The translations under genes were made by a program, and so were the position numbers. A stretch of DNA of 64,000 nucleotides. Origin: Paenalcaligenes suwonensis. GTDB lineage: Bacteria > Pseudomonadota > Gammaproteobacteria > Burkholderiales > Burkholderiaceae_B. The notes under the pieces are model-generated. The model did not search any database. It was not told the origin of the DNA and was given only the letters and a program-made list of their open reading frames with translations. The stretch spans positions 1 to 64,000 of the forward strand of contig NZ_JAANPV010000005.1 in NCBI RefSeq assembly GCF_011290505.1, in the 5' to 3' direction. Shown piece after piece: positions 1 through 64,000 of the stretch (the first letter of the stretch is position 1; every line of letters starts with the position of its first letter).

Positions 1-233
1 TGAGCAGACGAGGAAATTGCCACGACAATGCTGTGGCCGAAAGCTTCTTCCAGTTACTGAAACGAGAACGTATCAAACGTAAAATCTACAACACAAGAAA
101 CTTAGCTCGTCAGGATATCTTCGACTATATCGAGATGTTCTACAATCCGGTTCGCCGACATAGTCATGCCGCGAATCTTTCACCTGTACACTACGAACAG
201 CAATATTTTTCTGAGGCAACGAAGTATCTATAA
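1..233 (+). CDS. IS3-family transposase OrfB, C-terminal end (cut by window edge)
   Basis: The reading frame is open from base 3 and encodes the end of an IS3-type DDE transposase. The segment GNCHDNAVAESFF includes the last catalytic glutamate, and it is followed by the typical YNPVRRHSHAANLSPVHYE tail. The N-terminal part with the first two catalytic aspartates lies outside the window. A terminal inverted repeat cannot be identified with confidence after the stop. It could belong to an intact IS element whose left part is upstream. Confidence 0.8.
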   Translation, partial: SRRGNCHDNAVAESFFQLLKRERIKRKIYNTRNLARQDIFDYIEMFYNPVRRHSHAANLSPVHYEQQYFSEATKYL

Positions 234-257
234 AAGTCTGGTCGATTCAGAGCAAAG

Positions 258-440
258 TTATTGTTGCTCTGAATGCAGTTGTCTTTGCTGCTGCGCGCAC
301 TCTCCCGTGAGAGCAGCTATCAAGGGGTACTCATACGCAAGCATTCCCCAGCCGCATTTATTAAAGCTGTATAAAAAACAGACAGTTAGTATGCTAAGTG
401 TAATGCTCAGGGAAATTATCAACAGTACCAGATTCTTCAT
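258..440 (-). CDS. Hypothetical small membrane protein
   Basis: A 60-residue ORF starting with MKNLVLLIISLSITLSILTV, one clear hydrophobic N-terminal helix that could be a signal anchor. The rest is short and Gln-rich at the end. The family is not recognised. It lies just downstream of the IS3 remnant on the other strand. The start is unverified and the ORF could be spurious, but the N-terminus is strongly protein-like. Confidence 0.35.
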   Translation of the reverse strand: MKNLVLLIISLSITLSILTVCFLYSFNKCGWGMLAYEYPLIAALTGECAQQQRQLHSEQQ

Positions 441-537
441 TTTTCTTTTTGGTGTTTATTCTATACGTTATTCATCAAACAGTACTTCAGCAATTTTTTT
501 ACAACCCTCATAAAGCTAAGCGTATTGTCTTGTCAGC

Positions 538-903
538 TTAGTCTAGCTTCTCTGATATCACACTAAGTCCCAAATAAAATGGGAGGGGTGCTAACGCAAA
601 AATAAATCCTAGAAAATAGGGTAAGCCGAAAAACTCATAGCCAAAGGGTGCTAAAGCAATATTCACAAAGTAAATAGCCATGCCAGCGAAATTGCTCATC
701 AGGGAGTTAACCCAGGAATAGATAAAAAAACCTATTCCTATCATAGCTAAAGGTATGGTGATACCAAACCAAAACTCTACTCCTGTAGCCCAGCTTAAAG
801 CTGCTCCCAGCCCAAAAACACTAGCGATAACATTTATCACACTCAAGAGTAAGGAGCCTGCGAGAGCTACGCCAGGAAGGTGTTTGAGCATCTTTTTAGC
901 CAC
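538..903 (-). CDS. Hypothetical multi-pass membrane protein
   Basis: A 121-residue protein with about three to four hydrophobic segments (near residues 10-35, 42-65, 70-90 and 92-115). It starts MAKKMLKHLPGVALAGSLLL and ends with a charged SEKLD tail. No family is recognised. It stands alone on the minus strand between the IS3 remnant and plus-strand phage-type small genes. Confidence 0.5.
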   Translation of the reverse strand: MAKKMLKHLPGVALAGSLLLSVINVIASVFGLGAALSWATGVEFWFGITIPLAMIGIGFFIYSWVNSLMSNFAGMAIYFVNIALAPFGYEFFGLPYFLGFIFALAPLPFYLGLSVISEKLD

Positions 904-1061
904 CTAAAAACAGTCACATTAATTAACACTGCGTAACGAACCTGCGGATTGTACACGCAATCGAACTCAACCAGCACAAATGTTTTACTCGTTTTTGTGT
1001 ACTCATTAACACCCCTGCCTCAACTAAGAAACCAGTAGCAATTGTCTACAAAGAATCATTG

Positions 1062-1202
1062 GTGCGAAGCGTTATTTCTGACCTTGCCACCTTCGGCCTG
1101 CTACTGCTCTGCGCCTATGTCAGCCACGGCAGCGCATGGTGGACGCTGGTTACCGTGGTGCTTTTCTTAGCTACTTTATCATGCAGCTGCAGCGCTTCAT
1201 AA
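1062..1202 (+). CDS. Hypothetical small membrane protein, GTG start
   Basis: A 46-residue ORF starting with GTG at 1062 and ending TAA at 1200-1202. It has two hydrophobic stretches (ATFGLLLLCAYVSHG and WWTLVTVVLFLATL), the form of a small inner-membrane phage protein. Its end overlaps the likely start of the next gene at 1181, which suggests translational coupling. Function unknown. Confidence 0.4.
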   Translation: MRSVISDLATFGLLLLCAYVSHGSAWWTLVTVVLFLATLSCSCSAS

Positions 1203-1429
1203 ACAGCGACTCAACAATACGCTTCTGCTCACTAGATGACATGCAGGCTTGGCTTGATAAGCAAAAAGACGGTGGCAATAACTCGGACTGCAAATTCTAT
1301 TTTGATGAGCACGGCGACTTCCATCTCAACCTAAATAACAAAGAAGTTCAAGAAGGTATACGAAAAAGCCTGCAGAACTTAGAGGGCTTCCCTCTACCTA
1401 AATCCAAGGAGCCTGGTAATGAACAATAA
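1181..1429 (+). CDS. Hypothetical phage-type protein
   Basis: The ORF is open from 1136, but the likely start is ATG at 1181 (MQLQRFINSDSTIRFCSLDD), inside the end of the upstream small membrane protein; this gives 82 residues. It is an acidic soluble protein rich in Asn and Asp. It overlaps the next gene by about 11 bases, so the genes at 1062-2002 form a tight run. No family is recognised. Confidence 0.5.
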   Translation: MQLQRFINSDSTIRFCSLDDMQAWLDKQKDGGNNSDCKFYFDEHGDFHLNLNNKEVQEGIRKSLQNLEGFPLPKSKEPGNEQ

Positions 1430-1769
1430 GACTGTTTTTAGCAAAGAAGAAGTACAGCGCATTAAGAAGCAGTGGCAAGACGATGATGGAGCAGCAAGCG
1501 TGACCGATCTTATCCAGATGGCTGGGCAAGCCTTACTGCAATCCCCTGAGATACAGCAGCTGCGCAAAGAAGCCGAGGTATGCAAAGCCATAGAATTGGC
1601 GTGTGAGAAGCTGCCACTCGATTGCGACATTCGCATAGAACTAGAGCGTGACGCTGGAACCGTAGTTTTATTTGTTGATGGTGATCGCGTTGATTTTCCA
1701 AGCGACCACGAAAGCATGGATATGGCAATACGCGATGCAATAGACGCCGCAATGGAGACAAAGCCATGA
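1419..1769 (+). CDS. Hypothetical phage-type protein
   Basis: A 116-residue soluble protein beginning MNNKTVFSKEEVQRIKKQW. The N-terminal half is predicted helical (EIQQLRKEAEVCKAIELACEKL) and the C-terminal half reads as alternating strands (RIELERDAGTVVLFVDGDRV). It overlaps the genes on both sides (start in the previous gene, ATGA overlap with the next), typical of phage early regions. Function unknown. Confidence 0.55.
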   Translation: MNNKTVFSKEEVQRIKKQWQDDDGAASVTDLIQMAGQALLQSPEIQQLRKEAEVCKAIELACEKLPLDCDIRIELERDAGTVVLFVDGDRVDFPSDHESMDMAIRDAIDAAMETKP

Positions 1770-2002
1770 GCAACGTTAAGAAACCTGAGCCATTCGGTTA
1801 TTCGCGTGATGGGAACCTTGGTGCCGGGTTAGTGTTTCAACACAAAATAAGCGAAATGGAAGCGCTAGTCTGTTCAACTATGCCACTCTACAGTCCCGCT
1901 CAGATGGAAACTTACGCAGCCGAGCGCGTGCGGGAGGCGCTAAAAAAGGCGGCAGGCATATTAGATCGCATGTATGTAAACGCCCTAAAAGCCAAGCAGT
2001 AA
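1766..2002 (+). CDS. Hypothetical phage-type protein
   Basis: A 78-residue ORF starting in an ATGA overlap with the preceding gene. It contains LVCSTMPLYSPAQMETYAAE, resembling the short helper proteins common in beta-proteobacterial prophages with a 'MPLYS..Q' core. No enzymatic motif is seen. It is the last gene of the 1062-2002 run. Confidence 0.5.
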   Translation: MSNVKKPEPFGYSRDGNLGAGLVFQHKISEMEALVCSTMPLYSPAQMETYAAERVREALKKAAGILDRMYVNALKAKQ

Positions 2003-2134
2003 CTAGCCATGCAACTAATTACGTAATATTTTTCAAAACTGCTAGAGCGGGTTTTACCTTAATTGACAGTAAATGCCATGCACTAAACACTACTCTCTTA
2101 GTACTTTAGTCTTAATCATATAGTGGAGTTTGCT

Positions 2135-2269
2135 ATGGCTATACACAGGGTTCTAGTTCTCCTAAGTATCTTGATTATTATGTTTGCATTCTCTAATGCC
2201 TATGTAAACGGCTACATCCTGAAAAATCAAAATGACACTCTAGCTCAGAGCCAAACACCTGCTACATGA
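2135..2269 (+). CDS. Hypothetical single-pass small membrane protein
   Basis: A 44-residue ORF with ATG at 2135, preceded by a GTGGAG ribosome site about 8 bases upstream. Its N-terminal half (HRVLVLLSILIIMFAFSNAY) is a transmembrane helix or uncleaved signal, and the tail is polar and ends PAT. It stands alone between the 1062-2002 run and a tRNA-like remnant. Function unknown. Confidence 0.45.
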   Translation: MAIHRVLVLLSILIIMFAFSNAYVNGYILKNQNDTLAQSQTPAT

Positions 2270-2409
2270 TCTAAGATCGGCTGGTTCGATTCACGCATCT
2301 CACTCCAGCCATAATTCCGTTAAACTCGAGGGAATTAAAAAAACACCTTGCCACATGATGCCCTCATAAATGAGGCCACCAAATCAATTGTACTGAGCTA
2401 GTACTCCTC

Positions 2410-2486
2410 AACTTCTTTAGCTCAACGGATAGAGCATTGTTCTTCTACACACCGCCTGCAGGTTCAAACCCAGTCAAACGCATCGA
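2410..2486 (+). pseudogene. tRNA-like remnant
   Basis: The stretch contains a good D-arm (TAGCTCAACGGATAGAGC) and a T-loop (GGTTCAAACC) at the right distance. The anticodon arm around TTCTTCTAC and the acceptor stem do not pair properly, so it looks like a decayed phage-type tRNA, possibly Arg(TCT). A tRNAscan-SE or covariance-model run would settle it. Confidence 0.4.
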
Positions 2487-2487
2487 A

Positions 2488-2634
2488 TTAACAATTGCCT
2501 TTCTTGGCCTGACCTGGTGGACAGTGTCTTTGCTGTAAGTTCCCATCAGGATCGACCACAACGGAACCTCTCGGCGTATACACCGCACAGGCCGTTAATC
2601 CAAAAGCAAGTAAGCAAATTAGTAGTTTTTTCAT
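2488..2634 (-). CDS. Small prophage lipoprotein
   Basis: A 48-residue ORF, translated from 2634 down to a TAA at 2488-2490. It begins MKKLLICLLAFGLTACAVYT, a classic lipoprotein signal with lipobox LTAC (Cys16). The mature part contains PRGSVVVDPDGN and a Cys-Pro-Pro-Gly motif and ends in NC. A GGAG ribosome site precedes the ATG. It is antisense to its neighbours. Short lipoproteins like this are frequent prophage cargo; the function is unknown. Confidence 0.65.
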   Translation of the reverse strand: MKKLLICLLAFGLTACAVYTPRGSVVVDPDGNLQQRHCPPGQAKKGNC

Positions 2635-2821
2635 CGCTGGTTACTCCAAGAAACTTTGGCAAGTATAGCGCGCACTTTTTATGCTTCAAACATTTATCCC
2701 CACGATCTGTTGATAACGCTGGGGACACTCCCTTAACAGCACAGCCAGAGCCACTATTACAGCGGCTCCGCACGGTGCTGGCTATTTACTATCCAGCGCT
2801 GAGGCGCACTAGGAATCCACT

Positions 2822-3115
2822 ATGAACAAAAATTACGGTGAGCGCTGGCGAAAACTGCTGGCTGAGATTGATCTTTACAGCAGTGAAATAAGAGCATGTC
2901 TTTATATGTTTAGCGGCTCAAAGATTGAAGTTAACGTGAGTTGTGCATCCACGCGCCAAGAAAAGCACTTCCTCACATCCCCAAAAGGATTGGCAGATGC
3001 GCATAAGTGGGTTGTAGAAACTAAACGCGAGATGACCAAACACATCTCAAACCCCGCACATCAAAGAGCGGAAACCGTCCAAAAATTGGTGGGAGCATCT
3101 AATGAACTGGTTTGA
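2822..3115 (+). CDS. Hypothetical phage-type protein
   Basis: A 97-residue soluble protein starting MNKNYGERWRKLLAEIDLYS. It is strongly helical at the C-terminus (HKWVVETKREMTKH). No recognisable domain. Its end overlaps the start of the next gene by 14 bases, so the two are probably translated together. Confidence 0.5.
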   Translation: MNKNYGERWRKLLAEIDLYSSEIRACLYMFSGSKIEVNVSCASTRQEKHFLTSPKGLADAHKWVVETKREMTKHISNPAHQRAETVQKLVGASNELV

Positions 3116-3500
3116 GATCATGCGCTGCTTAGATCAACACAGACTGCGCCAGCATAAAGGCTGCTACACGCTAGGTTTTACAGAGGGCCGCCATCGTTAC
3201 TGCTTTCACCTCCACGACACTGGGCAGCATATAAAAATCTACGTGGTAGACGGCGACAAAGAGCTTCATGTATTTGAAAGCACAGAGTGGTTTAGTGGTA
3301 GATACCACTCCAATGGTTTTGGTAGAGGCTGGATTCACCAAGGGCCGTGGGTAGATGCCATTAAACAAGACTTTGCCAAGTTTGAAGCGGAAATCACTAA
3401 GCATGCTGCATATCTTGAAAATAAAGCCGCAGCAGCTAAGCAAGTAGCCGCAGAGCATGAGATTTCAGAGTTAGCGAGTTTCGCGGCTCTCTATAACTAG
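3102..3500 (+). CDS. Hypothetical phage-type protein
   Basis: A 132-residue protein with an N-terminal part rich in His, Tyr and aromatic strands (GCYTLGFTEGRHRYCFHLHD) and a C-terminal helix rich in Ala and Lys (ENKAAAAKQVAAEHE). The family is not recognised. It overlaps the gene before it and is followed after 9 bases by a GTG-started gene with its own ribosome site. Confidence 0.5.
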   Translation: MNWFEIMRCLDQHRLRQHKGCYTLGFTEGRHRYCFHLHDTGQHIKIYVVDGDKELHVFESTEWFSGRYHSNGFGRGWIHQGPWVDAIKQDFAKFEAEITKHAAYLENKAAAAKQVAAEHEISELASFAALYN

Positions 3501-3509
3501 GAGCATTCA

Positions 3510-3881
3510 GTGCCTGACAAATACAAAGACCTGCGCAATGCTCTGGCCTCGATCTCTGCCGAGGCTAAGCACTTCAACGGAATTACTCCATGGTTTCCAG
3601 AAGGGGCGCCGCTCTTTCAGGAAATGGTGGGCGAGTTCGATATGGAAATGGTTCCGCTGTCAGAAACGGATATGCGGGTCATTGCGCTAGCAAGCCCTGA
3701 CCTCGTCAGCAGCCTACTCGCAGAGCGTGACCGGCTACTACAGGCATGCGAAACAGCACTTTCATATGTAGAGGCGGTGTGCTTCAACACGCCAAACGAG
3801 AAGAAGCGTCGAAACTACGCTGATTGCGCAGCCAAGATTCGTGCTGCTATGGGCGAAGACGAGGGAGAGCCTGATGACTGA
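3510..3881 (+). CDS. Hypothetical phage-type protein, GTG start
   Basis: A 123-residue acidic protein. GTG at 3510 is preceded by a TAGGAG ribosome site. It contains MRVIALASPDLVSSLLAERD, resembling the Ead/Ea22-like phage proteins in which 'SP..V..LL.ERD' recurs, followed by helical segments and a DEGEPDD tail. It overlaps the next gene's start (ATG at 3874). Function unknown. Confidence 0.5.
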   Translation: MPDKYKDLRNALASISAEAKHFNGITPWFPEGAPLFQEMVGEFDMEMVPLSETDMRVIALASPDLVSSLLAERDRLLQACETALSYVEAVCFNTPNEKKRRNYADCAAKIRAAMGEDEGEPDD

Positions 3882-4212
3882 ATCACAGAAAGAGCGTAAG
3901 ACCATAGACGGTCTACGCGAGCGAATCTTAGATGCACTGGTGGCCGGGAATACCCCGGCCGTTTTTATGGCTTGGAATCACTTAGACCCAGCCAAAAGCG
4001 TACCAGCAGAAGAAATCGCCGATCAGGTGATGCACGACCTTTACAAGAATGTGCCAAACCTTGATGCCACTTTGCTAACGGCCTTGTTTGATGATGGGGC
4101 GCGCATCAGGCTACGCGAAGAAACGGAGAAATCTATAGGCGACGCAGCGGCTTGCACGGTAGGTCAGATGACGCAGCAACGGCTAGACGAGGTGGCGTAT
4201 GGATGCCGATAG
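3874..4212 (+). CDS. Hypothetical phage-type protein
   Basis: A 112-residue protein. The frame is open earlier, but ATG at 3874 has a GAGGGAGAG ribosome site and overlaps the end of the upstream gene, so it is preferred. The protein starts MTESQKERKTIDGLRERILD and is mostly helical. No family is recognised. Its end overlaps the start of a broken small gene at 4199. Confidence 0.5.
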   Translation: MTESQKERKTIDGLRERILDALVAGNTPAVFMAWNHLDPAKSVPAEEIADQVMHDLYKNVPNLDATLLTALFDDGARIRLREETEKSIGDAAACTVGQMTQQRLDEVAYGCR

Positions 4213-4417
4213 ATACCCCATCAAATGATGGCACACACCCGCTGCCATCCTCGCTTTTCTGGCTGCCGGTCTAATGCCAGCAGCCCCTGAGCCAGAGCCT
4301 ACAGACAATCAGTATTTGACTGAAACGCACTATGAGCGCGATTACGCCGCTCTACGAGCCCAAGACATAAACGATCAAGTATTAAGGGAAAGACATGCAA
4401 GCAAACCAAACGACTGA
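4199..4417 (+). pseudogene. Broken small membrane-anchored protein
   Basis: An ATG at 4199, overlapping the end of the upstream gene, opens a frame that stops at TGA (4226-4228) after nine codons. The same frame then stays open to 4417 and encodes WHTPAAILAFLAAGLMPAA followed by a polar Glu/Asp/Arg-rich tail. It therefore looks like a short membrane-anchored phage protein interrupted by one nonsense codon. Its end runs 23 bases into the next gene. It may be dead, or the TGA may be read through. Confidence 0.4.
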
Positions 4418-5468
4418 ATTAGTCACCCTACCCGACCCAGCCTCCGCGCTGGAAGCATTCACTACACCAGGCGGCCTAGACCGCCTTTTTGATGAAGTGA
4501 AGCAAAAGGTCTCTGGCGTCGTGTACGACATGAGCAAGAAAAAAGACCGCGATGCCTGCGCTAGTGCCGCGTACAAAATTGCTCGTAGTAAACAGGCAGT
4601 AGAAAAGGTCGGCGCTGATTTGGCTGCGAAGTACAAAGAAATACCGAAGCTGATTGATGCTGCTCGACGCCAAAGCAAAGAACGCTTTGATGCGCTACAG
4701 GCTGAGATTCGCAAACTACTTACTGAGTGGGGGGAAGCTGAAACGCAGCGCGTTCAAAGCCATCGCGAAGCTATAGAGGCTATCCAGACCCTAGCCGCTA
4801 ATCTTGATGGTCGCACCGCTGAGTCGCTATCAGTTTTACTTGCATCAGCCCAAGCCGTTGAGATCAGCGAAAAATGGGAAGAGTTTGAAACAGAGGCAGC
4901 CAGAGCAAAAGATAAAGCGGTAGCTGCTTTAAGCCAGACACTCACAACACGGCAGCAGTACGAAGCCGAACAAGCGGAACTCGCAGAACTACGCTGCAAA
5001 CAGGCCGAGCAAGAGCAGAAAGATCGTGATGCCCGTATCGCTCAGGAGGCGGCAGATAAAGCCCGTGCAGATGCCGAAGCTAAGACACAGGCTGATCGTG
5101 ACGCAGCAGCTAAGCGCGAAGCCGATGCTAAGGCCGCCGCAGAACGAGCCGAACGCGAAAAAGCCGAGGCCATCGAACGCCAGAAACAAGCAGAAGCCCA
5201 TGCTGAAGCAGAAAGACAGGCAGCAGAGCAACGCGCTAAAGATGCTGCTGAGGCTGCACGACAGGCTGAAATAAAACGCCAAGCTGACGCGCAGGCCGCA
5301 GCAGAAGCAGAACAGCGCCGCCGCGAGGCTGATAAAGCCCATAAAGCCAGCACCAACAACGCCGCATTAGCTGCTTTCATCGAAAACGGGCTACCTGAAA
5401 AATGCGCTAAACAGGCAGTCATCTTGATTGCTAAGGGCGTCATTCCTGCGGTCGCTATTCATTATTGA
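4395..5468 (+). CDS. Phage coiled-coil protein of the recombination module
   Basis: A 357-residue protein. Residues 1-200 are a helical head (VVYDMSKKKDRDACASAAYK, then long amphipathic helices). Residues 200-310 are an extreme Ala/Glu/Lys/Arg/Gln-rich coiled coil resembling TolA-type repeats. A short C-terminal domain ends AKQAVILIAKGVIPAVAIHY. Proteins of this form commonly precede ERF/YqaJ genes in beta- and gamma-proteobacterial phages. The function is not established; a role in recombination or nuclease inhibition is only inferred from position. It heads the operon running to the SSB gene. Confidence 0.65.
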   Translation: MQANQTTELVTLPDPASALEAFTTPGGLDRLFDEVKQKVSGVVYDMSKKKDRDACASAAYKIARSKQAVEKVGADLAAKYKEIPKLIDAARRQSKERFDALQAEIRKLLTEWGEAETQRVQSHREAIEAIQTLAANLDGRTAESLSVLLASAQAVEISEKWEEFETEAARAKDKAVAALSQTLTTRQQYEAEQAELAELRCKQAEQEQKDRDARIAQEAADKARADAEAKTQADRDAAAKREADAKAAAERAEREKAEAIERQKQAEAHAEAERQAAEQRAKDAAEAARQAEIKRQADAQAAAEAEQRRREADKAHKASTNNAALAAFIENGLPEKCAKQAVILIAKGVIPAVAIHY

Positions 5469-5475
5469 GGAAATT

Positions 5476-6225
5476 ATGAGCACAGACATTATTGAAGCAC
5501 CGCAGGCACAACTTGCCGCGGTTCCTGAAAGCGCTCCCGCCAACTCTCCTATGGGAATGATGATGGCAGCCATGCAGCAAGGCGCAAGCCTAGATCAAAT
5601 CGAAAGGATGATGGATCTACAGGAACGCTGGGATAAGGAGCAGGCGAAGAAAGCTTATGACGTAGCGTTCGCGGCCTTCAAGGCTGAAAGCATCAGGATC
5701 ATTAAAAGTGAGGATGTAAAAGACGGCCCGCTGCGCGGCAAGTCCTACGCCAAGCTGCACGACTGGGTAAATGCTGTAACCCCTGCCCTGTCTAAACACG
5801 GACTGTCATCGTCGTGGAAGCTAACGAAAGACGATAAGGACTGGTTAGAGGTCACCTGCTACCTGCGTCACGTAGGTGGCCACGAAGAAAGCGTAAGCAT
5901 GGGCGGTCCACCCGATGTTGGTGGCGCGAAGAACGCTATTCAAGCCAGAGCAAGCGCCAAGTCTTACCTTGAGCGCTACACGCTGAAAGCCATCACCGGC
6001 CTATCTGAGCAGGATGACGACACAGATGGCAACACACCCAGCAATACAGACTTACGCGACGACTGGATCAGCAAAGTGGCACAAGCCGAAACACTGGAGC
6101 AGCTTGAAGCTATCTGGAGCAAAGGCGGCAACATCATCTACGCGACCAACAACCTTGCCGATTACAACGCCTTCAAAAAGGCAGTTACCGACCAGAAAAA
6201 AATACTCACACAGGAGCAATCATGA
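5476..6225 (+). CDS. ERF-family single-strand annealing protein
   Basis: A 249-residue protein with a GAGGAAA ribosome site before ATG 5476. The ERF core spans about residues 45-175, with FAAFKAESIRIIKSE, YAKLHDWVNAVTPALSKHGLS and the conserved Gly/Ala-rich AIQARASAKSYLERYTL followed by an acidic DDDTDG. ERF proteins anneal complementary single strands in phage recombination. The start of the next gene (YqaJ exonuclease) overlaps by 4 bases, forming the usual annealase plus 5'-3' exonuclease pair. Confidence 0.9.
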   Translation: MSTDIIEAPQAQLAAVPESAPANSPMGMMMAAMQQGASLDQIERMMDLQERWDKEQAKKAYDVAFAAFKAESIRIIKSEDVKDGPLRGKSYAKLHDWVNAVTPALSKHGLSSSWKLTKDDKDWLEVTCYLRHVGGHEESVSMGGPPDVGGAKNAIQARASAKSYLERYTLKAITGLSEQDDDTDGNTPSNTDLRDDWISKVAQAETLEQLEAIWSKGGNIIYATNNLADYNAFKKAVTDQKKILTQEQS

Positions 6226-6860
6226 TTGAAGGTTTGATTATTCATACTGCCGAACAAGGCACACCAGAATGGCTAGAAGCACGTAAAGGCGTAATTACCG
6301 GCAGCCGATTCCGTGACTGCCGTGAAAAGCTAAAAAGCGGTACACCGGCCAAGAAAAGCATTGATTATGCGAAAGACGTGGCGCGTGAACGCGAAGGCGG
6401 CGAACCTTTGCAAGCATTCTCTAACAGCGCCATGCGCCTCGGTACCGAACAGGAACCTTATGCGCGAATGCTCTACGAGCGCAAGACGGGTCACATTGTA
6501 GAAGAAGCTGGCTTCATTACCACTGTGGATCGCCTCTTTGGTGTAAGCGTGGATGGTCTGGTTGGTGACGATGGCCTTATCGAAATCAAAACCATGGTTA
6601 ACAGCGACACCCTATTCACCGCGTTCGTTGATGGGGACGTATCCAACTACCTCGACCAGTGCAATGGTGCGCTCTGGCTGCTTGGCCGAAAATGGATTGA
6701 TCTTGTTCTATGGGCGCACGACCTACAGAAAATGAAAATCATCCGAATTGAGCGTAACGAGGATGCTATCGAAGAGCTTGAAGCTGATCTAGTTGAGTTC
6801 GAGCGTACCGTCACCCACCATCAGAAGTCCCTACAACTCGCACTAAAGGAAGCCGCATAA
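6222..6860 (+). CDS. YqaJ-family phage recombinase exonuclease
   Basis: A 212-residue protein with the YqaJ/lambda-exonuclease fold. The N-terminal TPEWLEARKGVITGSRF motif and the catalytic Asp...Glu-x-Lys pattern (VDGLVGDDGLIEIKTM, near residues 110-123) are present. It should digest one DNA strand to give the single strands used by the adjacent ERF protein. It overlaps both neighbours (ATGA with ERF; TAATG with SSB), indicating a coupled operon. All key residues appear intact. Confidence 0.9.
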   Translation: MIEGLIIHTAEQGTPEWLEARKGVITGSRFRDCREKLKSGTPAKKSIDYAKDVAREREGGEPLQAFSNSAMRLGTEQEPYARMLYERKTGHIVEEAGFITTVDRLFGVSVDGLVGDDGLIEIKTMVNSDTLFTAFVDGDVSNYLDQCNGALWLLGRKWIDLVLWAHDLQKMKIIRIERNEDAIEELEADLVEFERTVTHHQKSLQLALKEAA

Positions 6861-7309
6861 TGGCACAACTCATAGGATTAGCCCGCGTCGGGCGTGATGC
6901 CGTGGTTCGTTATACCCAAAACGGTGATGCTGTAGCCAGCCTTTCACTGGCTTTTAGTTATGGTCAGCGTGGGCAAGATGGCAAGCGCCCTACCCAATGG
7001 GTGGATGGCTCGCTATGGGGTAAACGTGCTGAAAACTTAGCTCCACACTTGACTAAAGGCACGATGATTCTGGTGACGCTCGATGACGCTCATATCGAAA
7101 CGTACCAGTCTAGAGATCAAACAATAGGTCACAAGATCGTCGGCCGTATCAGTGCGCTAGAGTTTGCTTCCAGCCCCAACAATAGCGGTCAGTCGCAAGC
7201 ACCTGCGCCTACGCAAACGTATCAACCGCCTCGCCAACAACCAGCCGCCAACCCATACCAAGCTCCTGTCGATAATCTGGCTGATATGGATGACGATATT
7301 CCATTCTAG
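6860..7309 (+). CDS. ssb: Single-stranded DNA-binding protein (phage)
   Basis: A 149-residue SSB. It has an OB-fold core (ARVGRDAVVRYTQNGDAVAS, GSLWGKRAENLAPHLTKG), a Gln/Pro-rich linker and the acidic tip MDDDIPF that recruits partner enzymes. It is shorter than the usual bacterial SSB (about 165-180 residues), as phage copies often are. It is the last gene of the ERF-YqaJ-SSB operon and protects the single strands made there. Confidence 0.9.
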   Translation: MAQLIGLARVGRDAVVRYTQNGDAVASLSLAFSYGQRGQDGKRPTQWVDGSLWGKRAENLAPHLTKGTMILVTLDDAHIETYQSRDQTIGHKIVGRISALEFASSPNNSGQSQAPAPTQTYQPPRQQPAANPYQAPVDNLADMDDDIPF

Positions 7310-7773
7310 TCCTGAGCAGGATCTGCGACTACTGAGAGCTTCTCCACAATCTTTTCACTATCTATAAAAACCATCAATCCAAGCCCTATGCAAAGCAGTT
7401 GGTTGTTTTGAGCGCTCTTGATATTGCCTTTTGGGCTACGCATTAAATTGTTTCTCATAACCCTCATACTCTCAATCGCAGTGGAAAGAGTTGCTTCCAT
7501 AGCTTTTTCGCTGTGCGAAGCATTGCCATCAGAGTTAATGACTTGTTGTCCATTGAAGCAGAGGTCGTGAAACTCAATTGGAAGGCCATTTAGCCCTCTT
7601 CTCTCCAGCTCCCTCGTAACTTTATCCCACGATACTCGATACCTATCGTCCATCCTTAAATGCGGATACGCCAGAACGCTGTGCTCTAGAGAAGTGAATG
7701 CAAGCATAAACCTTGGCGTGAGCGATGCTTCAGGTGTCTGTGTCCATCCAGCTTTATTAAGCCCATCATTCAT
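7306..7773 (-). CDS. Hypothetical protein, opposite strand within phage module
   Basis: A 155-residue soluble protein (MNDGLNKAGWTQTPEASLTP) read against the recombination genes. It contains VSWDKVTRELERRGLNGLPIE and a helical C-terminus. No domain is recognised. It is convergent with SSB, whose stop it overlaps by 4 bases, and divergent from rdgC. It may be a self-contained cargo gene. Confidence 0.5.
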   Translation of the reverse strand: MNDGLNKAGWTQTPEASLTPRFMLAFTSLEHSVLAYPHLRMDDRYRVSWDKVTRELERRGLNGLPIEFHDLCFNGQQVINSDGNASHSEKAMEATLSTAIESMRVMRNNLMRSPKGNIKSAQNNQLLCIGLGLMVFIDSEKIVEKLSVVADPAQD

Positions 7774-7787
7774 CAGCTATTAATCCT

Positions 7788-8795
7788 ATGCAAATTAAAA
7801 ACCTACGGATCTACCGTTTAGATCCATCGTGGGCGCTCGATGCTGCCCAACTCTCAGAACTGCTTGAACAGCACCACTTCCACCCCGGTACCAGCCAAGA
7901 CCCTCTCTCACTCGGCTGGACTGAGCCACGCGCTGGACACGGCCTAGTCTACCAAAACAACGAGCAAATCTTACTGTGTATACGCAGCGAAAAGAAGTTG
8001 CTGCCAGGCACCGTGATTAACCAAGTAGCACGCACCAAGGCTGCTGAAATCGCCGAGGAACAGGGTTACAAACCCGGTCGCAAGCAGATGCAAGAAGTCA
8101 AAGAGCAAGTAATCACTGAGCTGATGCCTCGCGCCTTTAGTGTTGCCCGTGACACCCAAGTCTGGATTGATCCGATAAATCGCTGGCTATGTGTTGATGC
8201 AGCAGCTGCCTCTACTGGCGACGAAGTTATGGGCTTGCTGGCAAAGACCATTAACCCCTTCCCTGTGCTGCCGCTTTACACCGAGCTTTCACCTGGTGGG
8301 GCCATGACTTCGTGGCTGCTAGAGGATGAGGCTCCTGCAAACTTCAGCATCGACCAAGACACCGAACTACGTTCCACTACCGAAAGCCGCGCACTAGTGA
8401 AGTACGTGCGTCACAGCGCAGAGCCTGAAGAACTCGGTCGACACATTCAAGCAGGTAAGCAATGCACACGCCTGGCACTCACTTGGGACGACTGTATTAG
8501 CTTTGTTCTGACCGATAGCCTAGAGCTGAAACGCATCATCCTGCTAGACGTTATCAAAGAGCAAAAAACGTCTATTTCCGGCGACGAGGACGAGCTATTC
8601 AACTCCGATATGTCGCTCATCACTCTTGAGCTTAGTCGCATGTTTGCTGACCTACTCCATGCCATGCATTGGGAGGTGAAAAGCGTGTGTTGTAAGAAGT
8701 GTGCAGGCTGGTCCATTCTGGCAGTAGTCATTTGTTTGGCTGCTGTCGGTTGGCTAGCCTATTTCAATGAAGTTGTATTGCGTGGTGGCGTATGA
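7788..8795 (+). CDS. rdgC: RdgC-like recombination protein with C-terminal membrane segment
   Basis: A 335-residue protein starting MQIKNLRIYRL, the RdgC N-terminus, with family landmarks LPLYTELSPGGAMTSWLLE and CTRLALTWDDCISFVLTDSL. RdgC rings bind double-stranded DNA and limit RecA use. Typical RdgC is about 300 residues; here the last 30 residues form a hydrophobic helix (WSILAVVICLAAVGWLAYF) after a CCKKC cluster. That looks like an added membrane anchor or fusion with a neighbouring small gene. It overlaps the next gene by ATGA. Confidence 0.88.
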   Translation: MQIKNLRIYRLDPSWALDAAQLSELLEQHHFHPGTSQDPLSLGWTEPRAGHGLVYQNNEQILLCIRSEKKLLPGTVINQVARTKAAEIAEEQGYKPGRKQMQEVKEQVITELMPRAFSVARDTQVWIDPINRWLCVDAAAASTGDEVMGLLAKTINPFPVLPLYTELSPGGAMTSWLLEDEAPANFSIDQDTELRSTTESRALVKYVRHSAEPEELGRHIQAGKQCTRLALTWDDCISFVLTDSLELKRIILLDVIKEQKTSISGDEDELFNSDMSLITLELSRMFADLLHAMHWEVKSVCCKKCAGWSILAVVICLAAVGWLAYFNEVVLRGGV

Positions 8796-9025
8796 GCGAA
8801 CCCGAAAAGAAAACAACATCCGCTGGATACAAGCCTAAGCCCCGCATTCAGCATATTGAACCGGGGCAATTTTTTACCCTAACAGCAGTAGATGGAGGCC
8901 ACACATACAAAATGCTCAGCCGCTGCAAAACATACTGCTATCACTCAACAGGAAAAATCGCACTCGGAACCGAAGTCTCGCCTATTGGTATGAGATTTGG
9001 TGAGGGTGGATGGAAGCGACTATGA
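8792..9025 (+). CDS. Hypothetical small phage protein
   Basis: A 77-residue soluble protein with strand-rich sequence (FFTLTAVDGGHTYKMLSR) ending GMRFGEGGWKRL. It overlaps rdgC by 4 bases and the next small gene by 4 bases. The last residues resemble a short stretch at about 19940-19993 (ending GGSRWRRL), which also directly precedes a paralogue of the next gene, so the pair seems to occur twice in the window. Confidence 0.5.
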   Translation: MSEPEKKTTSAGYKPKPRIQHIEPGQFFTLTAVDGGHTYKMLSRCKTYCYHSTGKIALGTEVSPIGMRFGEGGWKRL

Positions 9026-9186
9026 AACGAACCGAGAAAGCTGTTACCCCTGCCCTATCATCTCTTGAGCACTACAATCTACAACGCGCTGAACAGGGAC
9101 AAACAGCATACGGTGGGAAAGCGCCTGCCCTACTAAGCTCTACCGTCCGCTTTAAACGCAACTTGGATGACAAGGTTATCCGATAA
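9022..9186 (+). CDS. Small basic protein, paralogue of the 19.99 kb gene
   Basis: A 54-residue ORF from ATG 9022 to TAA 9184-9186, overlapping the previous gene by ATGA. It reads MKRTEKAVTPALSSLEHYNL, then ERAEQGQTAYGGKAP-like and STVRFKRNLDDKVIR patterns. The gene at 19991 shares the order 'L..Y.L.RAE..Q..YGG..', followed by 'S..VRFK.N', so both are probably real members of one small family. The function is unknown. Confidence 0.55.
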   Translation: MKRTEKAVTPALSSLEHYNLQRAEQGQTAYGGKAPALLSSTVRFKRNLDDKVIR

Positions 9187-9187
9187 T

Positions 9188-9325
9188 TTAATCATCTTCT
9201 CTGCTCTTGAGCCTGACCTTTGCATACTCCACAATCCATAAGCACAGAAAATAGAGAAGCACCACAAAAAAGTAGAACACAGCTAGCCTGAACCAGCTAA
9301 CCACCCAAACAGGAAAACAAAACAT
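9188..9325 (-). CDS. Hypothetical single-pass membrane protein
   Basis: A 45-residue ORF starting at 9325 with an excellent AAGGAGGAG ribosome site 4 bases upstream. It is dominated by one hydrophobic helix (LAVFYFFVVLLYFLCLWIV) followed by a charged tail (YAKVRLKSREDD). It is convergent with the 9022 gene, the stops being about 2 bases apart. Membrane micro-protein of unknown role. Confidence 0.55.
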   Translation of the reverse strand: MFCFPVWVVSWFRLAVFYFFVVLLYFLCLWIVEYAKVRLKSREDD

Positions 9326-9388
9326 TTCTCCTCCTTGTTGATGTCTCTACCCACACACATTAGATACACTTATTACAATACGTTACCT

Positions 9389-9408
9389 TGTATCGTTTTG
9401 TCGATACA
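9389..9408. promoter_or_regulatory. Perfect inverted repeat, candidate operator
   Basis: TGTATCG and CGATACA form a perfect 7-bp inverted repeat around TTTTGT. It lies in an AT-rich intergenic stretch upstream of the minus-strand membrane micro-protein gene, a position suited to a repressor or regulator site. No cognate regulator is visible in the window. Confidence 0.4.
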
Positions 9409-9470
9409 GATTAGAGTAATTACCTATGGATGCCCAAATGAAAAATATCAACCTCCACTTGTCTAAAGCA

Positions 9471-9502
9471 CGAAAAAGCGGCATAAAAATGCCGCTCCTT
9501 TT
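9471..9502 (-). terminator. Rho-independent terminator
   Basis: AGCGGCAT and ATGCCGCT form an 8-bp stem with an AAAA loop. On the minus strand it is followed by a T-run, so it ends the minus-strand gene at 9521-9721. Confidence 0.75.
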
Positions 9503-9520
9503 ATATTGATTATCTCTCAC

Positions 9521-9721
9521 TTATTCCACGGTGTTACTCAAAACCTCCTGTTGAATTATTGTCTTATACGAATGGTACACGCCCACACACCCCTCCGGTG
9601 TGAGCGCTTCTTTAGCGTAAGACTCTAAAATGCTTTTTGAAACCCAACCTAACGCCTTATCCTCACCCCTTAAAAAAGAAAAAAGCACACCAGATGGCTC
9701 CTCTATATACTCAGCACGCAT
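9521..9721 (-). CDS. Hypothetical small protein
   Basis: A 66-residue soluble ORF (MRAEYIEEPSGVLFSFLRGE). It has a good terminator just downstream on the same strand, which supports it as a real transcription unit. No domain is recognised. It is flanked by a candidate operator region on one side and the broken PAPS-reductase-like gene on the other. Confidence 0.5.
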   Translation of the reverse strand: MRAEYIEEPSGVLFSFLRGEDKALGWVSKSILESYAKEALTPEGCVGVYHSYKTIIQQEVLSNTVE

Positions 9722-9936
9722 AGCACTCTCTTTCTACCGATTTCACGAGTTTGATACAAGCACAACCAGCTCTATTAATGTAGATAAAGCACCAATATTT
9801 CTACATCAATATCCTAGCAATCAAAACACCGAAACTTAAGGTTCAGGTTGCTACAAAAAATAACATCCCCCATAGACTCACCAAGCATAACGCTTAGTGC
9901 GTTTCTTTTTGCGCCCATCGCATAGGAGCTATTTAC

Positions 9937-10668
9937 ATGGCCCGCCGAATTTCATGGTTTAGCTGCGGTGCTGCCAGCGCAGTTGCAACCAAACTCACTA
10001 ACCCCGACGTTATCGCGTACTGTGAAACTGGTAGCGAAGACATAGATAACGCTAGGTTCATGCGTGATTGTGAGCCGTGGTTTAACGCTCCAATAACTAG
10101 ACTCTCAAACCCTGAATACAAAGACACTTGAGAGGTCTGGGAAAAGCGCAAGTACATTGCAGGCATTTCAGGTGCGCCATGCACTGGTGAGTTAAAGGTC
10201 GCACCTAGGCTAGCGTTTCAACTGCCAGATGACATCCCTATTTTTGGCTATACAGCAGACTCCAGCGATGTGCAGAGAGCTAACGCATTACGTGATAACT
10301 GGCCGGATTTGCATATAGAAACGCCTTTGATTGATCGCGGGATAACAAAAGCAGCTTGTTTCAGCCTCATTCAATCGGCAGGCATTCAACTCCCCCGCGT
10401 GTACGCAATGGGGTTTCCAAACGCTAACTGCATCCCTTGCGGTACGGCGACATCACCAGCTTATTGGGCACTTGTTAGAGATCAATTCCCCGCCGAATTT
10501 GAGCGTATGGCCACATTAAGTCGTGAGCTAGGCGCAAGGCTGGCGAGGATTGATGGCACACGAATTTTCATAGATGAAATCCCTGCGGACTACCCCACAA
10601 CACAAGCAATCGCACCTGAATGTGATTTTCTCTGCTCCATCGCCGAGCAAGATTTAGGAATGATATGA
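9937..10668 (+). pseudogene. PAPS-reductase-like phage protein, interrupted by TGA
   Basis: The frame from ATG 9937 encodes a PP-loop ATPase/PAPS-reductase-like protein of about 243 residues. Present are the N-terminal WFSCGAASAVATKL nucleotide loop, YCETGSED, the CNANCIPCG-like cysteine cluster (FPNANCIPCGTATSPAYW) and a C-terminal helical part. It is interrupted once by TGA at 10129-10131, in a place where a Trp would fit (before EVWEKRKYIAGISGAP); the rest is intact. Such phage proteins are often linked to DNA modification. It may be dead or rescued by readthrough. The 3' end overlaps the next gene by ATGA. Confidence 0.75.
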
Positions 10669-11411
10669 CACAGATACTAGCATACGAAAACATGAGCAAA
10701 GAAGCTCTGATAGAGCATCACAAGCTCACACTACAGCAGCATGCAGATGATATGGACATGCTGTCTAAAGAGTTGGCTGAGCGCTCCCACGCTAAGATTG
10801 ATCGACCCATGGCTATTGGATGCGTTCGTTTTGGTGTCGGCATAAAGGCATCCACCGTCCTTGATGCAGCTGCTCGTCACTATGATTTTGTGACCAACGA
10901 AAAACGGGAACAAGACCGCATAGAGCTTGGCAAACTTAAAACCGATAATTTCCTACAGTACGGCGCACCAACCGACCTTGAAGCATATACGGCTTGGCTG
11001 GAAAAGGTTAGTAGCCCTACCCCTGCCACCCCCATTGAGCTAGGAGTGGTGGCCGACATATTGGCAGAGGGTAATGGCTGCTGGGTTACCTGCTCTGGCT
11101 GTCATGAAAGCTATGATGGGGCCCCTACCGGTCCATATAGCCAAGTGATGAAGTGCACCTTGGGTGTTGGGTGTAGAGAATGCGGTGGTATAGGCGCTAT
11201 CTGGGATACAACCAATTACGCCGAAATGGGCGATGCTATGGCCGCTGCAATGCAGGGAGAAAACTCACCCATCGCCCCCGCTACTCATCAGGCATCAACC
11301 GATCCCACTGCTGTACAGGCAACAGGCACACCGCACGATAGCAAAACTCTAGCCGATTGGTTAGCGGAGGCACCTTCATCGTGGGATGAGGAATACCGCT
11401 CTAGCAAGTAG
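10665..11411 (+). CDS. Hypothetical phage protein with cysteine clusters
   Basis: A 248-residue protein starting MTQILAYENMSKEALIEHHK. Residues 10-45 form a likely coiled coil. A central Cys-rich stretch (CWVTCSGCHESYDG, then KCTLGVGCRECGGIGAIW) suggests a zinc-ribbon-like site, and the C-terminus is low-complexity Thr/Ala/Pro followed by a short acidic end. The middle part IELGVVADILAEGNG recalls phage Ea-type early proteins. It overlaps the PAPS-reductase-like gene by 4 bases. Exact function unknown. Confidence 0.55.
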   Translation: MTQILAYENMSKEALIEHHKLTLQQHADDMDMLSKELAERSHAKIDRPMAIGCVRFGVGIKASTVLDAAARHYDFVTNEKREQDRIELGKLKTDNFLQYGAPTDLEAYTAWLEKVSSPTPATPIELGVVADILAEGNGCWVTCSGCHESYDGAPTGPYSQVMKCTLGVGCRECGGIGAIWDTTNYAEMGDAMAAAMQGENSPIAPATHQASTDPTAVQATGTPHDSKTLADWLAEAPSSWDEEYRSSK

Positions 11412-11560
11412 CGGAAGCCAAGGCGGCGCAATATCGCAAGCAGTGGCGATCTGCCGTAGTCGCACGAGTTGTCAGCGATCAATTTACGGATTGCACTTGC
11501 CCGGGCTCCGGCAACGGCTCACTGCGATGGCCTTGCCCTGTGCATCCGCCTGAAGTTTGA
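11405..11560 (+). pseudogene. C-terminal remnant of a phage protein
   Basis: In a frame other than the preceding gene, this stretch encodes about 50 residues including EAKAAQYRKQWRSAVVARVV and a Cys-rich end (CTCPGSGNGSLRWPCPVHPP). It has no start of its own, and its base composition is more GC-rich than the surroundings. It looks like the tail of a deleted gene. Confidence 0.3.
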
Positions 11561-11581
11561 GTGATTTAAAACTGAAACTCA

Positions 11582-11881
11582 CTATGCATCTAAGGAGGTC
11601 TCATTAGTCGTTAGTTTGTTTTTCAGAACATCAGGTAGTGTCACTGTAATAAGTTCACTATCGCTAGTGCCACGCCTGTCTAAGACAACAGAATGGATAG
11701 CTTCTTTGTGCAACGCATAAGCCTCTATACACATATCAGCATTGCGCAATTCTCTCCCAACCAGTCTCTCTAGTGCGTAAAGCGACACTTGCGCTGTAAC
11801 CCTTTGATTTTCTGCTGCCTGAAAGGCAAATATGATTCGAGCTGGGCTTATTTCGTATCTAACAAACTCGCTCTCACCCAT
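11582..11881 (-). CDS. Hypothetical protein, DUF1488-like
   Basis: A 99-residue protein; ATG at 11881 (MGESEFVRYEISPARIIFAF) has a GGGAGGA ribosome site. The pattern 'I.F.....N.RVTAQVSLYALERL' resembles DUF1488-type proteins, in which a conserved strand-turn precedes 'V....S..AL'. That match is by eye and weak. It lies opposite the phage genes, alone in its transcription unit. Confidence 0.45.
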   Translation of the reverse strand: MGESEFVRYEISPARIIFAFQAAENQRVTAQVSLYALERLVGRELRNADMCIEAYALHKEAIHSVVLDRRGTSDSELITVTLPDVLKNKLTTNETSLDA

Positions 11882-12031
11882 GATGTCCTCCCAACGCAAA
11901 AAGTCTCTTAAATTATGATTATTTCATCAGCGTATGAACAGTCTACATAGCAGAATTTTAAATTCACCACGCAAAACGTAACAAAAAGAAAATCACAAAC
12001 CTAAACCCGCAGACACAGACACAGTCTAACG

Positions 12032-12052
12032 CCCCGCAACTGCGGGGTTTTT
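12032..12052 (+). terminator. Terminator directly before the DUF2786 gene
   Basis: CCCCGCA and TGCGGGG pair as a 7-bp stem followed by TTTTTA. The following ATG (12065) starts only about 13 bases later, so the hairpin sits within the leader of that gene. Confidence 0.7.
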
Positions 12053-12064
12053 ACTGGAAATAAT

Positions 12065-12790
12065 ATGACAGAGAACGAAAAAAACCGCTCTCTTTACGTT
12101 GAGCGTATCCGTAAATTATTGGCCCTAGCCGGGTCTAGCAACGAACACGAATCGGCTATTGCGCGTAAACGCGCCGACGCCATGATGGAAAAATACGCCA
12201 TCACTCACATGGAATTGGGCGAAGCAGAGTTTGGAAGTGGCGACTTTGAAACAGCCACAAAAGACCGTGCCAAGTGGAAGACAAGCCTCTACGTAGCTAT
12301 TGGATATATTTTTGGCTGCCAGACTACCTACCATACCAACCGAGATCAAAAGCTAGTCATAACCTTCTACGGTAAAAAGCCTATGGTAGAAATCGCACTC
12401 TACATCAGCGATGTAATCACCAGAGGCCTAGCCACCGCCTGGGATAATCACAAGAAACTCCTGAAGCAGCATTCCATCCCCTTAAATTCCACTACACGCA
12501 ATAGCTTCCATGAGGCCTTTGCCGGCGGCGTAATTACGACTGTTAGCAGAATATTTAACGGCATGAGCCCTGAAGAGCAAGACCAGCACAGGGCCGATGT
12601 AGAGGCAGCAAACCATCTAACTCAAGACATCCCAGAAAGGAAACGACGGGACACTAATCGTAAGCATCAAGACCGTCTAGCCACAGCCGCAGGCTACCTT
12701 GCAGGCAAAGCCCAAAACATCAACATCGGTGTTGGTACCGCGGCCCCCAATGCACGGGTTACTACAGACGCAACTACACACCCGGCATAA
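12065..12790 (+). CDS. DUF2786-domain phage protein
   Basis: A 241-residue protein with the DUF2786 signature at residues 8-47 (RIRKLLALAGSSNEHESAIA, then DAMMEKYAIT). A C-terminal domain follows, with helical segments (FHEAFAGGVITTVSRIFNG, RLATAAGYLAGKAQNINIG). The domain is common in phages and plasmids of proteobacteria; its biochemical role is not established. A terminator-like hairpin overlaps its stop codon and another precedes its start, so it may be controlled by antitermination. Confidence 0.8.
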   Translation: MTENEKNRSLYVERIRKLLALAGSSNEHESAIARKRADAMMEKYAITHMELGEAEFGSGDFETATKDRAKWKTSLYVAIGYIFGCQTTYHTNRDQKLVITFYGKKPMVEIALYISDVITRGLATAWDNHKKLLKQHSIPLNSTTRNSFHEAFAGGVITTVSRIFNGMSPEEQDQHRADVEAANHLTQDIPERKRRDTNRKHQDRLATAAGYLAGKAQNINIGVGTAAPNARVTTDATTHPA

Positions 12791-12802
12791 GCCGGGTTTT
12801 TA
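12781..12802 (+). terminator. Terminator between the DUF2786 and DUF4224 genes
   Basis: CCCGGC-ATAA-GCCGGG followed by TTTTTA. It overlaps the DUF2786 stop codon and ends about 12 bases before the next ATG (12814), repeating the layout seen at 12032-12065. Confidence 0.7.
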
Positions 12803-12813
12803 TTGGATACAGT

Positions 12814-13080
12814 ATGGAAAGGACTACATTCTTAACGCCCGAAGAGGTGGCCGAGCTCACTGGAATACTTACGGGCAAGAGGGTTCACGGCAAACCATTT
12901 ACACGCGAGCAGCTTCAAGTTAACTGGCTCCGCAGTGAAGGTATTCCCTTTTTTGAAAATGCCCGTGGCCGCCCTATCATTGCACGCACAGTTATCGAGG
13001 GTGGATATAAACCACCTAACAGCCATCAGGAAAAGAAAACAGCAGCCTGGCAGCCTAAAGTTATACAAGGGAGATCGTAA
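12814..13080 (+). CDS. DUF4224 excisionase-like protein
   Basis: An 88-residue protein of the DUF4224 type: FLTPEEVAELTGILTGKRVH, then QLQVNWLRSEGIPFFENARGRPIIAR. The helix-turn-helix-like N-terminus plus 'W L...G I P F...G R P' pattern is typical of small proteins encoded directly before phage integrases, presumed to act in excision or int control. Its stop overlaps the integrase start by one base (TAATG), so both are co-translated. Confidence 0.8.
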   Translation: MERTTFLTPEEVAELTGILTGKRVHGKPFTREQLQVNWLRSEGIPFFENARGRPIIARTVIEGGYKPPNSHQEKKTAAWQPKVIQGRS

Positions 13081-14136
13081 TGGGTAGAACCCCGACGAAA
13101 AATCTTAACTTGCCGCCCCGTATGCGGAAGCGTAAGCAGAGGTCGGGGCGAATTTACTATTATTACGACACTGGCGGTAAACCCAGAAAAGAAATCCCAC
13201 TAGGATCTGACTACGTAGAGGCTGTTCAAAAATGGGCTGGCTTAGAAGCTGACGCAACAGTCTTGGCACCCAGTATGACCTTCAGGGACGCTGCACTACG
13301 CTACATTCACGAGATATTGCCTACAAAATCCGTTAGAACACAGCGTGATAACCTCAAAGAGCTAGATAACCTTTATGAGTTTTTTGACGATCCACCTGCC
13401 ATGCTAGATGTTATTGAGCCAATCCATGTTCGTCAGTAACGGACCTGGAGGGTAGAGAAGGCAAGGAACTGGTACAAATCACAGGACAAGTCGCCCCCTG
13501 TAGATGCGGGTGGCGTTAGGGCAAACAGAGAACTTGCCCTCTTCAGCCACATCTTTAACTATGCACGGGAAATCGACATGACCTCTGCTCCTAACCCATC
13601 TCTCGGTGTTAGGAAAAGCAGAGAGCGAGGACGATACTTACCTTGCTGTTTACCAAGTGGCAGATCAACCGCTTAGAGATGCGATGGATCTAATCTACCT
13701 TACCGGCCAACGCCCTGCTGATACTTTATCTATCTCTGAGACAGATATCAGAAATAATGAAATCGAAATCACTCAGGGCAAAACTGGGAAACGCCTGAGG
13801 ATCAGTATCCAAGGAGACTTAAAAGAAGTCATTGATAGGATGCTGCTACGGAAGTCTAATATTGGCGCTTTAAGCCAAAAGCTGCTCGTTAACGAGTCCG
13901 GCCAAGCCCTCAGCAGCGACGCTCTAAGAAGCCGATTTGATAGAGTAAGAAACGCCGCGTGAATCCCAAAGGATGCATTCCAATTACGTGACCTACGGGC
14001 CAAGGCTGGGACTGATAAGACCGACCTCGCCGGCGACATCAGGCAAGCCCAAAAGCAGCTAGGCCATACTTCGGTAACAATGACAGAACACTATGTCCGA
14101 AACAGGCGCGGCGACAAGGTGGAACCGACAAAATAG
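13080..14136 (+). pseudogene. Tyrosine integrase, degraded
   Basis: The region encodes a tyrosine-recombinase integrase of about 350 residues in three damaged pieces. The N-terminal arm-binding part (LPPRMRKRKQRSGRIYYYYD) stops at TAA 13437-13439. The same frame continues with ANRELALFSHIFNYAREIDM until near 13620. A one-base shift then leads into the catalytic domain (LIYLTGQRPADTLSISETDI), interrupted by TGA 13950s-13962 where Gly would fit. It resumes with FQLRDLRAKAGTD and QKQLGHTSVTMTEHYVR, which carries the nucleophile Tyr. Two nonsense codons and a frameshift make it inactive. It lies directly beside the tRNA fragment. Confidence 0.88.
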
Positions 14137-14247
14137 CGCTCCGCAAATAGAATTCACCATCTTAAAAATCAATGAGTTAAGTAAGCAAACATGCTATGCC
14201 ATGCGGAGCAAAAAACAGCCTAATATTTTGATTCAATGAGCTATTTG

Positions 14248-14298
14248 CTCGGACTCATAATCCGTTGGTCGCTGGTTCAAGTCCAGCTGGGCCCACCA
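14248..14298 (+). other. 3' fragment of a CAU-anticodon tRNA; probable att site
   Basis: The sequence from the 5' anticodon stem on (CGGACTCATAATCCG) through the T-arm (GCTGGTTCAAGTCCAGC) to TGGGCCCACCA is an authentic tRNA 3' half with anticodon CAU (Met, or Ile2). The 5' half expected upstream (a GGGCCCA acceptor strand and a normal D-arm) is absent, so the fragment marks the junction of an element that integrated into a tRNA gene. The matching intact or 5' copy should lie to the left, outside the window. Confidence 0.8.
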
Positions 14299-14626
14299 TA
14301 AACCTAAGCAATATCAAGACATTATAGCAACCCTGCACGGTTGCTCTTTTTCTTTTCCGGCTTGCTGTGCCCAAAATGTGACCGAACTTGCGTGATGGGC
14401 CAAATGCGCATACCTTTGCACCATTTCCAACGTCTCCTATCCGCCTAATCTCCCCGCATCGAGGGCATGAGCCGCCCCAAAACGCTTGTTCGTTTAAGAA
14501 GATGCCGCAGCCACCACAACGCCATTGCTCTTTACGCTCAGTCTTCAGGGGCTGTAGGATTACGCCATTAGGGTTGATGTGGTTTTTAACGGGCCGCGCT
14601 CTTTCTTGATGGGCTACCAGCGTTCA
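14299..14626 (-). pseudogene. Zinc-ribbon protein remnant
   Basis: On the minus strand a frame is open from about 14626 through the tRNA fragment. It encodes KEQWRCGGCGIFLNEQAFWG followed by CPRCGEIRRIGDVG, a four-cysteine zinc-ribbon pattern. No start codon is found before the upstream stop, so it is probably a truncated gene left at the element border. The stretch 14299-14680 otherwise shows nothing I can identify. Confidence 0.35.
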
Positions 14627-14680
14627 AGCGGATGTGTCACAATGGCAGGCTTTAGCAACCTACAAACTAGGGAGATTCCC

Positions 14681-14836
14681 ATGAGTACCAAAATCGTTAC
14701 TGAAGCTGACCGCAAGCGCACTCCGCGTCCCGCCCTGCCCAAGGGCATGTCCATTTCCACAAAATCCGCAAATGTGAGCAGGGAGCGTGGCCCGCATACC
14801 CACCACAAGAAAAATCCAGGAAAGCGTCACCGATAA
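14681..14836 (+). CDS. Hypothetical small basic protein
   Basis: A 51-residue ORF starting MSTKIVTEADRKRTPRPALP, preceded by a GGGAG ribosome site. It is rich in Lys, Arg, His and Pro and ends HHKKNPGKRHR, so it is probably disordered and may bind nucleic acid. No family is recognised. Confidence 0.4.
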   Translation: MSTKIVTEADRKRTPRPALPKGMSISTKSANVSRERGPHTHHKKNPGKRHR

Positions 14837-15152
14837 GAGCAGTTCGCCACCAGTATTCTTCTGCCGACTTGGTTGCTGATAAACCAGCGCATGTCGAGGC
14901 AGGGGCGCTGGTGGCCTGTGGTTGCATGGTTTTCTCCGGTTGCTACTCAGCGCTGATCTAGTGCGCCATTTGCTTGCAGCTTCTCAATCCAAGCGCCTTG
15001 CATCCGAGATTCGCATCATTGACTACATCGAGGATAAGCGCCGCACCATCGAGAGCTACATCACTGACAAAGACCAAGACAGCCTAGCGCAACGCAGTGG
15101 CATACTATGTAGCCTGCAATGTCATCTCTAATCAAGGCAGGAGCCACTCAGT
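14837..15152. other. Gene-poor accessory stretch
   Basis: No intact gene is seen. A plus-strand frame near 14960-15131 encodes a protein-like segment (SEIRIIDYIEDKRRTIESYI) that probably is a gene remnant. The last 20 bases hold the AGGAG ribosome site of the aadA-like gene. Confidence 0.35.
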
Positions 15153-15953
15153 ATGGCCACCCACTTACCTGAATCCATTTCACACCAAGTCCTCCAAGCA
15201 CAGTCCGTTCTAGAGCAACACCTCAAAACCATTCAAGCAATTCACTTGTTTGGCTCCGCAGTGGATGGTGGGCTAAAGCCATTAAGTGATATAGATCTGT
15301 TGGTTACTGTGTCAGCCCCTTTAGATGACTCAACTAGAAATGCATTGATGACATCCCTGCTAGCAGTCTCTGCTTTCCCCGGCACTCACCCCCAACGTCG
15401 AGCGTTGGAAGTGACGGTTCTAGATCGTGAAGACATCGTGCCTTGGCGGTATCCCACGAAGAGACAAATGCAATTCGGTGAGTGGTTACGTGATGATATC
15501 AACGCTGGCATTGTTGAACCTGCAATGTTGGACCATGATTTAGCCATCCTACTCACAAAGGTTCGGCTACATAGCATAGCTCTCTACGGGCCTCCCGCTC
15601 ATGAGTTCTTTGAAGAGGTGCCCGTCAGTGATGTGCAAAGAGCACTACTAGAAACGTTGGCACTTTGGAATACAGAGGCAGATTGGGAGGGTGATGAAAG
15701 AAACATAGTCCTCGCCTTGGTTCGTATCTGGTACACAGCAATGACTGGAGACATTGCCTCTAAGGAGGCCGCTGCAAATTGGGCGATTCCCTATTTGCCT
15801 ATATCAACCAAACATATTGTTGTAGCAGCACGTGATGGGTATCTTGGACTGAATGCCATAGACCTATCAAGCTATCCTCAAGAACGCATGGAGCTACTTA
15901 ACCACATCCGTTCAAGCGTGAGGACAAAACTCCGTAGCGAAACAGAGAACTAA
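15153..15953 (+). CDS. aadA: AadA-family aminoglycoside nucleotidyltransferase
   Basis: A 266-residue protein close in length and motif order to ANT(3'')-I enzymes, which adenylylate streptomycin and spectinomycin. The nucleotidyltransferase core HLFGSAVDGGLKPLSDIDLL carries the metal-binding Asp-x-Asp. FGEWLRDDINAGIVEPAMLD and AILLTKVRLHS match the family's middle, and WEGDERNIVLALVRIWYTA the C-terminal domain. ATG 15153 has a clear AGGAG site. No integron attC site is evident after the stop, so it appears chromosomal rather than a gene cassette. It sits less than 1 kb beyond the prophage border. Confidence 0.9.
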   Translation: MATHLPESISHQVLQAQSVLEQHLKTIQAIHLFGSAVDGGLKPLSDIDLLVTVSAPLDDSTRNALMTSLLAVSAFPGTHPQRRALEVTVLDREDIVPWRYPTKRQMQFGEWLRDDINAGIVEPAMLDHDLAILLTKVRLHSIALYGPPAHEFFEEVPVSDVQRALLETLALWNTEADWEGDERNIVLALVRIWYTAMTGDIASKEAAANWAIPYLPISTKHIVVAARDGYLGLNAIDLSSYPQERMELLNHIRSSVRTKLRSETEN

Positions 15954-16216
15954 ATTCTCTAGGCTGTTTTGCGCAGGACGATGCAGTAACAATGCTCCCT
16001 ATTGGTACTGTCTTGCATTTTTTCTCGTGCTTGTTCGTAAGATGCTCTATTAGAAAGTACTAAGCCCAGACTTTCCGTGATTTCCCTAGGCCTCTATGGC
16101 ATTCAACCACTGGCGTTGGTATCCTTACGGGTTACTTATTTCTAATAGTGATTAACTCACTCTTCCAAAACCTTAAAACATAGGATAGTAATCCTAGCTC
16201 CTCGGAGAAAAAATGC

Positions 16217-17293
16217 ATGTCGAATAGTAAAAACATCCTGAGCATAGCGATGGCTTTTGTGGGGGTCGTGGTAGGCGCCGGTTTTGCATCAGGGCAAGAG
16301 GTATTGCAGTTTTTCAGTAGTTTTGGCTATTGGGGGCTTCTAGGGGGCGTGGTCAGCGGGCTGTGTTTTGCTGTGCTGGGCATGGCGGTGGGAGAGTTAA
16401 GCCAAGTATCGGTATCGCATTCTTTTAAAGAAGGGCTGTACCTTATTTGCGGTCCACGACTAGGGATAGTCGCGGACATCATGATCACTTTCTTCATGTA
16501 TGCCATTGCCGTAGTGATGTTTGCGGGCGGTGGCTCGTTGATGGAACAGCAATGGGGAATTCCTGCGGAATACGGCAGCATTGCAGTGATGTTGGTCACG
16601 GTGCTAATCGTTTTTTTACGTGTTAACCGAGTCTTGGCTTTTATTGGAAGCGTCACACCGTTGCTAGTACTGATGATGATTATTCTGTGCGTTTACAGCT
16701 GGAATACTCGTACTCTGCCTTTAGATGAGCTAGATGTTATTGCCAATACCAAACCCCAAGGTGCAGGAAACTGGCTAGTCGCGGCTTTACTTTATGTGTC
16801 GTACAACATGGTGGTAGGCGCACCATTTTTGATGATTGCTTGCTCTCAAGCCACGTCGCGACGCAATGCGTTGCTAGGCGGTCTGGTGGGTGGATTGCTG
16901 CTGGGCATATTAATTGTATTGATTAGCACCAGCGTGTTCGGGCGTATTGATACTATTGGCTCTGCTGCCCTGCCTATGTTGATGTTGGCTACTGAACAAT
17001 CCACCTTATTAGGAACGCTGATATCAGTAGTGATTTTTGCCATGATTCTGACCACCTCTGTGGGTGTTCTGTATTCGTTCTCGGCTCGCATTTTTACACC
17101 CAACACCCTGAAGTTCAACATTGGTACAGCCATTGCAGGCGGTCTAGGCTTGATTGGTGCCAAGGTTGGTTTCATCAATTTAGTCGGCACGGTCTATCCA
17201 TTTTTTGGCTATTTTGGTTTCGTGTTAATGGCTTGGATTCTGATTGCTTGGTTCCGTTTGCGTAGCCTTAGAAGCAAGAGCGTTACACAATAA
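16217..17293 (+). CDS. YkvI-family membrane protein
   Basis: A 358-residue protein with about ten transmembrane helices. It opens with AMAFVGVVVGAGFASGQEVL, the hallmark of YkvI proteins, which have a LeuT-like transporter fold. FLMIACSQATSRRNALLGGL lies in the middle and a short Arg/Lys-rich cytoplasmic tail ends the protein. The substrate is unknown. It is monocistronic, with about 260 bases of upstream DNA that may carry its promoter. Confidence 0.85.
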   Translation: MSNSKNILSIAMAFVGVVVGAGFASGQEVLQFFSSFGYWGLLGGVVSGLCFAVLGMAVGELSQVSVSHSFKEGLYLICGPRLGIVADIMITFFMYAIAVVMFAGGGSLMEQQWGIPAEYGSIAVMLVTVLIVFLRVNRVLAFIGSVTPLLVLMMIILCVYSWNTRTLPLDELDVIANTKPQGAGNWLVAALLYVSYNMVVGAPFLMIACSQATSRRNALLGGLVGGLLLGILIVLISTSVFGRIDTIGSAALPMLMLATEQSTLLGTLISVVIFAMILTTSVGVLYSFSARIFTPNTLKFNIGTAIAGGLGLIGAKVGFINLVGTVYPFFGYFGFVLMAWILIAWFRLRSLRSKSVTQ

Positions 17294-17752
17294 ACTATTA
17301 GGCAAGAAACCAATAACAGCTATCCAACACATAAAACTTGCTACGCAGTGGAGACGAGGCATATGGCTTGCAGAAATGCAGGCCATGTTTTCGTCTGTAA
17401 GATGCTTCGAAACCCATCAGGTACCAGGCACTTGGGGCTATTGTCGTATTTTGTTACCGAAAAAATGCTCAGCTCCCCATTTCAACCTAGGCTGGGTGAC
17501 TCCTGTACTGCCCTCAGAGCCATCACCAGCACCAAAAATGCAATAACTCATCTAAAAACCACACAAAAATACCTAAAATTCATTTACTTCATCAATCTTG
17601 AAAAAAATAATGTGTTACAAAATAAGATGCTGCGAATTCTCGAAAGAAGCCTAGTATAAGGTTGTGCTTTCAGGTTCACCCCTAAAGCACGTACTGCCGC
17701 TAAATATCAGATTTTCTGAAACTTACTGCGTCAGTATATTCAGGAGTACCGT
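17294..17752. other. Long intergenic stretch, no clear gene
   Basis: Several overlapping open frames exist on the plus strand, but none has a convincing ribosome site or protein-like composition throughout. The sequence becomes AT-rich toward 17560-17650 and probably carries the promoter of the following small genes. Confidence 0.4.
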
Positions 17753-18022
17753 ATGACACGTAGTCTCCAAAGCACAGGAAGGCAAACAAAAATCCCAGAC
17801 TTTCCTGCACAGCTCCTCACCTCCACCTCTGATCCCGACGCAACAGATCCTCGTGATAAACGTCCTACAGAAATAGAACGGATCAATGATGCAGATCAGC
17901 CTCCTCCATCACTGGAACCACCGATTGGTGACAAAGAGCCTGAACTCACCCCAAAAAATGCTTTTGTGACAAAAGCAAAATCGATATTGCAGGGTTTTAT
18001 TCTGCCCCCGCTATTCAAATAA
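17753..18022 (+). CDS. Hypothetical disordered protein
   Basis: An 89-residue protein rich in Pro, Asp, Thr and Glu (DATDPRDKRPTEIERINDAD). A C-terminal amphipathic or hydrophobic end (KAKSILQGFILPPLFK) may touch the membrane. No family is recognised. It is followed after 14 bases by another disordered micro-protein gene, and the two may be co-transcribed. Confidence 0.45.
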   Translation: MTRSLQSTGRQTKIPDFPAQLLTSTSDPDATDPRDKRPTEIERINDADQPPPSLEPPIGDKEPELTPKNAFVTKAKSILQGFILPPLFK

Positions 18023-18036
18023 ACTGGATACACATC

Positions 18037-18186
18037 ATGACCGACTTAAACAAAAAACCCGCGCAAACACCTGAGAAGAAACCAGAACCTCAGACTCCTC
18101 CTTCCTCCCCTTTTGTGAAAAAAACTGAAGCATTTAATGTTCAGAGAAAAGAAGGTAACAGCAACCAAGGAAAGACAAATAAGTAG
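18037..18186 (+). CDS. Hypothetical Pro/Lys-rich micro-protein
   Basis: A 49-residue ORF from ATG 18037 to TAG 18184-18186, starting MTDLNKKPAQTPEKKPEPQT. It is low-complexity and highly charged, so probably disordered. It closely follows the 17753 gene and shares its Pro-rich style. A stem-loop (18212-18228) lies just downstream. Confidence 0.4.
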   Translation: MTDLNKKPAQTPEKKPEPQTPPSSPFVKKTEAFNVQRKEGNSNQGKTNK

Positions 18187-18488
18187 TCTGTCTATCCAAA
18201 AGCACGCTTCTGCCCGCCTGGTGCGGGCATGAACTAGGCAACACCACAACAGTACCCCCAGTAGTTCCCTTGACAAGACTGTTACAAAATATAGGTATAC
18301 TTTGCCACCCCTAAGCCCCATAATGGTTAGATGCGTTAACACACAACTACAACAATCATAAAAAAGGCCAGCACATTCGCTCGCCCATAACCTTTACTAC
18401 GCGTTCACTTTTTTCTACGCTACGCTATTGGCAGCACCCGCTCCCAACCGCTCTCAATGATCAATATGAAGAAGCGTTGGAGATCTTA
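18187..18488. other. Intergenic stretch with stem-loop
   Basis: A GCCCGC-CTGGT-GCGGGC stem-loop lies at 18212-18228, without a T-run on either side, so it is a weak terminator candidate for the 17753-18186 genes. No gene is supported in the rest of the stretch. Confidence 0.4.
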
Positions 18489-18665
18489 ATGATTTACCAA
18501 AAACTGAATCAGGGCGGCCTAAGCCCCCTGCACGTTTCCCCTTTGCTTGAACCCAAACCAACTGCTAAACAGCAGGAAGAACAGGCAAGCGCTAGAAGAC
18601 TAACCGAAATTCGTCGAAACTTTGCTCGCAACCTAAAAAATAGGTTTCCAGGGCTACCCTACTAA
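18489..18665 (+). CDS. Hypothetical small protein
   Basis: A 58-residue protein beginning MIYQKLNQGGLSPLHVSPLL. ATG 18489 follows a GGAGATCTTA ribosome site and is preferred over the upstream in-frame TTG at 18477. The C-terminal half is basic and helical (LTEIRRNFARNLKNRFPG). It is followed by a good terminator, which supports real expression. Function unknown. Confidence 0.45.
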   Translation: MIYQKLNQGGLSPLHVSPLLEPKPTAKQQEEQASARRLTEIRRNFARNLKNRFPGLPY

Positions 18666-18683
18666 GTAGTGCCCTATAACACC

Positions 18684-18708
18684 AAAGCCCCATTATGAGG
18701 GCTTTTTT
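18684..18708 (+). terminator. Rho-independent terminator
   Basis: AAAGCCC and GGGCTTT form a 7-bp stem followed by a run of T. It ends the 18489-18665 transcript. Confidence 0.75.
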
Positions 18709-18778
18709 GCATTCTGAACAAAAGCCTTAAGTATGAGCCGCGTCATCAACACAATAGCTTACTAGATCAGTCAGACAT

Positions 18779-18810
18779 AAAAAAACCGGCACTTTTTTAA
18801 GGTGACCGGC
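18779..18810 (-). terminator. Terminator of the cold-shock gene
   Basis: CCGGCAC and GTGACCGG form an imperfect stem. On the minus strand it is followed by TTTTTTT, 40 bases after the cold-shock gene stop. Confidence 0.6.
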
Positions 18811-18850
18811 ATAAAACTTACTATCCTTGCTTTGTTATGCAAAGATCAGG

Positions 18851-19063
18851 TTAAAGAACTTGAACTCGCGTTGCACATGGGCCCTTTTGACCTTGGCCTA
18901 GCACAAAAGATACACGTTGCTTTTCTTTGAGTTTTTTATGAGATTCATCGCTTTGAATTTCGCTGTGATGCACAAAAAGATCTTTGCTACCATCTTCAGG
19001 TGCAATAAAACCAAAGCCCCGTGAATTATCAAACCACTTCACAATACCAATTTCTGTTTTCAC
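18851..19063 (-). CDS. Cold-shock (CspA-family) protein
   Basis: A 70-residue single cold-shock domain. Both RNA-binding motifs are present: RNP1 as [12 protein letters not shown] and RNP2 as [10 protein letters not shown], after the opening [11 protein letters not shown]. It binds single-stranded RNA or DNA and melts RNA structure. It is monocistronic, with a long AT-rich leader upstream (19064-19160) that could carry a cold-shock 5' UTR. The C-terminus [10 protein letters not shown] is a slight variant of the usual 'GPQAANV'. Confidence 0.92.
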
Positions 19064-19161
19064 TATATTTCCTAAACAGGCAGAGATAAAAATTTCTCTA
19101 CTTCAACATGAGATAGAGCCGTTCAGATTGGATCGTGCAAATTGTTTCTATGCTACCTATG

Positions 19162-19362
19162 TCATTTTTGCAATTCTGCCACTAATACCCTAAACAACGA
19201 GGACAAATACTTCGCGTCATACTCTCCACGCTTAATATTTGTTTGATCTGCCCCACCTGTAATACCTGTTGTTGGGCCTAAGATTTTCAAGGATCCACTA
19301 TTAGCAAAGGCTACTAATAGCTCTTCAACAAAAGCCGCTGCTTCCTGTTCATTTAGTGCCAT
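19162..19362 (-). CDS. Hypothetical small protein
   Basis: A 66-residue soluble protein starting MALNEQEAAAFVEELLVAFA. It is mostly helical with a Gly/Thr-rich middle (ILGPTTGITGGADQ). Its start lies inside the end of the gene at 19353-19511, so the pair is likely translationally coupled. No family is recognised. Confidence 0.5.
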   Translation of the reverse strand: MALNEQEAAAFVEELLVAFANSGSLKILGPTTGITGGADQTNIKRGEYDAKYLSSLFRVLVAELQK

Positions 19363-19511
19363 GTCGAGCTACTCTTTCCAATGATTTTCTCACTATGCTC
19401 TCTAGAGCCCTGTAAAACATAGCCTTGGGTCTTCTCTTTCAGTTGACTCGCCACCGCTCTTGTTTTCTGGCACAAATAGCTTTGCTTGTTACTTTTCGCT
19501 TTCTTGCTCAT
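19353..19511 (-). CDS. Hypothetical basic micro-protein
   Basis: A 52-residue ORF from 19511 to TAA at 19353-19355. It starts MSKKAKSNKQSYLCQKTRAV and is preceded by an AGGGAGAG ribosome site. It is highly basic. It overlaps the following gene on the same strand by 10 bases. Function unknown. Confidence 0.45.
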   Translation of the reverse strand: MSKKAKSNKQSYLCQKTRAVASQLKEKTQGYVLQGSREHSEKIIGKSSSTWH

Positions 19512-19670
19512 ACATCTCTCCCTAAGGCGTCAGCACACAATGCGGTTAGTCCTAGAGTCACTCATACTCCAACTGCCATCTCTAATTGGCACTAGAATTT
19601 CCATCAATGGATTGAATCAGCAACGCCGCAACTGACTTATGAAAGGGTACAAAACCCTCTTTATGATGTG

Positions 19671-19835
19671 TTATCTACCGCGTCCTGAACCTCGGTTCAC
19701 TGGTTTGCGATTATAAGCAGCACTTTCTCTTTTAAGGCCTTCATTGGAAGGTTGATCTTGCCAGTCTGCCTGATTTGAAGCGTGCTCAGATTGTCTAGCC
19801 TTCGGCTTCTTTGGAGCTTTACCTCGTTTGTCCAT
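19671..19835 (-). CDS. Hypothetical basic, disordered micro-protein
   Basis: A 54-residue ORF starting MDKRGKAPKKPKARQSEHAS, with a strong GGAGGT ribosome site 4 bases before the ATG. It is rich in Lys, Arg, Gln and Asn and ends RGSGRGR. No homologue is recognised. The strong ribosome site argues that it is real. The stretch 19512-19670 beyond its end shows nothing identifiable. Confidence 0.5.
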   Translation of the reverse strand: MDKRGKAPKKPKARQSEHASNQADWQDQPSNEGLKRESAAYNRKPVNRGSGRGR

Positions 19836-19990
19836 TTCGACCTCCATTGGTCAATGGTGACCCAAGCAAAGATGCGGAGTCATTAACACAGGATAGGCTA
19901 CTTCCTTCTAAATAGCTCGTTATATCTTCGCCCCAGCGCTCAAGCCCGAAGCCACTACGCAGATTTCGGCGGGAGCAGATGGAGACGACT

Positions 19991-20221
19991 GTGAAACGTC
20001 AACACGAAACTCTAGCCCCCTCTCTTTCAGCGCTAGCTCGGTACAACCTTGAGCGCGCAGAACTAGCACAAACCAACTACGGAGGCAGACCAATTAAAAA
20101 CATAAGTTCACGCGTACGATTCAAGAAGAATATGATAACGGATATATCTTCTAAATCACGTAGAGAGTTTCATTGCAAAACAGCCGTGGCAATAGATGCC
20201 TACTCAGCCTCCCCACAATAA
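19991..20221 (+). CDS. Small basic protein, paralogue of the 9.02 kb prophage gene
   Basis: The frame is open from ATG 19979, but the alignment with the gene at 9022 begins at GTG 19991 (VKRQHETLAPSLSALARYNL). Shared features are 'L..YNLERAE', 'Q..YGG' and 'S..VRFKKN'. The C-terminus here is about 25 residues longer. Just upstream another frame ends GGSRWRRL, matching the end of the 8792 gene, so a two-gene module was duplicated or acquired twice. Function unknown. Confidence 0.5.
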   Translation: MKRQHETLAPSLSALARYNLERAELAQTNYGGRPIKNISSRVRFKKNMITDISSKSRREFHCKTAVAIDAYSASPQ

Positions 20222-20280
20222 AATACCAGCCAGTTGAACTCTCAATCTGGCTGGTACTTTAACCCCGAAACGATTTCTAT

Positions 20281-20873
20281 TTAGTCGTTAGGGTTTTTAT
20301 ATTTAGTATAGAAACTGCTTCCACACATGCGCTGAATAAAGGTGTGCCCTGCTGTGGCTGCAGACACCGGCTTATCGGTGGCTACATAGATGAACCCCTG
20401 CTGAATATTGCCGGCGGTATCCAACGGAGTGGGTTTACCATTCTCCCAACGATTTACATCATAGTTCACACAATAACCAATAGTTTTAGCTGTTTTTTCT
20501 CTTTAACCACCATAATCTGATTGTATTTAAAATGGTAGCCTTGGTTTGCGGCATCTAATTCTCTTTTCGCATTATCATTGGTCGCAAATGGACGCGATAA
20601 ACGATCCACTGCTGCTGCATATTCAGCATCTATTTTTCTGGTCACAAACTGCGTCTCTGTGGCGTTTGCTGTGGAGTACGTTACCCCTTGAGCAGTTTTC
20701 TCAATACTGTACTGCTCCCACGACTCCGACTCTTGAATAAAGGGCGTTGTACCCTCTAATAAGGTAGCGAACTGATTTAAAGCACTTAATAAAGAACTAT
20801 CACCATTAGTACTACCGCAGCCCGAAACCAATAATACAGTGGGCAACGCCATTAATAGGATGCGTTTTTTCAT
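20281..20873 (-). pseudogene. Lipoprotein gene with a frameshift in an A-run
   Basis: The first part (20466-20873) encodes a lipoprotein signal MKKRILLMALPTVLLVSGCG (lipobox LVSGC) and a mature domain of about 115 residues ending MVVKEKKQLKLLVIV. A second frame, entered at the six-T run 20493-20498, continues naturally as KTIGYCVNYDVNRWENGKPT to KNPND at 20281. One extra A in the coding-strand run would join both into a protein of about 200 residues. It may be a pseudogene, phase-variable, or a sequence error. The family is not recognised. Confidence 0.6.
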
Positions 20874-21490
20874 TTTTCCCCCTAAATAGTGAGTTCAGTA
20901 GCATACAGCGCGCTGCGCGCCACGACATTAACAAAAGCAAGCGTTACGCCAATGTACAGAATTACCTGTTGTTTATGTCCGCAATTTCCACTATTCATTG
21001 CAACAACTAGTAAATAACTCGGCTTAGCCCTACCCACGCGCACATAAAAAAACGCCACCAAACTCAAAGAGTGGTGGCGCCTAAATTTCATTTCTTTCTC
21101 AAGAATGAAAAAACATGTCCGGTCATTATGTACTATTTGTTTTTCTTTTGAAACAAAAAACTACTCAAGTAACGAAAAATAATCAAAATTCGCTGTTTTA
21201 GTGTCAGCATCACTCCCCACTGCACTACACCAGCGACATCAATCTCTATTTTGCTCGTGCTCTTGCTGTGTTTCCCCAGTGTAGGGCCATATGCCTAACA
21301 AGTACACAACAAGCTGGGTAAGTGCCTATGAGAATCACATATTGAGATGCAAAAGCACAGACCGTAAATGCCTCTTTGCAGGATAATGCAGCATCCTCAA
21401 CACTCGATTCGCATGCCGTATACTCACCCCACCTTCTTACTGACTTAGCCACTACAACTAAGTTCCCTAGAGTCTGACGATTTAGCGTTT
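20874..21490. other. Intergenic region with a minus-strand terminator
   Basis: No convincing gene is seen. The short minus-strand frames here lack ribosome sites and family resemblance. A stem built from CGCCACC and GGTGGCG (21053-21080) is followed on the minus strand by a run of T, so some minus-strand transcript ends here, perhaps a small RNA or a lost gene. Confidence 0.45.
21053..21080 (-). terminator. Rho-independent terminator without an obvious gene
   Basis: CGCCACC...ACTC-AAA-GAGT...GGTGGCG forms a long stem with a two-base bulge and a T-run on the minus strand. The nearest minus-strand frame upstream (21246-21452) is not convincing. Confidence 0.6.
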
Positions 21491-21778
21491 ATGCTTACAC
21501 AACCGCCGGGCCAAAGCTCGCCCGATGCCGTTGCCATGGCCTACATTACCGCCTTTTATTCTGGTGATAGCAGAAGTATTAAAAAACTCTTGGAACCCAG
21601 TGTATTAGCCGAGATAGAGGCAGACTCCGACACACGGTTGGTATTTGTGGCGGTTGAAAATATCGGTAACTATGTGAGGAGCGGCGGTGGGTGGACGAAG
21701 TGGATGGCATCTACCAACTCTAACCACTTTAGCAGCACTTTTGATTCAACACTGGAAGAGGCTTATGCCATTACGTAA
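21491..21778 (+). pseudogene. Degenerate NTF2-like protein fragment
   Basis: The first 60 residues (SSPDAVAMAYITAFYSGDSR, then LLEPSVLAEIE) resemble small NTF2-like/DUF4878 proteins, in which a helix is followed by strands. From about 21670 the frame loses this character. A different frame reads RRWVDEVDGIYQL and stops, which is how such domains end, so an internal frameshift or deletion is likely. A lipoprotein signal expected at the N-terminus is also missing. Confidence 0.4.
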
Positions 21779-22274
21779 CGTTTTTTATTTGCTATGCCTT
21801 AGTCTGCTGGCGGCTTGCTCTACGCCTAATCAACAAATACAGACGTATTTAGGCCCTTTTCCTGATTTCGATATGGAAGAGCTTAGCGATGTAGAAGACC
21901 AAGAGTTCGTGGCCTATTACGACGATGGCACACTTAAACAGCACACATGGATAGTGAACGGGTGCTTTGACAACATGCTGCACACCTACTACGAAAATGG
22001 CAAGCCTAAACTGGCTATCCCCATTACCAATTGCAAAGCAAACGGAGTGGTCAAAAGCTACCACCCTAATGGCAATCTAGACTATGAGCTCTATGTGGTG
22101 AATGGCGTTCCAGATGGGTCTTTTTTAATCTACCACAACTCCGACAGCAACTACGTCGCTAAGCGCGCCTCTGTTAAAAACGGCCATGTGGAAGGCTTAG
22201 TCGAGGAAATCAGTGATGATGGTGAAACGCTAAAACGCGGCGCCATTAGAAATGGCAAAGCCATGCCGTTTTAA
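21765..22274 (+). CDS. MORN-repeat-like lipoprotein
   Basis: A 169-residue protein; ATG 21765 gives MPLRNVFYLLCLSLLAACST with lipobox LLAAC. The mature part carries MORN/YwqK-like repeats (YYDDGTLKQHTWIVNG, YYENGKPKLAIPITNCKANG, YHPNGNLDYELYVVNGVPDG). Such repeats form an extended beta sheet; the role is unknown. The start lies inside the preceding degenerate gene, and a strong bidirectional terminator follows. Confidence 0.75.
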   Translation: MPLRNVFYLLCLSLLAACSTPNQQIQTYLGPFPDFDMEELSDVEDQEFVAYYDDGTLKQHTWIVNGCFDNMLHTYYENGKPKLAIPITNCKANGVVKSYHPNGNLDYELYVVNGVPDGSFLIYHNSDSNYVAKRASVKNGHVEGLVEEISDDGETLKRGAIRNGKAMPF

Positions 22275-22303
22275 ACCCTCAAAATGGCATAACCCTTAAC
22301 CAC

Positions 22304-22331
22304 AAGGCCCGTCTGCAGTGACGGGCCTTTT
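22304..22331. terminator. Bidirectional terminator
   Basis: AAGGCCCGTC and GACGGGCCTT form a 10-bp stem followed by TTTTG. It lies between two convergent genes and can serve both. Confidence 0.8.
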
Positions 22332-22341
22332 GTGTTCAAAC

Positions 22342-23928
22342 TTACTTTGCCAATAGGTTTGCCAGCATATACCCCGAGCCAGCCCCTGTTCCCGCACCGG
22401 GCCACGTCGACGCACCGCATAAATACAAACCTTTAACCGGCGTTTTGTATTTGGAATACCCTGCCACTGGGCGAAAAAAGAAGTTCTGATCCAAATGGTG
22501 GCTACCGGACAGATTATCACCCCCAATCAAGTTGGCATTAAAGTGTTCTAAGTCTTGCGGGGACATCACATGCATCGCCAAAATCTTACTACGAACACCT
22601 GGTGCGTAATGCGCTAACACATCTATCACCCGCTCAGCATAAGCCTCCTTCACCTCTGACCACTCTGCGGCGGGAATCGTCGCTAAAGCATCCCCTTTTA
22701 TCAATGCAGGCAACACGCGAACCTGTACCCATAAGGTATGTTTGCCAGCGGGCGCACGCGATGGGTCCAACGCAGTTCCCTGCCCTACCACTAACACGGG
22801 CTCTGCCGGTAACAAACCCGCGGCGGCTTCAGCGTAGACTTTACTCATCATGGCCAAATCGGGTGCCAAATGCACGTAAGAGAAAGCCTGTAGCTCTGGC
22901 CCTGCCTTCCAGTCTGGCAACTCATCTAAGGCCAAATGAATCATCATCGTGCCTAAACCGGGACGAAAGGCATCCACTTTTTTCTGATACGCAGTAGGTA
23001 CGGCTGGAGCAGCTACTAAACGCCCAAACACCAACTGTGGATTAAGGTTAGCAATCACCGCTTTAGCCGCTGTAAAACGTCGACCGTCTTCCAACACCAC
23101 GCTACTGGCGCGCCCCTTATCTTGCTCTATGCTTTTGACTGGCGCATTCAGCAGCAGCTCTCCACCTAGCTCCTGCAGCACCCCCACCATGGCATGAATA
23201 ATGGTGTCAGCACCACCTTGTCCTATCACCATGCCAAAGGCTTGGTTAGCCATAGACTCCAAATACGGAAATAACGCACCGCCCGCTGTATCTGGCGTGA
23301 AATCCACATGCAGCCCCCACGCTGCCATCATGGCTTTAAGCGAGTCGCTTTCAAAATGCCGATCTAAGAAGTCGCGCGGTGTGGCCAATAACAACTGCAA
23401 CAACTCGGCCACGCCATCTTTACCCAATTCGCGCCAACTACGCCATACACTTTTTGCCAACGCGGTAGATGGCATGGGGCTGCCAAGTACAGAAAATAAG
23501 TGCGGGGCTTTACGCTGAAAGTCTTCCAGCATAGCCTGCCATGCGATGGCGTCTTTTTCCGACACACTACGTATGCGCGCTACGGTAGTTTCTACATCCG
23601 TACTAACGCCTAGGTAGCTGTGATCCCTAAAGATACTCGCAAAACAGTGCTGTGCTGGCACAAAGGCTAAGCCATGGCGTTCCAATGCCGCTTTATGGCG
23701 CTGATAAAACGCTGAACCCGCAAAAGACGACAAATTCATTGCACACACGTCGTGCTTAAAACCAGGCAACGTGAGTTCTTGCGTACTGACCGCACCGCCC
23801 GCTGAGCTTTTGGCCTCTATCACTCGCACTTTCCAACCTTTACTGGCCAGCTCTACTGCCGCGGCCAAACCATTGTGCCCCGCCCCAATCACAATGACGT
23901 CTGCTGTTGTCTCTGCTCCCATTGCCAA
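22342..23928 (-). CDS. FAD-dependent oxidoreductase, PYROXD2/phytoene-desaturase-like
   Basis: A 528-residue flavoprotein. The N-terminal dinucleotide fold is DVIVIGAGHNGLAAAVELAS with the following Glu in VRVIEAKSSAGG. The C-terminal FAD contact is GLYLCGASTWPGAGTGAGSG. Members resemble carotenoid desaturases (CrtI) and the eukaryotic PYROXD2 proteins, but no carotenoid genes are nearby, so the substrate is unknown. It is monocistronic. An alternative start three residues later (MGAETTAD) is possible. Confidence 0.85.
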   Translation of the reverse strand: MAMGAETTADVIVIGAGHNGLAAAVELASKGWKVRVIEAKSSAGGAVSTQELTLPGFKHDVCAMNLSSFAGSAFYQRHKAALERHGLAFVPAQHCFASIFRDHSYLGVSTDVETTVARIRSVSEKDAIAWQAMLEDFQRKAPHLFSVLGSPMPSTALAKSVWRSWRELGKDGVAELLQLLLATPRDFLDRHFESDSLKAMMAAWGLHVDFTPDTAGGALFPYLESMANQAFGMVIGQGGADTIIHAMVGVLQELGGELLLNAPVKSIEQDKGRASSVVLEDGRRFTAAKAVIANLNPQLVFGRLVAAPAVPTAYQKKVDAFRPGLGTMMIHLALDELPDWKAGPELQAFSYVHLAPDLAMMSKVYAEAAAGLLPAEPVLVVGQGTALDPSRAPAGKHTLWVQVRVLPALIKGDALATIPAAEWSEVKEAYAERVIDVLAHYAPGVRSKILAMHVMSPQDLEHFNANLIGGDNLSGSHHLDQNFFFRPVAGYSKYKTPVKGLYLCGASTWPGAGTGAGSGYMLANLLAK

Positions 23929-24174
23929 CTCCTTTAGTTCTAAACTATTTTATAGTTTATTCTACAACTGAAATTTGTTTTGCAGAGGGCAATTCAAGAC
24001 AACCACATTATTTTTTCTGGGCTGTAATCTCTCTACACGCCCAGTAAAGACGATACATACACGAGTACATCAATATGCTGTTTCTATATCCTCTTCCACA
24101 CCCATCACCAAACACAGGTTTATCTATTGCTTATAATGTGAACACTATCTCTACACCCATTTCCCAAATAAGCT

Positions 24175-24567
24175 ATGTTTAAAAAGAGCCTTCCTGTTTT
24201 TATCACCGGCCTAATACTCCATGCCTTTACTAGCGTAGCGTTGGCACAAGCTAGCTCGTATTCGCCAGAACAAGTAGAACAAATGCGTCAATTGGCTGAA
24301 CAAGGGGAAAGTTTTGCGCAGTCGGCCTTGGGTGTGCTGTATATAGAAGGGGACTCTGTACCACAAAATTATGCTGAAGCGCATAAGTGGCTGGAGCGCG
24401 CCGCGCTACAAAACGAAGCGCTTGCTCAATTTCAATTAGGTGTGCTGCATTATCGAGGCCAAGGCGTGCCGCAAAATGATGCCGAAGCCTTACGATGGTT
24501 TGGTAAGTCGTGTGCGGCTGGGCTATCCGAGGGCTGCACCATGTATAGCAAAATTAAGCTGCCTTAA
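24175..24567 (+). CDS. Secreted Sel1-repeat protein
   Basis: A 130-residue protein. Residues 1-24 form a signal peptide ending VALAQA. Two Sel1/TPR-like repeats follow (QSALGVLYIEGDSVPQNYAE, then QFQLGVLHYRGQGVPQNDAE). Two cysteines near the end (SCAAGLSEGC) may form a disulphide. Sel1 proteins are protein-protein interaction scaffolds, here probably periplasmic. The gene is short for the family, with only two repeats plus a partial third. Confidence 0.85.
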   Translation: MFKKSLPVFITGLILHAFTSVALAQASSYSPEQVEQMRQLAEQGESFAQSALGVLYIEGDSVPQNYAEAHKWLERAALQNEALAQFQLGVLHYRGQGVPQNDAEALRWFGKSCAAGLSEGCTMYSKIKLP

Positions 24568-24679
24568 CGCTATACAAACCGTATTGCCTTCACACTTTCT
24601 GTGTTGTACCTTGTCACCAAAAAACAAAGCATTCGTTAAAACATAGAGCAGTCCCTTTTACCCACAGGAGATTGAATAT

Positions 24680-25138
24680 ATGTCTGAACCTATTTTTCGT
24701 CGCGCACAAGAATCAGACGTAGAAGCAATTGTCGCCATCCTTGCCGATGACGTCTTGGGCCAAGAACGGGAAGACTCTCGATGGCCCCTGCCTACTAGCT
24801 ATCTGCACGCTTTTCACGCGTTAGATGCTGACCCCAACCACTTTCTGGCCGTTGTAGAAATTGATGGCACTATTTGCGGCACGCTACAGATTTCTTTTAT
24901 CCCCGGCCTGTCTTACCAAGGCGCGTGGCGCGGTGAAATCAACAGCATTCGGGTAGCACGTACCATACGCGGTAATAGCCTACTAGAAAGCATGATCACG
25001 TGGGCAATAGCCAAGTGCAAAGCCAGAAACTGCCGCTTTGCACAACTCACCTTTGATAAAAAACGGCCTGATAGTCACCGCTTTTATGTGCAGTTAGGAT
25101 TTAGTGCCAACTACAGAGGCTACATGTTAGAACTCTAA
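24680..25138 (+). CDS. GNAT-family N-acetyltransferase
   Basis: A 152-residue acetyltransferase, starting MSEPIFRRAQESDVEAIVAI. The acetyl-CoA loop region is SIRVARTIRGNSLLESMITW, in place of the usual Q/R-x-x-G-x-G/A, and the C-terminal motif is HRFYVQLGFSANYRGYMLEL. An AGGAGATTG ribosome site precedes the ATG. The acceptor substrate is not evident. It is monocistronic. Confidence 0.85.
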   Translation: MSEPIFRRAQESDVEAIVAILADDVLGQEREDSRWPLPTSYLHAFHALDADPNHFLAVVEIDGTICGTLQISFIPGLSYQGAWRGEINSIRVARTIRGNSLLESMITWAIAKCKARNCRFAQLTFDKKRPDSHRFYVQLGFSANYRGYMLEL

Positions 25139-25162
25139 GCACAACAGCATCATAAAAAAACA

Positions 25163-25192
25163 AAACCCGCAGCCCTTGTAGGAAGCGGGTTT
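25163..25192 (-). terminator. Rho-independent terminator
   Basis: AAACCCGC and GCGGGTTT form an 8-bp stem. On the minus strand a T-rich tract follows (TTGTTTTTTT), ending the acylase gene. Confidence 0.65.
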
Positions 25193-25227
25193 GCTAGAAG
25201 CCTAGACGCTGTTGCTAGATTATGCGT

Positions 25228-26310
25228 TTATGCCGTTTTCTGCAGCAAGGCAGTGCCATCCAAGCTACTCGACTGAAACTTCGCTAAAGGCAACAACATG
25301 CGTTGGCTAGATTGCAAAAGCGTAGGCAAATCAAACTGCACGTAGTTCAGTTGATCGTAGGTTCGTAAATACATACGGCCCTGACGTAAATCAGTAAGCG
25401 ATGTCCAGGTGGTGTACTCAGAACTGTATCCTGCAAAACCCATTACATCAGGTGCCATGGCATCGGCGCCTTTGTTCGCACTTTGCGGGTCAATCGTAAT
25501 GCCACGCGGTCTATCAAAATTGTTCATGATATGTGCCAGCGTTGTCACTGCCGTGTTGGCGTCTTTAGCTTTTTCACTAAAGTGCGCGTAATACACTGCA
25601 CGTACAAAACGCCCTACAGCCGTATTGGACGATGGCAAAGCAGCCGTTGCTATACCTGAATCAGGCTGCTGAAAGGTTTGCCCATTTAAGGTCAAGCTGG
25701 ACTGATCAATATTAGACAAGAAGGTGTAATTACTGAGATTTGTTAGGTGCCATGGAAAGTCAGGGCCATTAGTCATTACACCTACTGGGTTGTCATAGAC
25801 TTGCTGTTTGCCGTGCGCATACTCAATCACAATTGACGCACCCGTGGCATCGTGTACTGTGTAATGAAACGGTGTTTCAGCACCGCCCATTTGTTCAATG
25901 GCTGTCGTCAACACAGGCTGATTTGCCAATGCTTTTTTAACGTCAGCCACCGACTCAAACTGCGATAGCACCCAATTGCCTAAATCAATGGCCGCCAATA
26001 CGGCTGTACTGTTATCCAGCGTATCGTCAGGACCTTTAGTGGTAGCAAACGCCAATAAACTAAAGGTTAAACCCTGGCTATTAATACCCTCTACGGTTTT
26101 AAGATCATCCACTGAGCCATTAGGAATACTAACGGATAAAAAACCAAACTTAGCCGTAAAAGACAAGGCTGCATGTTGATTGGCTTGCGATGAAAACGCT
26201 GTACCCTTGGGTTGATACACCACGATATAAGGCATATCAAAAGGAAGCTCTAACGTGCGCCCTGCATAGGGAGCTGCTTGCTGATCAAAATAGAGTAAAG
26301 AGGTGCACAT
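25228..26310 (-). CDS. Penicillin V acylase / bile salt hydrolase family amidase
   Basis: A 360-residue Ntn-hydrolase of the choloylglycine-hydrolase family. The initiator Met precedes Cys2 (MCTSLLYFDQ), which becomes the N-terminal nucleophile. GRTLELPFDM supplies the conserved Arg, and GINSQGLTFSLLAF and VMTNGPDFPW provide the conserved Asn-containing segments. There is no signal peptide, so it is cytoplasmic as read. Gram-negative members cleave penicillin V or acyl-homoserine lactones, so the substrate cannot be fixed from sequence. It is monocistronic. Confidence 0.88.
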   Translation of the reverse strand: MCTSLLYFDQQAAPYAGRTLELPFDMPYIVVYQPKGTAFSSQANQHAALSFTAKFGFLSVSIPNGSVDDLKTVEGINSQGLTFSLLAFATTKGPDDTLDNSTAVLAAIDLGNWVLSQFESVADVKKALANQPVLTTAIEQMGGAETPFHYTVHDATGASIVIEYAHGKQQVYDNPVGVMTNGPDFPWHLTNLSNYTFLSNIDQSSLTLNGQTFQQPDSGIATAALPSSNTAVGRFVRAVYYAHFSEKAKDANTAVTTLAHIMNNFDRPRGITIDPQSANKGADAMAPDVMGFAGYSSEYTTWTSLTDLRQGRMYLRTYDQLNYVQFDLPTLLQSSQRMLLPLAKFQSSSLDGTALLQKTA

Positions 26311-26462
26311 AGTTAGAGTCCAAATAGCCTAAGAAATTGGGATAGCACTAAACAAAACACAACGCTTTTTAGTGTGCGTTGCGTTGTCATGAGCATAACC
26401 CAAATGCCTTATCACCACTATTTATTCACGTAGAGATTAACCAAAATTACCGGTTTACGGCT

Positions 26463-27020
26463 TTAACGTGATTGCCCCGATAAACACACCAATTTTGCTA
26501 ATGCTTTTGCTGATTCTATTCTCTCTGGCTGATACCCCTGCACCTGACTTGTCACGATTAACCCCTCACCAATTAAATACAATTGCTCCCCCAGCTCTGT
26601 AGGCTGTTTTAACGTCGCCTGTTGGCACAAACTTTGCACATAGAGCAATACTTCTTGTTTATGGCTGGCAGCCTGTTGATGTGGTGCCATTTCTGCCGCT
26701 GCAAACTCTGCTGCGGCATTAATAAACGCACAACCAAAAAAGCCTTCTTCTTGCGTCCAGCTAGCAATGAAATCTATATACGCCATGGGTCTTTGGGCCG
26801 TAGGGGCCTGCTCTACAAAACGGCGCATTTTGTCCATAAACCAATCATGGCGCAAGGCTAAAGCAGCCTCTATTAGCAAGTCTTTGCTGGCGTAATGCCT
26901 ATACAGTGTTTTCTTGGTCACCCCAGCTTCGCGGCTAAGCAGCTCTACTCCGGTGGCGTGAAAACCGTGGCGATAGAAAAGTGTTAGTGAGGTTGATGCA
27001 ATGTGTTGTGCAGTAGTCAT
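26463..27020 (-). CDS. TetR-family transcriptional regulator
   Basis: A 185-residue regulator from ATG 27020 (MTTAQHIASTSLTLFYRHGF); a longer frame to 27050 would cover the operator and is disfavoured. The DNA-binding helices are GVELLSREAGVTKKTLYRHY (residues 24-43). The ligand domain contains EGFFGCAFINAAAEFAAAEM, like the subgroup that controls detoxification genes. It is divergent from the HPP gene, with two palindromes between the starts, and probably represses both. Confidence 0.9.
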   Translation of the reverse strand: MTTAQHIASTSLTLFYRHGFHATGVELLSREAGVTKKTLYRHYASKDLLIEAALALRHDWFMDKMRRFVEQAPTAQRPMAYIDFIASWTQEEGFFGCAFINAAAEFAAAEMAPHQQAASHKQEVLLYVQSLCQQATLKQPTELGEQLYLIGEGLIVTSQVQGYQPERIESAKALAKLVCLSGQSR

Positions 27021-27032
27021 GACAGCAAGTAT

Positions 27033-27066
27033 ACCGATCGGTTGACACAAAGATACTGATCAGTAT
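27033..27066. promoter_or_regulatory. Two tandem palindromic operators for the TetR regulator
   Basis: ACCGATCGGT (27033-27042) and ATACTGATCAGTAT (27053-27066) are two perfect palindromes with related cores (AC-C/T-GATC-G/A-GT), their centres 22 bp apart. They lie between the divergent tetR and HPP genes, the expected place for an autoregulatory TetR operator. Confidence 0.7.
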
Positions 27067-27113
27067 ACTAACTCAATCCCATACAACCTGCCTATCTAAA
27101 AAGAGTCTTAGTC

Positions 27114-27614
27114 ATGCCCCTACGTCGCCTATTGATTTCTAACGCTCCCCCTGCACCGCCATTGCGGTTCATTGTTATCTCATCTGTAGGAGCGGCCATA
27201 GCCATTGCTATCACTGGTTGGTTTAGTGTGCTGTCTGGCACACCATGGTTAATGGCCCCTTTTGGTGCCAGTTGTGTACTGGCCTTTGGCCTACCGGACT
27301 CCCCGTTAGCTCAGCCTCGCGCTATTGTTGGCGGCCACCTAGTTGCTACCGCTGTGGGCTTACTCGTGCTATTTTTGTTTGGTGATGGCTGGTTAGCCGC
27401 TGCGTGCAGCGTGGGCTTGGCATTAGCTGCCATGCAAATCACTCGAACTGTTCATGCCCCTGCTGGCGCAGACCCTCTAATTGTGATTGCCGCCCACACT
27501 TCCATAGGCTATTTGGTATCGCCCGTATTGTTAGGCTCATTAGCCATTGTGCTGATTGCCTACCTTGTGAATAATGCCAGAAATGCAGGTAGTTACCCAA
27601 AATACTGGCTCTGA
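27114..27614 (+). CDS. HPP-family membrane protein
   Basis: A 166-residue protein with about five membrane helices and the HPP signature HAPAGADPLIV (residues 117-127), plus GTPWLMAPFGASCVLAFGLP in the first half. Some HPP proteins transport nitrite; others are uncharacterised. There is no CBS domain, unlike longer members. It is divergent from the TetR gene and likely under its control, suggesting a transport or resistance role induced by an unknown ligand. Confidence 0.85.
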   Translation: MPLRRLLISNAPPAPPLRFIVISSVGAAIAIAITGWFSVLSGTPWLMAPFGASCVLAFGLPDSPLAQPRAIVGGHLVATAVGLLVLFLFGDGWLAAACSVGLALAAMQITRTVHAPAGADPLIVIAAHTSIGYLVSPVLLGSLAIVLIAYLVNNARNAGSYPKYWL

Positions 27615-27683
27615 TGCCCCTCTATTTCAAACTCAAGACCTGTCATCATTCGCAAATCGTTACTCCCTGTTGAAGATGCTTTC

Positions 27684-27712
27684 TTGACAAGGTATCCCCC
27701 TACCCATAACAA
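27684..27712 (+). promoter_or_regulatory. Promoter-like sequence upstream of the MFS gene
   Basis: TTGACA, a 17-base spacer and TAACAA fit a sigma-70 promoter, about 190 bases before the MFS start. The 289-base gap between 27614 and 27904 holds no gene. Confidence 0.35.
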
Positions 27713-27903
27713 TCAATTAGTTTATTGAATCAGCACCAACCCAGCATCTAGCCCCCGTATAGGAAAGCACACTTGGGCAGCCTTCCTTACACCGGCATCT
27801 GGCACGTATACATTTTATGCATCACGCACAGTGCAGGCGCTACCTAGCCCTGTGCGTGACTGTCATCCACTGCTACTAGGCATACAGCGATAAGGCTTAA
27901 CGC

Positions 27904-29088
27904 ATGTTCACGAAAACCATGCATCAGCAAGTGTTTCTGCTTGCTAGCGCTCAGGCGCTCTTTCAAATCGTTTATGTGGCCGTGATGACTATAGGTGCAC
28001 TGGCTGGCGCTGCCATTTCCGGCTCTGCCCGCTGGGCCACACTGCCTATTGCCAGCATGTTCCTAGGTACCGCTGTGATGATGTTTCCGGCGTCGCTATG
28101 GATGGCTAAAGTAGGCCGACGTGCAGGGTTTTTGCTCGGTGCAGTGTTAGGTACCGTGGGCGGCCTTATTGCCAGCCTAGGGATTGCACAAAACTCCTTA
28201 ACTATCTTAGGCGCAGGGACCTTCCTGATTGGGTGCTATCAAGCTTTTGCCCAGTTTTATCGGTTTGCAGCAAGTGAGATAGCCGATAGCACGTTCAGAC
28301 CCAGAGCCATTTCACTCGTATTAGCTGGGGGCGTCGCCGCAGCGCTTATTGGGCCCGCATTAGCACAGCTAGGTGGCCCACTCATGCACCCCCAGTACTT
28401 AGGCTCATTTCTGATTATTGCCATGCTGTGCTTAGTGTCCATAGGCGTGCTACAGGGTTTTCATGTGCCACCGGTGTATGCCGCTGTTACCGACAAAGAC
28501 ACACCCGCACGTCCATGGCTGGCTATTGTTACGCAGCCTACGTATTTGGTGGCACTATTTGGCGGTGCAACGAGCTACGGCATCATGATCTTAGCGATGA
28601 CGGCCACCCCCTTAGCGATGCTACTGCACAGCCACGAACTGGGTACTGCCGCTGCCGTCATTCAGTTGCACGTTCTGGCCATGTTCTTACCTTCATTTTT
28701 TACCGGATCGCTAATCTCTCAATTTGGTGTGTTACGCGTCATGCTCATGGGGGCCTTACTGTTTGTTGGGCATATTTTGCTGACACTTACCGGCACCAGT
28801 TTACTGTCATTTATGAGTTCGTTAATTTCGCTGGGTATAGGCTGGAATTTTATGTATATAGGGGGGACTACACTGCTCACCAGCACCTACAGCCCCTTAG
28901 AGAAATCGCGCGCCCAAGCCACCAACGACATGGTCATTTTTATTGTCGGTGTGCTCTGTTCTTTTAGTGCTGGGTGGCTGCTAGAGGTAATAGGCTGGAG
29001 CCTCATGAATCTCATACTGCTACCGTGGTTAGCGCTTTCTGTGTTGTCATTGTTTTGGCTGCAACGTCGCACCACACCCATAAAGTAA
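27904..29088 (+). CDS. Major facilitator superfamily transporter
   Basis: A 394-residue protein with twelve predicted helices. The loop 2-3 motif is WMAKVGRRAGFLLGAVLG, a version of the MFS G-x-x-x-D/R-R-x-G-R signature, and LEKSRAQATNDM lies in the second half. The substrate is not evident. The gene stands alone after a 290-base gap that includes a promoter-like sequence, and is followed by a separate GNAT gene. Confidence 0.88.
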   Translation: MFTKTMHQQVFLLASAQALFQIVYVAVMTIGALAGAAISGSARWATLPIASMFLGTAVMMFPASLWMAKVGRRAGFLLGAVLGTVGGLIASLGIAQNSLTILGAGTFLIGCYQAFAQFYRFAASEIADSTFRPRAISLVLAGGVAAALIGPALAQLGGPLMHPQYLGSFLIIAMLCLVSIGVLQGFHVPPVYAAVTDKDTPARPWLAIVTQPTYLVALFGGATSYGIMILAMTATPLAMLLHSHELGTAAAVIQLHVLAMFLPSFFTGSLISQFGVLRVMLMGALLFVGHILLTLTGTSLLSFMSSLISLGIGWNFMYIGGTTLLTSTYSPLEKSRAQATNDMVIFIVGVLCSFSAGWLLEVIGWSLMNLILLPWLALSVLSLFWLQRRTTPIK

Positions 29089-29130
29089 TCGTGTCATACT
29101 GAAACTGTTTGATCACTACATCAGTATTCT

Positions 29131-29634
29131 ATGGTTACCGTCCTCCCCCTAGAGACACAGCAGTGGATGCAACACAAAACACTGCGATTACGTGCTTTGC
29201 TCGATTCTCCCGATGCCTTTGGTAGTACCTACGACGCCGAATGCATACAGTCTGATAACCAGTGGGAGCAGCGCATTGCCACCGCCTTATCCCAACCACG
29301 AAACAAAGCGTTTATTGCCTACCACGACCATCAGCCCTGTGGCTTAGTGTGGTGCCAACTAACCATGGACAATGCCACCACCGCCGAGCTGTTTCAGATG
29401 TGGGTGGCTCCCGAGCAGCGCGGCTTAGGCGCAGGAAAACACCTGCTGAACGCCGCCATACAATGGCTACAAACAGTGGTGGTGCAGCGCATACAGTTAG
29501 GGGTTACACAAACCAATACGGCTGCCATACAGTTATACCAACGCTATGGCTTTAGCGCTGTGGGTGAGCCCACAGCCTTACGCGAGGGCTCACCTTTGCT
29601 ATCGCAAACCATGCAGCTCACTTTGGCTCCATAA
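29131..29634 (+). CDS. GNAT-family N-acetyltransferase
   Basis: A 167-residue enzyme. The acetyl-CoA-binding motif A is MWVAPEQRGLGAGKHLLNAA (residues 90-109), with the canonical Q-R-G-L-G-A-G, and motif B is NTAAIQLYQRYGFSAVGEP. It most resembles RimI-like protein or small-molecule acetyltransferases. The substrate is unknown. It is separated from the MFS gene by only 42 bases and may share its transcript. Confidence 0.88.
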   Translation: MVTVLPLETQQWMQHKTLRLRALLDSPDAFGSTYDAECIQSDNQWEQRIATALSQPRNKAFIAYHDHQPCGLVWCQLTMDNATTAELFQMWVAPEQRGLGAGKHLLNAAIQWLQTVVVQRIQLGVTQTNTAAIQLYQRYGFSAVGEPTALREGSPLLSQTMQLTLAP

Positions 29635-29713
29635 ATCTTGTTCTAATCTCCACACTCTCTACATGTGATGGCATTAGCATTGATTATCCCTACGATTTAT
29701 CTTTATCTCTGCT

Positions 29714-30490
29714 ATGTCCAGCCCTACTCAATCGCACGTCAGCTCTACCCTACCTTGCCTTGACTACACACCACTACAAGCCGAGTTTCAGCCTGTAGTG
29801 GATGAAGTTAGCCACGCCGTAGCGCGCATCGTGGGTGATAATCTGGATAGCCTTTACCTCTATGGCAGTGTGGCCAAGGGCATGGCAAAAGTTGGGGTTT
29901 CAGACGTAGATATCTGCTTAATCACCACCCATCCCTTATCAGCAGCACAAAACGAACAACTTGCTACCTTGTGCGAAAACACGGCAGCGCGCCATTTCAG
30001 CGTGAGCAAAATAGACATTGACTGCGGTACACGCGAACAAGTGCTAGCAACGCAAAACCACTATAGCTGGGGGTACTGGATTAAGCACCATTGCCGCTGT
30101 ATTCAAGGCGAGGATTTAGCCCAACACTTCCAACCCTTCGCCCCCTCGCGTGACATTGCGCTGGCCGTGAACGGTGATTACCACGGTGTGCTTCAAGGCT
30201 ACCTACTGCGGCTACAAGAAACCGCATCAGAACATCATCTGCGACGCCTGCAAAAAGAAGCGTCTAGAAAGCTGATTCGTGCGACAAACATCTTGCGTCC
30301 AGCCTCATCCACATACTGGCCTGCCACATTGGCCGAGCACGTAAGCTTTGCTGCTCAGCACTCACCTGGCTCTGTTGAGTTTTTACCGTTCTTCTTACTG
30401 CAAGCCCATACCCCCACGGCACCAATACCCGAGTTCTGCGAACGTTTGCAACAGGCACTGCAATGGATGCAGCAACAGGGTGATTACTAG
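29714..30490 (+). CDS. Nucleotidyltransferase-domain protein
   Basis: A 258-residue protein with a Pol-beta-type nucleotidyltransferase core: SLYLYGSVAKGMAKVGVSDVDICLI (residues 49-73) has GS...SDVD with two metal-binding Asp residues. The C-terminal half is helical. It is distantly like aminoglycoside adenylyltransferases and clearly different from the aadA-type gene at 15153. The substrate is unknown. Confidence 0.8.
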   Translation: MSSPTQSHVSSTLPCLDYTPLQAEFQPVVDEVSHAVARIVGDNLDSLYLYGSVAKGMAKVGVSDVDICLITTHPLSAAQNEQLATLCENTAARHFSVSKIDIDCGTREQVLATQNHYSWGYWIKHHCRCIQGEDLAQHFQPFAPSRDIALAVNGDYHGVLQGYLLRLQETASEHHLRRLQKEASRKLIRATNILRPASSTYWPATLAEHVSFAAQHSPGSVEFLPFFLLQAHTPTAPIPEFCERLQQALQWMQQQGDY

Positions 30491-30555
30491 GGTGACAAGC
30501 AGGTTCGCCCACGGTACAACGTAGCCTTTCCCTTTTGACGGCTTATGAGCTTTTT

Positions 30556-30885
30556 ATGCAGCTAAACGCTATTCCCTTTGGCCTTACTGACTGGTCAACG
30601 ATTACCCCCACCGAACACCCCGGTATACAAGGTGTTGCCTACTGGCGTACCTGCCATTTTGGCGATATACGTGTGCGTATGGTCGAGTATTCAGCCGGCT
30701 ATTTAGCCGACCACTGGTGCAGCAAAGGCCATATTCTGCTGTGTTTAGAAGGCAGTTTAGACACCGAACTAGACGATGGCCGTCGTTTTACACTCACACC
30801 TGGCATCAGCTATCAGGTGGCAGACAATGCGGAAGCTCACCGATCAAGCACCCAAACTGGTGCTAAACTTTTCATCGTAGACTGA
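30556..30885 (+). CDS. DHCW-motif cupin-fold protein
   Basis: A 109-residue single-domain cupin. The name-giving stretch is GYLADHWCSKGHILLCLEGS, where His and Cys lie where metal ligands are expected, followed by GISYQVADNAEAHRS with the second His. ATG 30556 (MQLNAIPFGLTDW) is preferred over a TTG at 30535. The function is unknown. It is monocistronic between the nucleotidyltransferase and the two-component genes. Confidence 0.85.
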   Translation: MQLNAIPFGLTDWSTITPTEHPGIQGVAYWRTCHFGDIRVRMVEYSAGYLADHWCSKGHILLCLEGSLDTELDDGRRFTLTPGISYQVADNAEAHRSSTQTGAKLFIVD

Positions 30886-30939
30886 CAACTAGTCATAAGG
30901 CGCTACACTATCTGCACCTCTTGTTGCCAGACAGTTGCC

Positions 30940-32355
30940 ATGCGCCTTAATCTTTTTCTAAAGCTCTTTTTAGCCATACTCGCAACCAGCATCTTATTGA
31001 TTGTTGCCATGGGTGGCGCTATACGCTGGAGTTTTGACCGCGGTTTTGTGGACTACCGACTAGAGCGCGAACAGCAACGTGTAGAGTCCTTAGCATCGTT
31101 CTTATTAGATGAGTATGAGCAGCAAGGAAATTGGTCTTTCATCGAAGGCAGCCGATCTAGATGGTGGCGCGCATTACGCGCCACCAGCGAAGACTCCCCC
31201 ACCCATGGAAACCCCGGCCATGGTGGCTCCTCGGGGCATGGCCCCGGCCCCGGTGTTATGCCTCTTATTGCCTTAGTAGGGCCAAACAACACCCTAATCG
31301 CCGGTTCGTTAAGCCGACAATCGCCCAACTGGCTACGCCGTGAACTGCTACAAAACGGCACGCTAATTGGCACCCTACTCTATGCACCTCCACCACCCGA
31401 TGCGGGTGTGTTAACCAGCACAGCAGAGCAACGCTTTCAACAGCAGCAACTGCAAGCCACATGGTCTATTGCTGGGCTGAGCGTGTTGCTCGCAGCCTTG
31501 GTCAGTTACCTGCTTGCCCGCCTACTGCTAGTCCCCATACAACGTATGGGGCGTGCCACCCGACAAGTTGCCGCCGGCGACTATAGCGTACGTATTCCCA
31601 TACACAGCCAAGACGAGCTGGGGCAGCTAGCGCAGGACTTCAATGCGATGGCGCAATCCTTAGCCGCCACTGAAAAACTACGCCTAGCCTTGGTGGCAGA
31701 TATTTCGCACGAGTTGCGTACCCCCCTTGCTATTTTGCAAGGTGAAATAGAAGCCTTGCTAGATGGCCTACGCCAACCCACACCAGAAACGCTGCAGTCG
31801 CTTAAACAAGAAGTGGTGCAGCTAAACCAGTTGATTAACGACTTGCATATGCTGTCACTGGCAGACTCCGGTGCCCTAGAATTTGAGCTGCGCCCCAACA
31901 CTGACCTACGTGCTATTTTGCAGCGCTGCTATGACGCGTACAAACCTCGTCTAGAAGCCAAAGGGTTACGTCTGAGCATGGATGTACCGCAGCTTCCTAC
32001 CTTACAAGCCGACAGCACACGCTTAAATCAGTTATTTAGCAATGTATTGGAAAACTCCCTGCGCTATACCCATGCGCCGGGTGAGGTACATCTGCACGCC
32101 CACGCCCAAACCGATGGCTTGCACATTTTCATTGATGACTCAGCCCCCGGTGTAGCGTCTGAGCATCTGCCTCGCCTGTGTGAGCGCCTGTACCGGGTAG
32201 ACCCCTCCCGCAGTCGTGCTTTGGGGGGCTCTGGCTTAGGACTGGCCCTATGCGAACGCATCGCCCATGCTCATGGCGGCCATATTCACGCGCACCACTC
32301 ACCCTTAGGTGGCGTGCGCATTCACGTTGTGCTTCCGTTAACACACACATCATGA
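30940..32355 (+). CDS. BaeS-like sensor histidine kinase
   Basis: A 471-residue inner-membrane kinase. The first membrane helix is at 8-28 and the second near 170-192. Between them a short periplasmic sensor holds a His/Gly-rich run ([18 protein letters not shown], about residues 88-105). HAMP is at about 195-245, the dimerisation box [13 protein letters not shown] has the phosphorylated His, and the ATPase boxes are [16 protein letters not shown] and GGSGLGLAL. It overlaps the response regulator by ATGA. The glycine/histidine-rich loop suggests a metal ligand site. Confidence 0.92.
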
Positions 32356-33044
32356 CCTCTACTGCACGCATTTTGATCGTTGAAGATGAACCCAAGCTGG
32401 TAGAACTGCTCACGCTGTACTTAGAAGCAGCGGGCTATGCTTGCCATGCCGTGTACGATGGCAATCACGTAGACGAAGCACTCACCTCTTTCAAGCCTGA
32501 CCTCATGCTGTTAGATCTCATGTTACCGGGTAAAGATGGGCTCACTATTTGCAAAGAACTGCGCCAACACAGCCAATTACCGGTCATTATGGTGACGGCT
32601 AAGGTCGAAGAGATAGACCGCCTGCTGGGCTTGGAATTAGGCGCTGACGATTATCTGTGCAAACCCTACAGCCCACGTGAAGTGGTCGCTCGTGTTAAAG
32701 CGGTACTGCGACGCTATCAACCGCAAGCCCCCGCTGCCGCTTCAACAACATCGGGCGTACACATCGATGAAACACGGTTTCTCGCCCAGCTAGATGGCGT
32801 CACCTTAGACCTCACCCCGGTTGAGTTCCGATTGTTTGCCTTAATGACCCATTCGCCCGGACAAGTATTTAGTCGCGATCAGTTGCTAACCCTTATTTAC
32901 GACGATCACCGTATTGTGACTGACCGTACCGTAGACAGCCACATCAAGAACTTACGCAAGAAACTAGAGGCCGTACGCCCCGAGCAAGAAGTCATACGTT
33001 CTATCTATGGTGTGGGCTACAAGTTTGAAGAAGGCAGCGTCTAA
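32352..33044 (+). CDS. OmpR-family response regulator (BaeR-like)
   Basis: A 230-residue regulator starting at the ATGA overlap with the kinase gene. The receiver domain has [11 protein letters not shown], the phospho-acceptor Asp in [13 protein letters not shown], and Lys in [12 protein letters not shown]. The C-terminal winged helix contains [12 protein letters not shown] and [17 protein letters not shown]. It is the partner of the upstream kinase. The Spy-like gene 97 bases downstream is a natural target, as in the Bae and Cpx envelope-stress systems. Confidence 0.93.
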
Positions 33045-33141
33045 GCTTCACATTTTCTCCATATTTTTTGCCAATTTGCTGCACAGTGTAGTCCTACTAT
33101 GTAGTCATCAGCTCAACGCTTAACGCAAAAGGAGATTCACC

Positions 33142-33711
33142 ATGCTGAAACTACGTACTTCCCTCTTGGCTGCCACTGTTGCCGTAGCGGCTGTGTTTTC
33201 CCCTCTGTCTCAAGCGGTAGAAAGCACACCTCCAACCTCTAGCGCTATCCAAGTATCGGGTAACCATGGCCCTAACGCTAACATGTCGCACTTTCGCGAT
33301 TTGAACCTGACACAAGCACAACAAGACCAGTTGTTTGAGCTACGTCACCAGCAAGAGCCTGAAATGCGACGTCTGCATAATGTAGTACGCGATGCACGCA
33401 ATGAACTGCGCGACACCTCAAATGCAGCCACCTTTGATGAAGCCAAAGCAAAGGCCAGCAGTGAAAAACTGGCCAAAGCCGAAGCCGATCTAAGCTTGCA
33501 ACGCACTAGACTACATGCACAGCGCATGGCGGTGCTTACCCCTGAACAACGCGAACAGGTACAGCAACACCAAGCGGCTAACCGCGATCACAACCGAGGC
33601 GATAGACACGGTAGTCGTGGTGACCGACGTGACCACCGCGGTAACAACATGGGTAATCACAACAACGGCCCACGCCACGGCGGCGGTCAGCAACACGGCA
33701 ACTGCCTATAA
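33142..33711 (+). CDS. Spy/CpxP-family periplasmic protein, His-rich tail
   Basis: A 189-residue protein. The signal peptide is 1-25 (ending SPLSQA). Two LTxxQ-type motifs occur, NLTQAQQDQLFELRHQQ and VLTPEQREQVQQH, separated by helices, as in Spy and CpxP chaperones or sensors. The last 50 residues are very rich in His, Gly, Arg, Asp and Asn, a likely metal-binding extension. An AAGGAG site precedes the ATG. It probably acts in envelope-protein protection or in metal buffering and is likely controlled by the upstream two-component pair. Confidence 0.88.
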   Translation: MLKLRTSLLAATVAVAAVFSPLSQAVESTPPTSSAIQVSGNHGPNANMSHFRDLNLTQAQQDQLFELRHQQEPEMRRLHNVVRDARNELRDTSNAATFDEAKAKASSEKLAKAEADLSLQRTRLHAQRMAVLTPEQREQVQQHQAANRDHNRGDRHGSRGDRRDHRGNNMGNHNNGPRHGGGQQHGNCL

Positions 33712-33722
33712 CTAAGGCAGTA

Positions 33723-33758
33723 GGTTTGGACGGCAGCACACTACACGCTGTCCAAACC
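33723..33758. terminator. Stem-loop between convergent genes
   Basis: GGTTTGGAC and GTCCAAACC form a 9-bp stem. It overlaps the end of nadC and follows the Spy-like gene, so it probably ends transcription of the latter. It lacks a strong T-run. Confidence 0.5.
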
Positions 33759-34592
33759 AATATCTAACACACGCACACTGTGTGTTAACCAACCCATCGC
33801 AATTTGGTTTACCCCAGTTTTCGCTACTTCTACGGCGCTTTCTGGGGTAATGCTGCCAGAGGCCTCACTGATTGCACGTCCCCCTATACGTTGCACAGCT
33901 TCGGTTAGCATGGGTACGGACATGTTATCCAGAAGTAGCATGTCCACCCCGCACGCTAGTGCTTCGTCCAATTGCTCTAAGGTATCCACTTCTAATTCAA
34001 TTTTGACCAAATAACCCGCGTTTTCCTTAGCCCGTGTTAAGGCAGCACGTACGCCCCCGGCTATGGCCACATGGTTATCTTTAATCAAAATGGCATCATC
34101 CAAACCAAAGCGGTGATTGCTGCCGCCTCCTACTCGCACCGCATATTTTTGCAGCATGCGCATACCCGGCATGGTTTTACGGGTGCAACTTACCTTCGTC
34201 CCATACGGCGCAATCGCCCGCGCAATAGGCCTAGTTGCCGACGCAATACCGCTTAAATGCCCAAGAAAATTCAGTGCAGTACGCTCTGCTGCTAATAAGG
34301 CCTGTGCATCACCCTGTAAGGTAGCAATAACAGTGCCGGGTAAGAGATCTGCCCCATCTTGCTGCAATACCTCGATATTGCACGCATTATCCATCAGCAT
34401 AAACGCCAGCTTTGCTACATCCATGCCTGCTAGCACCCCTGCCTCACGCGCCACCAACTGTAGCCGTGCCGTGGTACCCGCCGGAACCACAGCCTGACTC
34501 GTAATATCGCCGCCACGTCCTAAATCTTCTGCTAACGCTGCTCGCACTACCGGCTCTAGCATCACCTGTGGCAAAGCGTAGTGAGTGGCCAT
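33741..34592 (-). CDS. nadC: Nicotinate-nucleotide pyrophosphorylase (carboxylating), NadC
   Basis: A 283-residue enzyme converting quinolinate and PRPP into nicotinate mononucleotide, the last step of de novo NAD precursor synthesis. It shows EDLGRGGDITSQAVVPAGTT near the N-terminus, the substrate-binding CTRKTMPGMRMLQKYAVRVG with GGSNHRFGLDDAILIKDNH, and LEVDTLEQLDEAL with LLLDNM. ATG 34592 with AAGGAG is preferred over an ATG 30 bases upstream. The NAD-repair gene nnr and an NrtR-type regulator lie upstream on the same strand. Confidence 0.95.
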   Translation of the reverse strand: MATHYALPQVMLEPVVRAALAEDLGRGGDITSQAVVPAGTTARLQLVAREAGVLAGMDVAKLAFMLMDNACNIEVLQQDGADLLPGTVIATLQGDAQALLAAERTALNFLGHLSGIASATRPIARAIAPYGTKVSCTRKTMPGMRMLQKYAVRVGGGSNHRFGLDDAILIKDNHVAIAGGVRAALTRAKENAGYLVKIELEVDTLEQLDEALACGVDMLLLDNMSVPMLTEAVQRIGGRAISEASGSITPESAVEVAKTGVNQIAMGWLTHSVRVLDIGLDSV

Positions 34593-34647
34593 CCTGGTTT
34601 CTCCTTCGTTTATTATGCTCATAATGAGTATTTATAGTGGTAAATAA

Positions 34648-34665
34648 AGCGCCTGTAAAGGCGCT
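34648..34665 (-). terminator. Stem-loop terminator of nnr
   Basis: AGCGCCT-GTAA-AGGCGCT, followed on the minus strand by TTATTT, 48 bases after the nnr stop. Confidence 0.6.
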
Positions 34666-34712
34666 GTGATGGAACTCAGTATAGTGTGTGCTGGCCTACC
34701 CCGCAATGCTTA

Positions 34713-36197
34713 CTATAGCTGGCGTTGTACTGTTGGCAGTGCCGTAATGACATCCTCAGGCACCAACCCCACACCGTGGCAGTGTGCCGCTTCACCATGC
34801 CACCATACTGCTGCACAGGCCGCTTCAAAAGCGGGCATCCCTTGCGCTAACAATCCACAAATCATGCCCGCCAATACATCACCACTACCGCCAGTAGCCA
34901 AATAAGCGGGCGCGTTGGCATTAATGGCCACTCGCCCATCGGCTGCTGCAATGACTGTATCGGCCCCTTTAAGCACCACCACTGCCCCCAATTGTTTGGC
35001 GGCACTCACTACATCCTGTAGTTTGTCGTCGCTGCGCGTAAAGAGTCTAGCGAACTCCCCTTCATGCGGCGTCAACACACACGGTGCCGCAATATGCTGC
35101 GCCAATAGCTCAGCCTGATCTTTGAAAACCGTTATGGCATCCGCGTCTAACACTACTGATTTCTTTGCGGCTAAGGCGTGCAGCACCAACTGCTGACTGT
35201 GCTGCGTTACGCCTAAGCCCGGTCCCAGCAACCATGCATTTTCACGCTCGTCATGGAACATAGATGACCACTGTTCTAGCAGAACCTTTTGCACCATGAT
35301 GCTACTTGGTAACGCCGTAGCATACACCTGCCATGCGTCTTGTGAGGCCAACACACTGGTTAGCCCGGCCCCCACTCGCTGGGCTGCCATAGCAGCCAAC
35401 CTAGCGGCACCAGTTAACTGATCACCACCCACTACACACGCATGACCGCGATGGTATTTATGCCCTGTCATCGTAGGGCTAGGCAATTGTTCTGCCCATA
35501 ATGCTGGTGTGTTGACGTTTGCCACCCTCCCCACTGTATCCCTAAACGCGTTATCGCTTGCTAAGCGCTGCCATAAGCGCAACGGAAAAGGCAACGGCAA
35601 GACCTGTACTTCACCAGCGTGTTCACGACCAGGCAACAAATAATGCCCCGGCTTTGCACTTAAAAATGCCAAGGTCAGATCGGCGGTAAACGCAGGCCCT
35701 AGTACAGCACCTGTAGCCCCATTCACACCAGAAGGAATATCTAAGGCACACACAGGAACACCAGCTTTCTGTATCTGTGCGACCCATGCTTGCACCGTAG
35801 GGCTTAAGGCGGCATTCAGCCCTGTACCAAACAATGCATCCACAACCACTTCATGCGGTTGTACATCACACACATCACTGGCTTGTACTGGTTCTGGCCA
35901 CAAGCTGGCTGCCCATTGCACTTGTGCATTCGCACTTTCTACCGAGCTAGGCGTGCACACGCGCACAGCATGGCCTAAGTTACGTAAATGTTGAGCGGCT
36001 ATCCAGCCATCTGCACCGTTATTACCCGGCCCGCACAGCACCACGATAGCATTGTCGGGCCAGCGTGCATGTATGGCCTGTGCTGCATGAGTACCCGCCA
36101 CATACACCAACGATTGCAACGACACCCCAACCTCAACGGCGGCGGCATCCAATACGGCTATCTGACGTGGGCTAAAAAGTGGCTGTACTGTTTGCAT
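34713..36197 (-). CDS. nnr: Bifunctional NAD(P)H-hydrate epimerase/dehydratase
   Basis: A 494-residue fusion. The N-terminal epimerase (NnrE, about residues 5-210) has VVLCGPGNNGADGWIAAQHL. The C-terminal ADP/ATP-dependent dehydratase (NnrD, about 225-490) has NAWLLGPGLGVTQH, TPHEGEFARLF, VVLKGADTVIAA and ATGGSGDVLAGMICGLL. It repairs damaged NAD(P)H hydrates. ATG 36197 with an AAGGATAG site is preferred over an ATG 57 bases upstream. It lies beside nadC and the NrtR-type regulator, all on the minus strand. Confidence 0.94.
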   Translation of the reverse strand: MQTVQPLFSPRQIAVLDAAAVEVGVSLQSLVYVAGTHAAQAIHARWPDNAIVVLCGPGNNGADGWIAAQHLRNLGHAVRVCTPSSVESANAQVQWAASLWPEPVQASDVCDVQPHEVVVDALFGTGLNAALSPTVQAWVAQIQKAGVPVCALDIPSGVNGATGAVLGPAFTADLTLAFLSAKPGHYLLPGREHAGEVQVLPLPFPLRLWQRLASDNAFRDTVGRVANVNTPALWAEQLPSPTMTGHKYHRGHACVVGGDQLTGAARLAAMAAQRVGAGLTSVLASQDAWQVYATALPSSIMVQKVLLEQWSSMFHDERENAWLLGPGLGVTQHSQQLVLHALAAKKSVVLDADAITVFKDQAELLAQHIAAPCVLTPHEGEFARLFTRSDDKLQDVVSAAKQLGAVVVLKGADTVIAAADGRVAINANAPAYLATGGSGDVLAGMICGLLAQGMPAFEAACAAVWWHGEAAHCHGVGLVPEDVITALPTVQRQL

Positions 36198-36213
36198 GGC
36201 ACTATCCTTAAGA

Positions 36214-37155
36214 CTAACGAGCCTGACGTGCCAGCGGCAGTTTAGTCCCTGCAATCGCTCGCTCTAACACTACATCGCCTTTAAACCTAAATAGCTTCGC
36301 AGGCCTACCGGCCCCGCTAGATACTAAGCCACCGGCTTCTTCTACTAGATTTTGTTGTTCCATTAAGCGGCGGAAGTTTTGTTTATGTAGACCCCGCCCT
36401 GCCAATGCTTCTACGGCTTGCTGCAACTGCAACAACGAAAACTCAGGTGGCATCAGTTCAAACACCACGGGGCGATATTTGATTTTTGCACGCAACCTAG
36501 CAGCCCCCGTCGCCAAAATTCGTCGGTGATCGTAGTGCATAGGCAAGCCCAACTTACCTTCATCGCCGGGGTGATCATCACGACTATCGCGCTGTGCTTC
36601 AGGTACTAACTTGGCCTCAAACAACAGCTCGTAGCGCTGCAAGACCATATCTTCGTTCCACGCTGCGCCTTCTAAACCAAAGGCATAACACACGCGTTGC
36701 CAGCGTTCTGGCTGTAACGTCGAGTCTTCTGCTGCCCACGCTTGTAATTTAGGGTAAATATAGTCATGTATCAGTGCTGGCTCGCCTTGACGCCAATCTT
36801 CCCATGGGAAGTAACGGTACCAGTCTTGCCAACTCACGCCCGCATCTTTAGGGGTATCACCTTCGCGTGTTAACCCCAAGTAACTCACCGAGATAATACG
36901 CTCACCCGCTGCAGAAAACCGGCTGCGATCAGCAAAGGTGTAGAGCTGTTCTACATAACCTATAGGGTGATGAGTCTGCGTTTCTACCCAGGCTCGCAAG
37001 CCCATTTGTAGTGAATGGTGGGTATTTTCCAAAGGCCCCGCTGGCAAGCAGCGTCCTTGGCTAGTGGTTAATACTCGCGGTTGGCCTTGATTCACGGCAA
37101 CCAATACCGCTACCAATTCTGTTCGCACCAAAATATCAGAATGACTCAAATTCAC
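36214..37155 (-). CDS. nrtR: NrtR-type Nudix-related regulator of NAD metabolism
   Basis: A 313-residue protein. A Nudix-like fold (residues 8-215) is followed by a winged helix (MPPEFSLLQLQQAVEALAGR, then KQNFRRLMEQQNLVEE and GRPAKLFRFKG). The catalytic Nudix box (G-x5-E-x7-R-E-x2-E-E) is not present at its place after AGPLENTHHSLQMGLRAWVE, so it is a sensor rather than an enzyme. In Bordetella such proteins control nadABC by sensing an NAD-related ligand. The position next to nadC and nnr fits that role. Confidence 0.85.
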   Translation of the reverse strand: MNLSHSDILVRTELVAVLVAVNQGQPRVLTTSQGRCLPAGPLENTHHSLQMGLRAWVETQTHHPIGYVEQLYTFADRSRFSAAGERIISVSYLGLTREGDTPKDAGVSWQDWYRYFPWEDWRQGEPALIHDYIYPKLQAWAAEDSTLQPERWQRVCYAFGLEGAAWNEDMVLQRYELLFEAKLVPEAQRDSRDDHPGDEGKLGLPMHYDHRRILATGAARLRAKIKYRPVVFELMPPEFSLLQLQQAVEALAGRGLHKQNFRRLMEQQNLVEEAGGLVSSGAGRPAKLFRFKGDVVLERAIAGTKLPLARQAR

Positions 37156-37320
37156 ACAAACCTGTCAATGATGGATGGATCACGCTTAGGATTATAGCCG
37201 TAAGCCCCTCGCTATACTGACAGAAGAAACTATTACTCTTTATGACCATACCTAAAGTTTTCAGGCAATCAACCGTTAAGGAGTACCCTATTCTAAAATC
37301 TGTTGTGACAAGGTTTAGCC

Positions 37321-38964
37321 GTGCGCAAGAACTACCCCATTACCGAGGTAGAAACCAAGGTACACCCCAACCAGTATCTGATTTCTAAAACGGATCTTAA
37401 AGGCCGCATTACGTATGCGAACTCTGCCTTTGTGGACATTAGCGGTTTCACTCGTACTGAGCTGTTAGGTAAAGCGCACAACATTGTGCGCCACCCTCAT
37501 ATGCCACCTGCGGGCTTTCAAGACTTGTGGGATACCTTACAGGCCAACAAACCGTGGTTGGGGCTAGTAAAAAACCGCCGTCAAGACGGTGGGTTTTACT
37601 GGGTTCAAGCCTTAGTATCACCCATATTTGAAAATGGCCACGTCACAGGCTACGCCTCGGTACGCGTGCGCCCCTCGGACGCACAAGTGGCAGAGGCCGA
37701 ACACTTTTACGAACAGATTACTAATAATGAGGTAAGCGGCTACATCCTTAAAGCCGGCCGCATTGTACCCACAGGCTGGCGGCGTGTGCTGCAATGGGCT
37801 CGCTGGCCCTTTAATCGTTCACTACGCGCCAGCATGTTTAGGTTAGCCATGTTGGCCACCGCCATTACTGGCACCATTAGCGTCGCTGCCTTTAACCAAG
37901 GGATTCCCGAAGGCTACCAGTTAGCCGCTGGCTTATTTCTGGGCGTAGGCTTTTCTGCCTTCATGGCCTATGGCTGGCACATTAGCCAACGCTTCAATAA
38001 AGCGCTTAAAAGTGCCTCGCAAATTACCCAACAAATTGCAGCGGGTAATTTGGATTTGCACATTACTGATGCTGAAGATGCCAAAGCGCAAAATCACGAA
38101 ACCGGCGAACTGAACTTCTGCCTAGAGATCATGCGTAAAAGTTTGATTGCAATTGCAGCGGACACCCACCGCGGCGTATTGGCTTCTATTGAAGTCGCTA
38201 AAGAGCTAGATCACGACAACCGACTACTGTCTGAACGTACGGCACATCAAGCAGACTCTTTGCAAAAAACAGCAGCCAGCATGGAAGAGCTTACCGTTAC
38301 GGTAAAACAAAACGCCGACAACGCCGTGCGAGCCAGCGAGCTTGCTAATAACAGCATGCAAACCGCCAAACGAGGCGGCACTGCCGTGGCCGAACTGACC
38401 GAAACCATGCAGGGTATTCACAGTAGCGCCAACCAGATCAGCGAGATCGTCAGCCTCATTGAAGGCATTGCCTTTCAAACCAATATTCTGGCGCTTAACG
38501 CCGCCGTAGAATCAGCTCGCGCAGGCGAGGCAGGCCGAGGTTTTGCTGTCGTAGCTGGCGAGGTACGCAGCCTTGCACAGCGCAGCTCTAAAGCAGCAGG
38601 TGAAATCAAACTGCTGATTAACGAATCCGTTACCCTGATGAATGAAGGCGTGCAAAAAGCCGATCACGCAGCACAAACCATGCACGACATTGAAGAGTCC
38701 GTACAACGAGTAAGCGATATCATCAACGAAATTTCTTACGCCTCTGAAGAGCAATCCATAGGCTTGCAACAGATCAACCAAGCGGTTTCGCACATGGATG
38801 AAGTCACCCGTCAAAACGGTTTCTTGGTCGATGACCTAGGCCGCACCACGCAGCAACTAAGCCATCAAGCCAGTGAACTAGACGAATCCATACGCGTACT
38901 GAATACCGAGGCCACCCGCCAAACACCGGCTATTGAGCATTCGTCACGCGCACGCTTGCAATAA
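37321..38964 (+). CDS. Methyl-accepting chemotaxis protein with PAS domain (Aer-like)
   Basis: A 547-residue receptor from GTG 37321. The PAS domain (residues 15-120) carries [35 protein letters not shown] and [19 protein letters not shown], the Aer-type FAD pocket. One or two membrane helices (about 175-220) are followed by a HAMP-like region and the signalling hairpin ([20 protein letters not shown], then [18 protein letters not shown]). No C-terminal CheR-binding pentapeptide is seen. It probably senses redox or oxygen. A close paralogue follows. Confidence 0.92.
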   Translation: MRKNYPITEVETKVHPNQYLISKTDLKGRITYANSAFVDISGFTRTELLGKAHNIVRHPHMPPAGFQDLWDTLQANKPWLGLVKNRRQDGGFYWVQALVSPIFENGHVTGYASVRVRPSDAQVAEAEHFYEQITNNEVSGYILKAGRIVPTGWRRVLQWARWPFNRSLRASMFRLAMLATAITGTISVAAFNQGIPEGYQLAAGLFLGVGFSAFMAYGWHISQRFNKALKSASQITQQIAAGNLDLHITDAEDAKAQNHETGELNFCLEIMRKSLIAIAADTHRGVLASIEVAKELDHDNRLLSERTAHQADSLQKTAASMEELTVTVKQNADNAVRASELANNSMQTAKRGGTAVAELTETMQGIHSSANQISEIVSLIEGIAFQTNILALNAAVESARAGEAGRGFAVVAGEVRSLAQRSSKAAGEIKLLINESVTLMNEGVQKADHAAQTMHDIEESVQRVSDIINEISYASEEQSIGLQQINQAVSHMDEVTRQNGFLVDDLGRTTQQLSHQASELDESIRVLNTEATRQTPAIEHSSRARLQ

Positions 38965-39011
38965 ATATGTAACAGAGAAAACTCGCAAAAACCGGCTCTC
39001 ATGCCCTATAC

Positions 39012-39043
39012 ATGCCTGCCCTATCACGGAGCAGGCATCTTTT
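39012..39043 (+). terminator. Rho-independent terminator
   Basis: ATGCCTGC and GCAGGCAT form an 8-bp stem followed by CTTTTTAT, ending the first receptor gene. Confidence 0.75.
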
Positions 39044-39158
39044 TATACTCCTCTGTTTCATTTGTTGCACTTATGTTTCCATTTAGGCTTAAAGCACATA
39101 CGCCGCGTGCCGTAATCGTCGTGATATCACTTACTCCGACATGATGAGGAGCACTGCC

Positions 39159-40739
39159 ATGCGCATTAACATGCCTATTACTCAGATTGAAACCGAGCTA
39201 GGGCCGGAACAATACCTGATATCCAAGACCGACCTTAAAGGCCGTATTACCTACGCGAACCCTGAGTTCGTCACCATTAGTGGTTTTGAACGCGAAGAGC
39301 TCATAGGGAAAGCACATAACATTGTGCGCCACCCCGATATGCCTACCGAGGCCTTTGCCGATTTTTGGGAAACGCTGCAAAAAGGTAAGCCGTGGATGGG
39401 GCTGGTTAAAAACCGACGCAAAGATGGCGGTTTTTATTGGGTGCAAGCATTGGTGTCGCCGCTGTATGAAAACGGGCAAGTTATAGGCTATGCCTCGGTA
39501 CGAACCAAACCCACCCGACAGCAAATAGAAACGGCTGAAACCTTCTATAAAGCCCTACAAGAAAAACGTGCCACCGCCTATTTACAGGAAGGTTTGCTCA
39601 TCCCTACAGGATGGCGACGTATTCTGCACACCCTAAAGCGCCCTTTCCGCAATAGTATTCCCGGTGCACTAACACGGCTCACCACCCTCTCGTTGCTGGC
39701 TATTGGTATTACTGCGACAAGCCCTTATGTCATGCCAGACCAGTGCCCTGCATGGGCTCATGCGCTACTGCCTTCGGTGTTAGCAATAGGTGTGCTGCTG
39801 TACACCTGGCGTCTACAACGTCGCCTTAGCCAAGCATTGCAACACGCTACTCTGATCGTGCAGCAGATTTCCACTGGCAACTTAATTCTGGATATAGACC
39901 ACCTTGCCCATCGTGGTTTAGAGGAGCATAAGAAGCTTTTCTATAACTTAGAACTTATGCGAAAAAGCCTAACTGGCATTGCAGGAGAAACTCGCTACGG
40001 TATTCAGGCGGCGAACCAAGCCGTGCAATCGCTCTATGATGCCAATGCACACTTAACCGAGCGCAATAGTAGTCAAGCAGCCTCTATAGAGGAAACAGCC
40101 ACCAGCATGGAGCAACTGACTACTACGGTTCAACAAAACGCGGATAACGCCCAGCAAGCCAACCAACTGGCTGCGGCGAGCATGAAAACCGCCGAGCGCG
40201 GCAGCCACGAAGTAGGCCAACTTATACAAACCATACAAGACATACACCAAGGCTCTACCAAAATCGCCAACATCGTGACACTGATAGACAGTATTGCCTT
40301 TCAAACCAATATCTTGGCGTTAAACGCGGCGGTAGAGTCTGCCCGTGCCGGCGAAGCTGGACGGGGTTTTGCTGTGGTGGCATCTGCAGTGCGCAGCTTA
40401 GCGCAACGCAGTGCGAGTGCTGCCAGTGATATCAAAACGTTGATTGATGCCTCGGTACAGCGTGTGGACGCTGGGGTGAAGCAGGCCGAAAGCTCCGGAC
40501 AACATCTACAACACATGCTGGAATCCAGTCAGCGGGTATCTGATATTGTGGCGGAAATTTCCTGCGCATCAGAACAACAAGCGGTGGGCTTAAAACAAGT
40601 CAGCGTGGCCATCCAACACATTGACCACACCACGCAACAAAATAGCGACCTGATTGAAAACATTCACCACACGGCGGCCGAACTCGCCAAGCAAACCACC
40701 CAGCTAGACGAGGCCATACGCGTTTTAAACGTTGCCTAA
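39159..40739 (+). CDS. Second Aer-like PAS methyl-accepting chemotaxis protein
   Basis: A 526-residue receptor. ATG 39159 ([20 protein letters not shown]) with a GAGGAG site is preferred over ATG 39141. The PAS domain repeats the upstream gene's landmarks ([40 protein letters not shown]). The membrane region is at about 165-210, and the signalling tip is [20 protein letters not shown] with [20 protein letters not shown]. It is a tandem duplicate of the 37321 gene, most divergent in the membrane segment and linker. The genes have separate terminators, so expression is probably independent. Confidence 0.92.
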
Positions 40740-40748
40740 CCCTCACTC

Positions 40749-40778
40749 GGGCGAGCAACTGTGGGGGCTCGCCCTTTT
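40749..40778 (+). terminator. Rho-independent terminator
   Basis: GGGCGAGC and GCTCGCCC form an 8-bp stem followed by TTTT, just after the second receptor gene. Confidence 0.8.
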
Positions 40779-40810
40779 ACAAACCCACCTTGCCACGCTG
40801 TTATACATAA

Positions 40811-40833
40811 AAAAACCGGCCTAAAAAGGCCGG
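40811..40833 (-). terminator. Terminator of the taurine operon
   Basis: CCGGCCT-AAAA-AGGCCGG with a run of T on the minus strand. It lies 26 bases after the stop of the cache-domain gene, the last gene of the minus-strand taurine operon. Confidence 0.85.
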
Positions 40834-40858
40834 CAACTTTGGAGCAGATAACACTCTG

Positions 40859-41764
40859 TTAAGGAGTGGAATCAGGAAACACATTGGTTCCCACAGCAAT
40901 CACCTGATCCCCCACCTGCTGATAAAACGCCCGTCGGTGTTCTACCTGACGGGTTTCAGGGCTTAGCCACCAATAATCAATGGCTTGAATGCTATTGGGT
41001 GACGCATTTTCCAGCATGTCACGCAGAAAGTGCTGGCCTTGTACATCCGCAATATCATCCACCGAGACATCATTGTTTTCAGAAAAAGCAGGGTTCAACA
41101 CCACTTTACGCTGTGCTTTATCTAGCACAAACACATACTGATCCCGACGCCTAAACTCCCCCTGCTTATTACGGAATTTGCGCAATGCCAAACTAGGGTT
41201 AGCAAAGTATTCACTCACCGCTTGTTCTAGCATTTGCTTGGCCTGTTCCTCGGTTGGGTAACCAGGGAAAAAACCCACCGCGACGACAATGCCATCCACG
41301 ACCTCAAAATACGTAATTTTGATCTCATCTTTGCCATCGTTTGGGTTGAACCAGTAGTACTCAATACTACCGGCCTTATTTTGTTTGGCCAGCTTCAGCA
41401 TTTGACTAAAAAAAGGTTGCCCTGCATCGTCGGTTTCCGCTAATACGTTCTGCCCTATCAACCCTGCAGACCAGCCGCCACTGGATAACATCTGCCCTGC
41501 AGGACTTAGGCTGTACACGTATAAATCACGATCAATAAATGCAGGATCATGCGTGAAATCATTTACGGCTTTGGGACCATTTTGTCGTATATGCTCTATA
41601 GCCTTATCAAGCAGCCTGTGCACACGCTGCTGTTGTTCGCTAATTTGAGTAGACGACAAGCCTACAGCATGTTCGGTGCTAGACGGGCCTGCCTGCACAC
41701 TACCTGCTAAGACCATCGCCCCACCTACGACTACCGCGCCGAGTAAATTATGCGTAGTTCTCAT
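40859..41764 (-). CDS. Periplasmic cache-domain protein of the taurine operon
   Basis: A 301-residue protein. The signal peptide is 1-25 (ending GSVQA). Two related cache-type repeats follow: VNDFTHDPAFIDRDLYVYSL with GWSAGLIGQNVLAETDDAGQ, then RDQYVFVLDKAQRKVVLNPA with VDDIADVQGQHFLRDMLENA. There is no kinase, chemoreceptor or membrane output domain, so it is a free periplasmic ligand binder. Its start is one base after the TRAP large subunit stop, so it is co-transcribed. An accessory role in ligand capture or sensing is inferred. Confidence 0.8.
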   Translation of the reverse strand: MRTTHNLLGAVVVGGAMVLAGSVQAGPSSTEHAVGLSSTQISEQQQRVHRLLDKAIEHIRQNGPKAVNDFTHDPAFIDRDLYVYSLSPAGQMLSSGGWSAGLIGQNVLAETDDAGQPFFSQMLKLAKQNKAGSIEYYWFNPNDGKDEIKITYFEVVDGIVVAVGFFPGYPTEEQAKQMLEQAVSEYFANPSLALRKFRNKQGEFRRRDQYVFVLDKAQRKVVLNPAFSENNDVSVDDIADVQGQHFLRDMLENASPNSIQAIDYWWLSPETRQVEHRRAFYQQVGDQVIAVGTNVFPDSTP

Positions 41765-41765
41765 C

Positions 41766-43106
41766 TTAGTACCCCATTAATCCAGGCAACCATAGCGATA
41801 AGCTAGGGATGAAGGCGATGATAAAGATAGCCACGACCAGCACCAAAATAAATGGCAACGCTTTAGCTACCACCTGCTCTACTGTCGCCCCACCTATACC
41901 CGATGCCACAAATAGGTTTTCCCCTAGCGGCGGCGTAATGAAGCCCACAGACAAGGTACAAATCACCACAATCCCAACGTGCGTTGGGTCTACACCCAGC
42001 ATGTAAGTCACGGGCAACAATACGGGTACCAAAATCATGATAGCCGCCAGTGTTTCCATGAACATGCCCACAAACAGCAAGAACGCAATCAGAATGGTCC
42101 AGATCAAGTACATGTTGTCTGTCCAGCTAATAAGCGATTCTGCAATCAGGGCTGGAATACGCTGTTCTACCAATAAACGGCCAAACACCGTCGCAGCAAA
42201 CAAAATCAGCAACACACGCCCCGTAATCCATGTAGTCGTGCGCAACGAGTTAAACAGTTTTGACCAGCTCATTTCGCGGTGAATGCACACCCCTACAAAC
42301 AAGGTGTAGAAAATGGCCACTACCGCAGACTCTGTAGGCGTGAAGAACCCCGCATAAATACCGCCCAAAATAAAAACGGGGGCAAAAATAGACCACACAC
42401 CGCGACGCAAAGACTTTTTCAAATCCGACAAACACCAGCCTGAGCCCATGCCTTTATAGCCAGACTTACGTGAAATGATGTAGTTCATCACCAGCAAGCT
42501 AGAGGCCATCACTAGCCCGGGCACCACCCCAGCAATAAACAGTTTAGAAATGGAAACCGTAGAGAACTGGCCGTGCAAAGCGATAGCCTCTGCTGGTGGG
42601 CGCAAGCCTAGGGCTGAAATACCAAAAATCACCATGGGAATAGAGGGCGGGATAATAATCCCTAAACCACCCGATGAGGCCGTTAATGCCGATGCATAGC
42701 TCAGGTCGTATTTACGTTGCGTCATGGCTGGGATCATCAGCATCCCCACCGCCGCCGTGGTAGCTGGCCCCGACCCCGAAATTGCACCAAAAAATAGGCA
42801 GGCCAGAACGGTTGCCATGCCCAGCCCGCCTGTAACCGGCCCTGCTAAGGTTTCAGCAATATCCACTAATCGCCGCGAAATCCCTCCGGCCTCCATCAAT
42901 GCCCCTGCCAAAATAAAAGCAGGTAATGCCATCAACGGAAAACTTCCTACCGAGGTAAACGCAATCTGTACAAACGAAATGGGGTTTTTTCCCAGCGCCA
43001 AAAACGCAAACATGGCAGCACCGGCTAGCGATACTGTAATGGGTGCGCCCAATAGCAGCAGTACAAAAAACCCGCCAAACAATAACCCTACAATAGACTG
43101 CTCCAT
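41766..43106 (-). CDS. tauM: TRAP transporter large membrane subunit (DctM type), probably taurine
   Basis: A 446-residue protein with about twelve to thirteen helices of the DctM family. GLGIIIPPSIPMVIFGISAL and SVGFITPPLGENLFVASGIG are the conserved Pro-rich elements, plus GGIYAGFFTPTESAVVAIFY. With the small subunit (43110) and binding protein (43794) it forms a Na+-coupled importer. The operon partners tauX, tauY and xsc point to taurine. The name follows the tauKLM systems described in Paracoccus and Rhodobacter, assigned by context. Confidence 0.85.
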   Translation of the reverse strand: MEQSIVGLLFGGFFVLLLLGAPITVSLAGAAMFAFLALGKNPISFVQIAFTSVGSFPLMALPAFILAGALMEAGGISRRLVDIAETLAGPVTGGLGMATVLACLFFGAISGSGPATTAAVGMLMIPAMTQRKYDLSYASALTASSGGLGIIIPPSIPMVIFGISALGLRPPAEAIALHGQFSTVSISKLFIAGVVPGLVMASSLLVMNYIISRKSGYKGMGSGWCLSDLKKSLRRGVWSIFAPVFILGGIYAGFFTPTESAVVAIFYTLFVGVCIHREMSWSKLFNSLRTTTWITGRVLLILFAATVFGRLLVEQRIPALIAESLISWTDNMYLIWTILIAFLLFVGMFMETLAAIMILVPVLLPVTYMLGVDPTHVGIVVICTLSVGFITPPLGENLFVASGIGGATVEQVVAKALPFILVLVVAIFIIAFIPSLSLWLPGLMGY

Positions 43107-43109
43107 GAC

Positions 43110-43694
43110 TTAGGCTCCTTCCACCACGCTGTCACGGGCTTCAGCCCCCTGACGTTTAATTGCTTCTAGTTCTTGGCTTTCAGGGTCTACCAGCTCTACG
43201 TGTTTAAACCAGACCAAGTAGTTGTTCCACAAAATACGTATAGACATCAGCAAAAATGCAGCCGGTAACACCATAAAGAAATACTTCATGGGAATACCCG
43301 TTGTTTGGGATTTCCAAAATGAATTCATACGATTGAACACAAAGTCGTAGCTCAACCAGGTGAAGTACAGGTTAAAGGCCACCCACAACAAGTCAGCAAT
43401 GGACTCCGTTACCTTCTTCACAATAGGAGGGAAAAACTTGAACTGAAATGTCACACGGTTATGCGCGGACATTTTGGCGGCCACCACTGCCCCTAAATAG
43501 GCAAACCATACAAACATGTAGGTAGCGACCTCTTCACCCCACGGAATGCTGTAGGCGAAAAACTGTCGCAAAATAATCTGAACAAACAACAGGATTACAA
43601 AGGTGCTTAATAGCAAAGCACAGATGTACTCCTCAAAATGATCCACTATGTGTACTAGTGCTTTTTTTATCCTCATACCTGTCTCCAACATCAC
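43110..43694 (-). CDS. tauL: TRAP transporter small membrane subunit (DctQ type), probably taurine
   Basis: A 194-residue protein with four helices. The family motif is YSIPWGEEVATYMFVWFAYLGAVVA, with the conserved Trp-Gly-Glu-Glu. It bridges the large subunit, whose gene starts 3 bases later. An alternative start at 43676 (MRIKKALVHI) would shorten it by six residues. A stable stem-loop separates it from the upstream binding-protein gene. Confidence 0.85.
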   Translation of the reverse strand: MMLETGMRIKKALVHIVDHFEEYICALLLSTFVILLFVQIILRQFFAYSIPWGEEVATYMFVWFAYLGAVVAAKMSAHNRVTFQFKFFPPIVKKVTESIADLLWVAFNLYFTWLSYDFVFNRMNSFWKSQTTGIPMKYFFMVLPAAFLLMSIRILWNNYLVWFKHVELVDPESQELEAIKRQGAEARDSVVEGA

Positions 43695-43733
43695 TCTTTA
43701 GCCTGATTTAGGCGTGTATCAGGCAGCATCAAG

Positions 43734-43762
43734 GCAGATACCGGCTCATGGCAGGTATCTGC
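43734..43762 (-). other. Intercistronic stem-loop in the TRAP genes
   Basis: GCAGATACC and GGTATCTGC form a perfect 9-bp stem in the gap between the binding-protein gene and the small-subunit gene. It lacks a strong T-run. Such stems often stabilise the upstream mRNA so that the binding protein is made in excess. Confidence 0.6.
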
Positions 43763-43793
43763 GGTACTTCAGTTTCTTGATGAAAAACGCGGT

Positions 43794-44786
43794 TTAACGG
43801 TTCAGCGTGGCCAAGATGGCATCTAAGCGCTCTTTACCGCCGATGGAGTCATAGAAAGCTGGCCACACTTTGGTGGTTGCCGCTTCAATCCATTCCTGCT
43901 CATTGTTAGCTGGCTCTACGATCTCCATACCCGCCGCTTGCAACTCTTGCTTGATGCGCTCTTCGGTAGCTTGGATGTATTCGTAGCTATGCTCAGTCGC
44001 CGCTTGACCGGCGGCCAAAATCCACGCTTGCACTTCAGGAGTTTGTGCTTGGAACACTTGCTCACTCATGACCAACGGCTCGAGCGAGAACAGGTAGCGA
44101 ATGGGGGTAATGTACTTCTGCACTTCATCAAACTTCATGGCAGAAATAGTCATGTATGGATTATCTTGCCCGTCTACTACACCTTGTTGCAAGGCCGTAA
44201 AGGTTTCATTCCACGCCATAGGTGTAGGGTTCACGCCCCACGCGTTATACGAGGCAATCATCAATTCGTTTTTAGGCACACGAATGATCAAGCCTTTCAG
44301 GTCATCCAATGTGCGTACTGGACGTTTAGAGTTGGTGAGCACACGGAAGCCCGAGTACGACCAACCAATAATACGCACGCCAGCATCACGAATGGTGTTT
44401 TCAGTGAGTTCTTTACCCACGTCACCTTGGGTCAGTATTTTGGCGTCCTCTACACTTTGAATCACGTAAGGCAACGTGAGCACGGCCACACTGGGGGAAA
44501 ACGGGGTGATGTTGTTGATCGCTAAAATGGAGAAATCCAACAACCCCATTGCCGCATCATTAATCGTATCTTGCTCATCGCCTAACTGACTGTTTGGAAA
44601 CAGATCAGCGGTCATGCTGCCACCACTTTTTTCTTTCAACTGCTCGGCAAATGCTTTGCCCAGTTCATATTGAGTACCACCAGCCGCATCACCAATCGCT
44701 ACCTTAAAGGTGGTAGCGCTTGCAGCCGTTGCCAACAACAAACTTGCTGCCCAAACAGAACCTGTGAGCCATTTTTTGAGTGTCAT
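43794..44786 (-). CDS. tauK: TRAP transporter substrate-binding protein (DctP type), probably taurine
   Basis: A 330-residue periplasmic protein. The signal peptide is 1-24 (ending TAASA). The DctP fold shows VAIGDAAGGTQYELGKAFAE, the conserved ligand Arg in GLIIRVPKNELMIASYNAWG, and NPTPMAWNETFTALQQGVVD. It captures substrate for the membrane subunits encoded downstream. Location after tauXY and xsc suggests taurine or a similar sulfonate. The start has a GGAGGAG site. Confidence 0.87.
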   Translation of the reverse strand: MTLKKWLTGSVWAASLLLATAASATTFKVAIGDAAGGTQYELGKAFAEQLKEKSGGSMTADLFPNSQLGDEQDTINDAAMGLLDFSILAINNITPFSPSVAVLTLPYVIQSVEDAKILTQGDVGKELTENTIRDAGVRIIGWSYSGFRVLTNSKRPVRTLDDLKGLIIRVPKNELMIASYNAWGVNPTPMAWNETFTALQQGVVDGQDNPYMTISAMKFDEVQKYITPIRYLFSLEPLVMSEQVFQAQTPEVQAWILAAGQAATEHSYEYIQATEERIKQELQAAGMEIVEPANNEQEWIEAATTKVWPAFYDSIGGKERLDAILATLNR

Positions 44787-44830
44787 CGTAGTCTCCTCCC
44801 TCTTTGTCAGAGGTGTGTGTGTATTACAGC

Positions 44831-44866
44831 AAAACCAAGCACCAGACTCCTTTTTCCGGTGCTTGG
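44831..44866 (-). other. Stem-loop between tauY and tauK
   Basis: CCAAGCACC and GGTGCTTGG form a 9-bp stem, followed on the minus strand by TTTT. It may act as a partial terminator, lowering or separating expression of the transporter from the enzymes. Confidence 0.55.
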
Positions 44867-44878
44867 GGATTTCAGCCC

Positions 44879-46327
44879 CTACAGCACCTCATCTTTCAAG
44901 TGATACCAGCGATACAAGAAGCGCTGACCAAATCGTCTAAACGGGGCAAAAAACTCGGACTCCACCATTTCCCGTACATTCGGGAACGGTAATCTGTCTT
45001 GGAATATAGGCAGATCCAGCTCTTGGCCTTTGCCTGCAATCCACTGGGCCATGCGCCTACCTGCTTGTGATGAATACATCACGCCATTACCGCCATAACC
45101 CATTGCGTAATAAATGGTTTGTTTTGGGTCTGGCTGCACAATGCGCGGCATCATGTCGTGACTGACGTCTACCCATCCCCACCAGGAATAAGCAATATCA
45201 ATGCCTTTTAGCTCTGGAAACTTACGCTCCATTGCACCTACTAGCAGGTCTTGATACTTACGTTGCGGCGCATCTTTGCCCGTAATCGCGCTACGGCTAC
45301 CAATCTGCAAACGGTTATCCGGCAACAAACGGTAGTAGTTACGCAGCACACGTGTATCGGTTAGTACCTGATGCGTGTAAAAACGGCAGGCCTCAATCTC
45401 TGCTGCAGTCAGCGGACGAGTCACCATGGAATTAGACAAAATCGGCAATAAGCGATTTTTAAACTCTTTATGCAACCCATTAGAGGTATAGCCACCAGTT
45501 GCCACCCCTACGGCTTTGGCTTTGACCACGCCACCTGGGGTTTGCAAATAGTGATAGCCGTTTCGAGTTTTCCAGCTTTGTACTGGGCTGGATGGGTGCA
45601 CAGTAGCCCCCAAAGCACGGGCTTTTTTCAAATAACCAAAGGCCAATTTTCCGGCGTGTATACCTATACCCTCAGGCTCATGCATCGCACCATGGGCTTC
45701 ATGATCATTCACCCACTCGTTACGTACGGTGTCAGCACTTAAAATGCGCGCATCGTAGTTAAAGGTGTCACGCAATAACGCCGCTTCTTTTTCTAGAACC
45801 GGCATCACACGTTCACGGTGAGCAATGTACAAATGGCCACCCGGTTGCGGATCACAGTCTATGTCTTTGATCAGCTCTTTGAAGTTCTCCATGCCCTCTA
45901 CGCACTCACGGTGCATTTTCAGAGCTGTCTCTACACCCCAACGCTGAATCCACTGCGAACGCTTTAATCGGCCCGAGGCACATTGTGCTTGACCGCCGTT
46001 ACGTGTACTACACCCCCACGCGGTACGGTTGGCTTCTAGTACTGTTGCTTTGATACCGTGTTCTTGGGCCAGGAAAATGGCTGTCGTTAAGCCCGTAAAA
46101 CCCGAACCAATAATGGCCACATCCACTTCTATATCGTGGGTAATAGGACCATCATCTTCTGGTGGTTCACCAGCAGTACCTACCCAATAGGTAGGTGCAT
46201 ATTCCGTACCTTCACCAGGATTGCTATGCGCGGTGAACGGATCATAGGCTGGATCATAAGGACGTTTAGCAGGTGTAGCATGCCCTAACGTCTCAGCCAT
46301 AGTCTGTTTTGACGTTTCTTGGAGCAT
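44879..46327 (-). CDS. tauY: Taurine dehydrogenase large subunit, FAD-dependent
   Basis: A 482-residue flavoprotein of the DAO/PuuB type. An N-terminal extension (AYDPFTAHSNPGEGTEYAPT, YWVGTAGEPPEDDGP) precedes the FAD-binding DVAIIGSGFTGLTTAIFLAQ (residues 68-87) and WGCSTRNGGQAQCASGRLKR, which is characteristic of TauY. YAMGYGGNGVMYSSQAGRRM contacts FAD near the C-terminus. With TauX it oxidises taurine to sulfoacetaldehyde and ammonia. It starts one base after the tauX stop. PuuB-like amine oxidases are the alternative, but tauX and xsc next door decide for TauY. Confidence 0.87.
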   Translation of the reverse strand: MLQETSKQTMAETLGHATPAKRPYDPAYDPFTAHSNPGEGTEYAPTYWVGTAGEPPEDDGPITHDIEVDVAIIGSGFTGLTTAIFLAQEHGIKATVLEANRTAWGCSTRNGGQAQCASGRLKRSQWIQRWGVETALKMHRECVEGMENFKELIKDIDCDPQPGGHLYIAHRERVMPVLEKEAALLRDTFNYDARILSADTVRNEWVNDHEAHGAMHEPEGIGIHAGKLAFGYLKKARALGATVHPSSPVQSWKTRNGYHYLQTPGGVVKAKAVGVATGGYTSNGLHKEFKNRLLPILSNSMVTRPLTAAEIEACRFYTHQVLTDTRVLRNYYRLLPDNRLQIGSRSAITGKDAPQRKYQDLLVGAMERKFPELKGIDIAYSWWGWVDVSHDMMPRIVQPDPKQTIYYAMGYGGNGVMYSSQAGRRMAQWIAGKGQELDLPIFQDRLPFPNVREMVESEFFAPFRRFGQRFLYRWYHLKDEVL

Positions 46328-46328
46328 A

Positions 46329-46718
46329 TTATTTCCCGCTAGTCACTGGAGGACGGTTTTTACGGAAGGCATTTTTAATGGCAATTTTGTCACCCTCAAA
46401 CGTGAACAAATCCACCATCAGTGCTTCGTGTTTGCCACCATTCAGGTCTGTACCTTTAAAGCGCGATGTAGACATGGCGTGGTTGGCATCCAGCATATGG
46501 AAGTCACCATCTAACCATGCTGCATCGGGGAAGTTTTTCCACGCCGACTCAAAAGCCACACGTACTTTCTCGTGGCCTTGGTGAATAGTGCCTTCTACTT
46601 CATTACCCGCAATCGCGTAGAATGCACAATCTTTGGTCATCATGCTCATGATGGTATCAATATCATGGTCATTCCACGCTTGGCTGTAGGCTTTCAATAG
46701 TTCTAGTTTTTGATTCAT
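46329..46718 (-). CDS. tauX: Taurine dehydrogenase small subunit, NTF2-like
   Basis: A 129-residue SnoaL/NTF2-like protein (MNQKLELLKAYSQAWNDHDI, then MMTKDCAFYAIAGNEVEGTI and WLDGDFHMLDANHAMSTSRF). TauX of known taurine dehydrogenases is a protein of this fold and size. It has a GGAAGGAG ribosome site. It lies between thiG and tauY in the same operon and should form the complex with TauY. Confidence 0.83.
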   Translation of the reverse strand: MNQKLELLKAYSQAWNDHDIDTIMSMMTKDCAFYAIAGNEVEGTIHQGHEKVRVAFESAWKNFPDAAWLDGDFHMLDANHAMSTSRFKGTDLNGGKHEALMVDLFTFEGDKIAIKNAFRKNRPPVTSGK

Positions 46719-46746
46719 GTTCTTGTGCTCCTTCCAGTTATCGTCG

Positions 46747-47553
46747 TTATTGCATTACCGGCTGTGCGTCGCTATGTATTAGCCCTGTAGTAGGTGAGGA
46801 CGCTTCAGCCAAATAATGTTTTTTGGGCATACGCCCAGCTAAAAATGCATCACGCCCTGCCTGCACCGCCCTGCGCATAGCTCGCGCCATACGAATGGGG
46901 TCTTGTGCGTAAGAGATGGCAGAATTCATCAGTACCGCATCGCACCCTAGTTCCATGGCGATGGTGGCGTCTGAGGCAGTTCCCACCCCAGCGTCCAGCA
47001 GTACTGGTACGTTTATTTGATCCAAAATCAGACGTATATTCCACGGGTTCAAAATGCCCATGCCCGAGCCGATAATCGAGGCCAACGGCATAATGGCAAC
47101 GCAGCCCATGTCTTCCAACATACGTGCTTGTATAGGGTCGTCCGAGCAGTACACCATCACGTCAAAGCCTTCTTTCACCAGCGTTTTCGCCGCCTTTAAG
47201 GTTTCAGGCATGTTGGGGTACAGGTTTTTCTGACTACCGAAAATTTCGAGTTTTGCCAACGAATGGCCATCCAACAATTCGCGCGCTAAACGCAGCGTGC
47301 GTACCGCGTCGTCGGCGCTAAAGCAGCCAGCGGTGTTGGGTAAATAGGTGTAGTCTTGCGGTGAAACATAGTCCAGCAAACTGGGCTCGCCAGCATCCTG
47401 ACCTATGTTGGTGCGGCGTATAGCAACGGTGACAATCTCTGCCCCGCTCTGCTCTACCGCTTCGCGTGTTTCAACAAAATCTTTGTACTTGCCAGTGCCT
47501 ACCAGCAATCTGGATTGGTATGAGCGGCCTGCAATAACGAGTGCGTCTTCCAT
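46747..47553 (-). CDS. thiG: Thiazole synthase ThiG in the taurine operon
   Basis: A 268-residue protein. ATG 47553 ([20 protein letters not shown]) is used; the longer frame reads through a GC-rich stem-loop. ThiG condenses deoxyxylulose phosphate, dehydroglycine and ThiS thiocarboxylate into the thiazole of thiamine. Landmarks are [18 protein letters not shown], the imine-forming Lys in [27 protein letters not shown], and [20 protein letters not shown]. All look intact. There is no thiS, thiE, thiF or thiO in the window, which is unusual. It sits between xsc, a thiamine-diphosphate enzyme, and tauX. Confidence 0.9.
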
Positions 47554-47584
47554 AAAACAGCCTGTTCTTTTGTTGACTTCAATA

Positions 47585-47607
47585 GGAGGGGGCGAGCCGC
47601 CCCCTCC
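47585..47607 (-). other. GC-rich stem-loop between xsc and thiG
   Basis: GGAGGGGGC-GAGCC-GCCCCCTCC is a perfect 9-bp GC-rich stem without a T-run, about 25 bases after the xsc stop. It probably protects the abundant xsc mRNA or attenuates downstream expression. Confidence 0.65.
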
Positions 47608-47630
47608 AGGCACTACTCAATCTAGAAAAA

Positions 47631-49445
47631 TTAGACGTAGTCTTTGTATTTTTCCAGCAAACGTACAGGACGTTTCAGCGCATCACGACGGAACGGATCA
47701 CCCAGTTCGCGTGTACACATGATTTCCAACACGCAGGTTTTGCCCTCGTTCATCTGCATGTCAATGGCGCGTTTCAGTGCAGGACCTACATCCTCCAAAC
47801 GATCCACGACTATACCCTCAGCACCCATGGCTTTGGCAATATCTGCAAACGATGCGTTATCCAACTCGCCGGCTACAAAACGACGGTTGTAGAACTCCAC
47901 CTGGTTTTTCTTCTCAGCACCCCATTGACGGTTATGGAACACCACCGCTGTCACGGGAATTTCATGACGTACCGCTGTCATGATTTCCATCATGCTCATG
48001 CCCCATGCGCCATCACCGGCGTACGACACCGCTGGACGCTCTGGTGCAGCCGTTTTGGCACCAATAATAGTAGGCAATGCGTAACCGCAGTTACCAAAGC
48101 TCATGGGGGCGAAGAAGCTGCGTGGTTTTTCAAAACGCAGGTAGCTGTGCGCCACCGAGTTAATGTTACCGATATCTGTAGACACCATTACATCGGCAGG
48201 CATGGCTTTTTCCAGCTCACGCAATACTTGACGTGGGTGTAGGTATTCGCCGCCATTAAAGGTTTTCTCTTTGGCATTTTCAGCAATCATGTCCAAGCTG
48301 TATGGATCAGTTTCGTGTGTCCACGCATCCAATTCTGCTTCCCATGTCGCTTTTTCTTGGGCAATGGTTGCTGCGCGATCCGCTTTAGTCGCATCGCTAG
48401 CCAGTTTGCGCGCACTCACGCGTGCCAACAGCTCTTTAGCCACGGCTTTTGCGTCACCACAAATACCGACGGAGATTTTTTTCACCAGACCCAGCATTTT
48501 GTGATCGGCATCAATTTGGATGATCTTGGCATTTTTAGGCCAGTAATCAATACCGTACTGCGGCAATGTACCAAATGGTCCCAAGCGAGTACCCAGCGCA
48601 ATCACCACGTCAGCTTGCGAAATCAGCTTCATACCTGCTTTGGAACCTTGGTAACCCAAAGGACCGCACCACAGAGGATGGCTAGCAGGGAAAGAGTCGT
48701 TATGCTGATAGCTGTTCACAACCGGAGCACCCAAGCGTTCAGCCAGCGCTTTACACTCTTCAACCGCGTCGCTCATCACCACACCACCGCCCGAAATAAT
48801 CACCGGGAATTTAGCGTTAGCCAACAATTCCAGTGCTTCTTCCAGTGCTTGTTCGCCACCATGACCACGATCTAATTTACGTGGTGTAGGGATTTCACAT
48901 GTCACTTCACCGTAGAAGTAGTCACGTGGAATATTCAACTGGGTTGGGCCCATCTCGGTCATCGCACGCTCGAAACACAAGCTTGTGTATTCAGCCATAC
49001 GAGCAGGATTGGTCACATGCCCTTGGTATTTAGTAAATTCTTGGAACATGGGTAGCTGGTTACACTCTTGGAAACCACCCAGACCCATTGTGTTGGTACC
49101 TGCCTCAGGCGTCACGATCACCACAGGACTATGTGCCCAGTAAGCCGCCGCAATACCGGTTACGCAGTTACTGATACCAGGGCCATTCTGGCCAATCACC
49201 ACACCATGCTTACCGGATACGCGAGCGTAACCATCGGCCATGTGCGCAGCACCTTGTTCGTGCACCACCGGAATCAAGCGTATCCCTGCTGGCGCAAAAA
49301 TATCCATGGCATCCATAAAAGCGGACCCCATGATCCCAAACATATCCTTCACACCGTAAGACACCATGGTCTCTACGAATGCCTCTGAAGGGGTCATTTT
49401 TGTTAGTCCGGTTACCGGCTTACGGTTATCTGCTACCTGGCTCAT
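47631..49445 (-). CDS. xsc: Sulfoacetaldehyde acetyltransferase, Xsc
   Basis: A 604-residue thiamine-diphosphate enzyme. It cleaves sulfoacetaldehyde with phosphate into acetyl phosphate and sulfite. The N-terminal domain has HEQGAAHMADGYARVSGKHG with the ylide-activating Glu, the middle domain VINSYQHN... and the C-terminal domain the ThDP motif GDGAWGMSMMEIMTA with HNRQWGAEKKNQ. Length and layout match Xsc rather than acetolactate synthase (about 550-575). ATG 49445 follows GGAG. Context with tauXY, pta and a sulfite-exporter-like gene is decisive. It is the first gene of the minus-strand operon, with ATCTC repeats upstream. Confidence 0.94.
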   Translation of the reverse strand: MSQVADNRKPVTGLTKMTPSEAFVETMVSYGVKDMFGIMGSAFMDAMDIFAPAGIRLIPVVHEQGAAHMADGYARVSGKHGVVIGQNGPGISNCVTGIAAAYWAHSPVVIVTPEAGTNTMGLGGFQECNQLPMFQEFTKYQGHVTNPARMAEYTSLCFERAMTEMGPTQLNIPRDYFYGEVTCEIPTPRKLDRGHGGEQALEEALELLANAKFPVIISGGGVVMSDAVEECKALAERLGAPVVNSYQHNDSFPASHPLWCGPLGYQGSKAGMKLISQADVVIALGTRLGPFGTLPQYGIDYWPKNAKIIQIDADHKMLGLVKKISVGICGDAKAVAKELLARVSARKLASDATKADRAATIAQEKATWEAELDAWTHETDPYSLDMIAENAKEKTFNGGEYLHPRQVLRELEKAMPADVMVSTDIGNINSVAHSYLRFEKPRSFFAPMSFGNCGYALPTIIGAKTAAPERPAVSYAGDGAWGMSMMEIMTAVRHEIPVTAVVFHNRQWGAEKKNQVEFYNRRFVAGELDNASFADIAKAMGAEGIVVDRLEDVGPALKRAIDMQMNEGKTCVLEIMCTRELGDPFRRDALKRPVRLLEKYKDYV

Positions 49446-49503
49446 CACCTAGTCTCCATTTATATACAAATACAGTGTATGGCACACCACATGCATCAAA
49501 AAT

Positions 49504-49540
49504 CTTATTTTCCGAGATTTTTTAAACACTTTATCGAGAC
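49504..49540 (-). promoter_or_regulatory. Two direct repeats upstream of xsc, candidate IclR operator
   Basis: On the minus strand GTCTCGATAAAGTGT begins at 49540 and ATCTCGGAAAATAAG at 49518, exactly 22 bp apart and oriented toward xsc. The second matches the pta-proximal repeat at 12 of 15 bases. The 49446-49654 gap is AT-rich and is the shared promoter region of xsc and cobS. Confidence 0.6.
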
Positions 49541-49654
49541 AAAAACAGTCTGTCAATCATAAAATGGATAATAATCTCAATATTCGATATATTTAGTACC
49601 ATATATTGTGTATAAATAGATAAAAACCCTTAGTCCAGCAGTAGAGGAGTAGAA

Positions 49655-50620
49655 ATGTCTCAAAAAATAGAAATACCTGAACATAACGTATCAGTAAAAG
49701 AAAAATTCGGTATAGAAAGCCCCTTGCATGTACCGGCTTTTAGTGAAGCCACTGAATACGTACCTGCTGTGGATGAGGCCTACCGTTTTGATCCCGAAGT
49801 CACGCTGTCGTTGTTGGCGGGCTTTGCGCACAACCGACGTGTACTCATACAAGGTAGGCACGGTACAGGGAAATCCACACACATAGAACAAGTGGCAGCA
49901 CGACTAAATTGGCCCTGCATACGGGTTAACTTAGACGGCCATATCAGCCGCTTAGACTTAGTAGGCAAAGACACCATCACCATTCAAGACGGGCTGCAAG
50001 TGACCCGCTTTCAAGAGGGCGTGATCCCTTGGGCCATGCAACGCCCTATGGCATTAATACTGGATGAGTACGATGCAGGTAGGCCTGATGTGATGTTTGT
50101 GATTCAGCAAATACTGGAACAAGACGGGCGCTTTACCTTGCTGGATCAAAATCGTGTGTTACACCCACACCCCTACTTCCGGATTTTTGCTACCACCAAT
50201 ACGCTGGGCTTAGGTGATCAAACGGGTTTATACCGTGGTACACACAGCTTGAACCATGCTCAGCTTGATAGATGGAACATCGTCAGTACCTTGAACTACC
50301 TGCCCGCTGCAGAAGAAGAAGCCATTGTGTTGGGGCGCGTCCCCGTTAAAAACACCGAGCAAGGCAAACACGATATACAGGCGATGGTGGCCTTGGCTAA
50401 CCTTACCCGCCAAGCCTTTGCTGTGGGTGATTTATCGACGCTGATGTCGCCACGTACGGTTATCACCTGGGCTGAAAACTGCACCCTTTTTCACGATAAA
50501 CGTCGTGCTTTTGTGGTGTCTTTCTTTAATAAATGCGATGAAAGCGAGCAAAACCTCGTCAAAGAGCTGTACCAACGTTGCTTTAACGAAGAACTGCTGC
50601 CCAACGACGCTTCAGCCTAA
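49655..50620 (+). CDS. cobS: CobS-like AAA+ ATPase
   Basis: A 321-residue AAA+ protein matching the cobaltochelatase CobS subunit along its length: FGIESPLHVPAFSEATEYVP at the N-terminus, Walker A QGRHGTGKSTHIEQVAARLN, Walker B MALILDEYDAGRPDVMFVIQ, and FRIFATTNTLGLGDQTGLYR. With CobT and the large subunit CobN it inserts cobalt into hydrogenobyrinate diamide; no cobN is in the window. It is divergent from xsc and 15 bases before cobT. Here it may be a repurposed MoxR-like activator. Confidence 0.88.
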   Translation: MSQKIEIPEHNVSVKEKFGIESPLHVPAFSEATEYVPAVDEAYRFDPEVTLSLLAGFAHNRRVLIQGRHGTGKSTHIEQVAARLNWPCIRVNLDGHISRLDLVGKDTITIQDGLQVTRFQEGVIPWAMQRPMALILDEYDAGRPDVMFVIQQILEQDGRFTLLDQNRVLHPHPYFRIFATTNTLGLGDQTGLYRGTHSLNHAQLDRWNIVSTLNYLPAAEEEAIVLGRVPVKNTEQGKHDIQAMVALANLTRQAFAVGDLSTLMSPRTVITWAENCTLFHDKRRAFVVSFFNKCDESEQNLVKELYQRCFNEELLPNDASA

Positions 50621-50634
50621 TTAGGGAGCACCGC

Positions 50635-52368
50635 ATGAGTACCCCCGCCTCCCCTGACCTGCGCGAGCAGCGCCGCATACGTGAACTGAGCGCCATGGTG
50701 ACACGCGCCTTGGCCGATGATGCTCAGGTACATATACGGCAGCAGCTATTTTTTAAGGCAAACCGCCCTTTGGTGGCCTTAGCCCCGCATCTGCGTTTGC
50801 ATGACACCGAAGACTTGCAAGGTATGCGTGGTGTTGCTGACAGCCTTGCCCTGCGTTTGCTGCATACCCAGACCGCCCTGCATCAACAGTTGATACCGTC
50901 GGATGCGGTATCTCGATTAATCTTTGACTGGCTGGAAGCACTGCGTACCGAGTCTTTAGCCCCTGCCTACATGCCGGGGATGCGCTATAACTTGCAGCAA
51001 CGTTTCTATTTTTGGTCGGCAGGCTACTACCATGCCCGTCATACCGAAAGTGAATTGGGTATTTGGCTCTACACCTTGGCACAAATGTGTTGGAGCCGCC
51101 TAAACGCTCTGCCTGTCTATGAGGAAACAGAAGACTTTATAGAAAGCACCCGTGCTGGCTTAACCCCCGTACTGGGGCCACTGCTATACCAACTACGCAA
51201 ACACCGAGATGACCAAGCGACTTACGCGACTTACGCCTTGCAAGTCGCCGCCTTAGTGCATCACGAAGTAGAAGCCATGCGGCAAGCCCAGCCCGAAGCT
51301 GCTAATGACACCGAAGACGAACCGGAATGGGACAACTTTTCGTTATTGCTGGATTTTGATGGCGATGACGCGGCGTCATTTGCGCCAACCGCCAGTACGA
51401 CGGAACGGCTACCTACCACTGCACCTGAACGCTATCAGGTGTATGACAACCAGTACGATAAAGAAGAGCATCTGGCCGAATTAATACGCCCCGAATTACT
51501 GAATGCCTATAGAGAACAAATCAATCAACGCATTGCCCACCAACACCTGCACCTTAATTTGTTGGTTCAGCGCTTACGACGCGCCTTAACCCTACACAGC
51601 GACCCACGTTGGGTTAACGATCAAGAAGACGGGTATATAGACGGTGCGCGCTTAAGCCAATTGGTGAGCAACCCCAATGAACGCCGCCTATTTAGGCAAC
51701 CTACACTGGCACCTCACACCCCTTGCAGCATCAGCTTCTTGGTGGATTGCTCAGGCTCAATGAAGCACCATGCCGAAACCGTCACCTTGATGGTGGACAT
51801 TCTTAGCCGTGCCTTAGAACAAGCAGGCGCTCAAACTGAGGTGCTGGGCTTTTCTACCCATGCATGGAATGGCGGCAAGCCCTTTAAACGCTGGATGGCG
51901 CGACAACGCCCAGCCAACCCCGGAAGATTAAACGAGGTTAGCCACCGCATTTTCAAAGCCGCACAAACACCGTGGAAACGCGCTAACCGCGACATCACCG
52001 CGCTGATGAAACTGGACTATTACCGCGAAGGTATTGACGGTGAAGCCGTGCAGTGGGCTTGTCAGCGCTTACTGTCGCAACAAAGCGAACGTAAGATTCT
52101 CTACGTGCTGTCTGATGGCTGCCCCATGGACAGTGCTACCAACCTAGGTAACAACGAACACTACTTAGAGAATCACCTGCTACAGGTGTTAGCACGCTCG
52201 GCTCAACAAGGTGTAGAGGTGTGGGGCATAGGCATAGGGTTAGATCTAAGCCGGCTCTATACGCATTCACTGATTGCAGATTTTGAGCACGGCTTAGACA
52301 ACCACTTTCTGGATGATTTTGTGCGCAGCCTACGCCCTACTCACCTTGGCCTTGGTTCTCGATCTTAG
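50635..52368 (+). CDS. cobT: CobT-like VWA-domain protein
   Basis: A 577-residue protein. The N-terminal helical part leads to an acidic linker (about residues 215-265). The C-terminal von Willebrand A domain (about 350-570) has the MIDAS motif FLVDCSGSMKHHAETVTLMV and family landmarks VLGFSTHAWNGG, RPANPGRLNEVSHRIFKAAQ, IDGEAVQWACQRLL and VLSDGCPMDSAT. It is the partner of the upstream CobS-like ATPase. Its last 32 bases overlap the convergent iclR gene. Confidence 0.87.
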   Translation: MSTPASPDLREQRRIRELSAMVTRALADDAQVHIRQQLFFKANRPLVALAPHLRLHDTEDLQGMRGVADSLALRLLHTQTALHQQLIPSDAVSRLIFDWLEALRTESLAPAYMPGMRYNLQQRFYFWSAGYYHARHTESELGIWLYTLAQMCWSRLNALPVYEETEDFIESTRAGLTPVLGPLLYQLRKHRDDQATYATYALQVAALVHHEVEAMRQAQPEAANDTEDEPEWDNFSLLLDFDGDDAASFAPTASTTERLPTTAPERYQVYDNQYDKEEHLAELIRPELLNAYREQINQRIAHQHLHLNLLVQRLRRALTLHSDPRWVNDQEDGYIDGARLSQLVSNPNERRLFRQPTLAPHTPCSISFLVDCSGSMKHHAETVTLMVDILSRALEQAGAQTEVLGFSTHAWNGGKPFKRWMARQRPANPGRLNEVSHRIFKAAQTPWKRANRDITALMKLDYYREGIDGEAVQWACQRLLSQQSERKILYVLSDGCPMDSATNLGNNEHYLENHLLQVLARSAQQGVEVWGIGIGLDLSRLYTHSLIADFEHGLDNHFLDDFVRSLRPTHLGLGSRS

Positions 52369-53146
52369 CCAATGCCGCCGCCGCCCGTTTTAAGGCGGGT
52401 AAACACGACAGCGCCTTATCGGGTGTCATACGCATCACAGGCGCTTGCGTGGCAACGGCCATATTAGAACGTCCGCCATCGGCACGAGGCACCAACACGG
52501 CTACGCAAAACAACCCCGGCAAAAACTCTTCGTTGTCGAAGGCATAGCCACTTTCCTTGACCAGCGCCAACTCTTTTTCCAGATCGTCCAAGGTGGTGAT
52601 GGTATTTTTGGTGTAGCTTTCTAAAGGGGTATCCGCTAATAAGCGACGGCGTTGCGCCGGGCTCATTTGTGCCAGTAGCACTTTACCGCTAGCCGAACAA
52701 TGCACGGGGACGCGGGAACCTGGGCGCAAGTAAAAACGCAAAGGGGCTTCGGTTTCTACCCTATCCATATACAGCACTTCACTACCAGACAGCGCTGTTA
52801 AGTTACAGCTTTCGCCTAGTTCATTACCTAAATTACGCAATACGGCGCGTCTAGCCCCGTATTTAGTGTCATTAAGCAGCAAATCTTCGGCTAAACGGCG
52901 TAAGCGTCCACCTACGCAATAATGCCTACCATCGGTATCGCGGGCCAACATGCCAGCCCCTTCCAGTTGCTGCAACATACGATGCACAGTTGGCTTAGGT
53001 AGCTCAATTGCATCGACCACATCCTGCAAAGCAAACATACGATCTTGACTGGCGATTAGTTCCAATATGCCGAACAAACGCATAGTGGGTGTATCGCCAG
53101 AGTTTTTTACTTTTGACTCACGTACTTCTGCTTGTTTTTCAGCCAT
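52337..53146 (-). CDS. IclR-family transcriptional regulator
   Basis: A 269-residue regulator. The N-terminal winged helix contains LFGILELIASQDRMFALQDV and ELPKPTVHRMLQQLEGAGML. The C-terminal effector domain has LRNLGNELGESCNLTALSGS, SRVPVHCSASGKVLLAQMSP and YAFDNEEFLPGLFCVAVLVP, all typical. It is divergent from pta, with repeats in between, and is convergent with cobT. It most likely controls the sulfonate genes and itself; the effector could be sulfoacetaldehyde, acetyl phosphate or a substrate, which is inference. Confidence 0.92.
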   Translation of the reverse strand: MAEKQAEVRESKVKNSGDTPTMRLFGILELIASQDRMFALQDVVDAIELPKPTVHRMLQQLEGAGMLARDTDGRHYCVGGRLRRLAEDLLLNDTKYGARRAVLRNLGNELGESCNLTALSGSEVLYMDRVETEAPLRFYLRPGSRVPVHCSASGKVLLAQMSPAQRRRLLADTPLESYTKNTITTLDDLEKELALVKESGYAFDNEEFLPGLFCVAVLVPRADGGRSNMAVATQAPVMRMTPDKALSCLPALKRAAAALAKIENQGQGE

Positions 53147-53233
53147 ATACAGAACTCACTTTTCAGACTCTTTGCGTCTCATTGTATATCAAAAAAACCT
53201 TGACACTTGTTTATAACGCCAAAAATCTGCTAT

Positions 53234-53272
53234 AAATCTCATTAAACAGAACAATATATCTCGATAAACAAG
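53234..53272 (+). promoter_or_regulatory. Two direct repeats upstream of pta, candidate IclR operator
   Basis: ATCTCATTAAACAGA (from 53236) and ATCTCGATAAACAAG (from 53258) are direct repeats 22 bp apart, the same spacing as upstream of xsc. They lie between the divergent iclR and pta genes, ending 12 bases before the pta start. Confidence 0.65.
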
Positions 53273-53284
53273 AAGGAGACTAAA

Positions 53285-54286
53285 GTGCGCTTACTGGACA
53301 ACATCATTGAGGCGGCACGTAGTCAACCTGCCACCATCGTATTATGCGAAGCCGATGACCCTAGAGTTTTAGCGGCTGCACGGCGCGCTCAAACCGACGG
53401 TATTGCCCATATTATTTTGGTGGGCTCACTACCTGCCATTGAGGCGTGCGCCCAACAAAATGCCATCTCACTTGCGGGCTTGCGCATTGAAGACCCGGCT
53501 CACTCTACCCTGCGCCCCACGATGGAGGCTCAGCTTTTACGCTTACGCGCCCCTAAAGGGATGACGACAGAACATGCTGCTACCCAAATACAAGATCCGC
53601 TGTGTTTTGCCAACATGTTGGTGCACAGTGGTATTGCCGATGGGTCTGTAGCTGGTGCGGTATACAGCACTGCCGATGTAGTACGTTGCGCTTTGCAATT
53701 AATTGGTAAAGCGCCTGAGGCAGAATTAGTATCCAGCTTTTTCTTAATGCTGATGTGCCAACCCCACCACCCCTACCAAGGGGGCATGATTTTTAGTGAC
53801 TGCGGTTTAGTGATTGACCCCAATGCCGAACAATTAGCCAGTATCGCCCAAGCAGCCGCTCAGTCTGCCCGTACTCTGCTGCAAACTGAGCCGCGTATTG
53901 CCATGCTGTCGTTTTCTACCGCCGGTAGCGCGCACCACCCTGCCGTCGATAAAGTCATTAAAGCGGCCCAGTTAGTCAAGCAACGCTGCCCTGATTTAGC
54001 CATTGATGAAGACATACAGTTAGATGCTGCACTTGTCCCTGCTATTGCGGCACGAAAACTGCCTGATTCGCATGTCAAGGGGCAGGCTAACGTCTTAATT
54101 TTCCCTAACCTTGAAGCTGGTAACATAGCGTATAAAGCCGCCGAACGCTTAGGCCAACTCACTGCCATTGGCCCACTACTGCAAGGCTTACGCAAACCTG
54201 CTAACGACCTTTCCCGAGGCTGTAGCAGCGACGATATTTACGCTGTGATCGCCATCACCTCTTTGCAAACACTCTCTACGTCATGA
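53285..54286 (+). CDS. pta: Phosphate acetyltransferase
   Basis: A 333-residue short-form Pta. It converts the acetyl phosphate made by Xsc to acetyl-CoA. Landmarks are VLCEADDPRVLAAARRAQTD, the substrate-binding MLVHSGIADGSVAGAVYSTA, MLSFSTAGSAHHPAVDKVIK and NVLIFPNLEAGNIAYKAAER. GTG 53285 follows GAAGGAG. It overlaps the exporter gene by ATGA, making an acetyl-group recovery plus sulfite-export pair. Confidence 0.93.
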   Translation: MRLLDNIIEAARSQPATIVLCEADDPRVLAAARRAQTDGIAHIILVGSLPAIEACAQQNAISLAGLRIEDPAHSTLRPTMEAQLLRLRAPKGMTTEHAATQIQDPLCFANMLVHSGIADGSVAGAVYSTADVVRCALQLIGKAPEAELVSSFFLMLMCQPHHPYQGGMIFSDCGLVIDPNAEQLASIAQAAAQSARTLLQTEPRIAMLSFSTAGSAHHPAVDKVIKAAQLVKQRCPDLAIDEDIQLDAALVPAIAARKLPDSHVKGQANVLIFPNLEAGNIAYKAAERLGQLTAIGPLLQGLRKPANDLSRGCSSDDIYAVIAITSLQTLSTS

Positions 54287-55041
54287 GCTTGATCTCCCCC
54301 CTGCTTTTACTGCTCATTATTGTTATTGGTACCTACTTTCAAACCATCACTGGCTTTGGTTTAGCCATGATCGTGATCGGCATTAACAGTGCGGTAGGGC
54401 TCACCAGCGTACCGTTTATTGCGTCGGTAGTTAGTTTGGTGAGCTTAGTAAATAGCGGTGTGGCGTTACCTAAGCACCTGCACCATATTGATTGGCGACT
54501 GGCCAATACCACCTTGTTGGGGGTGATTCCTGCCAGCGTACTAGGCGTGGTGCTGTTAAATTTTTTAAATGCTCAAGCCACTAGTATTTTGGAGTTTCTG
54601 CTGGGGTGCGTGATTGGCTATAGCGGCATTAATTTTGCCCTGCGCCCACGCCAGCACAAAGAGGTGTCCAGCCTACGGTCTTTTTTCTCGGTAGGCTTTA
54701 TTTCGGGACTATGCGGCGGGCTCTTCGGTATTCCAGGGCCACCGGTTATTTTCCACTTGTACAGACAACCACTAAGCTTGGCCGTCACACGCAATATGTT
54801 GCTGCTGATCTTTGCCTGTACCGCTTTTTCTCGTAGCTTGTACGAATTCATTACCACTGGTTTTCCTGACGGTACGCTCACCACCACCTTACTGGCCGTG
54901 CCCTGCGTGGCTGTAGTCACGATGCTGACGCAGCGCTTTCCCCCGCCACTTAGCGTTGAAACAGTACGTCGTATCACCTTTGGTACGTTAATTCTGATTG
55001 GTATCAGTCTTATCGTGCGTAGCCTAAGCGCACTGCTGTAA
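54283..55041 (+). CDS. TauE/SafE-family exporter, probable sulfite exporter
   Basis: A 252-residue protein with eight predicted helices and two repeated halves. TITGFGLAMIVIGINSAVGL at the start and FISGLCGGLFGIPGPPVIFH in the second half are the paired Gly/Pro motifs of this family. It starts in an ATGA overlap with pta. In Xsc pathways members of this family are thought to remove sulfite; here that role is inferred from position. A strong terminator follows. Confidence 0.85.
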   Translation: MSLISPLLLLLIIVIGTYFQTITGFGLAMIVIGINSAVGLTSVPFIASVVSLVSLVNSGVALPKHLHHIDWRLANTTLLGVIPASVLGVVLLNFLNAQATSILEFLLGCVIGYSGINFALRPRQHKEVSSLRSFFSVGFISGLCGGLFGIPGPPVIFHLYRQPLSLAVTRNMLLLIFACTAFSRSLYEFITTGFPDGTLTTTLLAVPCVAVVTMLTQRFPPPLSVETVRRITFGTLILIGISLIVRSLSALL

Positions 55042-55061
55042 CCCTCCTTTCTTTGCGATCA

Positions 55062-55093
55062 GGGGTAAATCCTTATAGGATTTGCCCCTTTTT
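55062..55093 (+). terminator. Rho-independent terminator
   Basis: GGGGTAAATCC-TTAT(A)-GGATTTGCCCC followed by TTTTT, ending the pta-exporter transcript. The following TRAP genes therefore have their own promoter. Confidence 0.85.
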
Positions 55094-55126
55094 ACATTGC
55101 CGTCTGAATAAAAAAAACATACCATC

Positions 55127-55143
55127 AAATCTCATTAAACAAA
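55127..55143 (+). promoter_or_regulatory. Single repeat upstream of the second TRAP operon
   Basis: AAATCTCATTAAACAAAACA (starting 55127) shares 19 of its 20 bases with the sequence at 53234 upstream of pta. It lies 27 bases before the dctP start codon, within the promoter region after the pta-exporter terminator. Confidence 0.6.
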
Positions 55144-55169
55144 ACAAAAAGTACCATAAAGGAGATTTC

Positions 55170-56183
55170 ATGAGGAAGACAACCGCAAAACTCTGGTTAA
55201 TGGGTATAGGTTTATGTGCAGCCTCCTTTGCACAAGCGGCTTACGAAGGCCCTGCAGTACGTTTTAAATTAGCGCACACCGCCCCACCCGGTAACCACAT
55301 CACCGGTGCTTACGAAAAATTTGCTGAGCTAGTGAAAGAAAAGTCAGATGGCAAAGTGGTAGTACAACTCTTCCCCGGTGCCATTTTGGGTAGCGACCGC
55401 GTATTAATTGAAGGCGCCCAAAAAGGCACCTTGCAAGTGGGTGTGAGCTCTACCCCCAACTTGGCAAACTTTTCCAATCAATTCCAAGTCTTTGACCTGC
55501 CTTACATCACCACGCCAGAAAAGCAGCAACAACTCTACGCTGCTATGAATCCTGGTGGTGCGCTGAACCAGTATCTGGAAAAAGCCGCTAACGACATTGG
55601 CTTACAGCCCATCATGTATGCCGAGTACGGTTACCGTCACTTTGTATCCAGCGACACACCACTGAACAGCGCAGCCGACTTGGAAGGCTTAAAAATGCGC
55701 ACGACGGACTCCCCCGTCGAAGTTGCCGTAGCCAAAGCCCTCAACACCAACCCTGCCCCCATCGCCTGGGGAGAGGTCTATACCTCGCTGCAACAAGGCA
55801 CCATTGACGCTGAAGGCAACACCTTCCCTCACCTGTACGGCGCAAAACACCACGAGGCCCTGAAGTACGCCATTACCTCGGCACACAACTATGGCATGCA
55901 AGTCGCCATGGCCAACAAAAAATGGTGGGACAGCTTGGCTCCAGAAACACAGCAAGTCATCAAAGATGCGGCGCTAGAGGCCGTGACCTATCAACGTGAA
56001 GTGCTATACCCCGAAAACGAGAAGCAAGCACGACAAGCTTTCGAAGACGCTGGCATCACTATCCATGACGCCACTCCTGAAGAAATCCAAACCTTCAAAA
56101 CCCTGACACGCCCTGTATTTGATGAGTTTGCAGCCAAACTGCCTGCCGAACTGATTGAACTCGTAGAACAAACACAACAATAA
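55170..56183 (+). CDS. TRAP transporter substrate-binding protein (DctP type), second system
   Basis: A 337-residue periplasmic protein. ATG 55170 has a GGAG site; the longer upstream frame crosses the terminator. The signal peptide is 1-24 (ending SFAQA). DctP landmarks are FKLAHTAPPGNHITGAYEKF, the ligand Arg in LEGLKMRTTDSPVEVAVAKA and NPAPIAWGEVYTSLQQGTID. It differs clearly from the binding protein at 43794, so it should bind a different or overlapping ligand, perhaps another sulfonate or carboxylate. Confidence 0.87.
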   Translation: MRKTTAKLWLMGIGLCAASFAQAAYEGPAVRFKLAHTAPPGNHITGAYEKFAELVKEKSDGKVVVQLFPGAILGSDRVLIEGAQKGTLQVGVSSTPNLANFSNQFQVFDLPYITTPEKQQQLYAAMNPGGALNQYLEKAANDIGLQPIMYAEYGYRHFVSSDTPLNSAADLEGLKMRTTDSPVEVAVAKALNTNPAPIAWGEVYTSLQQGTIDAEGNTFPHLYGAKHHEALKYAITSAHNYGMQVAMANKKWWDSLAPETQQVIKDAALEAVTYQREVLYPENEKQARQAFEDAGITIHDATPEEIQTFKTLTRPVFDEFAAKLPAELIELVEQTQQ

Positions 56184-56244
56184 GATTCATGCGTAGCCAG
56201 CCCCTGCGGTTGGCTACGCCATCAAAGGTTTGAGGAGCACCCAC

Positions 56245-58170
56245 ATGGCCCATGCCACATCGCAACGATCCCCTTTGGCTATTCTGAACCAACTGGAAAA
56301 ACCCTTACTGTTCATTGGCTTGCTGTTGATGATCCTAATCATCAACTACCAAACCCTCTTTAGATACTCCATGTCTACCCTGACCACATGGGCTAGCCAT
56401 CCCGAGCAATACCCCTGGATCACACTCTTTGGCGACCCCACCACCGTTAAGGCATGGTTACGCAGCAAAATAGGCTGGGCCACGTGGAGTGAAGAGCTTG
56501 CTCGCTATATTTTTGTATGGATTTCCTACTTAGCCGTATCACTGTCCATACTGTCTAAGAACAGTATCCGCATGGATGCCGTGCATAATGCACTCTCTCC
56601 TAGGCTACAGCAGATTGTATGGGTGGCTATTTATGCCCTAAGCCTGCTGCTTACTGCTGCCTTCTTGCAAATGGGGGTAGAGCACATTGCCATGCAACGC
56701 GAGTTTCCCCAAACCACCCCCGCCTTGCAAATCAACTATTTGGTGCCCTACCTGATTCTGCCCTTAGGTTTTGGTCTAATGAGCCTGCGCACCTTACAGT
56801 GTTTATATGAATCGTGGAAACAACTGCGCTGGTCTGATTTTGTCATTGGGTTGCTCATTCCTGTAGTACTGTTATCGCCACTCTTTGTTTGGGAATACGT
56901 AGACGCCACCTTATTGCTGTTTTGCTATTTTGTCGTGTTTATTGTGCTGGGCGTACCCGTCGCCTTTTCACTGGGGCTTGCCAGCATTGTGACCATTATT
57001 GGCGCCGGTACTCTGCCGCTGGACTACATCGCCCAAATCGCCTTTGTCTCTATAGACTCCTTCCCCATCATGGCTATACCGTTTTTTATTGCTGCCGGTA
57101 TTTTCATGGGCGCAGGCGGGCTGTCTGAACGTTTGCTGATGGTAGCCGATAAATTAGTAGGCTCACTGCCCGGTGGCTTAGCGCTTGCCAGCATCATGAC
57201 CTGCATGTTTTTTTCGGCCATTAGCGGTTCAGGCCCAGCAACGGTGGCCGCCATCGGCACTATTACCATCCCCGCCATGGCTGCTCGTGGCTACAACATT
57301 TACTTTGCCGCTGCAGTGGTAGCGTGTGCCGGTGCGATTGGCGTCATCATCCCGCCTAGCAACCCCTTTGTGGTGTATGGCGTGGCCGCTCAAGCCTCTA
57401 TTGGCAAACTGTTTATTGCTGGCATTGTGCCTGGCTTGGTGATGGGATTGATGCTCATGGCCATCACCTACATTATCTCTAAAAAGAATGGCTGGAAAGG
57501 TGAGGACGGCGATCGCTCTTTACCCTCCGTATTGCTGTCACTATGGCAAGCCAAGTGGGCCTTACTGGTACCAGTCATTATTTTGGGTGGTATTTACGGG
57601 GGCATTATGACCCCTACTGAATCGGCTGCTGTCGCTGCCCTATACGGCTTGCTGATTGGTAAGTTTGTGTACCGCGAACTTAGCTGGAAGAAGCTATGGA
57701 ATGCCAGCATTGAGGCCACACAAACCTCCTCTATCATTATTATTCTGATGGCCATGGCAACTATCTTTGGCAACATCATGACGCTGGAGCAAATTCCGGA
57801 AACCGTCGCCAGTGGCGTGCTCACTTTCACCGACAACAAATACCTAATTTTGTTTTTGATCTGCATTTTGCTGTTGATCATTGGGGTGTTCATGGAAGCA
57901 CTGGCGGCTATTGTCATCATTACCCCAGTACTGTTGCCCTTGGTGCTGAAGCTGGGGGTAGACCCCATTCACTTTGGGGTGATCATGGTGGTGGGCTTAG
58001 CTATTGGCTTTATTACACCACCTGTGGGGGTAAACCTGTTTGTTGCTAGCGGTATCGCCAAAATCGGCATCGACAAAATCGCTAAGGCAAGCTTCCCACT
58101 GCTGCTCATCATGATTTTGGTATTGCTACTGGTGACCTATATTCCTGCTATCTCGTTGGTGCTGCTATGA
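56245..58170 (+). CDS. TRAP transporter fused small and large membrane subunits (DctQM)
   Basis: A 641-residue protein from ATG 56245 with a TGAGGAG site. The N-terminal DctQ part (about 1-190) contains KIGWATWSEELARYIFVWIS. The C-terminal DctM part (about 205-641) has GAIGVIIPPSNPFVVYGVAA, GGIYGGIMTPTESAAVAALY and AIGFITPPVGVNLFVASGIA. The two subunits are joined through an extra helix, a known arrangement. Together with the 55170 binding protein it forms the second importer. The next gene overlaps by ATGA. Confidence 0.9.
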   Translation: MAHATSQRSPLAILNQLEKPLLFIGLLLMILIINYQTLFRYSMSTLTTWASHPEQYPWITLFGDPTTVKAWLRSKIGWATWSEELARYIFVWISYLAVSLSILSKNSIRMDAVHNALSPRLQQIVWVAIYALSLLLTAAFLQMGVEHIAMQREFPQTTPALQINYLVPYLILPLGFGLMSLRTLQCLYESWKQLRWSDFVIGLLIPVVLLSPLFVWEYVDATLLLFCYFVVFIVLGVPVAFSLGLASIVTIIGAGTLPLDYIAQIAFVSIDSFPIMAIPFFIAAGIFMGAGGLSERLLMVADKLVGSLPGGLALASIMTCMFFSAISGSGPATVAAIGTITIPAMAARGYNIYFAAAVVACAGAIGVIIPPSNPFVVYGVAAQASIGKLFIAGIVPGLVMGLMLMAITYIISKKNGWKGEDGDRSLPSVLLSLWQAKWALLVPVIILGGIYGGIMTPTESAAVAALYGLLIGKFVYRELSWKKLWNASIEATQTSSIIIILMAMATIFGNIMTLEQIPETVASGVLTFTDNKYLILFLICILLLIIGVFMEALAAIVIITPVLLPLVLKLGVDPIHFGVIMVVGLAIGFITPPVGVNLFVASGIAKIGIDKIAKASFPLLLIMILVLLLVTYIPAISLVLL

Positions 58171-58583
58171 CCACACTTACTCATCGCCACGTATGCCGTG
58201 CCAGCCTAGAGGCGTTGTATCACTACGCGAGTAACGATGGGCTCGCACCGGTGTGTTTTGCCTTAGTCGATGCACAAGGGGATTTGCTATGTTTTGAACG
58301 CATGGATGGCGCCCCCGTGCGTACCATTAACATTGCTATTGCTAAAGCTTATACGGCTGCCCGCATGGGTGGCAGTACGCGACAATTTAGGCAACGCCTA
58401 CACAACGAAAACCTGCACTGTAGCGAATTTATGGACCCAGCTCTATGTGCCTTACCGGGTGGTGTCATCCTGACACTGCCGTCTCAACCTTTTGTGGCCC
58501 TAGGAGTAAGTGGCCGCTCACTAGACGATGACGAAAAGCTAGCACTTCAACTGGTACAACACTTGCACGCGCACCTCTCGTAA
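58167..58583 (+). CDS. GlcG/HbpS-like protein
   Basis: A 138-residue protein of the GlcG/HbpS fold: VCFALVDAQGDLLCFERMDG, INIAIAKAYTAARMGGSTRQ, and a C-terminal FVALGVSGRSLDDDEKLALQ. Members bind haem or small ligands, or are of unknown function, and are frequently found in catabolic operons. It overlaps the TRAP membrane gene by 4 bases, so it belongs to that operon. No signal peptide is seen, so it is cytoplasmic. Confidence 0.82.
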   Translation: MTTLTHRHVCRASLEALYHYASNDGLAPVCFALVDAQGDLLCFERMDGAPVRTINIAIAKAYTAARMGGSTRQFRQRLHNENLHCSEFMDPALCALPGGVILTLPSQPFVALGVSGRSLDDDEKLALQLVQHLHAHLS

Positions 58584-58659
58584 AACCACAGACCATTCAT
58601 GGCAAGTCAGATTAACGCTAGGGATACACATAACCCGCATTACGCGTCTGTATAATAGG

Positions 58660-59205
58660 ATGTATTCACGTACAATTTCCTATTCTCTATTTTTCTTTCT
58701 TGCCATGACTAACTCCACTAGCTCCACCTCACACAAATTGATACGCCAAGCGCTCAGTGCTATTTATTTCTTTGGTGGAATTGTGGGTTTATATGTGCTG
58801 CTTTCCCAAGCCAAAATCTTTATGGTTTCAGCCATCGCGGTTATTTTGTTTTCGCTGATGCTGATTCAAAACTTGGTTGCTATTTATGGTGGCGTAAAGT
58901 TTTGGCGTGGTAACCCTGAAGGCGGCACATTACTGTACTGGTTATCATGGACCAGCGTACCCGTGTTCTCGTCCACCATGCTGTCGTATCACAGCATTAT
59001 CGGCTTGGGCTTAACACCCATCATCACCCTCACCCCCGGTATGTACAACTTCCACATACAGTTCACTCTGGGCTACGAGGGCGCGCTTAAATGGTTCCCT
59101 ACTTTTGATATTTTCCAATTAGGCTTGAACCTAGCCCCCTTGCTGTTCATCGTAGTGATCCGCATGCTGTTGCAAGCTGGCTCTGACAAACCCATACAAA
59201 TCTAA
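58660..59205 (+). CDS. Hypothetical four-helix membrane protein
   Basis: A 181-residue protein with four predicted membrane helices (about 28-50, 52-72, 92-115, 150-170). ATG 58660 is used; ATG 58705 (MTNSTSSTSHKLIRQALSAI) is equally possible. Neither has a strong ribosome site. The family is not recognised. The next gene starts 2 bases after its stop. Confidence 0.6.
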   Translation: MYSRTISYSLFFFLAMTNSTSSTSHKLIRQALSAIYFFGGIVGLYVLLSQAKIFMVSAIAVILFSLMLIQNLVAIYGGVKFWRGNPEGGTLLYWLSWTSVPVFSSTMLSYHSIIGLGLTPIITLTPGMYNFHIQFTLGYEGALKWFPTFDIFQLGLNLAPLLFIVVIRMLLQAGSDKPIQI

Positions 59206-59207
59206 GC

Positions 59208-59606
59208 ATGAGCCCTACGCTAAAACAGCCTTGCCCGTGTGGTACGGGCAAGCGCTATGAGCTCTGTTGCAGCCGCTGGCATCACGGTAGCGAGTACTGC
59301 CAAGCCCCCGATGCCGAGCAGCTCATGCGCTCTAGGTACTGCGCATTTGTGCTGCGCCTACCCCAATATTTAGTGGACACATGGCACCCTAGTACGCGCC
59401 CAACTGAGCTTGAACTGGATGACCGTTTTACCAAATGGATAGGGCTACAAATACATCATGCGCATCAGCATGATGACACGCATGCCGAAGTCAGTTTTAC
59501 CGCACGCTATAAAGAAAATGGAAAAGCAGGCCGTTTACATGAAGTCAGTCGTTTTATAAAAGAACAGACGCAATGGTTTTATGTAGATGGTCAGTTTCCT
59601 GAATAA
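59208..59606 (+). CDS. YchJ-family protein (SEC-C motif)
   Basis: A 132-residue protein. The N-terminal SEC-C zinc motif is QPCPCGTGKRYELCCSRWHH, followed by the YchJ core AEQLMRSRYCAFVLRLPQYL and DTWHPSTRPTELELDDRFTK. A second SEC-C motif at the C-terminus, found in some members, is absent here. The function is not established. It is probably co-transcribed with the preceding membrane-protein gene. Confidence 0.9.
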   Translation: MSPTLKQPCPCGTGKRYELCCSRWHHGSEYCQAPDAEQLMRSRYCAFVLRLPQYLVDTWHPSTRPTELELDDRFTKWIGLQIHHAHQHDDTHAEVSFTARYKENGKAGRLHEVSRFIKEQTQWFYVDGQFPE

Positions 59607-59721
59607 CAAAAACAGAAAACCTTTATAAAATTGACATACTCTGAAACGCGTCAGCCATCAGATTGTCAGAAAATTACGTTATGATCTTTCTGAACATAAT
59701 CTTTCTCAATGGAGAGCACTC

Positions 59722-60180
59722 ATGACAATTAAATACTCTGCTGCGGCACTATCGCTGGCTCTGCTGTTTAGCCCTCTTAGCCATGCAGACTCCACCGTTC
59801 CTTATGTAAACGAGTACCTGCCCGACATCGCCGAGAAAAACACCGCCGTTGCCGAGCGTTTTGTGCACTTCTTTGAGCCTGTTGCCGGTCAAGCTGAGTG
59901 GATCAAAAACTATGGTACGACCACTCCTGCTCGTTTAGTCACAGCGGGCGAGAACGAACAAAACTATCTGGTCTTCCAAGGCTGCAAACCGCACGACTGC
60001 AACACACAAAGCTACTTGGTGCTGTACAACCCTAAATCGGAACAATTTGAAGCCGGTGCTTTGCGTACAGACACAATGAACGATCAAGGTGCATTGACTG
60101 AAACCAAAATCAAATGGTTAGGCGAAGCCAACGACAGCCTGACTCAAGTGATGTGGGATGAGTTCACCCCTAGCGAATAA
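59722..60180 (+). CDS. ivy: Ivy-family inhibitor of c-type lysozyme
   Basis: A 152-residue periplasmic protein. The signal peptide is 1-22 (ending LSHA). The active loop CKPHDCNTQ is the hallmark of Ivy: the His between two disulphide-linked cysteines enters the lysozyme active site. The rest follows the family (PYVNEYLPDIAEKN, WIKNYGTTTPARLV). It protects peptidoglycan from host or environmental lysozymes. GGAGAG precedes the ATG, and a strong terminator follows. Confidence 0.93.
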   Translation: MTIKYSAAALSLALLFSPLSHADSTVPYVNEYLPDIAEKNTAVAERFVHFFEPVAGQAEWIKNYGTTTPARLVTAGENEQNYLVFQGCKPHDCNTQSYLVLYNPKSEQFEAGALRTDTMNDQGALTETKIKWLGEANDSLTQVMWDEFTPSE

Positions 60181-60220
60181 GACGATCAGCCGCATTGCCT
60201 ATGCATGCTAGTCTGACACG

Positions 60221-60262
60221 AAAAAATCCCCCTAACGCTCTATGCCTTAGGGGGATTTTTTT
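60221..60262. terminator. Strong bidirectional terminator
   Basis: AAAAAATCCCCCTAA and TTAGGGGGATTTTTT form a 15-bp stem with flanking A and T runs. It lies between the convergent ivy and nagB genes. Confidence 0.9.
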
Positions 60263-60288
60263 ATGCCGTGATTACTACTGGCCGGCAA

Positions 60289-61038
60289 TTACGCCGCCTG
60301 ATGTAACACCGTTTCTGGCAATAAACTTGCTGCGGCCGTATCCATAATAATGCGCACATTCGTATGCTGTTTTAAGACCGTGGCGGGCATAGCTTCACTG
60401 GCCGAACTCTCAAAGTAATTCAGCATAGTCTGCGCTTTATGTGCCCCCGTTACCACCAACAGGATTTCGCGTGCTTGCACAATATCTTGTATGCCCATTG
60501 TCAGTGCATGGTGCGGCACTTCGGCACTATTCTCAAAGAAACGACCATTATCTATACGCGTGCGCTCTGAAAGCTCCACCACATGGGTACGGCTATCAAA
60601 ACTCGTACCCGGCTCATTAAAGCCTATGTGGCCATTAGAGCCTATACCTAATAGTTGCAGATCTAACCCACCCTCTTCCTGTATGCGCGACGAATAGTGC
60701 AAACACTCGGCCTGCCAATCGGTAGCCAAACCATTGGGCAAATGCAATTGCGCTTCGGTAAAGGGTAAGAGATTAAACAAATGCTGATGCATGTAGTAGT
60801 TATAGCTTTGTGGGTGCGCAGGCGATAAGCCCACGTACTCGTCTAAATTAAAGCTATGCAATTTACTCACGTCTAGCTGCAGTGCATTAACCTGCTGCAC
60901 AAACTGTTGATAGACAGGCTCCATGGTCCCCCCTGTCGCCAGCCCCAACACAGCATTAGGTTTTTTTTGTATCAGTTGGATCAAGTGATTACTCACATGC
61001 GCAGCAACCGCTTGCGAATCAGGCAGTACAAGAAACAT
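60289..61038 (-). CDS. nagB: Glucosamine-6-phosphate deaminase
   Basis: A 249-residue enzyme converting glucosamine-6-phosphate to fructose-6-phosphate and ammonia. NAVLGLATGGTMEPVYQQFV is the phosphate site. FNLDEYVGLSPAHPQSYNYYM carries the catalytic Asp, GIGSNGHIGFNEPGTSFDSRTHVVEL the active-site His and Asn, and VTGAHKAQTMLNYF follows. It is slightly shorter than the E. coli allosteric form (266), as in the non-allosteric subgroup. No nagA or transporter is nearby. Confidence 0.94.
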   Translation of the reverse strand: MFLVLPDSQAVAAHVSNHLIQLIQKKPNAVLGLATGGTMEPVYQQFVQQVNALQLDVSKLHSFNLDEYVGLSPAHPQSYNYYMHQHLFNLLPFTEAQLHLPNGLATDWQAECLHYSSRIQEEGGLDLQLLGIGSNGHIGFNEPGTSFDSRTHVVELSERTRIDNGRFFENSAEVPHHALTMGIQDIVQAREILLVVTGAHKAQTMLNYFESSASEAMPATVLKQHTNVRIIMDTAAASLLPETVLHQAA

Positions 61039-61153
61039 GAAACACTACAATAAAAAAGTAAAAATAACGAAAAAATCGGTCACCAAATGGCTAAAGCATC
61101 ATTCTGGCTAAAAACACAGTGTTTTGCACCCTCTTTTTAACAAAGCTAAACGT

Positions 61154-62548
61154 TTACAGCGTATTTTTATACACTACGCCATTTTTCATGATCAGGTGAA
61201 AGTTTTGCTCTGGGTTCGCCACGAAGTCCAAATTTTTTTCGGGGTCCCCATCGGCAATAATCAAATCCGCATACGCGCCTTTCTCTAGCTTGCCTAAGGT
61301 ATGTGGATACGGATCACGAGCTCCTGCTAAGGCCACATACTCCCCGTTCATACCTGTGCCCTGTTTCAACACCGTTAACGGGTCATAGAAACGCGTTAAC
61401 TTAGCAAGCTGCTTACCTTGTGTGCGTGTGTTATTGGCATTAAACAGAACATCGGTCCCCCATCCTGTATGGATATTGTATTTTTGTGCCATCTCATACG
61501 CATGTACGGTCCCTTGTGCCACTTCGTGCTGCGCCTGACGGCGTGCATCATCTGGGTAGAAGTTCGCATCTTCGTCTTGCAAGAACGGCTGTAGGCTCCA
61601 CCACGTATCGGTGTCATGCATCATCTTGACGCTTTCTTCATCGGCTAACTGCCCATGCTCAATACTTTTCACCCCAGCTCGTATGCAACGCTGAATACCC
61701 GTAGGCGTATACACGTGCGCCATCACGTAGGTATTCCAGTCTGATGCTGCCGCCACAGCCGCTTTTAGCTCGGCTTCGGTGTATTGCGTGCTATCGAGTG
61801 GGTCGTACATCGATGCCACGCCACCACCCGCCAAAATCTTAATCTGCGATGCCCCTAGCATCAGTTGTTCACGCACCCTACGCAGTACCTCATCCGCACC
61901 GTCAGCAATCATGGCAACGCCTACACGCTCCACCAAGGCTAAATCAGCCGCCCCCGCACGAGGTAAGTCGCTACGCATACGGAAGTCGCCATGGCCAGAG
62001 GTTTGCGAAATCATGGCGCCCGATGGATAAATACGCGGCCCATCAATAATGCCCTCATCAATGGCTCGTTTTAGCGCAAAGGCTGGGCCACCGGGGTCGC
62101 GAATCGTCGTAAAACCACGCAGCAATGTGTTTTGGGCTTCTTTGGCTGCGACCAAATATAAATACCCTACATCAGAGGTCATCGCAGTCACCTGATTGAT
62201 CGCCGCCAACATAGTGTGCCAATGCACATCAATTAAACCTGGCATCAACAGTTTGCCGCCCGCATCAATCAGCTCGGCATCATTCACCGGTTCTGACTCG
62301 GGAATAATGTCTTCAATCATGCCACCACGCAGCACCAGCTTCATCCCCAACTGTGGTTTGGAGCCTGTACCGTCAAACAATCGGCAATTATGAATCACTA
62401 CTGGGCGAGGGGGCGTCTTTGGTGTAGCGCTACTTGCGGCTCCCGCGCTACGCGTCATGCCTGAAAAAGCAGCTGCCATGGCCACCGCGCCACCCAAAAA
62501 CTGGCGTCTGGACATGTCTGCCATCACTCTGGCATGCAAAATTTGCAT
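61154..62548 (-). CDS. Tat-exported metal-dependent amidohydrolase
   Basis: An amidohydrolase of about 464 residues from ATG 62548; the frame is open up to 62671, so the start is uncertain. MSRRQFLGGAVAMAAAFSGM is a twin-arginine signal. The amidohydrolase core has LLMPGLIDVHWHTMLA (metal ligands, with His-Trp-His in place of His-x-His), a lysine ligand region SQIKILAGGGVASMYDPLDS, VMAHVYTPTGIQRCIRAGVKSIEHG and GWGTDVLFN. It resembles imidazolonepropionase/prolidase-type amidohydrolases. The substrate is unknown. Export suggests periplasmic hydrolysis of a peptide-like or cyclic amide. Confidence 0.85.
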   Translation of the reverse strand: MQILHARVMADMSRRQFLGGAVAMAAAFSGMTRSAGAASSATPKTPPRPVVIHNCRLFDGTGSKPQLGMKLVLRGGMIEDIIPESEPVNDAELIDAGGKLLMPGLIDVHWHTMLAAINQVTAMTSDVGYLYLVAAKEAQNTLLRGFTTIRDPGGPAFALKRAIDEGIIDGPRIYPSGAMISQTSGHGDFRMRSDLPRAGAADLALVERVGVAMIADGADEVLRRVREQLMLGASQIKILAGGGVASMYDPLDSTQYTEAELKAAVAAASDWNTYVMAHVYTPTGIQRCIRAGVKSIEHGQLADEESVKMMHDTDTWWSLQPFLQDEDANFYPDDARRQAQHEVAQGTVHAYEMAQKYNIHTGWGTDVLFNANNTRTQGKQLAKLTRFYDPLTVLKQGTGMNGEYVALAGARDPYPHTLGKLEKGAYADLIIADGDPEKNLDFVANPEQNFHLIMKNGVVYKNTL

Positions 62549-62765
62549 AATGGTGCCACCGCACTCACAGCCTCTACGTCGCTGAACTTTACCGGGTGTA
62601 GCCCCTGTTAGCGAAAACAGCCCTTGCTGCGACCAGCTTTGTCGTAATGCGTTCTGCATGCCAAAAATCACCCATGAAAATGGTTAAGTAGCCTTCTACA
62701 GCTGAGATCATACTCAAAGCTGTGTTCCCTGCCTGCTCTTTCGTACAACTTGTCACATATAAAAA

Positions 62766-62791
62766 ACCCGCTACACCATCGGGTATAGCGG
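62766..62791 (-). terminator. Terminator of the cytochrome c gene
   Basis: CCCGCTA and TAGCGGG form a 7-bp stem with an A/T-rich run on the minus strand, 30 bases after the cytochrome gene stop. Confidence 0.75.
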
Positions 62792-62821
62792 GCAAAGGCA
62801 CTACTTACTTATTTCTATGCA

Positions 62822-63856
62822 TTACTCAAAAGAGCGAGAACGCAGCAACTCTGGTTTCATAATAGGCTTATGACCCGTATTGGCATGATCCGCCAACAAC
62901 TCGCCATTCAGCTCTGTACCGTAGCGCGTATTCTTGTGGAAGGTATCTAGGTACATTTCACGTGTTTCACGAACATCGCCGGTGTAACGCGGATCTTGAG
63001 GACGCTCACGTGTGTCGATGTACTCGGCCAAATCCCATGCTTGCTGATCTGTCAGCGAGTTAGGCTTACCCAATGGCATGTTTTGTTTCACAAACGCAGC
63101 CAAGGTAAACGGACGAGCAATACCAGCTCCCCAGTTATAGGAGCCATCGCCCCACAGCGCAGGGAAAATAACCTTATCGCCCTTCATGGTGCCTGCACCG
63201 TCTTCAGCGTGACACATCGCACACTGGGCTTGGTACAGTTCACGACCTCGTTCTACATCAGGTTTTAGCTCAGGGTCTGCCAAACGCGCATAACCACGGC
63301 CATACAGTTTTTCATCAGCGGCTGGGTACATAGGTACACCACGTGCTAACCACTGGTGGTAAGCCGTTAGCGCCAGCATATTGTCGCTACCGTACTCAGG
63401 TGGAATACCATTCATAGAATAGGCAAAACAACCTACGATACGTTCTTCCAAGTTGTTAACGTGACCATTTTTGCCACGGTAATCAGGCAACGTCACCACT
63501 GCAGGCCACACGGGGCCAGCGTTAGGCAAACGCCCTTCCCCCATATGGCAACTGCTACAGTTCATGTTGTTAAACACGTTCACACCGCGCAACTGCTGCG
63601 TGTCTACAAATAGATCATGGCCACGACGAATCACCGCTTTTAACTCAGGGTGTAGATCTGACGCTTCCAAATCTTCCATCGTAGGTGGAATGTGCACATA
63701 ATCACCGTCTGCGGGGGCCTTAAAGCCAGGTGCCATCTGTGACAATTGCTCTAGCAATGCCGGATCAAAGCCGCTGGTTTTTGCAGGCTCTTCAGCAGCC
63801 AACACCGATGTCGCCACAACGGAAGCACCAATCCATAGCAAAATATTTTTTTTCAT
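62822..63856 (-). CDS. Periplasmic dihaem cytochrome c
   Basis: A 344-residue protein. The signal peptide is 1-20 (ending SVLA). Two haem c sites are NCSSCHMGEGRLP (about residue 100) and QCAMCHAEDGAGT (about 210). The axial Met is probably in KQNMPLGKPNSL for the second haem. The sequence resembles SoxA/dihaem cytochromes of electron-transfer chains, but no sox genes are visible. It is followed upstream by another cytochrome-like gene (63860), only 3 bases away, in one operon. Confidence 0.9.
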   Translation of the reverse strand: MKKNILLWIGASVVATSVLAAEEPAKTSGFDPALLEQLSQMAPGFKAPADGDYVHIPPTMEDLEASDLHPELKAVIRRGHDLFVDTQQLRGVNVFNNMNCSSCHMGEGRLPNAGPVWPAVVTLPDYRGKNGHVNNLEERIVGCFAYSMNGIPPEYGSDNMLALTAYHQWLARGVPMYPAADEKLYGRGYARLADPELKPDVERGRELYQAQCAMCHAEDGAGTMKGDKVIFPALWGDGSYNWGAGIARPFTLAAFVKQNMPLGKPNSLTDQQAWDLAEYIDTRERPQDPRYTGDVRETREMYLDTFHKNTRYGTELNGELLADHANTGHKPIMKPELLRSRSFE

Positions 63857-63859
63857 GAG

Positions 63860-64000
63860 TTACTCCTTGCTAGTGGCTTCTTGTTTGGCCAACCACGCTG
63901 ACACAGCTTGAATGTCACGATCATTCATGCGGCGCGCGATGCTTCCCATCAAGTCTTGTGGGTCATTTTTCCTGGAACCGTCTTGCCAGTGTTTCAACTG
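63860..64000 (-). CDS. C-terminal end of a cytochrome c (cut by window edge)
   Basis: The minus-strand frame is open from the window end to TAA at 63860-63862 and encodes 46 residues. HWQDGSRKNDPQDLMGSIAR followed by MNDRDIQAVSAWLAKQ matches the end of c-type cytochromes (R-x-N-D, M..IA..L.D.DI.A...Y/W L). The axial Met appears in the DLMGSIA stretch. The haem motif lies beyond the window. It is upstream of the dihaem gene and its stop is 3 bases from that start. Confidence 0.8.
   Translation of the reverse strand, partial: QLKHWQDGSRKNDPQDLMGSIARRMNDRDIQAVSAWLAKQEATSKE

Follow-up and report, generated by a model that had tools for sequence, protein, structure and literature searches.

The cobS-cobT pair and its surroundings

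The window (the whole stretch of DNA that was analysed, 64,000 nucleotides) holds a CobS-like and a CobT-like gene that diverge from xsc, within the following neighbourhood:

44879..46327, - strand: FAD-dependent oxidoreductase (PF01266), probable TauY
46329..46718, - strand: SnoaL-like small protein (PF12680), probable TauX, kept beside tauY in relatives
46747..47613, - strand: ThiG-like thiazole synthase (PF05690), adjoining xsc
47631..49448, - strand: xsc, sulfoacetaldehyde acetyltransferase of clade A, proposed client (TIGR03457, tree)
49449..49654, no strand: divergent xsc/cobS intergenic gap of 206 bp, the xsc start being at 49448 (-)
49655..50620, + strand: CobS-like AAA+ ATPase of 321 aa, xsc-linked group (Pfam AAA_5 and CobS_N, tree)
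49853..49879, + strand: Walker A (GRHGTGKST) of the CobS-like protein (motif pattern)
50054..50080, + strand: Walker B region (LILDEYDAG) of the CobS-like protein (motif pattern)
50635..52368, + strand: CobT-like VWA protein of 577 aa, xsc-linked type (Pfam CobT and CobT_C, homology to solved CobT)
51745..51762, + strand: MIDAS DxSxS motif (DCSGSM) of the CobT-like protein (motif pattern)
52111..52131, + strand: MIDAS SDG loop (SDGCPMD) of the CobT-like protein (motif pattern)
52337..53146, - strand: IclR-family regulator, a frequent neighbour of cobST in relatives (Pfam, relatives' gene maps)
53285..54286, + strand: pta, phosphate acetyltransferase (Pfam, NCBIfam)
54283..55041, + strand: TauE/SafE-family exporter (PF01925)

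The genes at 46329..46718 and 44879..46327 are presumably those known as TauX and TauY. Xsc scores well above the TIGR03457 cut-off (1052.8 vs 676.4 bits). Both members of the pair are full-length open reading frames (49655-50620 and 50635-52368), confirming the original prediction of a complete CobS-like and CobT-like pair with intact Walker A, Walker B and MIDAS motifs that shares its upstream gap with xsc. An AAA+ gene with both Walker motifs is thus directly adjacent to a VWA gene with a MIDAS, the arrangement that defines AAA+/VWA pairs. The motifs are conserved well beyond the window: the Walker A and Walker B patterns, the latter within DEYDAGRP, occur in 36/36 xsc-linked CobS examined, and of 37 xsc-linked CobT all hold DxSGS and 36 hold SDGxP. 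A search for a second copy in the genome of the window returned none at the thresholds used, with CobS found once (E <= 1e-60) and CobT likewise a single time (E <= 0.001, in two match pieces that belong to the same gene).

By sequence, the pair belongs with CobST. The best PDB match of the CobS-like protein is CobS (3.2e-130), with midasin next, and only distant similarity is seen to two CbbQ-type chains (1.5e-8 and 1.4e-7) and to NorQ (5.5e-5). The CbbQ family is not among its Pfam matches, placing it outside CbbQ/NirQ/NorQ, and no Mg_chelatase domain was found in it by Pfam (E <= 0.001), placing it outside ChlI/ChlD. Scores against the NCBIfam equivalogs are low, with 478.8 bits for the CobS-like protein against TIGR01650 (cut-off 558.55) and 256 bits, far under the cut-off of 759.05, for the CobT-like protein against TIGR01651. 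The named genome collection yielded one relative, Alcaligenaceae bacterium 429 (one of 15 pattern matches was confirmed), with 86% identity in CobT and the gene order of the window from cobS to the TRAP transporter; its contig starts just upstream of cobS, so that xsc does not lie on it.

In the divergent gap, a T-rich box is weakly shared with related divergent loci, and a GTCCAG at 49633 does not recur in the other gaps compared. Promoter-like sites (3 vs 3.2 in shuffles) and terminator-like sites (4 vs 3.1) are found at about chance level. Control by TauR gained no support from its published motif, of which the window holds a single match (6.2 expected), at 14277 and not close to cobS.

A CobST pair independent of CobN and corrin synthesis

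Whole-genome profile searches were run on a family sample of 91 genomes, an order sample of 300 (at least 90% complete) and a phylum sample of 329, which overlap and consist of genomes related by descent. They returned 32 whole genomes that have the pair as well as a clade-A xsc, hereafter called carriers; 22 of these belong to the family sample and the other 10 do not.

The original prediction stressed that cobN and cobalamin synthesis genes are missing from the 64 kb. For cobN this extends to the whole genome of the window (99.87% complete), where CobN (PF02514) has 0 matches, and CbiC/CobH (PF02570), one corrin marker family, is equally absent from that genome. CobN is lacking in 21/32 carriers and present in 11, and CbiC/CobH is missing from 29 and present in 3, three of the 29 being assemblies of 75-83% completeness (G021, G065 and G069); both occur together in a single carrier, G286. 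Nor do CobT and CobN travel together in the family sample, where CobN is found in 7/25 CobT genomes vs 11/66 others (p = 0.25, not significant) and 11 of the 18 CobN genomes have no CobT. Outside it, G533 holds CobN and CbiC and shows no CobT match among the best 4 candidates scored. These data show that the CobST pair is independent of CobN and of corrin synthesis.

They also bear on the annotation that the gene names would suggest, namely cobaltochelatase subunits CobS and CobT working with a CobN. Homology to the solved CobS and CobT, together with the CobN of 11 carriers, is congruent with such a role, but the absence of CobN from the genome of the window, the scarcity of CbiC/CobH and of its joint occurrence with CobN, the insignificant CobT-CobN association, the CobN genomes devoid of CobT and the scores under both equivalog cut-offs render it highly improbable. 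A CobN partnership was consequently rejected; for the genome of the window the cobaltochelatase reading already fails, unless CobN and the corrin pathway reside in unassembled sequence. This has a practical side, as genes of this type are named cobalt chelatase (for example Caballeronia CobT) and could be miscounted as evidence of B12 synthesis, even though nearly all carriers lack the corrin marker.

Linkage and co-occurrence with clade-A Xsc

The tabulation of cobST-xsc linkage in related genomes that the original prediction called for came out strongly positive. Neighbourhoods mapped by tblastn place the pair less than 2.5 kb from clade-A xsc in 28 of the 30 genomes in which a single contig carries both, a linkage to one metabolic enzyme as is looked for in AAA+/VWA remodellers; the outliers are G418 (20.8 kb, with cobST adjoining tauXY) and G345 (27.7 kb), and in G033 and G065 cobST and xsc lie on separate contigs. 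Gene order varies: xsc may diverge from cobS (as in the window, in Photobacterium and in two genomes from a different family of the class), xsc-pta may converge with cobTS, or cobTS-iclR may diverge from xsc. The link has thus been kept through rearrangement, which argues for function. Other genes recur as well: 14 neighbourhoods, the window included, have thiO-thiG or a ThiG paralogue in the vicinity of cobST, and many clade-A loci have pta near xsc.

Co-occurrence was scored with CobT at E <= 1e-30 in the order and phylum samples and xsc at E <= 1e-190 in these two and 1e-200 in the family sample, taking the best 3 (phylum) or best 4 (order) candidates per genome; within the own order and class, Xsc above 1000 bits was assigned to clade A and Xsc of 883-980 bits to clade B. 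The family sample has CobT in 25 genomes and xsc in 26. All 22 clade-A xsc genomes hold CobT, vs 3/69 others (Fisher p = 3e-18), and the clade-B xsc genomes G003, G045, G075 and G081 have none. The three with CobT and no xsc (G076, G037 and G079) are fragmented assemblies of 160, 300 and 540 contigs; the CobT match starts at a contig end in two of them, and cobS of G037 is cut by a contig end. The order sample, with clade-A xsc in 13 genomes and clade-B xsc in 23, has CobT in 12/13 clade-A genomes vs 2/287 others. These two, G487 and G557, hold a higher-scoring CobT (645 and 396 bits) and a CobS that falls outside the xsc-linked group on the tree.

In the phylum sample CobT is found in 105 genomes. 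Of these, 98 are labelled only 'same phylum', all at 441.9 bits or more, and are here taken as Alphaproteobacteria; the remaining 7 have a low-scoring CobT and coincide with the full set of 7 xsc genomes from the own order and class. The 'same phylum' genomes with xsc have the higher-scoring CobT (17/17); in 11 of them it lies on a different contig from xsc, and in the other 6 the two are separated by at least 110 kb. The plasmid collection holds 10 records with Xsc at 80-90% identity, and in all 7 from proteobacteria (Burkholderia, Cupriavidus, Caballeronia, Paraburkholderia and Photobacterium) CobT lies within about 4 kb of xsc. Hence, in the samples searched, this CobST pair co-occurs near-exclusively with one Xsc clade.

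Exceptions are nevertheless present. The three Rhodococcus plasmids, with Xsc at 81.6% identity, gave no CobT match when searched at E <= 1e-20, and the one inspected carries xsc-pta without cobST. G533, a single contig at 99% completeness, has an uninterrupted clade-A xsc frame, but the 19 kb inspected there showed neither cobST nor tauR nor tauX, with no tauX near tauY; the taurine pathway may therefore be altered in this genome. Together, these cases imply that clade-A Xsc may in places do without the pair.

Trees suggest how the association came about. The Xsc tree (n=54) comprises 35 CobST-linked Xsc, G533, one Rhodococcus plasmid, 13 Xsc from 12 of the 25 clade-B genomes and 4 of the 17 'same phylum' xsc genomes. 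All 35 CobST-linked Xsc form a single clade (100/100), which also takes in G533 and the Rhodococcus plasmid. The 'same phylum' G287, at 1015.7 bits, groups with the distant Xsc, so bit score alone can mislead on clade. On the CobS tree (n=50, leaving out the short L053 and L083), 36 xsc-linked sequences are separated at 98/95 from 11 'same phylum' CobS, 9 of which are from genomes with CobT over the cut-off; the xsc-linked CobS thus do not group with the CobS of genomes that have a classic CobT. From both trees, the CobST-Xsc partnership appears to have arisen once and then to have been inherited and transferred jointly, and with one origin on the Xsc tree the genome counts do not represent independent events.

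Such history raises the question of passive hitchhiking, in which the pair would sit in the cluster through common descent and shared regulation only. The single origin would fit, as would the adjoining IclR gene, which co-varies with the pair (see below). Against this, the linkage has outlasted several gene orders from Burkholderiales to Photobacterium, and the catalytic motifs are kept in 36/36 CobS and 36-37/37 CobT; hitchhiking is consequently regarded as improbable. The original prediction had proposed that the pair, by likeness to MoxR-class pairs, could be dedicated to some sulfonate-pathway enzyme or to a metal or cofactor step supporting it. Given the lack of cobN in the genome and the very strong xsc linkage, dedication to the pathway is well supported and can be narrowed to one Xsc clade, while metal or cofactor insertion has found no direct support.

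Candidate clients and relation to known systems

To which gene product the pair is tied was further approached by partial Mantel correlations on the 25 loci having all six genes (CobS, CobT, Xsc, TauY, Pta and IclR). With the other three of Xsc, TauY, Pta and IclR controlled each time, the coefficients are 0.43 for both CobS-Xsc and CobT-Xsc, 0.35 and 0.32 for CobS-Pta and CobT-Pta, 0.30 and 0.35 for CobS-IclR and CobT-IclR, and 0.05 and 0.02 for CobS-TauY and CobT-TauY. Co-variation hence favours Xsc as the client, in a test limited by common inheritance and with Pta still a possible candidate.

As cobST tracks the whole taurine cluster, taurine dehydrogenase was considered as well, the pair then maturing or remodelling TauXY and not Xsc. 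TauY above 600 bits (excluding matches of 399-459 bits in G426, G455, G504 and G564) is found in 31/32 carriers, the exception, G642, being a 300-contig assembly; G418 has cobST beside tauXY and 20.8 kb off xsc, and the pair-less G533 also is without detectable tauX near tauY. However, G003, G045, G075, G081 and G533 have TauY above 600 bits without the pair, the first four combining it with a clade-B Xsc, while the pair-less G495 has TauY in two pieces, and G345 and G286 carry TauY and cobST on different contigs. These pair-less genomes, and the lack of TauY co-variation when the effects of Xsc, Pta and IclR are removed, demote TauXY, which we deem an unlikely client.

Alternatively, the pair may serve another step of the clade-A pathway, for instance the disposal of sulfite, Pta, the supply of thiamin diphosphate or a metal enzyme not yet seen. 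The co-variation of Pta and its place near xsc in many clade-A loci are congruent with this, as are the thiO-thiG or ThiG paralogue genes near cobST. Yet in G533 and Rhodococcus, which have no cobST, pta is still found with clade-A xsc, many other neighbourhoods showed no thiG, and clade-B xsc genomes, which lack the pair, should also yield sulfite; a step of this kind also appears unlikely.

We instead propose, at about an even chance, that the pair is a dedicated CbbQO-like AAA+/VWA remodeller of taurine and sulfonate breakdown, with clade-A Xsc, encoded alongside, as its most likely client; both client and mechanism are inferred. On the model of CbbQO and NorQD, CobS-like subunits would assemble into a hexameric ring that carries the CobT-like protein. 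The latter would contact, via its MIDAS, a carboxylate on the client surface and transmit ATP-driven force to the client. Xsc would thereby be opened, permitting release of a dead-end ligand or reloading of Mg-thiamin diphosphate, for which the rescue of inhibited Rubisco by CbbQO serves as model.

A candidate docking site for the MIDAS is a loop of clade-A Xsc with E390 in 34/35 rows and E394 in 35/35 (window numbering), the E394 position being a gap in 13/13 clade-B rows. Such docking is plausible because passages of PMC4660213 report that CbbO binds an acidic residue on the Rubisco surface through its MIDAS, and that CbbQO frees inhibited Rubisco. The clade-A marker residues, E137, E390 and E394 among them, are however common to the pair-less Rhodococcus and G533, and thus mark the clade without proving an interface.

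The enzymology of the proposed client has to be weighed too. Xsc is known to need only Mg2+ and thiamin diphosphate, and it was reportedly purified by Ruff et al. in 2003 as an active enzyme with these two. That the purified enzyme works in this manner speaks against metal insertion, and we count it against remodelling of Xsc as well.

More broadly, with a probability somewhat short of even, machines of the CobS/CobT type may have been drawn from cobalamin synthesis to serve as enzyme activases, here of Xsc; to our knowledge the pair would then be the first AAA+/VWA remodeller for a thiamin diphosphate enzyme. Separately, a Pandoraea urease operon carries cobST after ureG, with no ureF annotated in the stretch seen, and may represent a second CobST recruitment.

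Full-text searches of PMC papers, outside which most subscription papers lie, returned no description of a CobST or MoxR-type pair tied to xsc or taurine; sulfoacetaldehyde and cobaltochelatase came up together in one methanogen paper. Activation of Xsc by the pair would mean that desulfonation of taurine in these bacteria includes an ATP-dependent maintenance step so far unrecognised. It would also add a thiamin diphosphate enzyme to Rubisco and NO reductase among the clients of AAA+/VWA machines. The proposal makes a clear prediction for a knock-out, for which the pair-less clade-B Xsc and the pair-less clade-A Xsc of Rhodococcus plasmids are natural controls.

Among known systems, cobaltochelatase CobNST is closest in sequence, sharing AAA_5 and CobS_N as well as the CobT N-terminal region and a VWA domain with MIDAS, and the pair is homologous to the solved chains 9ujv and 9uka. 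It differs in the lack of CobN and CbiC/CobH from the genome, the sub-cut-off scores and the separate, xsc-linked CobS group. According to parts of PMC9227772, cobS/cobT may have chlI/chlD as substitutes next to CobN, and chlI and chlD without the large subunit are still unexplored.

The window has the same catabolic genes as the taurine dissimilation cluster of TauR regulons (tauXY, xsc, pta and tauE), unlike which it includes cobST: the published regulon members (PMC5320631) are without them, the taurine section of that paper lists no cobS or cobT, and the main text contains neither 'cobs' nor 'cobalt'. Similarly, passages of PMC6829993, a paper naming tauX and xsc in Burkholderia cenocepacia, contain neither cobS nor cobT.

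NorQD acts on its client through an AAA+ ring and a VWA partner, as proposed for the present pair, and parts of PMC13036017 give the proposal that it opens NO reductase for iron insertion via the VWA partner. The pair differs in its weak NorQ match and in having no apparent metal-containing client. The Rubisco activase CbbQO, finally, differs in that the present pair is CobST-like by sequence and has a thiamin-diphosphate enzyme as its presumed client; in both systems, AAA+ and VWA/MIDAS genes are encoded together with one metabolic enzyme.

Genes adjoining the xsc/cobST cluster

Thiazole synthase genes are recurrent neighbours of the xsc/cobST cluster, and are found in two arrangements:

Window, 46747-47613: ThiG paralogue adjoining xsc; the same in three further loci (L014, L015 and L016)
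Ten loci (L017, L019, L022, L023, L024, L026, L031, L032, L033 and L052): thiO-thiG adjoining iclR-cobST

Likewise, thiS and a thiazole synthase gene are present on the Rhodococcus plasmid, which encodes a clade-A Xsc and has no CobT match. Thiamin diphosphate is a cofactor of Xsc.

The gap between the divergent xsc and cobS genes (window 49449-49654) contains a T-rich box that is weakly common to the corresponding gaps of relatives, possibly representing a regulator site.

The clade-A xsc genome without a CobT match, G533, carries an xsc-pta-tauY-TRAP cluster (locus L054) in which cobST, tauR and tauX were undetected, and where an extra ORF, by eye a putative membrane protein, separates pta and tauY. 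The sister genomes G423 and G662 retain cobST, tauR and tauX.

CobST and CobT-like genes in other settings

Further neighbours of the pair were noted in two loci:

L037 (genome G345), 7688-10380: cobST pair, 27.7 kb from xsc
L074 (Caballeronia sp. NK8 plasmid pNK83), 13645-14613, opposite strand to cobT: CobW-type GTPase gene (PF02492, PF07683)

In G345, the pair is surrounded by sulfatase-like and choline-dehydrogenase-like genes, as identified by eye from the translations. In L074, there is an overlap between the GTPase gene and the end of cobT, and an amidohydrolase gene comes after the GTPase gene.

Phage records (11 for Vibrio and one for Roseobacter) likewise contain CobT-like VWA genes, as do 11 Aeromonas plasmids; the match is restricted to the C-terminal part of the window's CobT-like protein, with an identity of about 24-33% among the matches listed.

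A cobS-cobT pair in a urease cluster

A further pair is located in a urease gene cluster, following ureE and ureG:

L075 (Pandoraea oxalativorans plasmid pPO70-1), 6509-11608: cobS-cobT

The gene table for the 21.6-kb stretch around the pair, which is incomplete by design, has no annotated ureF. Plasmids with a CobT similar to that of L075 are chiefly from Sinorhizobium and other Alphaproteobacteria. The L075 CobS clusters with those of two genomes related to the window's at phylum level, separate from the CobS group of the xsc-linked loci, and the pair may represent a second recruitment of CobST, to a different enzyme.
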